Shown: positions 1 to 64,000 of the stretch, in pieces
How positions within the stretch are numbered: the first letter of the stretch is position 1
How the letters are laid out: each line of letters starts with the position of its first letter
NCBI GenBank assembly: GCA_002189035.1
Contig: CM007989.1
Location: forward strand, 5,425,001-5,489,000
Source: Utricularia gibba
Lineage: Eukaryota; Streptophyta; Magnoliopsida; Lamiales; Lentibulariaceae
Reading direction: 5' to 3'
DNA length: 64,000 nt
Notes under the pieces: generated by a model
The model's input: the letters and a program-made list of their open reading frames with translations, nothing else
Database searches by the model: none
Told to the model about the DNA's origin: nothing
Position numbers and translations under genes: made by a program

Positions 1-620
1 GAGGTATATAAAAAAAATCTTTCTAGAATAATAGTTATATCCTATGAACTTCAGTAGTTGTATTAGTTGCAAACACCAAATGCTCGATTTTCACTAGAAT
101 ATCTTCCACTAGTCCCTTTGGAGAAAGTACTCTTCGATCCACAAGTTCTATTTGCACTTCTAACACTTGCAATGAACCCAACCTAAGAGCCTCATAGACA
201 AAATATGACATAACATTGATGCAAGCTCCTAAGTTTGCCTTAACTCTTATTACACTCAAGTCTCCTATTTTGTATGAGATAAAGAATGCACCCCGATCCT
301 TACGTTTTTTTAGTAATTTCCAAATGAGAAGAATAGAGTAGCTTTCACTCAATTCTACTTTTCCTTTTTCCTTCAGCTTCATTTTGTCTTGCAAAGTTGA
401 TTCAAATACTTAATGCTTTTGGCACCAAATCGATTTACTTAAAAAGAGTTAGATTCAATTGAATATTACCAAAAGCTTTCAACATTTTCTCCTTCACATA
501 TTGTTCTCTTAACTTCAGCCTTCTTGGAAAAGGAGGTTGGATGAGCTTCACTATCATGAGTTCTGAAGGTATCTCAATTTCTTCTTCATCCTCAACTTAG
601 CCACTTCCCTTATTTTCTTT
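1..620 (-). pseudogene. Ty3/gypsy (Athila/Tat-like) gag-protease remnant
   Basis: Reading leftwards, the open stretch 394-35 (119 codons) matches the protease linker and aspartic protease of plant Ty3 elements: a basic stretch with KKRKDRGAF, then SYKIGDLSV, then NLGACINVMS where the family has the catalytic DLGAS, followed by VDRRVLSPKGLVEDILVKIE, which corresponds to the flap. The catalytic Asp is replaced by Asn, so the enzyme is dead. Upstream, to about 620, fragments of the Gag C-terminus appear in broken frames. The remainder of pol would lie beyond the left edge of the window. The long LTR at 746-2526 could belong to this element, but no primer-binding site was found between them, so that link is inference. 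Confidence 0.75.
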
Positions 621-745
621 CGATTCCTCTTTGCAGCCTTGTCAATTTCAAGGTTAAATCAAGATCTATTGTACTTGAAGAATGCAAATGCATCAATTAA
701 AAATACAATGCAATTAAACACTGATGTTCAACAACAATTCTAATA

Positions 746-2526
746 TGATAAACAATTAGTTTACTATCGTTGTCAAAAGTAAATTATCATATTAAATAAA
801 ATTCATAATCCCAATTCAAAAAGAAACATTTCCTGACATAAAATACATAACAAAATTGAGGTCAATAATAAAAAGCATGTGCTTCAATGTATTTTTCGAG
901 ATGGAAGATTCAAAATTCTTTTACTCTTAGTCATGGGCTAAACTAATGCAGTATACTATATTAGTAATTTAAATTAGATAACAATGCATAAAGTAATAAA
1001 CTCAAATTTTTGCACAAAAATAAGCTATGATGCCTTAACTAACTTAGGTGGTGTGGTGAACAAAGCTTGAATTTTATCCCATGATTTTATACTTTTATAA
1101 CTTCAAACAACCTAGGTCTACTCAAGTCGTCGTTTAGGTTATAATTCTCTCTAATTTGTTAATTTATTTCACACATAGGTCAACCAATTTGTGAAATAAA
1201 TAGAAGTAAGTCTATTAGATTCTACTAATTCTACCAGAGAATAATGTCTAATCTATTCATATTAACTTTTTGGTCTACCTTTAAATTGAGTTTCTAAGTT
1301 ATACAACTAGTTATTCTACTCCTTTTGTCTACTCGATGCATGGTAAAATAGACAGTAATTTTGCAAATATTGTGATCAAAATCAAAGATTTGACCTATAT
1401 CACCTTTGTTTATCTTAATACATCTAAATCTAATCATACAAGATGGAAAGTAAAATCATTACTTCATAAACTAAAACTGAAAACACAATCAAATGCATAA
1501 TCTGAACAAAAGTAGCAATACTGAATATTCAGTAAACATAAATAAAAATTATGTTAAGTTTATTCCCATCCGCTACTATTCCGATCGTGGAACAGTAGTG
1601 CTAATCTAAAGGTTACTTTTAGATGTGGAGTTTCTTCCTCTTCGGGTCTCCTTCTTTTTCTAAGGTCTTTGAAGTTCTTTTACATAGAATATCTTCTCCT
1701 GTTATCCATGACATTCGTACTAATCCTATCCTAGATCTACGAATTGATGGCAACAAAGACAATGCTTTTTGTCCCCCTTCAGGTAGTGTGCCACCTCGAT
1801 CTAATGTATGTTCTTTCAATCTGATTTTTTGCTAACATTCAATTAAACATTAATAACAAAAGGTAGACTATTTATATTAAATATCATAAACATCACATAA
1901 AATATTTGTTACGGGTGAAAATCGGTGTTTGAGGTGGAACCGATTTTCGAGTTACTGGTGCAACCAGAAGTATCACACCTTGTTATATTTTTTGGTGACT
2001 AGTTCATTTTGATCGACAGAAAGAAAGGTAGGCGGGGACTTTTACGTGGAAACCGCCGAAAGACAGAAAAACCACGGAGCTGTTAGAACTCATCAGAGAA
2101 ATTCCTTACTAAACGAAGGTGGTGAAGAAAGATACAGGTTGGGAGTCTTAGGGTCGAACCGTTTCTCCGTTATGGTCTCCTTTATTTATAAAAGAGGCCG
2201 ATCTGACCGAATCATGAGTTCTGCTGGTGCTGGCTACTTTTTTGTACTTGTACTGTTATCTTTCTTTTCAGACGACCGCCACCTGTCCTGCCATGAATCG
2301 ACCACTTTTCAGACTATGTCATACCGCCGTTGTCAAATCTCTGACACTAATCGATCTGTCGATAGGAGTTGTCTCATCAGAACTTCTTTTGGTAGCCTTT
2401 TAGACGCCGATCATCCATGCCCAAATTGTACCCCATCAATATTAAAAACTATACAAATAAAGCCAAAATTATAACTAAACATGATGAATTTATATCATAA
2501 AAGTGCTAATAAAATATGTACTATCA
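746..2526. mobile_element. Diverged TGATAA-family LTR with an internal insertion
   Basis: It begins TGATAAAC and shares the opening block of the better-preserved copies (a TATCAAATAAA-like stretch, then an AT-rich run). The distance from its start to the family hairpin (1572-1597) is 826 bp, against 785 and 843 bp in the copies at 16484 and 54858. The right end, near CTATCA at 2526, is recognised by a CATATCATAAAA-like block shared with 17760-17795. The tail is about 500 bp longer than in the other copies, so something probably inserted between about 1900 and 2420; that stretch has a 142-codon + frame (2046-2474) with no recognisable product. No target duplication is visible (taata against atcac). 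Confidence 0.55.
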
Positions 2527-5500
2527 ATCACATGTCATGGGTACATAGTTAAGAACTTATTTTTATTGTTAAAGAACTTAGCATGTTCCAATTGAATTTT
2601 TAGCATTGTCAACTCAGTATAAATTTCAATACTATAATTCAACATTTAAGATGCCTGTATATTATCCATATATTGAGTAGTTTTTAATCTCAAGTATCCC
2701 AACACACTTTAATTATATTCTAATGAATGTTGGATTGGGAATCAAAGTTTTAGAAGGATAGCTATGAATGAGAAAGAGATCCCAATACCGCAACTCAATG
2801 TTTGTAGTAGCCAACTCAAAGTCCATGTCCATATCTAAAATGGGTTAGCTAATCAACATTTGTATACTACGTATATGGATTATATAAGTCAATACAAATA
2901 TGGCTTTAAGTATAAATTCTAAGCTTTAAAGTAAACGTTTGCGGTGTCTAGACATCGGAATGACAGAATGCCTATTCCAGGCACTACAAATGTTGAATTG
3001 CAATACTTGGATTTTATACTTATTTAAAGCTATCCTCCATCTTTTTGAGTAGTGACTTCATTGATTAGATAAATTGAAATAGTCCTAATAACACCAATTT
3101 TATGGGTGTTTTCACATGTGTTTTTATGGGTGTTTTGTATGTCTAATTATTTCTATTTCTCTATTGTGTTGATAGGAATGTGTTTATTGCGAAAATAAGC
3201 TCAATTGGAAATAATTAAGTCGAAAAATCTCATATTTCGCTCTAGTATTGAAAACATACTTTCCACATTGTAAAGTCAAAGAGGGTAGAAAAGCTAAGAA
3301 AAGTGGCTTTTAGCTGAAAGCATACAACCTCTGAAAACAGATATGGAACAAATATTTATCTTCTAGAACTTTATGGAAAAAACGGAGATACTATTCTTTT
3401 GAGTGGGTAAAAGAAAGGAGGACAAGGAGAGAGAGGGAGAGTTGGAAGTAGAGGAGAATATGGTTCTCCAATGACACCTCTGGTTAGTTTCTAAATCTAT
3501 GTTTAAAGATCATATTTATTATCCAAACTTTCAGTTCCAGCAAATCTATGACTCATGGCAATTGCTTGACATTTTATTTTCATTTTATGTTTTACTATTT
3601 CTAACTTTGAATGTGTTCCTATTTTTGCTGTAGTTGTGAACGAAAAACTTCATGTAAACGTTATTTTAGTTTATGTATCTATTTCTGCTTGAGTTCTTTG
3701 ATATTTAATTCTTGAGTGTAATATGATAACTGTTCACATACTCTTTTCCCTAGCCTTTGGATGTGTTAAAATTGAGTACTCTCTTGAGTGACACAAAATC
3801 TAGATCTTGATGTAATCTTGATTGTATCACTTATCTTTTATATTTTCTCAGCACTTTTTTCTTTTTAAGCACTGAAATCATGGAGTAATAATGATTTACC
3901 AAAAAAATGATGCCATTTTGAGACTCCTCTATTGAAAATCGATTACCAAGAAGAGCAAGAGATTAAAAAAATTTAAATCAGTTTGCATATATGTTGCTTT
4001 TACTTTAGGATCAATCATGTTTGCTATGGGAAACAAAGTCAATGTAATCTCAAAATTTCCTAAACTTTATTAGAGGTGTAATAGGTTTGAACCAAAACCG
4101 CGGTGCGAACCAAAACCACGATTCGAACTAAAACTACAATTCCAATTACAGTTCTGGTTTGGTTCTGGAACCTAAGCATCCATATGGTTTAGATTCTGGG
4201 GTCCATGTGGCTAGTTTCAAACCGAAATTGAAGGGTTCGGAATCGGTTGCACATTTAAACTTTATGACCATAGATTTGATAATATCATAAACCAACTGCA
4301 TACCAAAATATTTTTAAATATTAAAGTTATGACAATCAAAGTATGCAACATAAAATACATAATAGGATACCAAACATTACTGAATAACTTCATATATTAA
4401 TGAAAAATAGCAAATTAGCATATATATTATCATCTATTGGAATATTTGTGTTAGTATGCATTTTCAAAAATACAGAAGCAACTTTTTTATTTGGATGAAA
4501 ATACTGAAATGTAAAAATGTAAAATTCCATCAAAGTGAAAAATATTCTTTTAAAGTTTTAAAAAAAATTTTAACTTACATATTAACACTTAAAGTAAGTC
4601 TTTTTTAATTAAATATTTTCATGCTATCCTACACACATTACACAAAACATACTCCATGTCATTTTCATTTAGTTCATCTTAAACATATAAAAAAAATATG
4701 ATAAATTCATGTTGATCTCAATAAACAATCACCTAAAATCGAATTTATAGAAACCTTAAAATCAAATTTATTATACATATTATTAAGGTTAATGTTAAAG
4801 ATACAATCCATATTGAATAATCAATGTATATAGCGGTAAACTCCATTATTTATGCACCAATATTTGGAGAATCAAAAAGTTCAAATCCAATGATCTTCTT
4901 TTGTATAATTGATTTATAATTAATATAATGAGCAGCCAAAACAAAATAATTCTTTCCATTTATGTCATACCAACGTTTACATGTTAAATCAAAATTTGAT
5001 AGATTGAAAAATAGAGATAAGACAGGTTTTTCTTTCTTCAAATTATTTTATTATCTAATGATTTTTTCTTTGATATTGGAGCACACCTAAGCTATAATCT
5101 AGATTAATAGAAATATTTTATAAATAGATTTTCTACTTCTAGGAAAGGTTTCTCACTAATAATCAATGTCATAATATAATCGACTTAATTACCATTAAGA
5201 TTAAACGAAAAAATAGAAATATTGTCATTCATGAAATTCAAAGTAGACTACCTTAATGAATTGTATACTTTATTTTTATGCTTGTTTCTAATGTGTTATA
5301 TGAACTTTGAAGTAAAATCTCCTTTAATATCATTATATATCGTATTACACTATCTACAATATATTTTTTTTTTGCTTCTTTGCCAAGATTGAAATACTCA
5401 TGTCAATTATGGGTGAAGTCTTTTGTTTTGTTAGGTGAAAGATAAATTTTCATCATCACCCGGGACATAAAGGTAGCACAGTTTGATGTGGTTCCGATAT

Positions 5501-5730
5501 TAAGACTTACTTGAAAAACCATTGTTAATCATCTTAAAAGTTTCAAATCTAAAAAAACAATAAAAATGATCTAGACCTTGATGCATTAAATTCTTCAGAA
5601 CTCAAAATGTGAAACATTGGTTCAGAAATTTATTAGGATAATCACAGAACTTGATTTTTAAAAATCTTCAAGCACGACAATCTACTTGGAACATGCAAAT
5701 AAGGTGTCAATTGCTATAAAGATACCTTAA
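2527..5730. other. AT-rich intergenic DNA, no gene recognised
   Basis: Only short chance open frames occur, the longest about 63 codons. At 4071-4260 there is a run of AACCAAAACC-type units starting after AGAGGTGTAATAGG, which resembles the subterminal region of hAT elements; no matching second end or transposase was found. No RNA gene was seen. Confidence 0.6.
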
Positions 5731-6858
5731 TGATAAACGAAAAATTATGCAATGTCGTTAAATGCAAATTTTCCTATCAAATAAATTTATAACCTAATAC
5801 ACATTCAAACATAAAACAATTATGAGCATAATGATTAGGGTCGAACACGAAGAGCAGGTGCTTGCTATGTGAAAGTTAATGCATAAAATCAGTGTCACGT
5901 TGGTAAAATTGGTCTTAGCTATGACTAAGGTAGAACTAAAACGAAATACAGTAAAGAAAAGTAATAAGTTCTGAAGCTCGGTTGTTTCTGAAATAAAATG
6001 GGTGATGCCTTGGGACTCCTAGGGCATGTATGCTCATCCTAAACAAGCTCATACAAACCACAAATCATACAACTAACTCACAAGGTCTTGCTTTTCCCCC
6101 TAATCTTTAGTCTACCTCTAATTAGGGTTGTTAAGTTGGGTTTCACTACTTCCCCCTCTTGGATCTATCTTGGTTTGTTAAGAAAGTGACGTGACTTATG
6201 GCTGTTTAGATCTAAAGATTGATTAACATGTTTCTCCCCTTTTCACCCCAAGGCACCCCCTAAGTACTTAGCCACTCATACTTGAGATAAACGAAAATAG
6301 AAAAGAAAACATCATCCACAATACATTCATGTCTCAATCAACTACTAGAAGATAAATAAGCAGGAATCTGAAATGTTCGATAGAAAGCTAGAAAACGTCA
6401 CTAGCTAATCTTAGCTAGGAGTAATAATCCTTGGAAAACAGAAAATAATCTTCAAGCATAAGCTTAGTTCCTGTTCTTCTTCCTCCTCAAAAAACCTTCT
6501 CCAGAAAGTTGTTCGTGAGTCTCCAAGGGGAGATCTACCTTCTCTCCCCACTTTTCCTCCATTTTTGTCCAAAATCTCCCTTTTTCACTTCCTTGGACTT
6601 TGTGTGTACTCTTTTTCAGACTTCTGTCACCTTCTCTTCCAACACACTGTTCATATTCGGTTCCTTGGGATTTGTATTGCGACTTATGCTGCATTGCTCG
6701 AAGGGAACTGTTAGAAGGTTGGGACTAAATCTAAGACTAAAAGTGCACTCCTACGGTACTTATGTGCAAAAATATAGAAATGGGCAATTAAGCTTAATTT
6801 TTGTAGCACAAAATGAGTAAATTCCATGCATTGAGCCACTCAAAAATATGTGTTATCA
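5731..6858. mobile_element. Solo LTR, TGATAA family (1128 bp, perfect TSD)
   Basis: It starts TGATAAACG and ends GTGTTATCA, giving TG...CA ends with TGATAA/TTATCA terminal inversion. The five bases before (5726-5730) and after (6859-6863) are both CTTAA, a perfect 5-bp target-site duplication. No gag, pol, primer site or second LTR is present, so this is a solo LTR left by LTR-LTR recombination. It shares long blocks with 46700-47841, including a GGTCGAACACGAAGAG motif and a GGTCTACCTCTAATTAGGG block. Which strand is sense cannot be told. Open frames inside it (6464-6820, both strands) are not genes. Confidence 0.92.
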
Positions 6859-7020
6859 CTTAATAAGTAACAAATCTCCTTTCTTCATCTATGTGAACAG
6901 TACTAGAAAGTGAGGTAAGAGAGCCAATGACATTTTTTAAAAAATTCTTCTCAATTAATCTATAAATACAATAACATGGACAAAAGCCAAATGCTCAAGA
7001 AACCTTATAGTATTATATTA

Positions 7021-7270
7021 GGACTACGTTTTGTTTCAATACAAACGTTTGACAAAAAATATACAATTTTATACTAATGTTTGTATAATATGATTTTTGG
7101 TACATAAATTGTCTAGTTTTACAAATTTTACATACAAACATTTTCAAAATTTTTATTTTGAAACAAACGTTTTGAAAAATAGTATTTCCAACACCAATGT
7201 TTTTTGGAAAATTATTTTGGTACATATGTTCGTAAATTATTTTTTTAAATAAAAACAAACCTTTTGACAC
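7021..7270. repeat. Left terminal repeat of MULE-1 with internal subrepeats
   Basis: This arm is built of roughly 35-45-bp units containing ACAAACGTTT, ACCAATGTTTTTTGG or TTGGTACAT-type words. The same words occur in reverse complement at 11020-11274 (for example TTTGGTACAAACGTT and ATACCAACATTTTTT on the minus strand). Both arms share GTTTCAAT about a dozen bases from the outer end. The arms are diverged and the inner boundary is approximate. Confidence 0.65.
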
Positions 7271-7458
7271 CTATATTGTGATAACAAACATTTATTAATG
7301 GGCTTTTATTTAAGTACACATATTTAGCTAACCTATTCCGAAATTGAGGAATACAATGTAATTAGGGTTATAGCTATTGCTAGCCACCACGATGAAATCC
7401 TCTGATTTTTGTTAACCATCGCGATCCACCACAAGCGACCTTGATTATTGACCGTCGA

Positions 7459-8199
7459 TGTTGCGTGTCGTTTCCTCAACAAATTTTATATATGTAAAAT
7501 GTAAAACACAAAAGAGCATAGTACGAGTATCGATCTCAGGGAGTTGTTTTTCGTGAAAAGTGTTTTGTAAGAAACTTCTACAAAATGTCACAGTTTTGTA
7601 AAAGGAGGTTTGTGAAATGTAGAAATAAAAGTTACAACCTAAGTGATGGCCCTTGACTATGGGACGCAATTCCTAGAAATGAGATTCTATCTCCTTCCTT
7701 TGTCCATCCTTGCCTTGGTTTTCACTTATTTCTTTCACTGATTTCATCTTCTTCCTTTGTTCTAAGTTGCTTTTATACCACTCCCCACGTGCATTAACTA
7801 CTTTGAGTCCCCTTCCCATCATTCCTTCTGTCTTGCATGTACCACCAAATTTCCTTTGCGTGCAAGTTAACGTCTAATCATTTCTACAGACGCTGACATG
7901 CAGTAAGTCAAAAGCTTTGACCAGTGTCAGTCTTCTGCCCACAATTATTCCAAGTCACGTAAAAGGCACAAAAAGTCAAATTTTGACCTCTTGCATTACT
8001 CCTGCAATACTCCACGACAGTCTCCTAACATGTCTTGGTCAAATTGCACGAAAAAAGACAAAAAATATATACAAAATAGGAAAATAGGATTTTTCTAAGA
8101 AAATACAATATTTATCAATATAAATCCTAAATTGGGCAACTTAACACTAGATTAATACATAATAATACCTAATAATAAACTAGAAAATAACACTTAACA
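7459..8199. mobile_element. Solo LTR of a second family (741 bp), nested in MULE-1
   Basis: It starts TGTTGCGTG and ends CACTTAACA, with TGTT/AACA inverted ends. Flanking pentamers are GTCGA (7454-7458) and GTCGC (8200-8204), a 4/5 match for a 5-bp target duplication. It contains the word GTATCGATCTCAGGGAG near its start, typical of long LTRs of plant Ty3 elements. No internal retroelement sequence is attached. It lies upstream of the MULE-1 transposase, so it inserted after the MULE arrived. Confidence 0.75.
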
Positions 8200-8399
8200 G
8201 TCGCCCTCTTGACCCACACGATCATCCTTGCTTTGTAGCCCGTCGCCCAATTGCGACTCTGAGTCGGTGTTCTCAGATTCTGGGTTTTATTGCTGACGAT
8301 TTTAGATTCATCTTCTTATATCATTCTTCTTTGAATTGTAAGTTTACTGGACAGATGTAGAATTGTATCGGTTTAATTTGTTGTAGCTTTTCAATTGAT

Positions 8400-8642
8400 T
8401 TGGTACCACAGGTTCTAACCATGAGTGATTCGAATACGGAATCATACGTTTATTCAGAGGAGGAATTTCAATATGAATCTAGTGGGTTGCAACCTCTGTG
8501 CTCGTTCGATGTTGAACTGATGTCTAAAATTGAGTGGAAGGAAGAATGCATACTTCAAGCACATGAGGCTACCACTCAAGACATTGAGTTATATGATCAC
8601 GAGGATGAAGAGATTATATATTATAACTCGAAACAAGGATGA
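8400..8642 (+). pseudogene. MULE-1 transposase N-terminal exon remnant
   Basis: An 80-codon open stretch, with a likely start at the ATG at 8421 (MSDSNTESYVYSEEEFQYE). It is acidic and serine/glutamate-rich, as is common at the N-terminus of MuDR-like proteins, and ends at a stop 250 bp before the recognisable transposase domain. It may be a first exon, since GGTAAATC follows the stop, or a truncated leader. No catalytic residues lie here. The assignment rests on position within MULE-1 more than on sequence similarity. Confidence 0.5.
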
Positions 8643-8889
8643 AAACGATTAAATCTTAGGTAAATCCTAAATTATTTTTTTATATAAATAATAGTTAGGG
8701 TTAATCTCTAATTATTTTTTTGAGTATCAATAATTCTTTGTATTTAATTTCTAGATGTAATTGGTATGTGTTATATTTATAATTCTTATGAGTTAACTTA
8801 TAATGCGTATAAGTTGGTTCTTATGTGTATTTATCTAATGTTTCTATTTATTATTCATAAAAGTCTACTTCTTACTACCTAGGAAAGGA

Positions 8890-9516
8890 ATGTTATTTGG
8901 TAGCAAAATAGCAGCACGGGATGCTACCATTGCTTATTGTATTCAGGAATAGATTCAGTGGAAATTTAAGAAAAATGACAACAGATACATTTGTGTTGTA
9001 TGTAAAGGGGATCGGGACGAAAGATGTAGTTGGGCTATAACCATCTCAAGTCCCTGTCCAGATTTAGATTGACAAGTATCTAAGTATTATAGTGAATACT
9101 GTAGTTCATGTGACAGAGAGTTGACTGAAAATAAGTCTTTAAAACTCAAGCATCTAGTGAGATTCTTTGAAGATAAGTTATTAGGTGAGCCAGACATCAC
9201 CACACGAGATTTTAGGCATTACATCAACCTAACAACATCCATGTGGGTGGATCCTATGCAAGCATATGTGGCTCGGAAGATGGTATTGGGAGATAGTGAT
9301 GGGAAGCTAGCAATGTAATACTTGATGATTGGTCAGTATTGTGCACAGTTAGTTCTATCCAATCCTGGAACCACTATTGACCTAGTCCTCTCACCTCTGG
9401 ACATCAACAACACTTATCGACGATTTGAAAAACTTTACATTTGTTTGGATGCCTGTAAAACGGGTTGGAGGCATTGTCACCATTTTTTGGTGTTGATGGT
9501 TGTCATGCTAAGGTAG
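8890..9516 (+). pseudogene. MuDR-type transposase, N-terminal and pre-catalytic region (broken)
   Basis: Consecutive frame pieces follow the plant MuDR order: IQWKFKKNDNRYICVVCKGD and CSWAITISSPCPDLD (the C..C/W DNA-binding zone) at 8890-9075, then KHLVRFFEDKLLGEPDITTR and MWVDPMQAYVARKMVLGD at 9121-9318, then IGQYCAQLVLSNPGTTIDLV and RRFEKLYICLDACKTGW at 9322-9470. Stops at 8950, 9071 and 9316 interrupt it. Just after GW..., where family members have the first catalytic Asp in a GVDGCH context, the sequence reads HFLVLMVVMLR, so the frame is shifted. The rest of the DDE core is missing; the Ulp1-like segment follows. Dead copy. Confidence 0.85.
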
Positions 9517-9712
9517 AGGGGGTGGTCAGATTCCACGAGTGAAATCAAGACAAGTGGTTTGTTGGTGTTGATGATTTAGTTTGTTGAAATCAGGGTCCAT
9601 AAGTGAAACAAGAGAAGGCTTTGATCGGGGAGAGTTCTCACCCCCTACAATGGCAAGATAGTGGTTTGTCAATGTCCAAAATGTCATTCTTTCATCTAAC
9701 AATTCCACTATT

Positions 9713-10461
9713 GTGAACGATGGTGTATCAAAACAAAAGACGAAGGATTGCAAGAAAAAGAAGCGTCTTCCTGGCTTTCGTAAGTATGGAATTCTTAGTG
9801 ACTTTGATTTTACAGAAGTGTTACGTCATATTAGAGGTGTGATTCTGGAAGAGCAACTGGATATTTTTTATTTCATTGACCCTCTATATTTCAATAAGTG
9901 GATTGGTAATGAGGAGACAGTTCGTAGAATATTTCAATAAGTGGATTGCTATATTTTTTTACATACAATGTGTTTAACTTGTTATGTTCTACAACTAGCG
10001 GTCATTGGGTGGTGACGATATGCTGTAATTTTGGAGACGCTCACAATAGAATGATCATTGTCTTAGATTCTTTGAGTGCACGAGATGCACTATGTCCAAC
10101 GAAAAAAGATTTGTATAGGTTCTAGAAATTATTATACTATATTAATAAATAAATTAGCTATGACTAATTCACTACTTTATTTGTACAGGTATCTGAAATA
10201 CATGCTAGGGTATGTGGCACCGTCTTTCGATGTTAACGAGTTGGATTCTGTGCCTATTCACTTTCCTGAGGTACACACACTACAACCTCAATAAATAGTA
10301 TAGCACGAACACTTATAATAAATTGACTTTTAAAGTTATTATTTTTATAGATTCCACTACAAACTGAACCAACTAAATGCAGGTTATATGCTTTATATTC
10401 GGTGAGGCTTCTCATGCAGAATGTACCGCTAGTTTTCTTTCCTTCTGAGTATCCATCATTT
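9713..10461 (+). pseudogene. Ulp1-like (C48) cysteine protease region of MULE-1, broken
   Basis: Ulp1 proteases cleave SUMO from proteins using a His-Asp-Cys triad with a Gln for the oxyanion hole. Here 9790-9940 reads GVILEEQLDIFYFIDPLYFN, fitting the N-terminal helix of the domain. At 10002-10074 comes SGHWVVTICCNFGDAHNR...VLDSL, the His-Trp-Val and VLDS (Asp) motifs. At 10196-10294 there is YMLGYVAPSFDVNELDSVPI, and at 10351-10461 IPLQTEPTKCRLYALYSVRL, matching Q-x5-C-x-x-Y/F; the usual DCG is KCR. The order His, Asp, Gln, Cys is right, but stops and shifts separate the pieces, and an intron may lie between 10295 and 10350. Nearest known context: MULEs carrying ULP genes. Confidence 0.75.
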
Positions 10462-11019
10462 GTAAGTCTCTAATCATTCAAAGTTGTTACTAACTTTGGC
10501 CATTTTGTAGCCTACAAGAAGTTGGTATACGAGTTATGATGTGTTACAGTTTGCTCCAATATGTGGATTGTCAAATGTTATGATGGGTGGACGTCAGCGA
10601 TTCCCTTAAATCGAATACATATAGCATGAGAGGATGAACTGGTTAGATGGGTGTAGGTGATTCCTAAACTTCAATAGCTATATCGTTGTTTCTTTTGGTT
10701 AGCATGCTTATAGTTTAGTTTACTTTGATGGATAAGATAATGTTTAAACATTTCAATGATTCCAAAATGATGTTTAAATATCTAATATTTAGTTTTCATT
10801 GTGTCTAAATCAATAGGAATATTTAATTAACGGCATGTATCATTTTATAAAAAAAGTGATTGGTCAACTTAAAATTAATGAGTTAGAAAACATGAAAAAC
10901 AAAAAGACACATATACCTATATTTTTCTAATAATTTTTAATATATATTTTAATATATTAACTATTTTTAATATATTTTGTTCAAAATCATAGTTTACAAT
11001 AAATGTATATATCAAAAAG

Positions 11020-11274
11020 TATGTGTGAAAAAACGTTTGTATTGTTTTTTAATTTTTCTAAACAACGTATATATCTAAACAATGTTTTAAAAAATGTTGG
11101 TATTTGAAAAATAACATAATATTTAACGTTTGTACCAAAATGATGTTTTTTGAAACATTTGTATTGAATTTAAATAAAAACTGAAACGCTTATACCACAA
11201 AATTATTTTTGAAAACATGTGTATCAAATTATAAGCAACCTTTGAAATGTTCTCATTGAAACATATTTTTTCCC
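11020..11274. repeat. Right terminal repeat of MULE-1 with internal subrepeats
   Basis: Reverse-complement counterpart of 7021-7270, with several units of AACGTTTGTACC, AAAATGTTGGTAT and TTTGAAACATTTGTATTG type. It ends CCC at 11274, just before the TATTATAAT that resembles the left flank. Units are diverged, so alignment by eye is approximate. Confidence 0.62.
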
Positions 11275-11283
11275 TATTATAAT

Positions 11284-12360
11284 AATTCATATGGGTCACA
11301 CACAATTTCAAAAAAAATTCTAATAGGCAAATGTTCTAGACTCAATCCATCTAATCTATAAGTCAGATTCATAACCATCAAACATGGATCTGTCCCATAC
11401 CTATTTTCTATGAGTACAGGTCACTGTTCAAACTCATTATGAGTTAACACCTATTGCATATTTGGATCGATTTGTAATCTTACTCAGTTGATACGACATT
11501 CTAATCAATAAGTGATTGGCATTTTAGTTCAAAAGAAGCAATTCTTTAAGAAAAAGTTGGCCTTTAAGAATTGAAAATCCTTACAATCCAAACTATGAAA
11601 TGGTACCACACTCATAGAATCAAGAAAGGAATTGGAAATGATAAACTACACACTAGACACCACAAACAAAGATCGATAAGTCTAAAGTTCTATTAGAACA
11701 CAAAGAAGAAGCATTGTTCTCAAAAGTCATTACAATCAAAATTGTTTTAAATAAGAGTGAGTCTCTTCTTATATAGATGAAGTATTGATCTTACTTAAAA
11801 GAAAAGTAGTAATAATGTACTTGGGAGTGATAAGACTATTCTACTCAAGTTGCTCCATTTTGAGAAGATTGAATTTTATGTCAAATACCTTATGACTTCG
11901 TTGATTGGCCCATAGCTTCTTAAGTACATCTTGATTTATTATTACTCTTGATCTAGTGATTAGTTCAAATGAAATCAATGGAGAATTATTGATCTTTTGT
12001 CCTTTATTTTTATTGTGATCATGTGTAATATTCATGAAGTTATCACTAGCTCTATTCACTTATGTTACCAACATTGCAATCAAATTTGAACAAACCTACT
12101 ATTGACGTTTACAATTGGTGATCGTTCAAAATCTAAATCTCATTTTTTAATCAAATTATAAGTATTGTAATTGAAATGTTTTTTTATTAAATTTAGGATT
12201 TAGAAATTTTTTTTATAACTATTCCTGGTTTTTAAGTTTTGTAAGCTTTTTCATTATTAAGTATTAGTACGAAACTGATTCATGAGGTTTAATGAAGAAT
12301 TTGACATCTAAATAAAACAAATTTGAATTTTAGTCAAATATGGTTAAAAAAAATAAAACC
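11284..12360. other. Intergenic, AT-rich; nothing recognised
   Basis: No coding similarity was found. The 72-codon frame on the minus strand (12059-11841) has no recognisable motif. The higher-GC sequence from about 12360 marks the upstream region of the CID gene. Confidence 0.6.
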
Positions 12361-12520
12361 GACAAGACGAAGCCTGGATTTTAGCGAACTGGCTACGTCC
12401 CCTGCTTCTTTCAAATTGCCAATCCATTGCCATCAATCTTGAATTTGCTACGAAACAAATATAAACCCTAATTTTTGTTCCAATTTGCTGTCGTCCGGCT
12501 ACCGCATCCCCTCCTGTAAG

Positions 12521-12844
12521 GTAAGAATACCACTACGGTAACTTCGACCTCCGATCATTTAGCTTTCATGCTCATTATCAGGAAGGTTTCGTTCTTGTTT
12601 TCTTTTCCCCGTTGAGATTTCAGTTGTCGCCAACCGTATTCATGTGGTGTAGTCGATGCTTTTTTTCAGAGAAAAATTTTGATCTTGTAGTAAATTACCT
12701 TTTCCATTAGTTCAAGCGGGCAAGTGAAAGATAGGTCATGATCAATCAAGGAGCGTTCTTGATGCCAATACATTATTTGGGTGGCTTACACTTCATCTGT
12801 TTTTAATTGATTGTTATTAGGCTATAAACATTTCTTTCATGCAG
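12521..12844 (+). other. Probable 5'-UTR intron of the CID gene
   Basis: The donor TGTAAG|GTAAGAAT at 12520/12521 is a near-perfect plant 5' splice site, and CATGCAG ending at 12844 is a good acceptor. The intron separates a GC-richer leader (about 12400-12520) from the start-codon exon at 12845. A leader intron is common in plant housekeeping genes. RNA evidence is needed for the exact transcription start. Confidence 0.6.
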
Positions 12845-12897
12845 TTCATTTGACTCCACCACATTGCTACTGGGCCAGGTGGTGTTTGTGAGAATCC

Positions 12898-14613
12898 ATG
12901 GAAAGCTGTTTCAGGCCTCAAATTTTGGTTGACAAGTTGTCAAAACTCAACAGCTCCCAACAAAGCATCGAGAGTATCCTGCTTTCTAGTTATTGTACTA
13001 ACATTGTACTAAAAACTTTTTATCGGGATAGACTAAAAATATTCACTACAAATATTTGGTTTTTTCAGGAAAAGTTTAGTTTTTCACATGATCCGGATAA
13101 TTATCTTGAGATCCCATGAGTTTTTAAGTTGCTAATGCTGCATAGCTACAGGAAGAAAAAGTCATTTGTACAGTATATACGTATGTTTTATGGCCTAGCA
13201 GCCTCCTGCTATCTTGTTGCGTTTCCTTAATGTCACAAGCTCTTTCTCATTGGTGCATTTTTCACATGAACAAAGCCAATCATGTTGTTGAGACATGGGA
13301 AAAGCAGTTTCACTGTGCTCCTCGTGAGCAGCGATTAGCCTTTCTATACCTTGCAAATGACATTATTCAGAATAGCAGACGAAAAGGAGCTGAGTTTGTT
13401 GCAGAGTTTTGGAAGGTTCTTCCTGGTTCACTTCGTGATGTGATAGAAAATGGAGATGAGTTTGGTAGAAGTGCTGCACTTCGCTTGGTATGATTATTCA
13501 TTACCTGGCGTGAAGAGTGTGATACTAGACATACTTTTGCTTTTGAAGAAGATACTGAGGGTTTTTTTTTTTTCCTCTTTTCTATCTTTTAAACCTCATT
13601 CTGAGAAGTAATTGAATCAATATTGCGTTTGTCTTGTTCAAATTGAATTCTTTATTTTTTGTCCTTTCAGATTAACATATGGGAAGAGCGAAAAGTATTT
13701 GGCTCTAGAGGACAGATTCTTAAGGAAGAGTTTCTAAAGAGAACATTGGATAATGGCAATAAGCACTGGAACCATGTGAGGGTTAAGTTATTTTTCTTTG
13801 GTTGAACATGAATTGTTTAACCAATCGTAAAGTTGCTATTCTCATCATTGGCAACCAGCAATCACAAGGTGGAGATACGATGGACAAATTAGTTTCTTGT
13901 TATCAGGCTTTTCGTGGCTGCAAACTGGACGTGGATGTGATCATTAACAAATACAGAAATTCTGCAAGTTTTATTGAGAAAGTGGAGCAAGATATCGAGC
14001 AGAACTTTGGTTTAGGTTTGGTTTTTTGCTTCTAGTTTCACGCATCTGCTGGTTAAGTATTTATATAGGTGATGAATTGATCTGTGAAAACGTTTAGGGA
14101 ACGCCAAAAGTGGAATCGAAGATGACGTTAAGGAGCAACACACAACACTGAATGGATGCATTGAGCAGCTAGGTGTTATTGAATCTTCTACGTCTAATAT
14201 TGTAGCTCTCTTGAGGGAAGCACTACAAGAGCAGGTAAACCATGTTTTGCCATATTTCGAATTGATGGCATTATTTTACTTTTGATTTTGTGTTTTTTTC
14301 ACATTTATTGAACAATTGATTTTTCCTGCAATAGGAGTATAAACTGGATCAAGTTAGATACCACCTTCAGGTAATTTGACAGTTAAGACTAGATGAAGTT
14401 TTGTAACTGGTTGAGTTTAAGCAGATTGTCAATCCAGTTGTCTTTCCTTCTCAGGAAGCCCGGAAACATTCCGAACGTGCAAACAATTTCTGCTCAAGAC
14501 TAGCCAAGAGAAGTGGTGTCCCTGCCGTTTATGAACAAAATGGTGCAAATATTCCACATCCAGCACCCCCTCCCTTGATTCCCGAGTCTTTTCCTGATGT
14601 GGGGAGCAGTTGA
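12898..14613 (+). CDS. CID-domain protein (RPRD1-like, binds RNA polymerase II CTD)
   Basis: The CID domain binds the phosphorylated C-terminal repeats of RNA polymerase II; RPRD-type proteins act in transcription and 3'-end control in the nucleus. Inferred exons: 12898-12973, 13240-13487, 13671-13775, 13859-14009, 14098-14234, 14335-14370, 14455-14613, all with GT-AG sites and matching phases, giving about 303 residues. Residues 1-140 form the CID (QILVDKLSKLNSSQQSIE, TLSHWCIFH, FLYLANDIIQNSRRKG, INIWEERKVFGSR). Residues 150-260 are a predicted coiled coil (IEKVEQDIEQNFG, CIEQLGVIE, LLREALQEQE). The stop at 14611 follows a proline-rich start of the tail, while the expected tail continues in another frame. 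The exon 3-4 boundary is the least certain. Either the gene makes a shortened protein or one base is missing. Confidence 0.88.
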
Positions 14614-15248
14614 CTTCAAATTACACTCCAGATGCGCCCTTGCTTACTGAAAATTCTGCCTCTGTTGAAGATCCTAAGTCTGCTGCAGCTGCAGTTGCCG
14701 CCAGACTGGCATCATCAACATCTTCCGCGGAGATGCTTACCTTAGTCCTCTCTTCTCTTGCATCAGAAGGAGTGACCTCCCACTCCATTCAAGAAGCCCC
14801 CTGGGAGAAGAGAGCCAAACTTGAGGGAGATCATCCTTGTTACACCCCCAGGAGCTCAGATGCACCGGGTTCCGCCTTTTTGCCGGTTTCCTCGCAAGAT
14901 GTGCATCATGCTGACATCCCTCCCCCGCGATCACCTCCTCCGTCTGCTCCGTCAGTTCATCAGCAGAGCTTCGTCCCTGAGTACATTCCATCTGCAGTGC
15001 CTGCCTACGGCTACAGCGTTAGCCACACAGCGCCGGTCCACTCGAGCTACGCGCCTCCTCAGGTTGCGGACTCAACGCATTTGGCTCATCCCGTTTCTGA
15101 GATGTATCAACATTATGCCACGGAACTGGGTCCCTATGGGCAGCAATCCCCCCGGCAGCGCGTATGCAGGGCCGCTAGAGTTAAGCTTACACGACGTGTA
15201 ATTTCAGGAGATTCCATAGTTACAGGCTTCGCGCCTGGTTGTCTGTAA
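14610..15248 (+). pseudogene. Out-of-frame C-terminal tail of the CID protein
   Basis: The frame 14610-15248 reads TSNYTPDAPLLTENSASVED, then a KSAAAAVAARLASSTSSAEM block, LSSLASEGV, and a Pro/Ser/Tyr-rich tail. The Ala-rich VAARLASSTSSAEMLT block is the conserved C-terminal module of plant RPRD-like proteins, so this was once joined to the exon ending at 14610. The frames differ by one base at AGCAGTTGAC; loss of one T there is the simplest explanation. Near the end (15150), in a run of six C, a second frame reads PPGSAYAGPLELSLHDV then stop, which looks more protein-like than the tail of the first frame, so a second slip is possible. No splice pair that would rejoin the frames was found. 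Confidence 0.75.
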
Positions 15249-16010
15249 AACTATCAATTTTATTTTTGCATCTCTTAAACTTTTTGTAGATATTAAGTTA
15301 AGATACATTAGATGAAGAGCAGGGGATTTTTTGAGTTCATTAAGTGTGTTTTGGAAATTAGAACGGGGTGGAAGAACATCGCTTACGTTTTTAATTTTTC
15401 AAAAAAAATGCATATTTTTATTGTTTTGAAAAATAAGTCACTTACGTTTCATAAAACCTTCTTTTCGTAATATTTTTTATAAAAAAAATTCTTTTTTCAT
15501 GAAAGGTTGAGTAAATTTTTGTTTAGCAAAATAAAACCCTTACAACAGTCAATTGTCACTCGATTTTCTGTACATAGTGGGTGGGCTATTCAAATTTATA
15601 GATTTGAAGCTTACGTCTTATTTTTTAGTAGCTTAATCTATATTTCTAGTTGGTTTTTTTAATGTAAATATAGGAAACTTTTATTGACAAGCCTCCAATG
15701 CATCCATATTTGATACAAAGGTTGTTTGATGTTTTTGTAGTATATGCATCCATATAGCATTATACATTAAAAGTTGGTATACAACAAAACACATTAAATA
15801 TAATTTTTAAAAAAGTGATTCTGTATTTTTAAGAAATGTTTCAATTTTTATCTGAGCAAGAATACCTCATCTTTTCAAAAAACTTTAAACACTTCATTAT
15901 TCCAACTTCATGAAAAGTAGAAGTAACGTGTATTTTATCCAACAATTACTTCCAGAAGTGTTTTCATTGAAATTGGAGTTACATTAATAGACTCTAAATG
16001 AGTTAAAGAT
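15249..16010. other. CID gene 3' flank and AT-rich spacer
   Basis: The 3' untranslated region of the CID gene probably occupies the first few hundred bases. Beyond that it is T/A-rich with poly-A and poly-T runs and no open frame of interest. The left end of the PIF/Harbinger element should lie in or near this interval, but I could not fix its terminal repeat. Confidence 0.5.
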
Positions 16011-16049
16011 TAAGGAATAACTTTATTTTTTGATGATACTCAAATTAGG

Positions 16050-16440
16050 CATCAAAATCTTGATTGTGATCCAATTGTCGATCCATGTCAAGAGAAAGCT
16101 AAGGCTTATCATCAGAATAGTGATAGATATGCTAATTCTTTAGAACAATGTGCAAAAGCTTAAGACGATATAATGTGCAATTGTGAAGAAAAATTCTTGA
16201 TTGAAAATTGCATAACGACATTGAATTCCATCAATGGGATTATTGAAGGGAAGGATTTGTACCTTCAAGTTTTGGATCTTATTATGAATAATTGTAATCA
16301 ATATTTAAGGTTTTATTATTATGAGTATCTACTTTACAAACTAGATCATTGTTTTACTCTAATGAAACTTTTGATCTTTTATTGTATAACTCGTCTCTTG
16401 CTACTTATTACATATTCCACGTTGGATATGATGAAATTTT
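16050..16440 (+). pseudogene. PIF/Harbinger ORF1 (Myb/SANT-like) C-terminal remnant
   Basis: PIF/Harbinger elements encode a Myb/SANT-like DNA-binding protein next to the transposase. Here CEEKFLIENCITTLNSINGI...GKDLYLQVLDLIMNN resembles the conserved end of that protein, in which a CVxxLNxMxG motif is followed by DELYLxALDLF. An upstream piece, DPCQEKAKAYHQNSDRYANS, is separated by a stop at 16161. The Myb domain itself is not visible. The call rests on the short C-terminal motif and the correct position upstream of a PIF transposase. Confidence 0.5.
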
Positions 16441-16483
16441 GAATTTTTTTGGTTTTGTATTCTATCTTGTTTTATATGAATAT

Positions 16484-17795
16484 TGATAAACGAAAATTCT
16501 CTAATATCGTTGCAATAAAAATAAAATTACGTATCAAATAAATTTATATACCCTAATTCTCAAAAAATACAATTTTAAACACATGTAAAGTGAAATTCGG
16601 TGTCAATCACAAGAAACTTATACTTGTTAAAGATTTCAATAGATGCAGAATTCGGAATAACAGTAGTTCTTAATATAAGCTCAAACTAACAATAGTAAAC
16701 AAGTTCAGTAAAAAAGATCAAATTTCAACACTAAAAATAACAAATACTAGTTCTAATACAAAGTAATACTAAGATGCCTTAAGGGTGTGCAGGTGATGTA
16801 GTGCTAAGATGATTAACTTAATCTATCATGTTCTTATACTCACAACTCCAAATAACTTAAGTCTATCCAAGTCATTTAACATGTTTTCGACTAATATAGT
16901 TTCCAATATCATCATCAACATCGACCCTAGACTAATATTTACTGTTCCCACTTTAATTTGTTGGTCTATCTCTAAATCAAGCATCTGAGTTGCGAAGCTA
17001 CTTGTTCCCCTCCTTAGGTCTACCCATGAAATCATAGAAATAAGAGTTAAGAAACAATGATGAATTATGTCATGAACCCTAAACTCACACCACCATGCTT
17101 TATCTTAAGGTATCCCTATGATTTCAACTATTCATGTATAGAAAGCAAAACATGACAACATTAAAATAAAGTAACAAAAATGTCAAGTACATTGTGAAAG
17201 AGTTGATCACAGAATCTAAAAACATTCGACAAATGAAAGTAAAACAGAAATAGTTCTGATCTATGTCTGCTACTGTTCATAGTTCGGAATAGTAACGCTG
17301 TACTAGGTATTGATCTTCGTTCTTCACATTGGAGGTTCTTCTCCAGAAAATTCTCCTTGTTCTCCCCTCTGGTTCAATATTCGTCGTGTTGGATGAGAAG
17401 CCTCCATGCATTGCTCTGCTCCAGCTCTCTTCGTGATTCTCTCTCCTTCCGATTTTCTCTCCTCTCTCAATTCCCAAAGCAAGTACAATCTTTGACAGCT
17501 CTACTGTTTCTGTCCCAAACTTGCAGACTGCCGCCACGACAGTATACTCATTGCACCTTCTTTTATGCTGTCTTTTTCTACAACTTGATGCTTGCACGAA
17601 ATCCATGCTGCCTCCCCTGATTGTTTGAAGTTGCTACTAGACTCAAAACATGTTAGTACATAAGATGATATATCGATGCTTAAAACTACACAAAGTTTTA
17701 CACAAAAATACTTAAAACTATAAAATAAACAACTAAACATAATTAAAAACTTGTAATTTTCATATCATAAAAACAGGAAAATCTGTGTGCTATCA
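16484..17795. mobile_element. Solo LTR, TGATAA family (1312 bp, perfect TSD)
   Basis: Starts TGATAAACG and ends GTGTGCTATCA (one base off the family TTATCA end). The flanking pentamers AATAT at 16479-16483 and 17796-17800 are identical. It contains the family hairpin at about 17269-17296 in imperfect form, CTACTGTTC against GAATAGTAA. No internal retroelement sequence is present. It sits between ORF1 and the transposase of the PIF element. Confidence 0.92.
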
Positions 17796-17891
17796 AATAT
17801 AATATATGGTTTTGAATATGATATAATATTGAATAGTAGACACTAGTTATTTACTTAACATCAACAAGTTCAATATTTTGCTCAATTACAA

Positions 17892-18191
17892 ATGCGTCAG
17901 ATGAAACTTCTTCAAGATTATCATGAACGATATTTGGTTAAGCAACCAATTTACAATCGAGCCACAAGTGGATGGGCTTTGCTACTATCGATGCTCAATG
18001 GACATGATAGTCGAGCATACTTTGAGTTGTGTATGCATAGGACCATCTTCCTAAGATTTTGTGAGTTGCTCGTAAATGAGTATGGCTTACAAAAGCACAT
18101 ATACGTCCCTATCGAAGAGGAAGTTTCTATTTTCTTACGTAGGGTAGGCAAAAGAGAAGGTTATTCTAGTTTACAAGAGTTCTTTGGTCAA
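17892..18191 (+). pseudogene. PIF/Harbinger transposase, N-terminal half
   Basis: One hundred codons open from 17892: a basic YHERYLVKQPIYNRATSGWA segment, then LNGHDSRAYFELCMHRTIFL and RVGKREGYSSLQEFFGQ. This is the helix-turn-helix-containing N-terminus of HARBI1/PIF transposases (the family has a FR(M/L)...F..LC.LL order and SLQE.F..SG). It is cut at FFGQ by the solo LTR at 18192. Removing the LTR and one copy of its duplication places the next half in the same frame, showing that the protein was continuous when the LTR landed. The catalytic part follows at 19592. Confidence 0.85.
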
Positions 18192-19591
18192 TGATAACAC
18201 ACATTTTTCCTGAAATTTATAACACAAAATAGCTATATTTTATTATAGTTTGAGTTAGATAAATATAGTTTTTAATGTTTTAGTGGTGTTTATGTTAATC
18301 TTGTGTGATTATGCTAAAAAGTGGACTAAATCCTTTGATTTAGTCCACAACTTTTGTTACTAATGTTTTAGTAAGTTTAGCAGGGAGATCAGCAGAAAAT
18401 CAGATGTGCAAACGTGTGGAACAAGTGAAGAAGGGCGCAAAATCCGGAGAAGGACAAAGAGCATTGTTCTGCTGCCACTGCAGTCTGCAAGTTCAGAACA
18501 GGAACAGTACTGGCAGTCAGAAACAATGCAATGGAGTGAAGCAAAAGAAAAGGAAATTATTTTGAAAAAAAGAAGGAGAGCGTAAAGAAGCGAACAACGA
18601 GGGGGACGCGAGGGGTCTTCTTCCCCAACGGGAGAAACACCAACCGGAGGGGGGAAGGGAGGCCTTCATCATTAAGAACAGCACCGGAGCCCAGTCCAGC
18701 ACTACTGTTCAGGGCTGTGAACAGTAGATAGCGGGCGGAAAAACATTATCTATTTGCTTTCCGTTTTTCTGAACATTTCAAGTTTCTGCATTTGACTTGT
18801 TACAATGTTTCTGCCATTTTGGCCAGCTTATGTGAATAAAATTGTGTTTTATTTCCAAAGCATGAGTGGCTAGAGACTTAGGGATGCCTTAAAGTTGAAG
18901 GGGTGTGATGTGTGCTTAGGGTTAATGATGAAATTTATGTGTATTCCTTAACTCTTGTTTCTAACAAACCATGGGTAGACATAAGGAGGGAAACAAGTAG
19001 TTTCACAACTTAGAAGCTTGGTTTAGAGGTAGACCAACAAACCAAGACAGGAGTAGTCGGTGTTAGTCTAGGGTAGAACCAGTAGAACCGGGTAGACCTA
19101 GTTCTATATACCTTGCATGCGGGTAGACCTAATTGTAATGTTGGTTATGATATTGGGGACTAGCTTAAGCCAAAAATATGTTAAATGACCTAGGTAGACC
19201 TAGGTTATTCGAAGTTGTGAGTGTAGGAAGATAGCAAATTAAGTTAGGAACCTTAGTATGGCACCACCCGCAGATCCTTAAGGCGTCCTCGTATTAGTCT
19301 GAGTCAAAACCAGTACCTGTTATCTTAGCGTAGAAACCTGATATTGCTTACCTACCTTGTTTACTGAACTTGTTTACCACTGTTAGTCCGAGCTTAGACT
19401 AAGACTTCCTGTTATCCTGAATTATGCACTCACTAAAACACTTGACAAACACCATCTCCTTGTGATCGACCCCGATATCCACTATACAAGTTTTCCAAAT
19501 TTGTATTTTGTGTAGATTAAGGATTATAAATTTATTTGATACAGATTTTCTATTTTTAATTGCAACAATATTAGGAAATTTCCATTTATCA
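18192..19591. mobile_element. Solo LTR, TGATAA family, opposite orientation (1400 bp)
   Basis: On this strand it starts TGATAACACAC and ends CATTTATCA, the reverse of its relatives at 5731, 16484 and 46700. Flanks are GTCAA (18187-18191) and GTCAG (19592-19596), a 4/5 match to a 5-bp duplication; the right copy fits the transposase frame. It holds the family hairpin at 18702-18727 with perfect 9-bp arms and an 8-base loop. It interrupts the PIF transposase. Confidence 0.88.
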
Positions 19592-20442
19592 GTCAGGGAA
19601 GAGATACCATTCATACTGCATTTCATAATGTGCTTAAGGCGTGCGATAGGATGGCGAAGGATTGGATTACCCTAAAGCACGACAACACACAAGTTCATCC
19701 CTTTTTCATGAAGAACTCTAAATATTCATGTTTTAGTAACTACATCGGAGCTATAGATGGTACCCATATTAAAGCTTGTGTTCCCGAAAATTAGAAGTCA
19801 CGTTTCACTGAACGTAAAGGATATCCCACTCAAAATATTTTGACTGTATGTGACTTTGATATGTGATTCACGTACATTATGGCTGGTTATCGAGGTATAA
19901 GTCATGATAGTAGAATTCTGAGAGACTGTCTAAGTGAGCCAAACCTCAACTTCCCAACCATCCCTACAGGTAAGTATTATGTTGTCGATGAAGGCTTTGC
20001 GAATACAATAGGTTTTATGGCATCATATCGACGTGAGAGATATCATTTACCAGACTTTCGTCAACGTACTCAAGGAGGTTACAAGAATAAGCGTGAATGC
20101 TTTAACCATCGACATTCTAGTTTTCGATGTGTTATTGAACGGTGTTTTGGTGTCTGGAAGAAAAGATTTCATATGGTGAATGATGTTCCAACAAATATGA
20201 AATTTACGCATCAAGTAAGAATTGTTGGAGCCAAAATGACCATTCATAATTGGTTGCATCATGTTAATGCGGATGATGATGGCTCTCAATTGTCGAACTT
20301 CCAAGATGAAGAGCGTGGTGAAGAAGACGATGTTGACCTTGAAGAAGAAAATGAGGATGAGAGTATGTACCAACCCATGGATATTCTACGAGAATCTATT
20401 GTGGATGAGTTATGGGCAGTTTATAATAGAAGAAATGTGTAA
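19592..20442 (+). pseudogene. PIF/Harbinger transposase, catalytic (DDE_4) half
   Basis: Continues the N-terminal half: GRDTIHTAFHNVLKACDRMA, then YIGAIDGTHIKACVPEN with the first catalytic Asp in the family IDGTHI motif, then AGYRGISHDSRILRD (second Asp), YYVVDEGFAN, and RCVIERCFGVWKKRFHM with the catalytic Glu in the IER(C/A)FG motif. The tail is acidic (DDGSQLSNFQDEERGEEDD) and ends near ELWAVYNRR, as usual. Stops at about 19792 (TAG) and 19864 (TGA) kill it; the second lies in DM-stop-FTYIMAG and fits a CGA to TGA change. From 19879 on, 187 codons remain open. It is a dead transposase with its catalytic triad still readable. Confidence 0.9.
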
Positions 20443-20657
20443 TGTAATGAATTCTTGCAAGTTATGTTTCTCATTTCAATGCATTATCTTTAACATAATT
20501 AAACATATGCTATTTGATATGTAAGATAAGGATATAAACATAATTTATAATCTGCTTATACTTATTTACATTCTACTTCCAACTATTTAAAAATAATTTT
20601 TACTTAAACAATAAACATTGCAGACTAGTACTACTTATTTGTCATTTATTTATCTAA

Positions 20658-20688
20658 TAACTTCTACTTATGAATTAAGTAGAAGTTA
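20658..20688. repeat. Perfect 13-bp inverted repeat (hairpin)
   Basis: TAACTTCTACTTA (20658-20670) pairs exactly with TAAGTAGAAGTTA (20676-20688) across a 5-base loop. It lies 216 bp after the PIF transposase stop. It could be the fused or folded end of a small element or a transcript hairpin; no partner copy was seen. Confidence 0.7.
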
Positions 20689-21229
20689 CTAAAAAAATCA
20701 CACAGACTATACCCTTAATTTCATTGTTCTTGAGTGTATTTTGAAGATGGATCATGATGACTATGATACTTTTCATCCTTTTATGAAGAGATATGTGAAA
20801 TTCATAGTCAAATGATATTTATTACAAGAGTTTAAGAGTTCATTGAAGATGTAAGTCATTATTATAATCATTATTTAGTAATATAATTTGGTAGTTTTTT
20901 ATTGATCATTGTTGAAAATGTTAAATGCTGTGGATATTCAAGTTTATTAAGACTTGTGCGTTAAATTCTTTGTGTTCCTTATATTTTACAGCTTATTTGT
21001 TGAAAAGTTTGAGTTGCAAAAGAGGCAATGTGTTAATGTTAAGGAAGAAGCTGCTATCACTGAAAATGATTTGAATTAGAATGAGTAACTGAAGTTTAAG
21101 AGATTTTTTTCAACAAGAATGAATTATTATTCGTAATTATAATACATAAATCTATGAATAATTTTTCATTTGCCAACACAGTAACATCTGCTTGAATTTT
21201 AACAAGACATGAGTACAATTGTTCAAAAG

Positions 21230-21500
21230 AGTTATTCAATCATATTCCATTAAGATTACGTTCTTTTATTGAATGATCATTTAATATATGGAAAAAACAC
21301 TTTCATATCCTCATGCCTTGCAACATGAAATTAAGTGTGGTTGATTGTAGTAGCAATGACATTTCACAAATTTGTTCTTCAAGTTAGTGATGAGGATGAT
21401 GTATCTGATTTGAGTAATATAATGACTATAACCCATTACTTGAAATTGGAGATGATCCAATTGAACAACACGAAAAAATGTCCCAAAGTATCACAAAGAA
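21230..21500 (+). pseudogene. Second PIF/Harbinger transposase C-terminal fragment
   Basis: In shifted frames it reads SFNIWKKHFHILMPCNMKLS, parallel to GVWKKRFHM..VPTNMKF in the element at 19592-20442, and then an acidic DEDDVSDLSNIMTITHYLKL stretch where family tails carry Asp/Glu runs. Multiple stops occur. It is probably an older copy or a duplication of the neighbouring element. The catalytic Glu region is not clearly preserved. Confidence 0.45.
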
Positions 21501-21912
21501 TAGCATGAGATACTATTTGTAATTACTTATGGAATACTCATGAGGGAGGAAATTAATGCAATAGATTTATGGTTATTATCGTATATTATTTTAATTAATC
21601 CAATATCCATTTAAAAATCAAAAATATTTTTCCCCAAATATTTACACATTCTTTTCAACTATTTAAGAACACCCTCAAATTTGTTTTCTTTTATAAAATA
21701 TTATCCTCGTACTTTTTAGTATCCCAAAAAAAAAAACACTCATAATTTTCACCGTGGTTTTTGACAGCGGTAGCATTAAATTCGGAAGGGGTTCTAAAAC
21801 AAACTTCACCTTAGCATATGGTGCTTCGTTGGATTTCACCCTTTCCCAGTTCCCACACCTCTGGCTGGCTGGTTGTGAGATTTTGAGTCCGAAATTCCTC
21901 GGCTATTTCGAG

Positions 21913-24343
21913 ATGAACAACAGCAGGAAGAAGTCATGGCTCCTACGTCGGATTCCTCTGCCGATTTTATTCATTATCGGGCTTTTCTTTGTTGTTGGAT
22001 TATTTGTGCTCAGTCTGAGCTCTGTTGATCCGGACCTCAAGTTCCTTGACAAGAACGAATCCTCGGAATTAATAGGGAAACATCACTTTTCTAGTTTTGG
22101 AACGGGAAACAAGTGCGCGACCGTTGAAGATATGGGCGAGATGTTCAGGAGAGGATATGTCGAGGAAACGATACGAGTTCGAGAAATCATTCATGCCCAC
22201 TTCGCCATGAATGGTGACATTTTCAAATCTTTGTTTTTTTTAGTTCGCTGATGAGTATTTCATGCGTAATTTGATGTTATGTATGTGGTGCTTGTGATGA
22301 TCAACACCGTTTTGTTCACTTTATGAATGCCTCTTTCGGTTCTACAGTATTGAATGTGAATCCTGTTATGAAATACTTGCTAACCCTCCCAATGTTATGC
22401 ACCTAATTTCAGGTGTCGCAAGGGTACGAGAATTTACTCCACAGCAATTTTGCAGCCATGGCTTTGTATTGGGCAAAGCTTCAGAAGCTGGATTGGGTAA
22501 TGAACTGTATAAAATATTGACTGCTGCTGCCCTCAGCGTGATGCTGAACCGATCATTGATAATTGGGCAAACCAGGCATATTGGTTCTTTCTCCAGCCTC
22601 CCTGTTTTTATTGATTATTTGGTTTTTCTTTGCTTGGACTCTTGATTTTTTATCTGCTTTGTTAGTACTCTACGTATACCAAATTTATGGTCTATGAGTG
22701 TCAAAATTATGGGTTGTTGCTGTCGTAATATCTTGGACTTCAGTGAGTTGTTGAAGGCTCTTTAGCTTGCTAGGGAAACTCCAACTTGCGTCGAGATGAT
22801 TTCGTAATAGGTTTTCTTTCTGTTGTTTTGGCTTATAATACAGTGCATGACTGAATTTCTAAAATTCCAGGAATGCTTATCCGTTTGCTGAGTATGTATC
22901 GTATTCCAACTTCTCCTTTACTCTAAAAGAAGTTAAGCATTTGTGGAGAAAGAATGGCTGCCTCACAAAGTATGGTAAGCATTTGATCATGAGAATTGAT
23001 GACTTTCAGAAGCCGAGGCAAACAGATGTCCTCTGTGGCAACTGGAGAAATTGGGAGGAACCTATTGTCTGGTACGACAGAAAAACATCATACAAGCTTC
23101 TGTTTTAAAGATGGTTGTAGGATTACTTAGTCTCTTTTTATCAGGTTTCAGAATACCACAGATGCTGTAGCTGCACAATTTTTCTTAAAGAACGTGCATC
23201 ATGAAATGAGGGATGCTGCATCGGGTCTGTTTGGGAGACCTGAAGATCTTCATTACAGGGCTAACGTTTTTGGTGAGCTCATGAAGATTCTGATCTCTCC
23301 TTCAAAAGAAGTTGAGAGCGCAGTAAGGTGGGTCCTCAATGGCAAGGAGGATCCCGATATTACTCTGCATATGCGAATGATGATGAATAGGTACTGCCTT
23401 TTCCTTTTTGCTGGACTTAAAACTTGTGCAGCCACTACGAGGGAGTTTTCTCTTGATATGCACACTCCTTACAGGTCTCCAAGTGCTAGGGACGCAGCTG
23501 TCAATTGTTTAAGAAGGGCCATTCGTAATCTTCAGTTGCCATCGAAACCTAGGGTGGTTTTGGTTTCGGATATGCCTTCTTTACTGAAAGAAATTGCCCA
23601 TAGCTTAGCTGAAAGTGCTGAGGCAAGTCTTGTTTTTCAATGTTTAGAAATCACTTGAATGTTCTCGGTTTTGGGCACGCTGCTGGATAGAACCTTTTGC
23701 AGGTTCTCTACTTCGATTACGAAAACTACGACGGAAGCATAGCCGGCAACGCAAACAAATCAAACAGCTTAGGCTTCAGGGTGAAAGACTGGGGTCCGGC
23801 ACCCAGATGGGTGGCCTTCGTCGATTTCTTTCTTGCATCCCGTGCAAGACACACCGTCATATCTGGAGCTCACCGGCGCGTCGGAACAACATACGTTCAA
23901 CTGATAGCAGCACTTGCAGCAGCCTACAGGCTTGGTAACGCCCATAAACTTCACCCTCTCAAAAATACTGGTTTGTAACTGTTTCCAAGATTGTGCATTC
24001 TGTCAACACAGATGAAAGCTTACCCAGCAGCATTGCGTTCCTCAGTAGCTTTCACAGCAGCTTGCTCTCAGAGGGCCTGAGCAATCAGATTGGATGGGGA
24101 CATGCATGGAACCGATTCGCCGGTCCTTTAAGCTGTCACGGCCAACCTAATCAGTGCGCCGTCACCCCTCTTCTTCCTCCAGCCTGGTGGGATGGCATCT
24201 GGCAATCACCGATTCCTCGGGACGTCCGAAAAATGGAAGCGTATGGCGTCAAACTCCAGGGATTCGGCTCCTTCGATGGTACCCATTTGAGTGACTTCTG
24301 TAGGTCAACCAAACGCAAGGTCGCTACAGTCCAGTTCATTTAG
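21913..24343 (+). CDS. Golgi-type II membrane protein, glycosyltransferase-like (plant-conserved)
   Basis: Exons 21913-22213, 22413-22575, 22871-23071, 23145-23390, 23475-23622, 23703-23934 and 24012-24343 join in phase to give 540 residues. Residues 1-35 are a basic cytosolic tip plus one membrane anchor (LPILFIIGLFFVVGLFVLSL), typical of Golgi enzymes. The lumenal part has conserved plant motifs FVLGKASEAGLGNELYKIL, LNRSLIIGQTR, VVLVSDMPSLL, VLYFDYENY and ISGAHRRVGTTYVQLIAALA. The (A/S)GLGNxLY and D...S.AHRR..TTY patterns recall fucosyltransferase folds, but the donor and acceptor are unknown to me. Introns 2 and 5 use GC donors. Intron 4 (84 bp) has no stop and keeps frame. An upstream in-frame stretch from 21754 lacks an ATG before 21913. 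No disabling change is seen. Confidence 0.82.
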
Positions 24344-25640
24344 GAATTAGGATTCCCCTACCACATTATTGCATCAGTAAATGAGTTAATAATGATTTGG
24401 CTATATTTTCAATTTCTCAATTTGACTGAAATTCTTTATATAATTGTGCAAAATTATTATTAAAATAATTTCACAATTATTTTCAATTTTTTAGAAAATT
24501 TGCTGCTATCATATTATTTTTTACACATTCAGCCAAAAAAATATGTATAGAATGATTATTTTTTTATATAATATTTAACACATAATTAAATTTCTGATTC
24601 ATCCCCTTCTTGAGCCAGCTAATATAATTATTATGCAAATCAAGTCCTTGATTAGGGTTTGTGACTCGTGCCAAGAGTCTCAATCTTTAGTGTAAATTTG
24701 CATATCCTCTAAAAATTCATTTCTTCGTGTGAATTTTCGATTGAGTTACTCTTGTGAAAAGATATGATATCATGATTAAAAAAATGATATTCATATGAGA
24801 TAAGAATTCATTAGAAACTTGAAATTGGAGGTGGTAACCTCTATAAAAGGATTACAAAATGCTTTTATTATCAAATAAAGTTTTAATGAAATTCAACTAT
24901 TCATAATATTATATTGTTTCCTTATCTTTTTTTTCTGTTCTCCGTCTTTTCTTCCTTTTTCTCTTTTTGGTGTGTATGCCATTGCAAATTCTACCGACTA
25001 ATAGAATTTCTACCAAAATATACAAGACATTTTATTTTTTATGTTATTTTTCATGTAAATAAGGTTTATTTCAATGTTTTCTGAATTTTTTTGACTTGTT
25101 CCAACAAATAGGGTTTCCTCATTATACTTGTAACTATTTGATTTGTTATTGATTTTTTTTAGTTATTATAAATTACTATCAACTTCTTTAAATTAAATTA
25201 CTAGCATTCTTGCTACATTTTTTGTAAATGTGTCTACATCAATAGTACTTTTTATTTTCTATTAATTTCATAATGACTATCTTTTTTATTTTTCCAAGAC
25301 CATCAATCTTTTTTTAGATGACTAACATTTTTTTTTCATGTTTTCATGTTCTATATTTACATTTGTAATATATTTTTCCAAGACCATCATAACACATGAC
25401 CATTGAAAACAAATTTAGATAAAGATAAATGATGGCGAAAAATTTTATAATATCAAATAAGAAATATGATGAACAAATTTCAGACCAACTATCTAAGTGT
25501 ATTGACTATTGTGTTTTGTAGTGAACATTGTATATTTTGATTGTAAGTTTAGATTACCAATTCAACCATTTGTGAAGATCATGCTTTCTTTGCTATGTGT
25601 TTATCATCTCATCTAATATCACCTTCCATCATTCCCATTG
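24344..25640. other. AT-rich intergenic DNA
   Basis: The 3' flank of the glycosyltransferase-like gene followed by A/T-rich DNA with many T runs. No open frame or repeat family is recognisable. Confidence 0.6.
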
Positions 25641-25649
25641 TCGCATTTG

Positions 25650-26140
25650 TGAAGTTAAGTGAAGATGACAGATTTACAGATAATGTTATTGCACTATTTG
25701 GCATCCCAAAGTATTATAGAGTTGCTTAGACAAATCAATTCAAAATATCATCAAAGTTTGGAGCTAAGTGCAAGTTTATATTATATTTTTAATGTTATTT
25801 ATATGTTTAAATATGAATAAAGTTACCCAATTAGAACTCTTGAATAGGATTACAGTTCTTTCATATTAACATCATAGATAGTGGATATGTCTATAATGTT
25901 GTTTTATGCATTTATTCTATTTCAATTCAACCACTAGAAATTCTGGAGTGGAAGTTTGATCATGTTGTCATAGATTTCACAAGAGGATTCCAAAAACTTT
26001 TAAGAAACACAATAGAATATGGATAATTGTAGATAGGTTAACCAAGGTTGCCCACGTCTTGGTGATATGAGAGTTAAGAATCTTTTAAGTCCTAATATTG
26101 GTTATGACTTACCAATCATAGTTCATATCTTTTAGACTCT
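25650..26140 (+). pseudogene. Ty3/gypsy integrase fragments
   Basis: At about 25940-26000 the reading WKFDHVVIDFTRGFQK matches the start of the Ty3 integrase core, where W(K/E)W..I.MDF..GLP carries the first catalytic Asp. About 30 codons on, IWIIVDRLTKVAHVLV-like residues appear once frames are shifted. At 25670-25770 a separate piece reads DNVIALFGIPKYYRVA, resembling the later LHG(I/V)P..IVSDR motif but lying before the first piece, so the region is rearranged or contains two remnants. No LTR or other pol domain is seen nearby. Confidence 0.55.
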
Positions 26141-27190
26141 CTACATGGATTATGATAGATATTTAATAAAACAGTATAACCAATTATATTTTCATTTATA
26201 TATGATTATGAATGAAGGAGATGAAACTTAGGGAAAGGGATCAGATTTGGAAAACTACCTCTCTTAAAAAAAAAGTTTTTTTTATGTTAAGGACTTTAAT
26301 TTTATTTCTATTCTTATATTTACCTCAATTCTAATAAATTTCACGAAAATCATCATTCGTGAGTAGTTTTATCTTGATATTCGGGGTTCGCCACTTTGCA
26401 ACAAGGATACTATTGTATCTTTTATCATTTTCTAATTGCACATATTTACAAATTAAGACTACTCAAAGTTGATTCAATAAGGCAAGATTTTTATCAGCAT
26501 CATGGATGCAATTTATTTTGAAGACTAAAAATATAGGTAGGAATGATTATCAGAAATCAATATACACATTTTATCATAAAACATTAATCCATAAAATGCT
26601 AACCCCATTAGCCACACGTTTAAGACGGGTTATCCCCATCCAATTATTTATGATCATCCCTACAACCCAATTTGATATATATATTTATTATTATTATTTT
26701 TCTAGTGGAAATGACTGTTCAACTAATTCTCTAAATGAGCTCTGCCTGCACAACCATCCACAAGGATGGCACCCCATCACGTCATCATTATTTTGGTATC
26801 ATATATTATTTTGATGCTTGTTCTAACTCTATAATCTAGCTTTAATTATGATTAATTATGCATGAAAATGCTAAAGAACAATTACGCGAGTGTGATCAAC
26901 AAAACAATTTTAGTGAATTCGATCATATTTAACTAAACACAAGAGATAAATAATGTATTAATTAATGATTCAACTCGATTTTCCCTAATGGAATTAAGGC
27001 GATTTAATTATGTTTACGCTACTTTAAAAATGATTAATATGCCTTTATAATCCCCCAAAGTCCCTTGGCGTTCCGGAAGGTTTCTTCTTACATGCCTATT
27101 CTGTGCTCAATCGGCGCTGCCTCGTGTTCCTTATGCCTCTGAGAATCGTCAACTAGCGCGCATTCCCTTTTCTGGGCTGTGGCAAACGAT
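26141..27190. other. Spacer and MUB gene upstream region
   Basis: Mostly AT-rich without recognisable coding sequence. From about 27050 the composition becomes GC-richer, consistent with the promoter/5' leader of the MUB gene. No unambiguous TATA box or transcription start was assigned. Confidence 0.5.
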
Positions 27191-27194
27191 ACAG

Positions 27195-28410
27195 ATGTCG
27201 GAGGAGGATTTCATTGAACTCAAGTTCAGATTATTCGATGGTTCGGATATGGGCCCTTTTCGATATTCGCCGGCATCCACAGTCTCGATGCTCAAAGAGA
27301 GAATTTTTTCCGAGTGGCCAAAGGGTTGCGTTGCTAAGGAGCTTCTGTTTTTACTATCTGTGCATCATTTGAAACTTTTTTTAATCAGAAATTTAATATG
27401 TGATTCAGAATCACTGTGTAGTTATCGGTTGTTGTTTATGCTGCATTTTTTGGTTCATGTGCTTCATTATTTTGTCTGGGAACTTTATGAGAACAAATCA
27501 TCATACCTGGTGATGTTGTATGCGTGTTGGTGCTCATGAAAATAAATAGGAGACGTAGTTGTTAGGGTTTCGTTCTTTTTTGTGGATGAATGTCTCTGGA
27601 AAGTGTGCTTGCTCGTTTGATGAAGGTCTATTACAGTGCGACTGTTGGCTATGCTTCTTTTAAGTTGTTGCAGTTCCTTTGTTTGGATATTTATTCATTC
27701 CATTCTCAGAGGTGAGTGAACTGCTTGTATTTCAGATAAGAAATTTGCTCCAAAGTCTGCAAACGATTTGAAGTTAATAAGCGCAGGGAAAATCCTAGAA
27801 AATAACAAGACAGTGGCTCAGTGCAGGATGTCTTTCGGAGAGGTACAGAAAGGGCTCATTACCATGCACGCTGTTGTGCAGCCATCTTCAGCAAAACCAA
27901 AAACAGGTACCTTTTTCTAACTGCAATGAATTCTTTGGTTCAGATGTACGTGTGTTTGATATCTGACGGTAAGATATATGATTGTCAAGTAAAAAGTATG
28001 AATAGAGATTAGTTTCTGTGTGGCTTGGTGCATTCTTGGGGGAGTATTTCATCCATCACGATATTGTGAGGTCCAAATGTAAAAAATTTCATTCCATCGC
28101 CTTCTCACTTTTGTCCTTGGAGATGTTGCATCATTTTTCATTGACTTGTTGTCATCGTCCTTTCTTTAGGGTGCTTTAGATATGAGTATTTGCACAGGAT
28201 TTTGCTTAAGATGTATTTGGAGTTCTCTTACTTACATGTTGAAATGCTGCTTCACAATGGAGGAGCAGTTTGAAGTTTCTTAGCAGCTTCATCACCTAGC
28301 TGGAATATATCTGCCATGGAGATATTTTTTGAATTTCCATGTTCATGTATGCAGAGAAGAAAATCGATGAGACCCCCAAGAAAAGCATGTGCGCATGCTC
28401 CATATTGTAA
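27195..28410 (+). CDS. MUB: Membrane-anchored ubiquitin-fold protein (MUB)
   Basis: MUBs are plant ubiquitin-fold proteins tethered to the plasma membrane by prenylation; they bind a subset of E2 ubiquitin-conjugating enzymes. Exons 27195-27324, 27736-27906 and 28355-28410 join in phase to 118 residues, normal for the family. The ubiquitin fold runs from IELKFRLFDGSDMGPF through STVSMLKERIFSEWPK and LKLISAGKILENNKTVAQCR to LITMHAVVQP. The last exon encodes a lysine-rich linker and ends CACSIL: CSIL is a CaaX box ending in Leu, favouring geranylgeranylation, and the extra Cys two residues upstream could be palmitoylated. The first donor (GGTTGCG) is weak, so intron 1 read-through, which would stop at 27537, may occur. 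The gene appears intact. Confidence 0.95.
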
Positions 28411-28910
28411 GGCATATAAAGTTTGAAGTCTCTTTGAGTAGTAGCTGCCCTTGGAATTCACATCTTGCAAGGGAAAAAGGTATCCTTTGAAAACCTGCAG
28501 AGGAAAGTCAATTGTGAAACTGTAGCATACAGTGTTTTGCACAACGTTTGGGGTTCCTGTATGATGCATGTTACCTGCACTCTTCTTCATAGAACACAAG
28601 TTTATTGGGCTCTCCTTCCCACACGAGATTTTGGTGTGGTGAGATATATTGGTGTCGTGTGTAGTCGATTTTATACATTCATCGAGACTTGTGAATTCCT
28701 TGTTGAATTATCCTGAGTGAGCCCTGGAAATCTGTAACTGTACTACGTGGGATGGCCTGCAGACTGCACATCACATCGAGGTGTATTGAGTTCGTCTCCA
28801 GAAAATGACAGTCCCCGCCTGTTCTTTCTGTTTGTGTTTGCATCTGAGTTTTACTACTGAGGTTTTGTGTAAAAACCTGGGTTAATTTGAGAGATATTCG
28901 TCTCTCCACT
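28411..28910 (+). other. Probable 3' UTR of the MUB gene
   Basis: Moderate GC compared with the AT-rich DNA that follows at about 28915. Minus-strand and plus-strand open frames here (about 80-115 codons) show no recognisable domain and overlap the MUB last exon and its 3' flank; they are treated as chance. No clear polyadenylation signal was assigned. Confidence 0.5.
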
Positions 28911-29480
28911 TAAATTTGAGAGATGACATCTTTCAAAAATCATTTAAAATCTAAAAATAACATAAGTATTTGTTGTAATTTAGTATAAAATGTGGCTCGG
29001 AATTGATAAAAAAATCTAAAATAAATTTTTGAAATTTAGAAAAACGTATTATATAACAAAAAACAATATATGTAATGAGGACGAATTTTATACCTTAATA
29101 GAAACTATATTTGTTGGTGAAATTTGTAGAAATACCCAGACAAAAATTAAGACAAAGAAGTACTTTTATAACAAAATGAAAAGAAAAATAAGATGAAGGG
29201 GACCGAAGAAGAGGAATGGGATGAAGGGGAGAAAGAAAGGAGAGGTAGGTAGAAAATTTAATATGGGTAAATATGTTTCATTAATTTTTTTTAAATTCAA
29301 ATATTTATGTAAGAAAATGATCATTTATATCATCATCAATTTAATTAATACTAAATAATTTCTTTTAGATTGTACTTGTTATACTAATTATTATAATATA
29401 GTATTACAAGTTTAATTTTAAAAAAAATAATGAATATTATATCTATGTACATCACTGATCATAAATATTGATTGTAACTT
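28911..29480. other. AT-rich intergenic DNA
   Basis: Purine-rich patches (29160-29250) and A/T runs only. No gene or repeat family recognised. Confidence 0.55.
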
Positions 29481-29742
29481 ATAAGTAATGTTCAAACTAT
29501 CTTGTACATCACTTGTTACATAGGGGTGACACTCAAAGTTACTTGGGCTCGAATAGTCCTACACACTGCTTATGACATATAAGAAACATCCAAAGTGCTT
29601 TGGATGTAGTTTGTGTTATATAAGTAGTGTCCAAATCATTCTGAATGTTGTTTATTATATATAAACATTGTCCAGAGCAATTTAGATATTATTTAATACT
29701 TATAATAAGCATCTATTTTAAACATTATTGATAATTTTAAAT
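29481..29742. repeat. Degenerate 41-bp tandem array (about six units)
   Basis: Units begin ATAAG or ATAA at 29481, 29579, 29620, 29661 and 29702; spacing between the last four is exactly 41 bp. Each unit has a form like ATAAGTAGTGTCCAAA followed by TTTGGATGTTGTTT and ATTATAT. The second unit (29522-29578) is lengthened by about 16 bp. Units within the array differ at many positions, so it is old. Confidence 0.75.
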
Positions 29743-31621
29743 GATTTTAAATTAAAAATAGATATGTGCTATCTATTGGTGGTAGTTTTGATATTAGTTT
29801 ATAATATTACTCCAAAATAATGAATTAATTCTTGCTAGACATATAGATTTACAATGTTCATTTTTTATGTCTAAAGAAAAACTCTTCATCCTATTAAATC
29901 TAGATTTTTTACCTAATTTGATTGGTATGATAGAGAAATTGATCTCATAATTAGCATAGTTTCATTGTGTCACTAGGCAATATATCAATGATCTCAACCA
30001 CACATCTATCTGATCTAGGTTTTGTTGAAATGATATGTAAAATGATACATGATATGTTGAGAGTGGATATTCTTGATCATTCTATTTGGATATTCTGATC
30101 ACATCGACTTTGGTTCATGTAGATTTTTTACATTTGGTAATCCATTGGCATTACAAATATAGTTGATCAAGGTCTATCAATGCGTACTTTCTTTTTGCGA
30201 GCATGGTTATGCACTAATGAAAATGGTGTTTGTGCCCATCTATCCACAAATTCAAAGAGTTGAATTTTATTCTTGTAGATTTTAGTTTACTAATCAAGAT
30301 ATAACATCGGATTGATGACATCTTTTTTATTAATGTTAACCATTTGATATGCCTATATGTATTAAATTATATATAAAAAAGATATAAAGGTAAAGATGCA
30401 TAAATATATATGTAATTAGGGATGTTATAATGAACAAACAACTCGTGTTTGAATTATGTTCGACATAATTAAAATTATTTATTTTCTTTGAATAGTATAA
30501 ATAAATGAACACAAACAAAATCTATATTCAATTACTTTATTGAACGAACACAAATGAGATTAATGTTTGATTATAATATATAATATTATATTAAATTATG
30601 TATTTAAATTGATATAAAATATATTGTATTAATTAATATACAAACATACTATAATTATTACTATAATATATATAATATTAGAAATTATTTTTTGTGTTAA
30701 TTGTTAAATTGTAAATGATTTTTGATCATTTTTATTGATTAAAATATATGAAATACTAATTTATTTATATTTATGTTAAAATATAGATATATTATATTTG
30801 TTTATGAATGTTCGTGAATAATTATGAACTTTAAATAAATGAACATAAATAAAAAATTTTATTTGATTAACTTAAATAAACGAATATGAACAAATTTTTT
30901 GAAGATAAAGTTAAACAAACGGACACAAACATAGGTGTTCGTATTCGTTCTTTCGATCGAAATAACATTACGTAATGTAATGAAAATAGTTGATCATATA
31001 TATTGATATTCCAAAATTTTGTCACTTTCTATATTCGTATATGTCTTGATCAATGATACTAATGAAGTTATTTTGTTTATTATTTTCTTGTGAGCAATAA
31101 CCAAAACATTCATTTATGCATGATCAACTACATTTATTAATACATGAAGTATTGATTTATCCATAATATGCATATAGCTTGTGCAATTGATCAACAAAAA
31201 TAATGTGTCGCCAACATGAGTCAAGTGTTGTTTTATATCTTTCAGAGAAATAATGTTCATATCGAGCAAACGTCACTTATTTATATAAACAACAAACTAA
31301 CATTTGGAGTGTTTTGTATTACTTATAAATTATTATAATTGCTTATAAGTTGCTTGTAATTTATATTAATGTTTTGTTTATATTTATAAGTGATTTTAAA
31401 GTAATACTTTTAATTTACTTATAAATTAAGTTTATAATATAAAAAACATAGTTATTTTTTCTTATAAATTAAGTTACTAATAAGTTAAATTTATCAAATC
31501 AAACACTATGTATTTATAATTGATTTATTAGTTCAAAATTTAAAAGTCAATAATAATAAAAATCATGCAAAACACTTTTATTAGTAAGTATAATTTTTTA
31601 TATTTTTTTTAATTTAGTGTT
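29743..31621. other. Very AT-rich intergenic DNA
   Basis: No coding similarity was found. Around 30430-30940 there are repeated GAACAAACA / GAACACAAA-type words on both strands, a common pattern in decayed plant elements, but I could not define ends. It runs up to the target duplication of MULE-2. Confidence 0.55.
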
Positions 31622-31630
31622 ACATTTACT

Positions 31631-31754
31631 GAAAAAATTCTTTATCTTATCAATCCTTGAAAAGAGAATTCCATATCATAATCAACTTTATTCTATAGTA
31701 TAACATTTCATTTCCACATCATCATTTCTTATTTATTTTTGCACGAAAATTCAT
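31631..31754 (+). repeat. Left terminal inverted repeat of MULE-2
   Basis: Reverse complement of 35279-35406 with roughly 80% identity by eye, interrupted by a few single-base gaps. Its conserved inner words include CATATCATAATCAACTTTAT and CACATCATCATTTCTT. It directly abuts the left ACATTTACT duplication. Confidence 0.9.
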
Positions 31755-32199
31755 ATAAATACATACTTTTCTAAAAAGATATATATATTTAATCATATTT
31801 ATATTGAAAAATTTAAATATAAATATTACAATATAATTATATTACATTATTTATATTAATTAACAAATTAAAACATAAACAATTAAATACATACAAAAAT
31901 TATACAATAAAATATTTAATAAATGCATAAAAAATATTATTTGAATTAAAATCCCAAAGTCTCTAAACACATTCTTGAAAATATCTAAAATTGAAATTAA
32001 TCAACTCTTGATCTTCTCTTCGAATGTATATAAGTTAAGTTGCTTGAAAATGATGTTGATCTAGCACGATCTTTGGTATTCACTTTTCATGCTCGATTGT
32101 GAACAAGATCAAAATGGAGATGCACCCCATTGACTTTCAAAAATTGGTGGATTAAATTGCCTTTTGTATATTTTCGCAAGGATCTTCACTTGATAATAT

Positions 32200-34570
32200 T
32201 TTGAAATATAAGAAATTGTATCTTTATTGAATTCCTTGTACACCTAAGAGAGGAATAAAGTTAACAACCGTTATGATATTATAAATAACGTGATACATCA
32301 AAAGATAATTCTTACATGAATAACATGTGAATATGAAATAGCTTTTTACTGCCACATTCCACAAGTACATGTCAAATCTGTCAAATAAACAATATAGTAA
32401 TCCTTGTTTTTTTCTAGAACTTCTGCTCCAAGACATCATAGTGGCACTCATTTTCTCTGCATTGTATTTCTTAATCATGTAGTTGGTTGATTTGTCATCA
32501 CATCTCCTATACACAAATAACGAATATGAAGTAAATAATTGACCCATTTCTATGAGTAAATCCATCTTCGCTTTACTATTTATGAAAATCTTAACACATC
32601 ACTCGAAAGCGGCCTCAACAAGAGCTTTTGGAGGTAATCTTCGTGTCCCATGTAAAACACTGTTTAATGATTTAGAAATACTTGTGATATGCACACTACA
32701 TCTGTAAAAATAAGAAATATAATGTTAACATATTAATAATATGAATAAAATTATTTCATTTCAAGTTATTTAATGCCATCATCATATGATAATGTCATTA
32801 GAATGCTGCCTCATTCTTATTTCTGATTTTCTGCATAACTGTCTGAAACTTTTCTGTTTTTGAACTCAAGGCAGCTTCCCAAAATAAATTAACCAAGAGT
32901 TTCGACCTGAAATGAGATATGAAATTCGCAAGTAGATGTTACATACAAAATCTATAATCTCCCATACGCTCATTGAAAGCATGTATATCCTTAATCGTAG
33001 ATAATAATACTGCACCATGATCAGTTACTAGACAAATACGACGTCCTTTCACGATATGCTTAACCAAAAGATAAAAAAACTAATAGCATGATTCATAAGA
33101 TTCTTCTTCAACAATAGCATATGCAAGTGGAATTATAGTGTGGTCGCCATCAAGTGTGCATGATATTAGAAGGTGATATCTATATCATGCATATAGATGT
33201 ATTCTATCACTAGTAATAACCAAACGACAATACCTAAAAGTATGGATGCATGATCCAAAAGCCCAAAATACATGGTGTAGCATTGGCTTGCCATCATGAG
33301 AACGAAGATTCTCATATTCAAATATAGTATTTGTGATAAAACAAATATGTTAGTAAACAAACATCAATATTTGTAAAATAATAAAATAAATTACATGAGT
33401 TGGATTCCTTAATAGATAACAAATAAGAAAGAAGTTTTGTCATCGATTCCTCCCAAGTACCATACATATGCATGATAGCACGCCTAATAGCAGTCCATCC
33501 AATATTATATGATATCCTGAAATGATAAACTTCATCAATATCATCAATGACATCAGAAATACGTATCTCTGAATTCGATTTAACCTTGTTCATGATATGA
33601 AGAGACACGAATTTGCTAGCAATGCTATCATTTATAGCAATTCTGGAGTTGCTAGAAAAGCAAATATAAGGCTCCTCGTATTGTGTCACAATCCAAAACT
33701 AAGTGACACTGCTATTCCACATCCTAACACGCCATTCACATGGAGACGTTGCATTTCGATTGATACAGTTTATTTCATACTACTTGTTATTGCTCTTCTC
33801 AACATGGAAAAATCTTTTCAGCTTCGTGATACAATAATAATTCAATGCTTCCTTCATTGAAGTTTTATCTTTAAAGAAAACCCCCATGTATAGATCACCA
33901 CTTGTCCTATAAAAAAAGTTTAAAGTCTACTCAAACTCAACCGTTATGGGAATTTCCATTGCCACATTGCTTTCATAAAACCTGACTTCTGTTTGTTCAT
34001 CATCATCATTACTTGAAGAAAGTGAGGATGGAATAACTTCTTGCTTTATCATTTCGTTTTCAGCTTGTTCAGTAGTATCTTCCTCACATAAATGATCTAA
34101 ATCCCATAATATGTTTTCACCACAAGGTGATTCTGGTGGTGAAGGATTGTGATATGTTTATGAAGTATATGGATTATTATGATTGGTTGATGCTTCTCCA
34201 ACATTAACTAGAAATAAAACATACAATATATCATTAGCACAATTTAATCATATGAATTCAAAAAAATAATAAATGTAATTTAAAACTAATAATAATAAAT
34301 GTTATTTAGAAAAAAATTTATATATCAGTGTGTTGTTAAATGATCAAATTCATGAACCTTGGAGTTGCACTAGTATACATATCAACACTTGAAATCATAT
34401 GACTTTTATTAAAAATCAAAGACAAACTATCATCTGTTTGATCAAGAGGATGGCGAGACACTCTAAAAACCATTGTTGGATCCATAGTAACATAATTCAC
34501 AATGATGTTAATAGAATACTCAATTGAAGATACTTGCATAACTTTATGAATATTGAGGTATCCCAAGCAG
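32200..34570 (-). pseudogene. MuDR-type transposase of MULE-2, decayed
   Basis: Read leftwards, N- to C-terminus: 34566-34336 an acidic leader; 33689-33420 ASKFVSLHI...HFRISYNIGWTAIRRAI and YGTWEESMTKLLSYL, the conserved Y.SWEES..KLP..L motif; 33290-33130 AFGSCIHTFRYCR and DGDHTIIPLAYAIVEEE, where the family has the first catalytic Asp and P.A(F/Y)AIVE; 33050-33000 ICLVTDHGAVLLSTI, matching I.SD...GL..AI with the second Asp; 32900-32800 a region like the mid-protein; 32395-32320 YYIVYLTDLTCTCGMWQ and SYSHVIH, a SWIM zinc finger whose third Cys is Tyr. Many stops and shifts occur, so it is nonfunctional. Confidence 0.88.
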
Positions 34571-34727
34571 AAAATTGTGATGGTGAGTCATAACACACCT
34601 TATTGTTTCCATAAAACAAGTTACCTCCCTAGTACAATCAGATCTCAATTGAAGAGGAAACCATTGAAAGTGTAGGAGGAATAAAATGAGGAAGAATGAT
34701 GATATGAGATATGTATTTCATTATATA

Positions 34728-35190
34728 CTTCGTTTTTCAATTTTTGAATTGGAAAAAAGATAAATGAATTTAATATTCCACCAAACTTTTTCAGAATTTT
34801 AATGTTAAAATTTGAACATGTCAATGTTACATTTGTACTATTGCTTCGTTTTTCAATTTTGAATTGGAAAAGAGATAAAATAATTTAATATTACACCAAA
34901 CTTTTTCAGAATTTTAATGTTAAAATCTGAACATGTCCATATCACTTGTGTATTCTTATTTTGTTTTTTAATTTTGAATTGAAAAAAAAAATTAATTTAA
35001 TGTTATACCAAACTTTTTCAGAATTTTAATACTATTTCTGAACATGTCAGTATCATATATGTACTATTGATTCATTTTTCAATTTTGAATTGGAAAAAAA
35101 ATAAACTAATATAATGTTACATCAAACTTTTTTCAGAATTTTAATGCTAAAATTTGAATATGTCAGTGTCACGTATGTATTAGTGTATTG
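34728..35190. repeat. 115-bp tandem array (four units) inside MULE-2
   Basis: Units are anchored on (C/T)GTTTTTCAATTTTGAATTGG, with the corresponding base at 34732, 34848, 34963 and 35074 (periods 116, 115, 111). Each unit also has CAAACTTTTTCAGAATTTTA and GAACATGTC. The array lies between the right TIR and the presumed start of the minus-strand transposase, so it occupies the transposase promoter region. Confidence 0.92.
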
Positions 35191-35278
35191 AACGGATTGG
35201 TTATGATATAATATAAAAAGAAATAAATATAATATTTATTTTTTTGAATTTTTGTGTAAAATAGAAATCTAAAATGGT

Positions 35279-35406
35279 GATTGAATTTTCGTGTAAAAAT
35301 TGAACAAGAAATGATGATGTGGAAATGAGATGGAACACTACAAGATAAAGTTAATTATGATATGGAATTCTCTCTCCAATAGTTGGTGAGATAATGAATT
35401 TTCCCC
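35279..35406 (-). repeat. Right terminal inverted repeat of MULE-2
   Basis: Ends TTTTCCCC next to the right ACATTTACT duplication (35407-35415) and pairs inwards with 31631-31754, sharing GAAATGATGATGTGGAAATG and ATTATGATATGGAATTC on this strand. Confidence 0.9.
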
Positions 35407-35415
35407 ACATTTACT

Positions 35416-36025
35416 TATGCCAATGCACATAAGATAGAGTTTGACTCATTTTAATACTTTATTAATGCCTTTAATTTGATTTATTATCAATGTGTCACAC
35501 CTATATCATAGTTATAATTGTTCAAAATTACATGATTAATATGTAACTATTAATAAGTATATCCTAATTTTCCGTTATATGATAATATTTATGATTAAGA
35601 TTGTAATTTATATAAATAATCTCATACTTTTGAATAAATTATATAAATTTCTCTCATGTAGAATCTTCATTTGCCTATTGACATTGTGTATAAGGGTTTT
35701 AAAAATAGTTTTTGCATTCATGGATATTTATTATATTTATGCAATATATATGCGAAACTCCATATTCAAGCATGAATACCTTTACTTTAGAGATAGATAA
35801 CAATATGATATAACGAAACATGTTATATTATCGAGAATATGTCATTTCAATAGTTGAATAAATTAACATTAGAAATTATTATTTTCACTATCAACAATTG
35901 CAAAGTCAAATAATAACACAAGAACAAATATATTCATTATTATATCAATCAATAACTTGTGAGAACATTGTGAATAAAAATGAGTAGTATTAATAATGAT
36001 CATCAATTGACATCAAAAGAACATT
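35416..36025. other. AT-rich intergenic DNA
   Basis: Short frames only (35579-35800, 73 codons, no motif). No repeat ends recognised. Confidence 0.55.
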
Positions 36026-36029
36026 TGAA

Positions 36030-36960
36030 ACATTGTCCAAAAGACCAAAAAACATATTTTAACATTCTTATATCACATATATTTAACTATCTGTGTTGTT
36101 ATTCTACGACAATGTCGAGGTTTCGTAATTGCATTTTTAATAGAATTTGAGGAATAAGATGAATAGATGACTCACATGTCCCGTAAACAACTTTGTATCT
36201 ATTTTGTATGTCATACCATGTTCGATAATATGAGATATCATATATTGACTTCTTTTTCATCACTTATTGAATAACTTTGTTTTTAATACAAATATCGATT
36301 TTGAGAAAAGATTTTGCACATTCAATGATGTACAATCGAGTAATATTTCTATTGCAACAATGATTGTAGACCAATACATCTATAGGTACGTGGTTTTTCA
36401 ATACTTATTATTTTCCATATTGCATCAAGAGTGAAATATGTACAATGAATTTTTCATTTGCATCCCTACTTCTTCATCTTATGATAATGATATTTAACAT
36501 ATATATCTTGTTACACTTTATATGATTTAAATTCATGACTAATTTTAAAATTGTATTCTAACACATCATTATTGAAGACTTTCTTTGATGCAAATGGATG
36601 ATGTTTGAAGAATGGACATTGCATTAAGTTAATGAGATTTGATATATCTTTAGAATACGAATCTTTATTTTGTATAACATTTTTCATAAAAATATGAGGT
36701 GTCTAAGGTGTATCATTAATATTAATTGACTCATTATTGATAGAATTTTGTTCTCCTTCTTTTTCCTTGTTTATATCCTTATATTCATCGATTAGTTCAT
36801 TTTCTTATACATCATATATATTATTGCAATCTTGCAAATCATCAAATAGAATGTCATTAGTATCCAATTGATCATGAGTATTATTTTCTTGTATGTCATC
36901 AATTTTTTTGCCAGCATAAAAAAACTTAGATTGAAATAATGTTTATTAATAAAATTGAAT
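36030..36960 (-). pseudogene. MULE-3: MuDR transposase N-terminal remnant
   Basis: On the minus strand, 36660-36390 reads PFASKKVFNNDVLEYNFKIS, then GCK-stop-KIHCTYFTLDAIWKI, the order of the MuDR DNA-binding zone (F...A...Y.....K and GC.W.I.....W.I). At 36200-36105 it reads YGTCESSIHLIPQILLKMQL and DIVVE, the conserved Y.SWE.S...LP..L motif also present in MULE-2. At 36070-36032 comes VFWSFGQCFKCSFD, like FWAF..CI..F before the catalytic core. The downstream DDE core is absent and stops are frequent. A 62-codon frame just upstream (37170-36982) could be part of its leader. No terminal repeats or duplication were found. Confidence 0.65.
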
Positions 36961-38900
36961 TAATTTTTAGATCTTCTCATATTATAAGAATTTTATCATA
37001 CAATCTTTCATTTCATCTTCAATATTATTAGTATTTAAGTCAACATCTCTTCTTGCATTTAATAATTTCTTTTGAATTTGATCTACAAAAATATCAAATC
37101 TCATTTGTGTATGAGTTGGATTGAAAATGTATAATAAATCATAATCGGAAAGAAAATCCAGAACTTGCATTCAACTAGAAAATAAGTCATAAAATTGAAT
37201 TCTTATTTAGATTAAAATATATTGGATCTACATCACATACTGAATATAATTCTTTTCATAGATAATTCAATGACATCATATCATCGAAAGTTCAAATGCG
37301 TAGTGGTGACATATCATATGCTTTGTAATTGTTGAGACATTCAATTATATGAACTCAATTAAAAGATTTTTAAAATGATGATAGTTGTATCTATCTGCTT
37401 ATTTACAATAACTAAAATAAACTTTGAAATGAAATGTGAAGCATAGAGATGGATACGTGTAGAATTCACGAGAGACAATACATTTATAAAATGATAGAAA
37501 ACACATGTTATGTAGAAAGTGATATCAACTCATTTGGTATATTGGTTTATGAATATAAGTGTTGATGTAATGAAATCGTATGTTTTATCTTTACAATATT
37601 TTTATTTGATGTTATATTATAGTTTCAAATAATTGATATAATAAATTGTGTGACATTATCAACTATAGATATTAAATTCTATGTATTAATATAAATAACT
37701 AATAGTTTAATTTATGTGAAATAATATTCTTGAATATTGCTGATTCATTGTTATTTATTTTTTATGTTAAAAAATTATTTGAGAATCTAATGGTATAAGT
37801 TACATATTCTATAGCATTTTATATAATATTATATAATTAAATACATGAATGAATAAAATCAATTTGATTTCGTATATGACTATTCAAAAGAAATTTATTG
37901 TTTCTCTAAATATATTGATAAATGAAGAATGATTAAATTTTAAATGATTTTTTGAAGGAATGGATATATGTCAAATTTGAGTCAAGAGAGATGATCATCT
38001 CACAAATTGATTAATAAAAATTTAGAGATATAGTTTTATTGTATATTTACGTCTAGGCTTAGAAAAATGCCCTTTAAAAATTCTTATGATCATTTTATAT
38101 AATAGAGATAAAATCATGATAGGATTATTTGCAGAAATATGTGAAAATTGAAATAAAAAAATAATAATTTTTTTAATATAAAAATATAAATATCTATGAG
38201 TTTCATCATTGAATCTAGTAATATCTTGTAAATTTAAGATTTAAAATAAAGATTTAATTGAAAATGATGGTACATTACAGACTAAATTTTAAATTTGGCC
38301 CAAAAATCAAAATACCAATTTAATTTTGAAGAAAATGATTTAATTTTGAGTAAATTTTAGAAATATTTTATTTTTTAAAAAAATAAAAATTTAAAATTTA
38401 AAATCAAGATGCAAGTGTTAGTCATCTCATAAATCTCCTTATCTATTATTAATTTAAAATGAAAATTGTATGTCACATCCAATATATTTTATATTTTTGT
38501 ACGTAACACTTTATAGTTTTAAAATGGCGATTTACTTCCAAATCATTTTAACTATTGCTGCGTCACACCTACAAGCCCAAATTTGAGTAAATTTATTTTG
38601 TTTAATTATGTATATATGACTTTTAGAAGATTTTTAATCCTCATCCAATTTGTTTGTGATACAAGCAAAGGAAATCTGTATTTCTATTCACACAATAAAA
38701 AAGCTCATGCCAAATGGAGTCTCTTATAACACAATTGTAATTTGAGCTTCCAATAATCTGGGATGCTTCCTTGCATGTTTTGTGCTTCTGCACATTTTTT
38801 ATTGTGGTAAAAATTGGAAACGTGTAATAAACACGAGGTGCGTTTAGGTGTCGTACAACAAGAATGAAAATGATTTTGTATGCGACTTACAAAAACTTGT
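36961..38900. other. AT-rich intergenic DNA
   Basis: Apart from the possible MULE-3 leader at 36982-37170 (minus), nothing recognisable. Base composition rises in GC from about 38900, ahead of the Ole e 1-like gene. Confidence 0.55.
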
Positions 38901-39228
38901 AACGTGTTGGGCGTGATATGCTATTTTTCAATATTGTCACGGATGCTTGTTTCTTCCTCTCTCGAAAGCTTGTGATGAGGAGTTGGGATTTGAGCAAACG
39001 CATTAAAAATTTCGCCAGCTTTTCTTCTTTTTATAGATATGTGCTGGTTGGTTGGGACTGGGGGCCATCCTCTGGTGCGCAAACTGCCAAAACGAGTTCA
39101 CATGCACTTGTTTTGAAAAAAGGAGCTCCAAACTCTGCCCATTCATAACTCACACCGCAGCACACAGGATGATGATTCTCGCATCCATATTCTTGGTTTG
39201 AGTGAAACTGAGAGTTGAAAGATTTGCA

Positions 39229-39831
39229 ATGGGCTCTTCCCTCTTCCTCCTTGTGCTCCTCCTCTCCTCCCTCTTTGATTCTCCAGTTGCATCTGCAAGG
39301 TCCACCTCCACCCCTGAAATCACAGTCATGGGAGCTGTTTACTGTGACATCTGCTCCAATAATTCCTTCTCAAGGCACAGCTTCTTCTTACCAGGTAACA
39401 AAATAGCCGGGAATCAAGTGTTGCTGCTCCTTGTGTGTGTATGTTATGGGTGGTGGTGGAAAACGTAAATCTATGTATTTGATTGATGCTGTTCAGGGGT
39501 GGAAGTGAGGATGGACTGCACTTTCAAAGCCATAGCTCCAAGAACCAGTGAGCAGATATCATTCTCAGTGAACAGAACGACAAACAAGTATGGGATTTAC
39601 AAGCTGGAAGTTCCTTCGGTCGATGGAGTCCAATGTGCTAGGGATAAAGCAATTGGGAACCTGTGTAGAGCAACTTTGGTTTCTACTTCTTCCTACTGCA
39701 ATGTCCCCTCTTTCAAAACCACAACTGATGAGATCTCTATCAGATCCAGGAGAGACAACACGTGCGTTTACAGCCTCAGTGCTTTGACTTACAGGCCTTC
39801 CAAGAGGGATAATGCCTTGTGCGGTGAATGA
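39229..39831 (+). CDS. Pollen Ole e 1-like secreted protein
   Basis: Two exons, 39229-39394 and 39497-39831, join in phase (GT-AG intron of 102 bp) to give 166 residues. Residues 1-25 are a clear signal peptide (LFLLVLLLSSLF core, cut near VASA). The mature part starts with VMGAVYCDICSNNSF, the family signature (G.VYCD.C), followed by FLPGVEVRMDC and GIYKLEVPSVDGVQC. Eight cysteines in the mature part suit the disulfide-bonded Ole e 1 fold. NNS and NRT are possible N-glycosylation sites. Such proteins are secreted to the wall or apoplast in pollen and other tissues; their biochemical role is mostly unknown. The start was chosen because the Met opens the signal peptide. The gene looks intact. 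Confidence 0.93.
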
Positions 39832-40640
39832 AGGATGCTTGGTGACTCTGGTTATGTAGATACCACTTTCTAGTCATTGCCGGTTACCTGCCTTTTTATT
39901 TCATTGGCAATACTATATTTGCTTCCTATGTTGTGCTTTTCTTTTTTTAAGAAAAATGCACTAGTAATGGACTAAGCATGTGCTTCATATGCCATCAAGA
40001 GAGAAAAACAGCGCATTTTTCCCAGTGAGCACTAGCAGAAATCCAGGAGACCAGTTGATGCGGAGCTGCCTGCGTCTATGGGCCTACCAATTGTTTTACC
40101 AAGCATTGTGTGAGTGGCATTCCCATGGGTGCTACAAAAATCTTATGCAAATGGGAGAAATTCTAGCAACTTTAATTGTGGCTGCAATAACTCTATTCGT
40201 CTTTGGAATGTGTCACTCTATTCCTGTATAACAATGGAACTTGCTATATAAGAAATGTATCTTGCGATAATTTTAGAGATGCAAGCTTCTACTGTAACTG
40301 ATAATATTGATTTCCCGTTTCTTTGAAGAAAAACGAAAGTTTAGGACCAAGTTCATCCACAAGCAGACACATGTAGCCGTAATTCTGCTCTCCTTCATCA
40401 CTTCACTTCTCCCAGTTTGCCTTCTGGTCCAAGTTTAGCCACTGAATTCACTCAATTTTCTTATAAGAAATGCGCTGATGAGAGTAGTCAGTGCTAGAGT
40501 CCCTCCTTCTGGACTTTGGGGTGTTATCTAGAAGGACAAAGCGGCCACGAGGCCCATAAAGAATCACCTCCAAATCTCTTCCAAGGCGACCACTTGGTTG
40601 CTCCTTCCTACTTCTATTCTACATGTAATCATAATGTAGA
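39832..40640. other. Spacer between Ole e 1-like and kelch genes
   Basis: Contains the 3' UTR of the Ole e 1-like gene and the kelch gene upstream region. An 83-codon frame (39980-40231) has no recognisable motif. No repeat family noted. Confidence 0.55.
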
Positions 40641-40803
40641 ATATGAGGTCTCATGTTAACCTATTTATAATTAATCCACTTCATGAAGAATGGTTTGTTC
40701 ACTTCGTTTGCTGTACCCCGCGCAACGCCGGATCTGAGGGTGCGGTGCCGTTTTTCTGTTTCACCCGGCTGCCCAACGGCGAATTCACTGTCATCGGCAA
40801 CTC

Positions 40804-42827
40804 ATGCGGAGGGCGGTTGCAGGGAAGACTAAGTTTTTGTCGGTACTGGTGGCTTTTCTGGGCCTCTTCCTGGTCGCCGACCTACTTTGGGCTAGCACTT
40901 CCTCCTCCAAATGGGATCCTTGGGTTTCTACTGATGCTCCTCTCCTCCCCTCCAATTCCACGCTTCCGAATCAGGTCAGTGTCTTCGACCTTTCTAGTAT
41001 TCCCTTGCTAATCGCATTCTCTGGACAGTGCCTCTCCTTCTGTTCTTTGTTCATTTTGAGTCTCCTAGAAACTGATCTCGAGTCCATCCCAATGGCATTT
41101 CGAATTATGTGTTTATGGCCGTTGTATCAATGATTATCAGGTTAAAGGTGGCCCTTCTTTTTTATTGATCCTGCAGAATTGCTATATTAAGATTGCCACT
41201 CACCTTGGCAGGCTGCACCTAATAGAGATCCCACAGGGGGAAGATTATTATCTGCTACTTTTGCGGATCTGCCAGCGCCTGAGTTGAGATGGGAGCGGAT
41301 GGCAAGCGCCCCCGTGCCCCGTCTTGATGGCGCTGCCATACAGATCAAGAACCTTCTTTATGTCTTTGCTGGATATGGAACCATCGATTATGTAAGAATG
41401 TTTATATGATTCCCTAATTTTTTTTCTAACTCGTGGTTTTCTTCATGGTTTTTCCCCCAAAACTTGTTTCTGTAGTCAAAGACTTTTGATGACATACGCT
41501 GCTTTATTCAAGGTGCATTCGCATGTTGACATATACAATTTCACGAGTAACACTTGGGGAGAGAGTTTTGACATGCCAAAAGACATGGCACATTCGCATT
41601 TGGGCATGGTAACAGATGGAAGATACATTTATGTGGTTACTGGACAGTATGGCCCTCAATGTAGGGGGCCAACAAGTCACACTTTTGTTCTTGATACTGA
41701 GACGAAACAGTGGCGAAGTATGCCACCTTTGCCAGTTCCTAGGTAATATTAACACTCAATATCCCTTCTAACCATGGAAGACGACTTTTTTTTTTTTCAG
41801 GAATTTTGTTTTAACATGGTGCTTTCAGGTATGCACCAGCCACCCAACTATGGAGAGGCCGGCTCCATGTAATGGGTGGCAGCAAAGAGAACAGGCACAC
41901 ACCTGCCTTGGAGCACTGGAGCATTGCTGTGAAAGATGGTATGGTCTTAGAAAATGAATGGCGGTCTGAGATTCCCATCCCTCGTGGAGGCCCCCACAGG
42001 TTTCATCTTCCGCAGATTTTATTGAAGCCTATATACCCAACCCTGGACACTTTTGTATGCACTAACTCTTGTTGGAATGTCTTTCACAGGGCTTGTGTTG
42101 TTTACAATGACAATCTATATGTTATAGGGGGTCAAGAGGGAGATTTCATGGCTAAACCTGGATCTCCAATTTTTAAATGCTCTCGTAGGAATGAGGTAAT
42201 CCTTATGGAACTTTGTTGATTGGAAGACATGCTTTGTTGCATTTTAATTTCGTATTTGAATTATAACCTGACACAGTGAATCATTCATCTTCGGATGCAT
42301 AGTGGTGTGTTGAAAATTCTACTTTTTATTGCTCTTTGCGCGAAGGTAGTGAGTCTGTGTTCTTTGCAGGTTGTATATGGTGATGTGTACATGCTAGACG
42401 ATGATATGAAGTGGAAAGTCCTCCCTTCCATGCCAAAGCCTGATTCCCATATAGAATTTGCTTGGGTGATAGTGAACAGCTCTGTCTTCATAGTTGGAGG
42501 CACCACAGAAAAGCATCCTGTTTCCAAGAAAATGACTCTTGTTGGAGAAATACTCCAGTTCAATTTCGACTTGCAGGTACTGTACTTTTTTTTTTCCCAG
42601 AACTTGCTGCTCTTTCCTTTTTTGATCTCGATGCTGAAGAAATTCCATAACCACAGAAATGGTCCGTGGTTGGGAGATTGCCATACCGTGTAAAGACCAC
42701 GCTCGTTGGGTGGTGGGATGGAATGCTGTATTTTACATCAGGACAGCGAGATAAAGGACCCACGGATCCTGCTCCTAGAAAGGTGATAGGGGAGATGTGG
42801 AGAACTAAGCTTCATTCCAGGGAATGA
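40804..42827 (+). CDS. Membrane-anchored kelch-repeat protein (galactose oxidase/kelch fold)
   Basis: Seven GT-AG exons (40804-40974, 41212-41391, 41513-41742, 41829-41999, 42090-42195, 42370-42576, 42657-42827) join in phase to 411 residues. Residues 10-30 (FLSVLVAFLGLFLVADLLWA) form a single N-terminal membrane anchor, predicting a type II protein of the secretory pathway. The rest is a six-bladed kelch propeller: RLDGAAIQIKNLLYVFAGYG, SHLGMVTDGRYIYVVTGQYG, ATQLWRGRLHVMGGS, ACVVYNDNLYVIGGQEG, WVIVNSSVFIVGGT and LVGWWDGMLYFTSGQ. Plants have a small conserved family of this layout with no proven biochemical role. No F-box is present. The start Met directly precedes the anchor. It appears intact. 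Confidence 0.93.
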
Positions 42828-44730
42828 TCAGATCATACTCTTTATTCTTGCTAGCTCGAATCTGGAGGCTGTCCTTCAGTGGGACTGTAAAATAATTATT
42901 ATAATTTAATTTAAATACGTAATTTGATCCATTGGAGTTTGGAGGAGAAGTAAGAACCCTACGGTGTGAAAACCCTATTTTAGTTATTTTTATAATTGGG
43001 GATTTTCTTGGCTTAGCTCTTTTTGCTTTTCAACTTAGTCAGTAACCAGTCAACAACTGCATCGTGGTGCAGCTTTCTTGTTCTCTCTCTCGAATTTGGT
43101 GTCTGATTATCCACTTCAAGTATGTGATTTTAGCTCAAGTTGTGCTTTCGGTTGCAGATTTTTCCAATCAGGCACCAGTCTTTTCTTTGGCTATTCTTCA
43201 AGCCTGAGTATTTCATCATACTTAGCCTTGTCCGCGGATTGAAGATCCACTCAATGAAAAGATTTGTTTGGTCCTTAATTTATGCTGTTGGCATATTTTG
43301 CGTTTTGAACATGTGTACTGCCAGGTAGCACTACTCTGCAGTTCTTGTAGGAACCTGTGAACAGGTCCAGTTTCTCAAACTAAAAAATGTATTACGTGAG
43401 TGTGATTGCTGTTATGTCCTTCAGCCTCACGAGGATATTCTGCTCTTGTAATAGGTGTCTCCTTCATTATTGGAGAGGGACAGTTATATTTCTTATGCTT
43501 GTTTTTTCTGTTTCTTGCTTACTCTTCTTCAGTGTTATTACTATTAAGTTGTCGTATCATTCGATGTCCATCCCTGTGCCATGTGCATCCCTCATTGTTG
43601 CTATTCCTGCCATAAAAAAATGCTGCTGCCGAAGGAATAGAAATTCTAGGCTTGTAGCATGGTGATGATCCATGATATGGGGATCTAGTTCTTTTTTGAA
43701 CTTCAATTTGATTTAGTTCATAAAAAAAAAAAACTCTTTCTGCACGTTTTTTTCCCTCGAGGTTGCTATATATTCTTTTTTCCAGAGGAATCACTGTGCC
43801 TTGATTGGTAGAGCAATTGATTTTCATGATATGGAATAAGTTCTGCACTTCCTGAAGAATGACCCAGTAATCTGCAGTTTTTACCTTCCATTTCAAGGAT
43901 ATTTTTTGTGAATAATGCAGCCTGATTATACTGCAGGTTGTGGATGCTATTTGGATATTCAATTCAAAGCAGGAATTGGTACTACTTGATTTTTATGCTC
44001 TTTTAGAACATTCTGTGACATGGCCATATATACTTCATCATAACCATCTCTGCTTTCGTTGTTAACTATGCTGCCATCTCATAGAATCCTACGTAACATA
44101 TCACATTCCTTACAGATTTTAAGGGCACGTCTGGTGTGCCTGGTTAGGCAGATTTAGAGAAAACCCACGGATTTATGAATTTTGGCATGTTTGGTTCACT
44201 GATTCTCGTCAATGTATGGGTTTTCCCAAAGCTTTGTAGAACTCATTACTTAGATAGTGTTTGGTTGGTTGTATTAAGCGTGATTTTAAATTATAAAGAT
44301 GTTTACTTTTTAAGTTTACATGATCATAGGATTTATGTGAGGTTTTTTTTACTCTCATGCTGCATTCTACGATATGTAATATGGTGATACACAAATATAC
44401 AATATGCTACTTCGTAATACGTAGACCCTGAAGTATTAGAAATAATACATGAATAATATGTTTTTAATAAAATTAATATAATAAAATTGTATTATAATAA
44501 ACAAGTTCATGCATCAAAATCGCAATATTTTATCAAGTTCAAAAATTACAAAAATAGAAGCTTTTTACATAATACCAAACAAAACAAGTCATACATGAGT
44601 AGTAAGAAAATCCATATTCATTAAAACACAAATTAATCTTCAAATTCTATTAGTTGTATGACTTGTGTCAATATTGATGTTTCCTAAAGAGTAGCTAGAG
44701 AATCTATCGAAACACTATTCATAGCATTAC
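42828..44730. other. Kelch gene 3' flank and spacer
   Basis: 3' untranslated and intergenic sequence. Open frames at 43387-43665 (+) and 43962-43519 (-) show no motifs. At 44117 TTTTAAGGGCACGTCTGGTG begins a patch with repeated TTTGG words that could be the end of a DNA transposon, perhaps of the hAT copy to the right, but no matching end was found. Confidence 0.5.
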
Positions 44731-44734
44731 CTCT

Positions 44735-47700
44735 TATGTCCCCAAAAACATGAATCTCCTTAAAATGTATTCCTGCATTTTTCTAGAAAGAACTCGAAGG
44801 TTAGTATGAATATACACCAAATCCTTAACAATCTTTGGAAGCAACGCATTTCTTCTAGTTGAATATATGAACGAATACGTGCTCCAGTTACTTTCACAAT
44901 ACGAAGAAAAGGAAACTTGTGTCAACAACTTGATAGCCACACTTTGAAGATGCATAAAAGAAGTACCATAAGTATACCACCATTTAATGGGATTCTATGT
45001 TCTATATGCCATAGAAGAATGATTCCCAAACTCTTGTCGGTACCCTAGGATTCTTTTAAGTTCAGATACTGCTAAAGTATGGGAATCGGGATCAAGAAAA
45101 AAATTATCTAGCCACTTCATTTTTAAGTCAGCTACAATTGGATCTAATTGAACTGATGCAAGCTTAGAATACTTCTCTCGCCATTGATTTGTAGTGCACC
45201 TACAAGAGCAATAACAATAGATGGCAATTTATAAATAGCAAATTTGTAAGACCATAAATAAAAATGTAATTGTATTTCATTATACCTTGAGTTTAAAGAG
45301 TATGTCATGGCGTGCAGTGAAGTTACCGCATTCAAACACCTTTTTTGAGCATTTTCTTAACAAACCCCCAAAAGAATAATCCATCCTCAACACTATAGCT
45401 TTCATGATCAAGAATCACTCTTGACCTTACACATTACATTGCTCCAACTAAGATAAACAAGATGCAAACTCGACTAAATTCACATAGCAAGGTATAGATA
45501 GGTTCAAGAAACTTTAAAATATAATCAACAGACTCCCACAAATCATCATCTAAAATCATTTTTTTAAGTTGTAAAACTTTATCAACATTTTCATGCCTAA
45601 ATATATTCCAATCACAATTAGATATCAAATGGGTCAAATCAACTCTAACACTTTGAAACTGTAACATCATGACAATGTAGGATGCAGATCGAATCTCAAC
45701 CATAGTTAATAATGCAACTTTGGAGTACTTATGAAACATAAGTTTCCACTTATTGTGATTTGTTATGAAGTTCCTTACCACAATCAGTCTTTTCACCAGC
45801 CTAGATATCCATGCGAATGCTTCAACTGCACCTTCATTTCCTTGTGTTCTTTACACTAAACAAGTCTTGGAAGACTAAGTTAAGACTATGAACTTGGCAT
45901 GGACTCCAATAAATCTGCAATTGTAGTTCAAATGAGAAATTATGTAAAATATTTAACAAGTATAAGGTTTTTAATTTTGAATGAAATCAAACTATTGGAT
46001 TTGTAAAGCATTGAAAGATCAATAGCAGGTTTCTGATTAAATATGAAACTACCTTAGGATATTTTTGATGCACAAGCAAATCAGCTCCCTTACAATTCTT
46101 GGCATTGTTAGTTCTAACTCGGATTACATTATATATGCCAACATTCTCGATTGCTTTCTCCATCAATATAGAAATATATGCAGCATCTTTTTTTTATCTC
46201 CTTCATAATTATCTACTTTAAGGAAGAAGGTTCAAGACTCATTTACTGTCATAAAATTGATTAAGGACCGTTTTCTAGGGTCTTTCTATCTATCTGAAGC
46301 AATTGATATATCTTTAGTCTCCCAAGTTTATTTAATTGGTTCAAGCGCAGCATCAACCCTTGCTCTTTCTAGTGTTAAAAACTTTATTCTTATACATTAT
46401 AACCAAGTGGTTTGTATTCTATAAAAAAAATAGAAAGACATAACATTAGCATTCATTTTATTCAACATTTCGAAAATCATAACAACAACATTTGAAAATA
46501 TTAAAAAGAACAGCATTCAAAAATAAAAAATAGCCACAGCAACATTTGAAAATGAAACAACAGAATTAGAAAATCTCAAAAATGAATCACGTTGCCAAGG
46601 ATATGTACCTTTCAGTCCAAATTCACAAGCTAATTTAATCATCTCTTTAAAATGTGGATTCATGGCTACATTAAGTGGGATACTAGCTGAAAAAAGAACT
46701 GATAAATGAAAAATTTGTGCAAAGTCGTTAATTTGCATATTTCTCCTATCAAATAAAATTTATAAACTTAATTCACCTCAAATCATATAGAAAATATGAG
46801 CATAGTGAACTAGGGTCGAACACGAAGAGTAGGTCTTTGTCATGTGATTAGTCAATGCATGCAATCAGTGTCACATTAGTAGATTTGGTCTTAACTAGAA
46901 CTAAAACAGAACTACGATGAAATACAATAAAGAAAAGTAACAAACTTTGGAACACAGTTGTTTCTAAAATGAAATGGATGATGCATTGGGACTTTTAGGG
47001 GATATATGTTTATCACTAAACACGCTCACTCAATCCATAAATCAAACACTTAATATATAAGGTCTAGGTTTACCCGAACTCTTGTTTTCCCCCCTAATCT
47101 TTGGTCTACCTCTAATTAGGGTTGTTAATATAGGTTTCACTACTTCCCCCTCCTGGATCTATCTTGTTTTGTTAAGGAAGTGGCGTGACTTATGGTTGAT
47201 TAAGTGTAAAGATTGACTAGCACAAATCTCCCCTTTTCACCCTAAGGCACCCCTAAATGCTTAGCCACTCATGCTTAAGGTAACTGAAAATAGAAAAGAA
47301 AACATCATCCACATTGTAATCTCACAATCGAATACAAGAAAGTAAACAAGCAAGGAATTTAAAATGTTAACAGAAAACTAGAAACATCACTAGCTACTCT
47401 TAGCTAAGAGTAATAATCTTTGGAAATATAAAATAATCTTCAAGCATCAACTTCGTTCCTGGTTCGTCTTCCTCCTTCTTCCTCCCCTCAGAAATCTTCT
47501 TCAGAAATAATGTCGTGTGTCTCCAATGGGGGAGATTCATCTCTGTGTCCATCTTGTCCCCCTTTTTTGTGTGTACTCATTTTCAGATTTCTGCCTCATC
47601 TTCTGCCACTATACTGTTCATATTCAGTTCCTTAGAATTTGTGCTGTTGACATGTGTTGTATTGCTCAAAGGAAACTATTAGATAGTTGGAACTAAATCA

Positions 47701-48310
47701 CGATTTAGTCCCAACTAAGACTAAAATAGCATAACTACAGTACTTTGCGCAAAAATATAGAACTAGACAGTAAAACTTGATTTTTGTAGCACAATATGAG
47801 TAATTTCCATGTATTCAATCACTTAAAAATATGTGTTATCAAGAACCTATCAATTGCTAAATCTAATTCATTTCTGATTTTTTTCTAAAATGCTTCCTCA
47901 ATAGTTTTTTGAGAATCATTTCTACTTTTCTTGACACAAGGTTCAACCTCAAACTTAGTATATATTAGTGTTGCACTTGATGGTAGATGAAAGGAGGATT
48001 GAAGGTTGACTAACTCTAGATGATTCTGGCCTTAAAATTGGAGGAGGTCTCCTCCTCTTTGATCAATTATCAACTCTAACTAATTCAACTCTATGAGAAA
48101 CAGCAATACCTTGGCTCTTTATCTTCAATAAATGTGTTTTAATTCTTGAATATAAGCTTGTGAATTTTTTTTTCATAATAATTGCAAGTGAAAGAAACAT
48201 TGCTAGTGTTTCTAATCCTTCCATAGTTCTCAACATACTTTCATAAATGCCACCTGTCTTGAACTTCATTCTCAAGTTTATCTCAATTTCTAATTTGTTA
48301 AACAAATGGA
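44735..48310 (-). pseudogene. hAT transposase (BED finger to hATC domain), split by a solo LTR
   Basis: Read leftwards: 48190-48063 KKKFTSLYSRIKTHLLKIKS and QGIAVSHRVELV, the BED zinc finger (C..C...F..S.SR.K.HL); 47890-47847 plus 46699-46600 IDRFFF..ASIPLNVAMNPH and KEMIKLACEFGLKGTYP, the start of the RNase H-like/DUF659 region; 45796-45440 IVVRNFITNHNKWKLMFHKY, DWNIFRHENVDKV and DDDLWESVDYILKFLEPI; 45120-44750 MKWLDNFFLDPDSHTLAVSE, WWYTYGTSFMHLQSVAIKLL, CESNWSTYSFIYSTRRNALL, the C-terminal dimerisation domain (C..NWS.....H...RN.L). Stops, introns or shifts separate the pieces. A solo LTR occupies 46700-47841. Element ends were not found. Confidence 0.88.
46700..47841. mobile_element. Solo LTR, TGATAA family (1142 bp, perfect TSD) inside hAT
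   Basis: Starts TGATAAATG and ends GTGTTATCA. Flanking pentamers AGAAC at 46695-46699 and 47842-47846 are identical. Its body is close to 5731-6858 (shared GTCGAACACGAAGAG and TCTACCTCTAATTAGGG blocks). It splits the hAT transposase just after the conserved RFF motif. Confidence 0.94.
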
Positions 48311-49416
48311 TTTAAGCCTATTCAAAGCATTTCAATTACTCAACAAGTTGCTTATTTTTTACAATACATTGGTCATAGTTAATTATTATGGCAGAGGAAA
48401 AATCCTTCATTAATACTTTTTATAATATTTAGATTGTCATGTGTGACAACGATACGATGATTGTTTATTGAGCATTGCCATGATAAGTATCTGAGGACAA
48501 TCATTGACCTTTCCCCAAACTATGAGATTATACAGCCATTTTAAAAGAATCTCATTAGAGGAAGGGAGGAAAAAAAAAAAGGAATGTTCAATTTAATTCC
48601 ATATATTTTGAATAGGTGTATAAACAATGAAAAAGGAACAAAAGTGAGGACTTTTTGGTAAAGGGAGAGCAACTCCAGAAGTGTAATGCAAACAACACTC
48701 TCGAGTTCCTTGAACTCCCCTTTCTTTTGTTTTTCAAGTCACTAATCCTATTTATCTTATTTATTGCTTTCAAATACATTTTAACTCATATAATATTATA
48801 AAAGACATTGAATAGTTTCTCAAACATGCAATAGTTATAATTACACTAATCTTGTTGATGTGTATCAGCATTCTAGTATGTAGTTTAAGTAGTTTTTTCA
48901 ATTTATGTAAATAAATATTATAATTTTAATCCATCACTAATGTTTTGTGTGGAGTTCTTTAGTTTGGACAATTAATAAATCATTATTCTTAATTCTTAAA
49001 ACTTGCTTTGATGATGTCCACTTCCTATGAATGACAACCTGTTTGATTTTATTAGAATTGCATAGAAGCCATAGGTATGGCATGTGATAAAGCTAAATGC
49101 ATAGAAAATAAATAAATTCTTTTTATTGAAAGAAAAGGAACTACATAATACATTATGGGCATGTTATTTCAACTTGTATTTCACTTTTGTTGCACTTGGT
49201 CAAAAAGAGCTATGCATGATTCATTTGTTCTTAGCATGCCAGTGAATAGTTTGATTAGTGAATTTCAAATGCCTCCTCAATGTGAAAAACATTATCTTGA
49301 GAGTTTAAATTTAGTTTGAAAAACAACTGAATAAGATTGATTTTCAATTAACTTATAAAAAAATGTAATATCATTTGGTAGAGTTTCAAATCAATCTAAC
49401 ATATAGGAATGGGAAG
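48311..49416. other. AT-rich intergenic DNA
   Basis: Probably includes the upstream part of the hAT element, but its terminal repeat could not be placed. No coding similarity otherwise. Confidence 0.5.
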
Positions 49417-49715
49417 TGTTGGACAAATTGCTTAAGAATTTGGATGGATAACAGCTGTCATGTACAAATGGTTAAGCCATGATGAACATGGTTAAACTAC
49501 GACTCACACAGATGATGATTCTAGTATGCTTCATGTGTGATGGTCTAGTGAAGCATGATCAATGAGTAGGTGTGCATATGAACATAAAATAAGATCACGT
49601 AGGTAAAAACATGAAGTCTGATTTGTTCATATATTGCAATGAATACATTGATCTCATTGTATATTGTTGTATTATTTGTGTTCTATTCTTGCACCCGACG
49701 TCTAGTTTTTCAACA
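49417..49715 (+). mobile_element. Copia-2 5' LTR (299 bp)
   Basis: Starts TGTTGGAC and ends TTTCAACA, with TGTTG/CAACA inverted ends. Three bases later (49719-49730) comes TGGTATCAAAGC, a one-base variant of the initiator-tRNA-Met primer site of plant Copia elements. A degraded Copia gag follows. No second copy of this LTR was found in the window, so the 3' end is lost and no target duplication can be checked. Confidence 0.8.
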
Positions 49716-49718
49716 ATT

Positions 49719-49730
49719 TGGTATCAAAGC
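49719..49730 (+). other. Primer-binding site of Copia-2
   Basis: TGGTATCAAAGC matches the 3' end complement of initiator methionine tRNA except one A for G. Its place 3 bp after the LTR end supports the LTR boundary. Confidence 0.8.
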
Positions 49731-49739
49731 GAGGTTACT

Positions 49740-50890
49740 ATGTGCTTTGTGGGAGATATTGAGGGTGTTCCTAAGTTAACCTTGAGTAGCTACTCTATTT
49801 GGAAAACTAAAACATTGGTGTGCAAAGATCTTTGGGCCCTTGTGCATTTTGGGAGTATAAGACCGCAAAGCATTGATGTTGAAACTTGGCGAGTTCTCCA
49901 TCAAACGGCAATAGCCATAATGTTATTATGTATTGATAATAATTTGTGTAATCATCCGATAGATACAGAGCAACACATATTTTATGGATGGAGATTCTAG
50001 GGCTGAGCACCTTAATAAATTAAATGAACTTGTTGAATTAATAGAAGCCACTGATAAGAGCTTTGAAGATGAACTGAATGCTATTCAATTATTGGGCACT
50101 CTATTAGAGTCCGGGAAAGTATTAGTGGTTGTGTTGAGCAACTCAACAAATGGAAACTTGTCACTAACTAGAGTTTTTGACAATCTCATATAAGAAGAAA
50201 CATGGAAGAAGAATTCTTGATCGAAAACTCGAAATACACTTGCATTCCTTGATGGCAAAGAGAAACACAAAACACAAATTGGAAGGAGATTAGAAATTGC
50301 TTTCATTGTGGAAGAAAAGGTCATGTTCGACAATACTGTAAATATTATAAGAAAATAATAGAGGGTTGAAAAGAGTGGAAAGGCAAGAAAAAAAGAGAAG
50401 GTGCTACTACATTTATCACATTCAAAGAAGAAGAACTTTTGATGTTGCTAACTATTGAGATGAGTTTAGAGGAGATGACTGATATGTTGGTTCAGGAGCA
50501 GATTATCATGCTATTCCATCAAAATAAGAGCTTATAAATTATAAACCACAATAGAGTGGAACAATGAAAGTAGAAAATTGGTCAAACATAAGAAATGTAG
50601 TTTAAAGAAATTTTCACATATAGAAGAAAATGTTAAGTTGATTAATGATTTTCTTTCATCATTGTGTTGGAATTTATCGGTTCAACTTTTTAGAGCTACA
50701 ATTGCATTTAATAACTCCATAATAATAATGAATATGAATAATCCTAGTTTTTAGAAAATGTGAAAAATTATAATATTTAAGATCCTATCCATGATTCCAA
50801 AAATACATTATAGAATCAAATGATTTATTTTGAGGTGCTATATGATTTAAGATGGAAGTTGATGATTAAGACACAATTAAAAGACAGTGA
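49740..50890 (+). pseudogene. Copia-2 gag and protease remnant
   Basis: Gag motifs SYSIWKTKTLVCKDLWALV and AIAIMLLCIDNNLCNH parallel the gag of the Copia element at 57250. Frame changes near 49980 lead to HLNKLNELVELIEATDKSFE and ELNAIQLLGTLLESG (50005-50115). At 50298-50339 there is a perfect zinc knuckle, CFHCGRKGHVRQYC (C-x2-C-x4-H-x4-C). At 50490-50520 GSGADYHAIP corresponds to the protease DSGA(S/D) motif with Asp changed to Gly. Later domains are absent and the sequence runs into an LTR fragment near 50890. Confidence 0.85.
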
Positions 50891-51556
50891 TTTTAATTCG
50901 ATGGACACAAGACACAAGGAGTATACATGATTGATATTCATCTGCTAGGAACAATACGGATGTTCCCAAGCTAGGAACAATACAGATGTCAATAATAGTG
51001 TACTAACTTTGGAAAATGAGGAAAAAAAGTGAAGATATTTTTTAAGAGAGAGGGAGGAGGAGAATGAGATTAGACTTAGGAAAGGAAGAGGAATAACATG
51101 AAGGAAGAGAGAAGAACACAATTTTCCAAAACAAAAATCTCAAATGTTAAGAACAAGCACCAAAATCTAGTTAGCACTATTTGTTCCAAGCTGTGAATAG
51201 TAGCCGACGGAGAACAGAACTATATTAGTTTGTTTTCTTTTGTTTGGTGAATATTTCTCTATGACTGTTTATTTACTAATGTTTGAGATGTCTTCTTCAA
51301 TTTATGTTCATGAAATCATGCTTTTTCTCTTGAACATAAATATCTAGACTTTAGGGATGCTTTAAGGTATAGATAGGTGATGTAGATTAGGGTTTATAAG
51401 ATAATTGATATTTGCAAGCATTTGGTCCTTATGATCGACCATGAAATCCACTATACTTGTTTTTTGAATTTGTATTTTATTATTATTAGGACTTATAAAT
51501 TTATTTGATACAAAGATTTCATTTTCTTCAACAACCTAAGAAATTTTCATTTATCA
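50890..51556. mobile_element. Truncated TGATAA-family LTR, reversed orientation
   Basis: It ends CATTTATCA at 51556, like the reversed copy 18192-19591. Its left part contains, on the minus strand, AATATCAATCATG and CCTTGTGTCTTGTGTCCATC words identical to 55930-55980 in another copy. The family hairpin lies near 51170-51200 in imperfect form. The other end is missing; the join to Copia-2 is near 50890. Confidence 0.75.
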
Positions 51557-51930
51557 CGAAGCAAGTGTGTAGACTTTGGAGTATCTCATACTACCTATTG
51601 GTGTGAATATGAAATGGATTCGAGCTTTAGAAATGCCCATAAGCAAGCTCAAGAATCGATTTCATTCTTGGACAATAAGATGGATGTCAAAATGTGATTG
51701 ACTAACCATATGCAAAGCAGTCCTTGAGAGTTTTCCTTTATATTAATTCTAACCTTTTCAGGTTTCTAAGTTGGTAATCTACAAGATGGAGAGTATCATA
51801 ATGTGTTTCTTCTGGGATAGAATACCACAAGAAGGTCGGAGAATGCATGGGTCTCTTAGGAAAAAAATTTATAATCATATGGAGGAGGACTTGACATTGG
51901 CAGCTTGGAACATAAATTTAATAAAATGAT
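51557..51930 (+). pseudogene. L1-type LINE reverse transcriptase, 3' portion
   Basis: In broken frames: LEYLILPIGVNMKWIRALEM, ISKLKNRFHSWTIRWMSKCD, then TICKAVLESFPLYINSNLFR and finally GGGLDIGSLEHKFNKMIM. This is the segment after the YADD motif in plant L1 proteins (YLG.PLG....., KL..RL..W....LS..GR..LI..VL.S.P.Y..S, then GGLG..SL...N.ALL.KW). The next part of the same order is found at 53340, beyond an AT-rich inverted-repeat element. It is decayed and noncoding. Confidence 0.75.
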
Positions 51931-53335
51931 CATGTCACAAAAGTTTTTGTTAAAATGCCTATTGTTTTTTTTATTCATTAAACTACCTGTTATTGGTTTT
52001 ATTATTATGCAAATACCTGTTGTTTTGAATATATTGTTATAATACCTGTTGTTTTTTTTATTGAAATATATGATATGATACATTAAAATATATTAGTTTA
52101 TTTCTAATATTATGAATTATTACTATCAAAAAATATTGAAAAAGATTAATTTTATTGACAAAGAAGAAAATAATGATTAAAAACTTAAAATATAGAATTA
52201 TAATATAAATCATGAATTGAAATTAATATAATTAATATTTCAATTTTATGTTCTTATTTATGCAACCATGAATTGTTTATTAAATAAGAACATAAAATCG
52301 AAATAACAATATATATATGTTTATATTTCAATATTTTATAAATGAAAATTAGTTACTTTTATTTTATTAAATATGACATATAAAAAATATAGCTTTTTAG
52401 TAGTAAAAATACAAAAGAATGCTATTTGATCCATATTTATCAAATAGGTTATATAGATGAATTTTTAAAAGTAGGCTATTTAATTAAATGTTAATCTAAT
52501 ATATCACAAATTTACAAATATTACAAAATTAATTGGGTAATTTGGAGATGTTATGAAATTTTGAAATATTTTTTCAAATATATTTGCATTAATAAATTAC
52601 AGATTTATTAATAAAATTAAATTAAAAATATTTAAAATTTATTTTGAATTAAAGTCTTTCAATTTTTTAAAAAACCATATGTATATTTAATTAGAAATGT
52701 ATTACGTAAATAATAAAACTAATAATTATGTTATTTGAAATAACAATAACATAAGTATTCTATTAAAAAATAAAAAAATAAATATAAGTGTAATGATAAA
52801 AAAAAATAAGAGGTATATTTTGATATTTTTTTGATGTTACACAGTCATATTAACAAAACTATCCAACCCCTACACTATTAGAGAGATATGATGTAATTTT
52901 ATTTCAATTTTTTTTTAATTCTTAATTTAGTACATGATTATTTTTTTCTTAATATCTAATTAACTAAGGTTACTAAAATTATAAAATCAATATCTATAAT
53001 GTACAAGTGAATTTATGAATTTATGAAATATAAATACATTTATATTTAAAGCAAAAGTTTATTTATTGAAAATATATTTAGTATTTAGTACATTATAATT
53101 GACTATGATGCAAATTGAAAAATAAGAACTAATTTATGAAAACAACAAATAAAGTAAAATAAATATATTTTACTAAACAACAGGTATTTTCATAATAAAT
53201 AGTTTATATAAAAAACAAAAAAATGCTGGTATTTACAAAAAAATTAGTAAACATAAGTAATTTACTAATAATGTCAAAACAACAGATATTTTAGTAAAAA
53301 CTTTTTTTAACATAAGAATTTAACTAAATTGGCCC
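51925..53335. mobile_element. AT-rich element with inverted, subrepeat-bearing ends, nested in LINE
   Basis: Left end: three or four units of (A/T)(A/T)TACCTGTTGTTTT type at 51955-52055. Right end: the same word in reverse (AAACAACAGGTATT at 53175, AACAACAGATATTTTAG at 53280). Outer ends align as GTCACAAAAGTTTTTGTTAAAAT (left, shown in part) against a minus-strand TTAAAAAAAGTTTTTACTAAAAT (right). No coding sequence is present, so it is a nonautonomous DNA transposon, possibly MULE-like given the resemblance in layout to MULE-1. No convincing target duplication: only AACAT is shared near both limits. Boundaries are approximate. Confidence 0.6.
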
Positions 53336-53690
53336 AACATGGATTTCACAAATTTATTATTGTTATCCAAGTGGCGGTGGTGGTGCAAAAGCAATCAAGT
53401 AAGATTGCATGGGTCTCGATGCCAATTTGTGCTCTCTGTTAAGGAACACAACTTGGGGACATATCACAAGATTAAGATCACAAATATTAAAAACTTGTCC
53501 AAAAGTGGATATCACATCATGGTTCAAGCATGTGCTAGGGGATGGTACATGCACTTACTTTTGAGAGGATAGTTGGGGGCAGCATAGAGGTAATTTGATA
53601 GATTCCTTCCCAAAAATTTATGTCTCTATTTTTTGTGTAGCCTCACTCGTCTAATCAGTAGAAATATGTCTCAACCAAGCATCCAAATGC
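53336..53690 (+). pseudogene. L1-type LINE C-terminal segment (continuation)
   Basis: Starts LLLLSKWRWWCKS, the N.ALL.KW.WR motif that should follow GSL...N in the 51557-51930 piece, then SWFKHVLGDGTCTYF-stop-EDSWGQ and NLIDSFPKIYVS, matching the zf-RVT zone (VG.G....FW.D.WLG......FP.L). Stops and shifts make it nonfunctional. The join across 51930-53336 shows that the AT-rich element inserted in the LINE. Confidence 0.7.
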
Positions 53691-54857
53691 AGCTTCAAGT
53701 GATATCCAAGAAACATCAACTCTGTGTGCTTCTTTTCATCAAAGAGTGATCAACGTATGACATCATGGTTATCATGATGTACAGCCCTAAACAATCAAGC
53801 TAATGAGGTTGAATTTGGTCAAATGAGACTGATTTTTACTATTAAAGTCGCCAAGAATCTTATATGCTCGAAAATGGAATTATCTTGATGGTCACCTTTC
53901 ACAGCGGAATGGAGGATACTTCTATTGAAGGTGAGGATTTTTCTATGGCAAGCAAGCATGAATTGACTCCCCATAGGTGAAAATCTCATGATAAGGGGAG
54001 CAAAGATAGAGGCTTATATGTATTCTCGATGTGGTCACTTGATAGAAACTATGAAATATCTTATATGGCTAATAGTATATGAAGGAAAATTCTAAAATGG
54101 TTCCTAGCACTCACTAACCATGGATTTATAAATTCTTAATCACTCCATTTTCTCTTAGCCATTTCTTCCCTCTCTCTCTTCCATACCTTCAAATCCCTAC
54201 TTCCAACCATTACAAAGAACCCAATTCTCTCCGTCTCATCTGAAATTATCCAATCATATTGGTTGCAATAATGCCTGCCTCACTTCTTCGGTCCTCTGAA
54301 GCGCAAGCATTGCTTGGAAGCACAAAATTGATGTCGCAAGGCCATCCCGATCGAATCAATGTCATCACACCAATAACCCACTTCCAGAGTCCTTGCCCAC
54401 CAAATTGGACACACCTTCAAGCCTAGTCTAAGATTTTTCCCTAATAGACATCATTTTCGTAACTATCCTACTGCAATATTGTACATAGAGTGACACGCAA
54501 CCTCCATTGTGCTAAGTCAAGTGCATTCATTCAAACTCTCATGATGATATTCCACCACAAGAAAGCCCAACCCCTCCTCCTCCGATACAGTCCACTGAAG
54601 ATGAGACCACTAAGTCAAAAGATGTAGTTCCACACTTGTCGTCTTCCTCAAACCATGATGAAGTAAGGAAATATGTGAAGTGATCAAGATCCTACATTTA
54701 GTGTTTGTCTAGCAGTTTGAGCCTTAAAATAATATAATACATAAGATAGTTGTGTTACTATAGAATTTAAGAATGTTTTGTGTTGAAGTATCCTTTGGCA
54801 TACTCTTTTTTTTTTTTTTTTTTGTGCATGTTATGTAGCCTTTGTTTATAAGGAGTC
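53691..54857. other. Spacer; decayed LINE tail or unknown
   Basis: No motif recognised after the LINE segment. A run of about 19 T occurs near 54808-54826. At 54100-54600 composition is mixed, with many short words in no clear frame. Confidence 0.5.
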
Positions 54858-56155
54858 TGATAAACGAAAATTTTGAATATCGTTGAAATAAAATTAAATG
54901 AATGTATCAAATAAATTTATAAACCCTAATCTACACAAAATACAAATTCAGAAAACTTGTATAGTGGATTTTGGGCTCGATCAATGAGCAGATGCTTGCA
55001 AAGTATTTTTCAAGATGTAGGTTCGTAGAATAAACAATACACTTAGTCCAAGGCAAGACTAATAACAGTATGCAAGTTCAATAACTAAGATCAAATTCAA
55101 ATGTAGACAGTAAAAAATATAGAATTTATGCACAATGTAATACTATGATGTCTCAAGTGATCTAGCTGATGTAGCACTAAGATCCCTAATTTAATTTGCA
55201 ATGTTTCTATACTCACAAGTCCAAACAAACTAAATCTACCTAGGTAATTCCTCATGTTTTCAGTTAAGATAGCCTTTAATGTCATCACTCATCCCACACT
55301 TAGGTCTACCCATGTACAAAACATATAGAATTAGGTCTATTCAGCTCTATTCGTTAAATATATCTAGGATTAACATCTACTACTCCCATCTTGATTTGCT
55401 AGTTTACCTCCAACTCAAGCATCTAAGTTGTGAAGCTATTCATTCCACCCCTTAAGTCTACTCGAGGAATGATATAAACAAAAGCTAAGACACAATTATA
55501 AATAACTTAGTAATTCTAAACTACATCATCATTCTATACCTTGAAGCATTCCTAAGATAGAGCCACTCATGTTCAAGAGAAAAAGTATGATTTCATAAAC
55601 ATAAATTGAAGAGAACATCTCAAATCTTGTTAAATAAACAATCATTGTGAAATATCAAGCAAACAAACGAAAACAAAGTAGGATAGTTTTGTTCTCCATC
55701 TGCTACTGTTCACAGCTTGGAACAGTAGCACTGAATTGGGTTTTGATGCATGTTCTTTACATTGAAAATTTTTCTTCTAGAAAATTGTCTTCCTCTTCTC
55801 TATTGTTCATGTCTTTCCTTCCCCTCCTAGGGTTTGGTCACGTTCTTCTACTTCTTCTCTCTCTAAAAATATATTGTTCCTAGCATCCGTACTGTTCTTG
55901 ACCTGAACCTACAAACTGTAAGTGGCTGAATATCAATCATGTCTCCTCCTTGTGTCTTGTGTCCATCGAATTGTGCTCATAAACTAGTTTAGAAGAACAA
56001 TAGAAATCATAATATAGACTAAATCATCAATTTAGTGTATATTATACATAAAAATACAAATAAGACTATAATTAACAAAATATTAAACATGTGAATTTTA
56101 TCATTAAATATGTCAATTTTATAACCTAAAAACATTAATAAAATGTGTGTTATCA
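54858..56155. mobile_element. TGATAA-family LTR (1298 bp), degenerate flanks
   Basis: Starts TGATAAACG and ends GTGTGTTATCA. The flanks are GAGTC (54853-54857) and GGGCC (56156-56160), only 3/5 alike and differing by transitions, so the duplication is decayed or absent. It carries the best copy of the family hairpin (55701-55730). It is most likely a solo LTR; no primer site follows the end. Confidence 0.82.
55701..55730. repeat. LTR hairpin, perfect 11-bp arms, 8-base loop
   Basis: TGCTACTGTTC pairs exactly with GAACAGTAGCA around ACAGCTTG. Related hairpins with the same 8-base loop length occur at 1572-1597 and 18702-18727, with imperfect ones at about 17269-17296 and 51170-51200. Confidence 0.85.
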
Positions 56156-56753
56156 GGGCCCATTTTTTTATTTTCTTTTTTTCAAGCGGCTTGATTGCAA
56201 AAAGACTACGAACTTGTTTTTAAGCATGCTCTTTGTTAATTCTATACATTTCAAGCAAGAAGATTGAGGTATTACGACATGCCTTAATTCATCATCAATA
56301 ACCTACTATATTCTACTAAGTGAAATGACCAAATCCATAACCTTTTTATTTTGATAGTCACATTAGAAGACTAAGCTCATTTCTTTTTTTGGTGTAGGAC
56401 CTCTTTAGGTTTTGTTATCCTATGAATTGAGCATATCTTGAGGACAATTCTATTGGTCTATTGCATAAGTCAAATTCAAGCAGAAATCAAGAGCTCTATG
56501 AAATAATTTGTGTTGAAGGAATACTTCAGACTTGTTGATCAAAAGAGTGAGTCTACCATAATAATAATATTATAAGAAGGGATGCCCATCAAGACAAGAA
56601 GTGGAGACTATGCCAAAAAAAAGAGAGATATGTGTGAGGATTTATCACTTGGAGGATAAATCAAAGAGATGCTCAACCCTTATTATCCCACTAACTTTTG
56701 CTTAAAAATAAATTTCACACCTATCTCAAGCTCTTGCCATATTACAACCCCAA
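56156..56753. other. Spacer left of the Copia-1 element
   Basis: No gene or recognised repeat; ends at the AGAAA target duplication of Copia-1. Confidence 0.55.
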
Positions 56754-56758
56754 AGAAA

Positions 56759-57236
56759 TGAAGAAGATTTCTACTCGACTCCATCTGACAGGCTAGAGTG
56801 ATGGAGGGTGTGGCTTTGTTGGGCCTAGCACCTGATGTTCATGGTAGAAGATCACCCATGTCCTAGACGGTTATCCAACACGTCCTGAATTGGTTAGAGT
56901 TGAGGAGATATAGATGATGACCAGGGGAGTGGAGTGAAGTGGTGGTGGCATTTTTGTGTCTGTGTATCAGCACAAGAAGATCAACTTTCTACTATTGTTG
57001 TGCAACCTACAAGTGGGTGTGTTGCGCGTGACTTCCAAGATCGTGACTTCCTAGTGTTGTTGTGTTTCCTTGTGGTGTGTTTTTGTATACAAGGTTGATA
57101 CATTATAGTGGATTGTGCCAGTCAGGAGGTTTCCCAGCTTGCTGGGTTTTACCTGATAAATTGTTTGAGTCTTTTGTGTTATGCTTAATATTGTGTTGTT
57201 GCATAGCAACTGAGGTACAGGTGCTAATTTCCTACA
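56759..57236 (+). repeat. 5' LTR of Copia-1
   Basis: 478 bp, starting TGAAGAAGATTTCTACTCGA and ending GCTAATTTCCTACA. Matches 61300-61777 along its whole length without net length change. Confidence 0.96.
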
Positions 57237-57237
57237 A

Positions 57238-57249
57238 TGGTATCAGAGC
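57238..57249 (+). other. Primer-binding site of Copia-1
   Basis: TGGTATCAGAGC is the standard plant Copia primer site complementary to initiator methionine tRNA. It begins one base after the LTR. The gag ATG follows directly at 57250. Confidence 0.95.
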
Positions 57250-58030
57250 ATGGAGGAAGTGCATGGTGTACAAAAGCTGAATACAACGAATTATTTGTTA
57301 TGGCGTTCCAAAATCAAATCCATCCTTGTTTGTAAGGACTTGTGGGAACCTACTGTGGCAGGCATTGAAAAACCACTAGGGATCGAAGAACCAGCATGGC
57401 AAAAGCTCCATCTGAAAGTGGTTGCAATCATGAACCTATGTATCGACAATAGCTTATCGCATCGGATTAGCAAATTTGATGATGCACAACTGCTGTGGAA
57501 GACTCTAGAAGAGATGTTCGATCTCAACAACGCGTTGAACAAGCTCACCTTGTATAAGATTATGTCTTGATTAAAATACAAGGATGGTGACTCAATGTCC
57601 GATCATTTGAGTCGATTTAAAGATATTATTGACCAAATGGTTGCTATGAAAATAAGTTTTGATGAGGAGGTTCAGGCGATTCAGCTCCTAGATACTCTTC
57701 CTGATTCATGGAAACGTTAGTCATTACTCTGAGTAATTCAGCTGCTGGTAGCATGCAGTATGATGGAGTGGCTACTACACTGCTCCAAGAAGAACTCAAA
57801 CATAAGAGCACAGGGTCTGATCATGGGTCAGACTCAAAGAGTATGCTAGCCTATAATGAAGGTAGGGGAAGAGCAGGGGACAGGGTTCGGCACAAGAAAA
57901 GGGACAAGTTGAAAGCAAGAGACAAGTCTCAAGGGAGACATGGCAAAACCGAGAAAAAAGTCAAAAATGGGGACTTGTTTTCATTGTGGGAAAAAATGGG
58001 CATCTCAAAAAAAATTACAATAGGTATAAA
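57250..58030 (+). pseudogene. Copia-1 gag (capsid and zinc knuckle), broken
   Basis: Starts at the ATG adjoining the primer site. VQKLNTTNYLLWRSKIKSIL and CKDLWEP match the Copia gag N-terminus; LCIDNSLSHRI and LLWKTLEEMF follow. A stop at 57568 (TGA) cuts the frame; the downstream part (LKYKDGDSMSDHLSRFKDII and DEEVQAIQLLDTLPDSW) continues, then shifts near 57712 to TLVITLSNSA and a basic linker. The zinc knuckle at 57970-58015 begins CFHCG.K.GH but ends KKNY instead of a final Cys. Gag would package the RNA; this copy cannot. Confidence 0.9.
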
Positions 58031-58089
58031 GCTGTGCAGGACCCAAATAAGGAGTGGAAGACAAAGGATTTGAATGAAATGAATACTTC

Positions 58090-59640
58090 AACATATTTGA
58101 GTGATGTTGATGATGACTTGGTAGTCCTCTTAGCGGTAGAAGCTGGAGAATCTAGTTTGGACAGTTTTTGGTTCATTGACTCAGCCGCCTCATTTCATGC
58201 CTCACCTTATAAGCTTCATTTGAGGAATTTTAAGCCATGTCACTCCACTACGGTGCGCATGGGTAAACAATCCAGTTCCGATATTGCTGGCATTGGCAAT
58301 TTGCTAGTAACCACAAACATGGGAGCTCAACTATGGTTGCGGGGAGTGCATCACGTTCCTGCTCTTAGAGTGAATCTATTGTCAGCTGGTGAATTGGATA
58401 TGGAGGGTTACCGACATAGCTTGGGATTTCAAACTTGAAAGCTCATTAAAGGCTCTAGGGTTATGGCCAAAGGAACGATGACCGGAAGACTATACAAAAC
58501 TGATAGGAAATATGAAGAAACTGGAGTTATCGCAGCGACAGTGGCAACTTCTTCATATGATTTGCGACATCGGCAGTTAGGTCATCTTTCTGAAGGTGGA
58601 TTGAAAAGATTGACCACTAAGGGATTGATAGATGCAAGTAGTGCCACCTCCATGTGTGAGAGCTGTGTCTATGGCAAATAGCATAGAGTTACTTTCCGAT
58701 CACATCTACACAAAAGCTCAGGAAGATTGAACGTTGTGTTCTCTAATGTTGGAGGACAAGTAAATGTGCCAACGGCAAGAGGGTTGAAACACTATTTAAC
58801 TTTCGTGGATGATGCTACACGGAAAGCATGAATGTATCTTGTTCAGAGGAAATCTGATGTTTTTACATATTTCAAAGTTTTCCATCAAATGGTTGAAAGG
58901 GAGACAAGGGATAAATTGAAGAATTTAAGAATTTAAGCATGAAACACTATTCACCACAATGTTCACCTCCATTGTCTAGACAATGGAGGTGAACATTGTG
59001 GTGAAGAATTTAAGAATTTTTGTAGGGAGCTAGGGATAAGGAGGGTTACTATCGAGCCTGGAACATCCCAACACAACTCGGTGGCTGAATGCTTAAATCG
59101 CACCTTGTTTGAAAAAGTCAGATGTATATTCAAATGTACAGGTTTATCAAGCTGATTTTGGGGGGAAGCGTTGAAGATAGTGTTACCTATCCAACCAAAG
59201 CCCCAAGAAAGCACCGGGATTTAATATTCCAGAACAGCAGTGGTCTGGACAAGAAGTGAGTCTCAAACACCTAAGAGTGTTTGGTTGCAAAGCCTTGGTG
59301 CTGCTTCCAAGTGAACAATGCAAGAAACTTGACGGTCACTCAAAGCCATGTGTATTCTTGGGCTATGGGAAAACAGAGCTTAGATATAGATTCTGGGATT
59401 CTCAAGGTTCGAAGGTAATAAGATCACGAGATGTGAAATTCTTTGAGGATCAGCAATCCAATCTCAAGAGCTCCAGCACAGAGGAGGAGGAGGTTCGTAT
59501 AAATCTGGAATCTCTTGGAAATATGTGTGAGAACAATTTAGGGTCAAAAGATATTCCTGAAGCTTTGACTAGTGTGCCAGACTCTGGTTTAGGAGATGCA
59601 CAAACAAACTCTAGGGCGCCTATATAACTAAGGAGAATGG
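58090..59640 (+). pseudogene. Copia-1 protease and integrase, broken
   Basis: Protease: FWFIDSAASFHASPYK at 58166-58215, where family members have DS(G)AS, then GVHHVPALRVNLLSAGEL. Pre-integrase: RHRQLGHLSEGGLKRLTTKG and CESCVYGK (H...C..C zinc region) with a stop at 58679. Integrase core: VNVPTARGLKHYLTFVDDAT (first Asp), then, after stops and a 56-bp palindrome at 58950-59005, LDNGGEHCGEEFKNF (second Asp) and HNSVAECLNRTLF (catalytic Glu). A stop at about 59153 follows. 59256-59627 reads LKHLRVFGCKALVLLPSEQC, the usual integrase C-terminal zone. Confidence 0.88.
58950..59005. repeat. Perfect 56-bp palindrome in the Copia-1 integrase
   Basis: The 28 bases 58950-58977 are the exact reverse complement of 58978-59005, with no loop (centre GTCT|AGAC). 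The right arm is the normal integrase coding strand for the LDNGGEHCGEE motif; the left arm is an inverted extra copy of it. Words GAATTTAAGAATTT also lie on both outer sides, as direct repeats. Confidence 0.95.
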
Positions 59641-59648
59641 GTAGATGA

Positions 59649-60476
59649 TTGGTCCCCAATACTCGGTATGCATATGATGATTTTATCTTAATTACAATAG
59701 AGGGAGAGCTTGAGACAATCGCTAAAGTGATGAACTCACCGTACAAAGGGCAATGGCTTGCAGCCATGGACAAGGAGATGAAATTAGTGTGGAAGAATGA
59801 GACTTATGAGCTAGTGCCGCTACCAACAAGGAAAAAAGCTCTTGATAACAAATGGATCTTCAAGTTGAAACGAAATCATGATGGCACTACCAAATTCAAA
59901 GCACAAATTGTACTGAAAGGGTATAGCGAAAAAGAGGGTATTGACTATCATGAAATTTTCTCCCATGTTGCCAGATTGTCAACGATCAGGGTGATATTAT
60001 CTCTGGTTGCATCTTTAAATCTGAAATTGCAACAGATGGATGTTAAAATGGCGTTTTTACATGGTCTGTTGAAGGAGGAGGTTTTCATGAAGCAAGTTCT
60101 TGGGTTCATTCAACCAGGTAAGGAACATCTTGTCTGTAAACTCAAACGAAGTCTATACGGCTTGAAGCAAGCTCCACGGGAGTGGAATCTTCGATTTGAT
60201 ACATTCATGACAGCCATTGGTTTTACAAAGGCAAAATCTGATTCTTGTGTATATCTCAAGCATTACTATGTGGATATTGTTCTTCTTATTCTCTATGTTG
60301 ATGATATGTTGTTGGCGAGTAAGGATCTGATGTTGATTACTCAGTTGAAGTCTCAATTAGCGTCAGAATTTGAGATGAAGGATTTGGGAAATGCACGACG
60401 AATTTTGGGTATCAACATTAAGAGAAATTGTGCATGTGGAACCCTTAGTGTGAATCAGACTTACTACATACAGTAG
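59649..60476 (+). pseudogene. Copia-1 reverse transcriptase (RVT_2), mostly open frame
   Basis: A 275-codon open stretch. WLAAMDKEMKLVWKNETYEL and KALDNKWIFKLKRNHDGTTK begin the domain; LKLQQMDVKMAFLHGLLKEE has the first catalytic Asp (QMDVK.AFLHG); KLKRSLYGLKQAPREWN follows; LLILYVDDMLLASKD holds the YVDD active site. It ends with a stop at 60474 in YYIQ-stop, where the protein normally continues into the RNase H region. Active-site residues are intact, but flanking breaks prevent a full polyprotein. Confidence 0.93.
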
Positions 60477-61262
60477 GTGATTAAGCAATTTAGCATGGCC
60501 AATTGCAAGCCTGTGTCCATACCGATGAACCCATCTCTAAAATTGACAGCATCAACGTGCACTATAGAGGAAGATGAAGTTCTGGAAATGAAGGTGATTC
60601 CTTTTTCTTCCTTGGTTGGCTCAATTATGTATATCATGGTAAGTATGCGCCCAGATATTGCTTATTCTATTAGTTGCATTAGTCGATACATGGCAAACCT
60701 AGGAAGAGCTCATTTGGAAGTAGCAAAATGGTTGCTGAGGTATTTGAAGGGGATTGTAGAGCTCAATCTCTATTACAAACCAACCCAGTGCAAACCGTGC
60801 GTCTATGTTGATGCTGATATGATAGGGGATATAGATACAAGGCGCTCTACTACCGGAGTTCTCTCTATGCTAGGTGGAGCGGGAGTCTCGTGGGTATCCT
60901 CACTCCAAAAGTGTGTGGCCTTTTCATCAATAGAGACTGAGTATATTGCCTTAACTGATGTTGGGAAAGAAGCCTTGTGGCTTGGTCGACTCTTGGATGA
61001 ACTCGGGTTGTTAAAATAAGAAAAGGTGCAAGTGATGTGTGATAATCAAGTGCTATTGCCCTTAGTAAGAATGCAGTGTTTCACTCTACAACTAAGCATA
61101 TCGATGTGAGGTATCATTGGATTCGTGATATAGTGAAGCAGAGCAGAATTAATCTGGTGAAAGTTCGTACATACGAAAATACTACGGACTTGATGACCAA
61201 AGCTCTACCCTCTTCACGACATGGTTTGCTTGTGAAGCAAGCAGACCTTTTGTTGTTATAAT
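60477..61262 (+). pseudogene. Copia-1 RNase H region
   Basis: 180 codons open from 60477: SMANCKPVSIPMNPSLKL, FSSLVGSIMYIMVSMRPDIA, HLEVAKWLLRYLKG, VYVDADMIGDIDTRRSTTGV (catalytic D in YVDAD...GD), FSSIETEYIALTDVGKEALW (catalytic E). A shift near 61019 leads to FHSTTKHIDVRYHWIRD and TYENTTDLMTKALP, the usual pol C-terminus, ending at 61261. Confidence 0.92.
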
Positions 61263-61299
61263 AAGGTGCGTATAAAAATCTCCAGCCTAGGGGAGTGAT

Positions 61300-61777
61300 T
61301 GAAGAAGATTTCTACTCGACCCCATCAAACAGGCTAGAGTGATGGAGGGTGTGGCTTTGTTAGGCCCAACACCTATTGTTCGTGGCAAAAGATCACCCAT
61401 GTCCTAGACGGTTATCCAACACGTCCTAAATTGGTTAGAGTTGAGGAGGTATAGATGATGACCAGGGGAGTGGAGTGAAGTGGTGGTGGCATTTTTCTAT
61501 CTGTGTATCAGTACAAGAAGAGCAACTTTCTACTGCTATTGTGCAACCTACAAGTAGGTGTGTTGCACATGAGTTCCAGGATCTTGACTTCCTGGTGTTG
61601 CTATGTTTCCTTGTGGTGTGTTCATGTATACACGATTGATGCATTATAGTAGATTCTACCAGTCAGGAGGTTTCCCAACTTGCTAGGTTTTATCTGATAA
61701 ATTACTTGAGTCTTTTGTATTACGCTCAAAATTGTGGTGTTGCATAGCAGCTGAGGTACAGGTGCAAATTTCATACA
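61300..61777 (+). repeat. 3' LTR of Copia-1
   Basis: 478 bp, preceded by the purine-rich CTAGGGGAGTGAT tract. Followed at once by AGAAA (61778-61782), the target duplication. Confidence 0.96.
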
Positions 61778-62139
61778 AGAAATCCTCATGATTGTACAAG
61801 CTTGTTGTAGGTGCATAGGCGGATCATTTGTACATGCGTATTGACTCATTTACACTTAGGGCGCGTTTGGTTGCTGGGTTTGGCCTAAACCCAGGTTTAG
61901 TTTATTTGGGTTTAGGAAACCCGGTTTTGTGGGTTTAGGTTTAGGAATCGTGTTTGGTTGATGGGTTTACATTATTTGGATTTAAATGAACCCACATTTG
62001 GTTTATTGGTATAAAATTGGGTTTATGCATAATTTTCATGGGAATTTACCAATATAGCCTTTCACACTCGTCTACCGCCTTCCACACCGACTTTACCAAT
62101 CAGGCATATCCCTCTTTATTACCATTAGTTTTCCCAATG

Positions 62140-63010
62140 CGTTCACCGACTTTCACACTCGGTTGTCGCGGTGCTGCCGGTCGACGAGATCTCTCGATTT
62201 CACAAGTAATTGAGAGTGAACAGCCATAGGTTATGTCCATTTGTATCCCTTCGTTGCGCAGAGTTGGTCGTTCGAAATCCGTTGAATTTTGAGTGAATTT
62301 TACGGTTTACTTGTAGTAAGTGTTCGGTGTAGCACTAGACCCGATATGAACTTCTCGCGGTTGTGTGCAGGGGGGGTATTAATAGCGCTGGGCGGTTGTC
62401 AACCGCCCTTCGCATTTAATGCTGGATAACTGCAATATTTTATGGCAATTTGTTTTTGGAACTCAGAACATCGGATTATGTTTTCGCGGTGCTGTGGAAT
62501 GCGTAGCGTACCTCAGGCATTTAGAAACACCGCATATTACGGACCGCGGTGTTTGGTCAAATGGAGTATTATTGTACTACCAATCACCCACGCTAACATT
62601 TACCAGCTGCATACACATCTACTTCTAAATTTTGACAGCACCGGATACGAGGAAACATTCGGTGCAGCACTGAACGCAGCATAGCTCAAGCATACAGAAG
62701 CACTGGAGTTTACGAGTCGTGGTGTTCGGTCAAATGATGATTTGCTATACTACCAAATACCCTCACTACTATGCATCAGCTTCACACTCATCTAATCTTT
62801 AATTTTTATGAGCACCGGATACGGTGAAACACGTGGTGCTGCCCACAATGGTGGTGGCGTACAAGCATTTGTAGCACCTCAACCGAAGATCGCGGTGTTG
62901 GCTCCAATGATCCACCGTGGTAACTACCACATGGTAACACACGACATTTTTTTGTACAATCCCAACAATTTGTGCATCAACTACCAAATACTTTGCAATT
63001 TCAAGTTCAA
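62140..63010. repeat. ~160-174-bp tandem array (five diverged units) in PIF element 2
   Basis: A GGTG(C/T)(T/A)G-type word recurs at 62170, 62326, 62488, 62661 and 62835, spacings 156, 162, 173 and 174. The last two units both start AGCACCGGATACG (62637 and 62811). Shared words between units include CGGTGTTTGGTCAAATG / GTGGTGTTCGGTCAAATG and CTACCAAATAC-like sequence. No coding potential is apparent. Confidence 0.75.
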
Positions 63011-63092
63011 GTTGGAGTACAAACGACACGATAGGTTCGGTACGGGAATTAAGGAAAACCACTAGCATGACAACGTCTAAAACAGTGCTACA

Positions 63093-63758
63093 CTAGCGGC
63101 GCCTGTGGGATGACAGCCACTCGGTGTACATCCTCTCGGCTTGCTGGTCACGCCACCTATTCCATGCCTGATTGCCTCCGGCAGATGTCGTGACATCTTC
63201 TGGATCACTCGTGTCCCCAGCTTCATCCTGGAAGTCCAATGGGACCTGATCCTCCAAGGGATCGACCACCATCTCCTTTCGAATGAGGTTATGCAGTAAA
63301 GCACATGCCAATACAATGCGGTTCTGTGTGTCTACGGAATAGTAGCTAGTCGTTCGTAGTATACCCCACCGCATCTTCATCAAGCCCCAAGCTCGTTCGA
63401 TCACATTTCTGGCTGATGCATGCCACATGTTGAATAACTCCTTCGCATAAAACACCGTTACATATTTTCCAGCCTTTAAGTTAGAACGATTTTCTAATAG
63501 ACTACATAAAACACCCAACGCATCTCGGCTGATTCTCAAATTCTCAATGAATGTGCTGTTCACATCACTCACCAACCTACTAATAAACTCAACTTGTCTA
63601 GGAATCTTGTGTGTAAGTGAATACTTGCGTCTCAGCCTATATCCCCTACGGTATTTCCTTGAATGCAAGTATACTAACACATTCATCTGCACCAAGTATT
63701 CAGTCAAAACTGCCATTGCCGCACTCAAGATGACATGACCCTCCGTGAAAAAATCCAT
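63093..63758 (-). pseudogene. PIF/Harbinger transposase lacking its catalytic core (open frame)
   Basis: A 221-codon uninterrupted frame. The first half (YLHSRKYRRGYRLRRKYSLT, QVEFISRLVSDVNSTFIENL, ISRDALGVLCSLLENRSNLK) is the PIF N-terminal helix-turn-helix zone. It jumps from AGKYVTVF directly to AKELFNMWHASARNVIERAW and MKMRWGILRTTSYYSVDTQN, the C-terminal part with the catalytic Glu. The IDGTHI and second-Asp motifs in between, expected at roughly 150-200 residues, are missing, without loss of frame. The protein might still bind DNA but cannot cut it. A good splice donor on the minus strand near 63928 (ACTTACC on the + strand) suggests an upstream exon. Confidence 0.85.
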
Positions 63759-64000
63759 GTCCCCTCAACAGTCACCAAAATTGAGCAAAATAGGTTCACT
63801 GAAACAGCACCACAGATTCTGAAATTGGAAATTCACAGATAAAAATCCACAAGCACGATGCTGCCGTGGTTGGCCCCTCGCGGTGCTACAGTGGACCAAC
63901 CCACCAAGAACAGAAAGCATACTTACCGAAAGACCCACCCTCTTGCGCTCAAAGAACAGGCGACGCCACTGGCAAAGCACGAACGAATTCTGGGTTGTAG

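Follow-up and report, generated by a model that had tools for sequence, protein, structure and literature searches.

The segment between positions 7021 and 11274 of the window, the 64,000-nucleotide stretch of Utricularia gibba DNA analysed here, is very probably a dead copy of a MuDR-type Mutator-like (MULE) family with terminal inverted repeats (TIRs), whose better copies encode a transposase and a Ulp1 protease that would act on the element's arrayed ends in the manner proposed below. It corresponds to C1:5432021-5436274 in the genome, where the family has at least 20 further copies. The sequence-only reading of this segment, a MULE carrying a Ulp1-type protease between arms built of subrepeats, is supported by the ends, target-site duplications (TSDs) and coding regions of these sibling copies. 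The features of the window copy are collected in Table 1.

Table 1. Features of the MULE copy and of its immediate flanks (positions in the window)
Feature	Position	Strand	Remarks
Left TSD, tattatatta	7011-7020	.	9/10 match to right; siblings 10/10
Left terminal arm, GGACTACGTTTTGTTTCAATACAAACG...	7021-7330	+	~9 motif sites every ~30 bp; hits start at 7038, 7070, 7131, 7160, 7190, 7219, 7252, 7281
Solo LTR, internally deleted	7458-8199	+	742 bp; TG...CA ends, GTCG flanks; absent from all siblings; high-copy LTR sequence
Remnant of transposase N-terminal exon (MSDSNTESYVYSEEEFQYES...)	8422-8642	+	Sequence comparison
Transposase remnant, N-terminal DNA-binding part to start of MULE domain	8866-9532	+	Internal stops; 79% to L018; alignment to L017/L018/L019
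Deletion junction	9533-9574	+	42 bp vs ~1.6 kb in siblings, which holds DDE core, SWIM and zinc knuckle
Ulp1-like exon 1 remnant	9575-9935	+	Stop and truncated 3' end; copy comparison
Deletion junction with 23-bp filler copying 9886-9908	9929-9951	+	Exon 1/intron 1 shortened by ~60 bp; direct repeat and copy alignment
Ulp1 exon 2, GHWVV...VLDSL (catalytic-set His, Asp)	10000-10119	+	Splicing and relatives
Ulp1 exon 3	10190-10271	+	Splicing
Ulp1 exon 4, IPLQTEPTKCRLYALYS... (catalytic-set Gln, Cys)	10352-10462	+	Splicing and relatives
Ulp1 exon 5, C-terminal end	10511-10609	+	Splicing and relatives
Right terminal arm, inverted motif array	10871-11274	-	~195 bp missing next to 10872 vs siblings
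Right-arm sites, inner four	11088-11104, 11059-11075, 11027-11043, 10997-11013	-	Motif scan
Right-arm sites, outer five	11255-11271, 11209-11225, 11180-11196, 11149-11165, 11120-11136	-	Motif scan
Right TSD, tattataata	11275-11284	.	9/10 match to left

Ends of the element and their phased arrays

Each arm of the window copy matches 26 places in the genome, and the 25 regions of the same genome that were retrieved using both arms served as the comparison set. The ends read from the window hold in these relatives, as the termini of L013-L029 in the copy alignment are, to within a few bases, the equivalents of 7021 and 11274; copies open with GGGCTACGTTTTGTTTCAATACAAACG and close with ...GTATTTTTCCCC. 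Their length ranges from ~0.9 kb in gene-less copies (L014, L020, L021 and L024) up to ~5.0-5.3 kb (L017, L018 and L019, plus L023 as judged from its left part). The flank duplication expected at each copy was found at about half of those measured, and it is 10 bp long, not 9 as first read, a length within the ~8-11 bp of MULEs. Left and right flanks agree at 9-10 of 10 positions in 7 of 14 copies, six siblings carry perfect 10-bp TSDs (e.g., ctttaattta in L013), and the TSD of L029 also reaches 10/10 once its right end is shifted by 1 bp, whereas left and right flanks mixed between copies agree at 8/10 or fewer in all 182 comparisons. The right ends of L031 (C414:2959193) and L032 (C439:24862) have identical flanking sequence, so that in the assembly C439 may represent an allele or a duplicate of part of C414. 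On C375, at ~161-313 kb (L016, L028, L033 and L034), at least five arm matches lie within ~150 kb and form a nest of elements; L033 additionally holds ULP exons from another MULE family.

The arms are degenerate terminal inverted repeats, alike at ~70-85% over short arms, and they consist of repeated short units, as in foldback-type MULEs with long TIRs of subrepeats. That they are built of short units had been read from the window alone, and this can now be sharpened to a RATACAAACGTTT-like motif recurring every ~30 bp, with spacings that alternate between 29 and 32, and matched 8-10 times per arm. The right arms of L016, L018 and L019 served to train a 17-position motif (RATACAAACGTTTNNAA-like), with which other arms were then scanned. 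The left arm of the window copy holds 8 matches against 0.75 expected (200 simulations, maximum 4), and its right arm holds 10 against an expectation of 0.5-1 per arm; the training arms are homologues of this right arm, so that the left arm and the relatives test the motif more independently. The motif scan found no match on the opposite strand in either arm of the window copy, and the motif register of the two arms agrees to 1-2 bp. Tandem Repeats Finder did not report the array in the arms. An exact search for two sites at the array spacing returned 10 places in 100 Mb, and none for the reversed control; most of them fall in arms already known, and two outside the fetched copies (C304:292994-293032 and C1:4900341-4900379) probably belong to further related elements. 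The same spacing recurs in one arm each of the sister families L047 and L052 and of the remote L055. In L055, a family at ~28-38% transposase identity, the phased motif lies at the 3' end (4928-5004), so that the array probably predates the window family.

It could be argued that the arrays are the targets of an element-coded, VANC-like anti-silencing protein, instead of or besides being transposase sites. In Arabidopsis VANDAL elements, VANC does target short motifs within noncoding regions made of tandem repeats (PMC5735166), some VANDALs carry a VANC with a Ulp1 domain (PMC13317346), and the CpGs of the arms are concentrated in the motif: its ACGTT core holds nearly all of them in the youngest copies (14/16 in L014, 13/14 in L013), and the cores of the old window copy mostly read TG or CA instead of CG. 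However, full-length copies yielded no third gene, and arrays that lie at the very ends, with one register for the two arms, suit transposase binding at least equally well. No VANC-like gene was identified in the window family, and a genome search for DUF1985 (PF09331) gave no match, which is uninformative because its controls were equally silent. This explanation is considered rather unlikely, and the arrays are preferentially read as sites for the transposase.

Transposase and protease as linked genes

The MULE transposase domain (PF10551), deleted in the window copy, scores 36.7 bits in sibling L018 against the Pfam cut-off of 27.6, and two further domains of sibling proteins stay under their curated cut-offs (DBD_Tnp_Mut, 20.0 vs 25; SWIM, 19.4 vs 19.6). 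Downstream of the transposase and on the same strand lies the Ulp1/C48 gene, with five exons and GT-AG introns, in frame over the four introns. Peptidase_C48 (PF02902) exceeds the gathering score in siblings L019 and L029, at 33.4 and 39.0 bits; the spliced protease of the window copy has no Pfam match. The 9713-10461 translation proposed as a query for other copies has to be assembled by splicing and is not a single frame. The order of the protease motifs noticed there stands, with His (GHWVV), Asp (VLDSL) and Q-x5-C (LQTEPTKC) spread over exons and kept in the window copy and most relatives. A search against solved structures returned SENP1 alone, at a non-significant E = 0.4, with the D and Q/C regions aligned. 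An extra exon, whose protein sequence TQEPSTGTEPKVTSDQ by eye resembles THEPSKGTTSKVTTDQ of the sister family, separates the zinc-knuckle exon from ULP exon 1, and the sister family does not conserve the ATG of ULP exon 1; on these grounds transposase and protease are predicted to form one fused protein, a prediction that stops short of the junction before ULP exon 1.

Whether protease and transposase always travel together, as the sequence-only reading asked, depends on the level considered: they do not in individual copies, where internal deletions remove either or both, and they do among families. Genome relatives found by single-protein searches have the transposase followed by the ULP on one strand in L047, L048, L049, L051, L052/L053, L054, L055 and L056, while no transposase was found in 6.5 kb at L050. 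Gene order and strand are unchanged in L054, L055 and L056, at 25-40% transposase identity, and exon 4 spans exactly 37 codons in L018, L047, L054, L055 and L056, its splice boundaries matching throughout. The identities of the two proteins are correlated (r = 0.94, for 15 non-independent pairs). Selection was read from dN/dS between families, in place of a within-family test of third-position excess at shared sites, which gave no signal (37, 25 and 19 informative sites at positions 1, 2 and 3), probably because the copies are close and mostly dead. Against sister family L047, dN/dS is 0.15-0.19 for the ULP and 0.06-0.12 for the transposase, approximate values with dS near saturation (1.3-2.5); the ULP value of ~0.15 indicates that the protease was under purifying selection. 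Within the family the ratio is 0.5-1.4, as expected of dead copies.

An alternative is that the protease is a passenger without function for the element, brought in when a host ULP gene was recently and repeatedly transduplicated. In grapevine, the ULP-MULE families are not monophyletic, for which the authors favoured repeated capture over the alternative of frequent loss (PMC2528002); genomic DNA captured repeatedly would also bring the same introns each time, and a subfamily with Arg after the active-site Cys (the window copy, L028 and L049) spread nonetheless. The between-family dN/dS of the ULP weakens this explanation, as do the order, strand and exon boundaries that persist in five families and the parallel increase of ULP and transposase identities, so that it appears improbable. 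The five diverged transposase-ULP lineages, with unchanged gene order and exon boundaries and with purifying selection between two of them, argue for the protease as an old, maintained and selected partner of the transposase.

The active-site context of the family is TECG (ACT GAA TGT GGG), and that of the window copy is TKCR (ACT AAA TGC AGG). The KCR noticed in the window copy is thus correct, but the context from which it departs is ECG and not DCG: the residue before Cys is E in most relatives, and D, judging from these sequences, is not the ground state of this lineage. Since the Arg is common to L028 and L049, which group with the window copy with modest support (0.93 and 0.78), the G-to-R change is probably older than the window insertion and a feature of a subfamily. 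The Lys is found as well in L049, L050 and the remote family L054, which makes it a probable recurrent G-to-A change, or decay.

Decay of the window copy

The window copy is dead and internally deleted, and both of its proteins are lost. The DDE core of its transposase had been described as largely gone, and the siblings show the extent of this loss at the first junction of Table 1; between the transposase exon remnants, at 8758-8815, there is a 21-bp unit repeated 2.7 times. At the second junction the ~60 bp are lost at 9935-9950, and the 23-bp stretch there resembles repair filler. Stops and gaps interrupt the protease frame. The interval 7021-11274 does contain one MULE, but ~0.74 kb of it, missed in the sequence-only reading, is a solo LTR that was inserted later and is foreign to the MULE, internally deleted relative to other copies of its high-copy LTR retroelement. 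Private changes are similarly dense in the ULP gene (6.4%), in 3' noncoding sequence (8.1%) and in the arms (4.3-6.7%), and the protease appears to have been decaying neutrally since both proteins were lost. C>T and G>A account for 101 of the 188 private changes, a predominance expected of methylated dead DNA. That this is instead a host gene region, a domesticated ULP between unrelated repeats with no transposon, has virtually no chance of being right: the window copy alone has weak arms and no Pfam match, but its protease frame is broken, and the reading was rejected since over 20 copies share the ends and TSDs.

Proposed mechanism and known systems

The mechanism proposed here is that the transposase, probably as one spliced protein with the protease, would bind the ~30-bp spaced arrays at both ends, by analogy with other MULEs, and that once bound it would pair the ends, and cut and paste the element. 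The gene-less copies of ~0.9 kb would be mobilised in trans via the same arms. The protease would be retained since it is useful to the element, its most likely role being to strip SUMO or a SUMO-like tag from the transposase or from host silencing proteins at the element. A bolder version, to which little credence is given, has the fused transposase-Ulp1 dock at each end on some nine palindromic sites that are centred on a CpG (AACGTT core, ~30-bp phase), thereby bringing the SUMO protease to the element's own ends, with CpG methylation switching the docking; if true, it would be a built-in methylation-gated anti-silencing device.

MULEs carrying a ULP have been described in Arabidopsis, melon, rice and grapevine (PMC2528002, PMC6117577, PMC13317346). 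In melon, rice and grapevine, the MULEs with a ULP1 (van Leeuwen et al. 2007, as cited; Benjak et al. 2008, PMC2528002) share with the window family a MuDR-like transposase with Ulp1/C48 downstream; the orientation is direct in some families, some have TIRs, and the grapevine TSD is given as always 9 bp, against 10 bp here. The available text does not mention phased ~30-bp arrays as arms. The KAONASHI (KI) MULEs of Arabidopsis (Hoen et al. 2006, as cited in PMC2528002 and PMC6117577) are likewise multicopy with a C48 ULP-like gene, but they are given in PMC2528002 as non-TIR elements with the ULP in reverse to mudrA, whereas the window family has inverted arms and both genes in the same orientation, and is not a KAONASHI family. 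In VANDAL elements with VANC (PMC5735166, PMC10398659) short motif arrays also occupy noncoding parts of the MULE, with the motif YAGTATTAY or AGTTGTCC instead of the AACGTT core. Muta1 of Aedes aegypti (PMC5225508), an active MULE with foldback-type TIRs, has arms of 9 short repeats at fixed spacing, although its units are of 12 bp with 3-4 bp spacers, as opposed to a ~17-bp motif every ~30 bp here, and no protease is described in the available text.

Both ULP-bearing MULEs and subrepeat-built MULE ends have therefore been described already, and what is added is their combination, the phasing of both arms and the selection result. The phased end arrays offer concrete sites for binding and methylation tests. 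As to why MULEs retain a ULP-like gene, the grapevine work (PMC2528002) left room for both repeated capture and frequent loss and leaned towards the former, as against the co-descent and purifying selection in the families of this genome, where the data favour an ancient, maintained partner gene.
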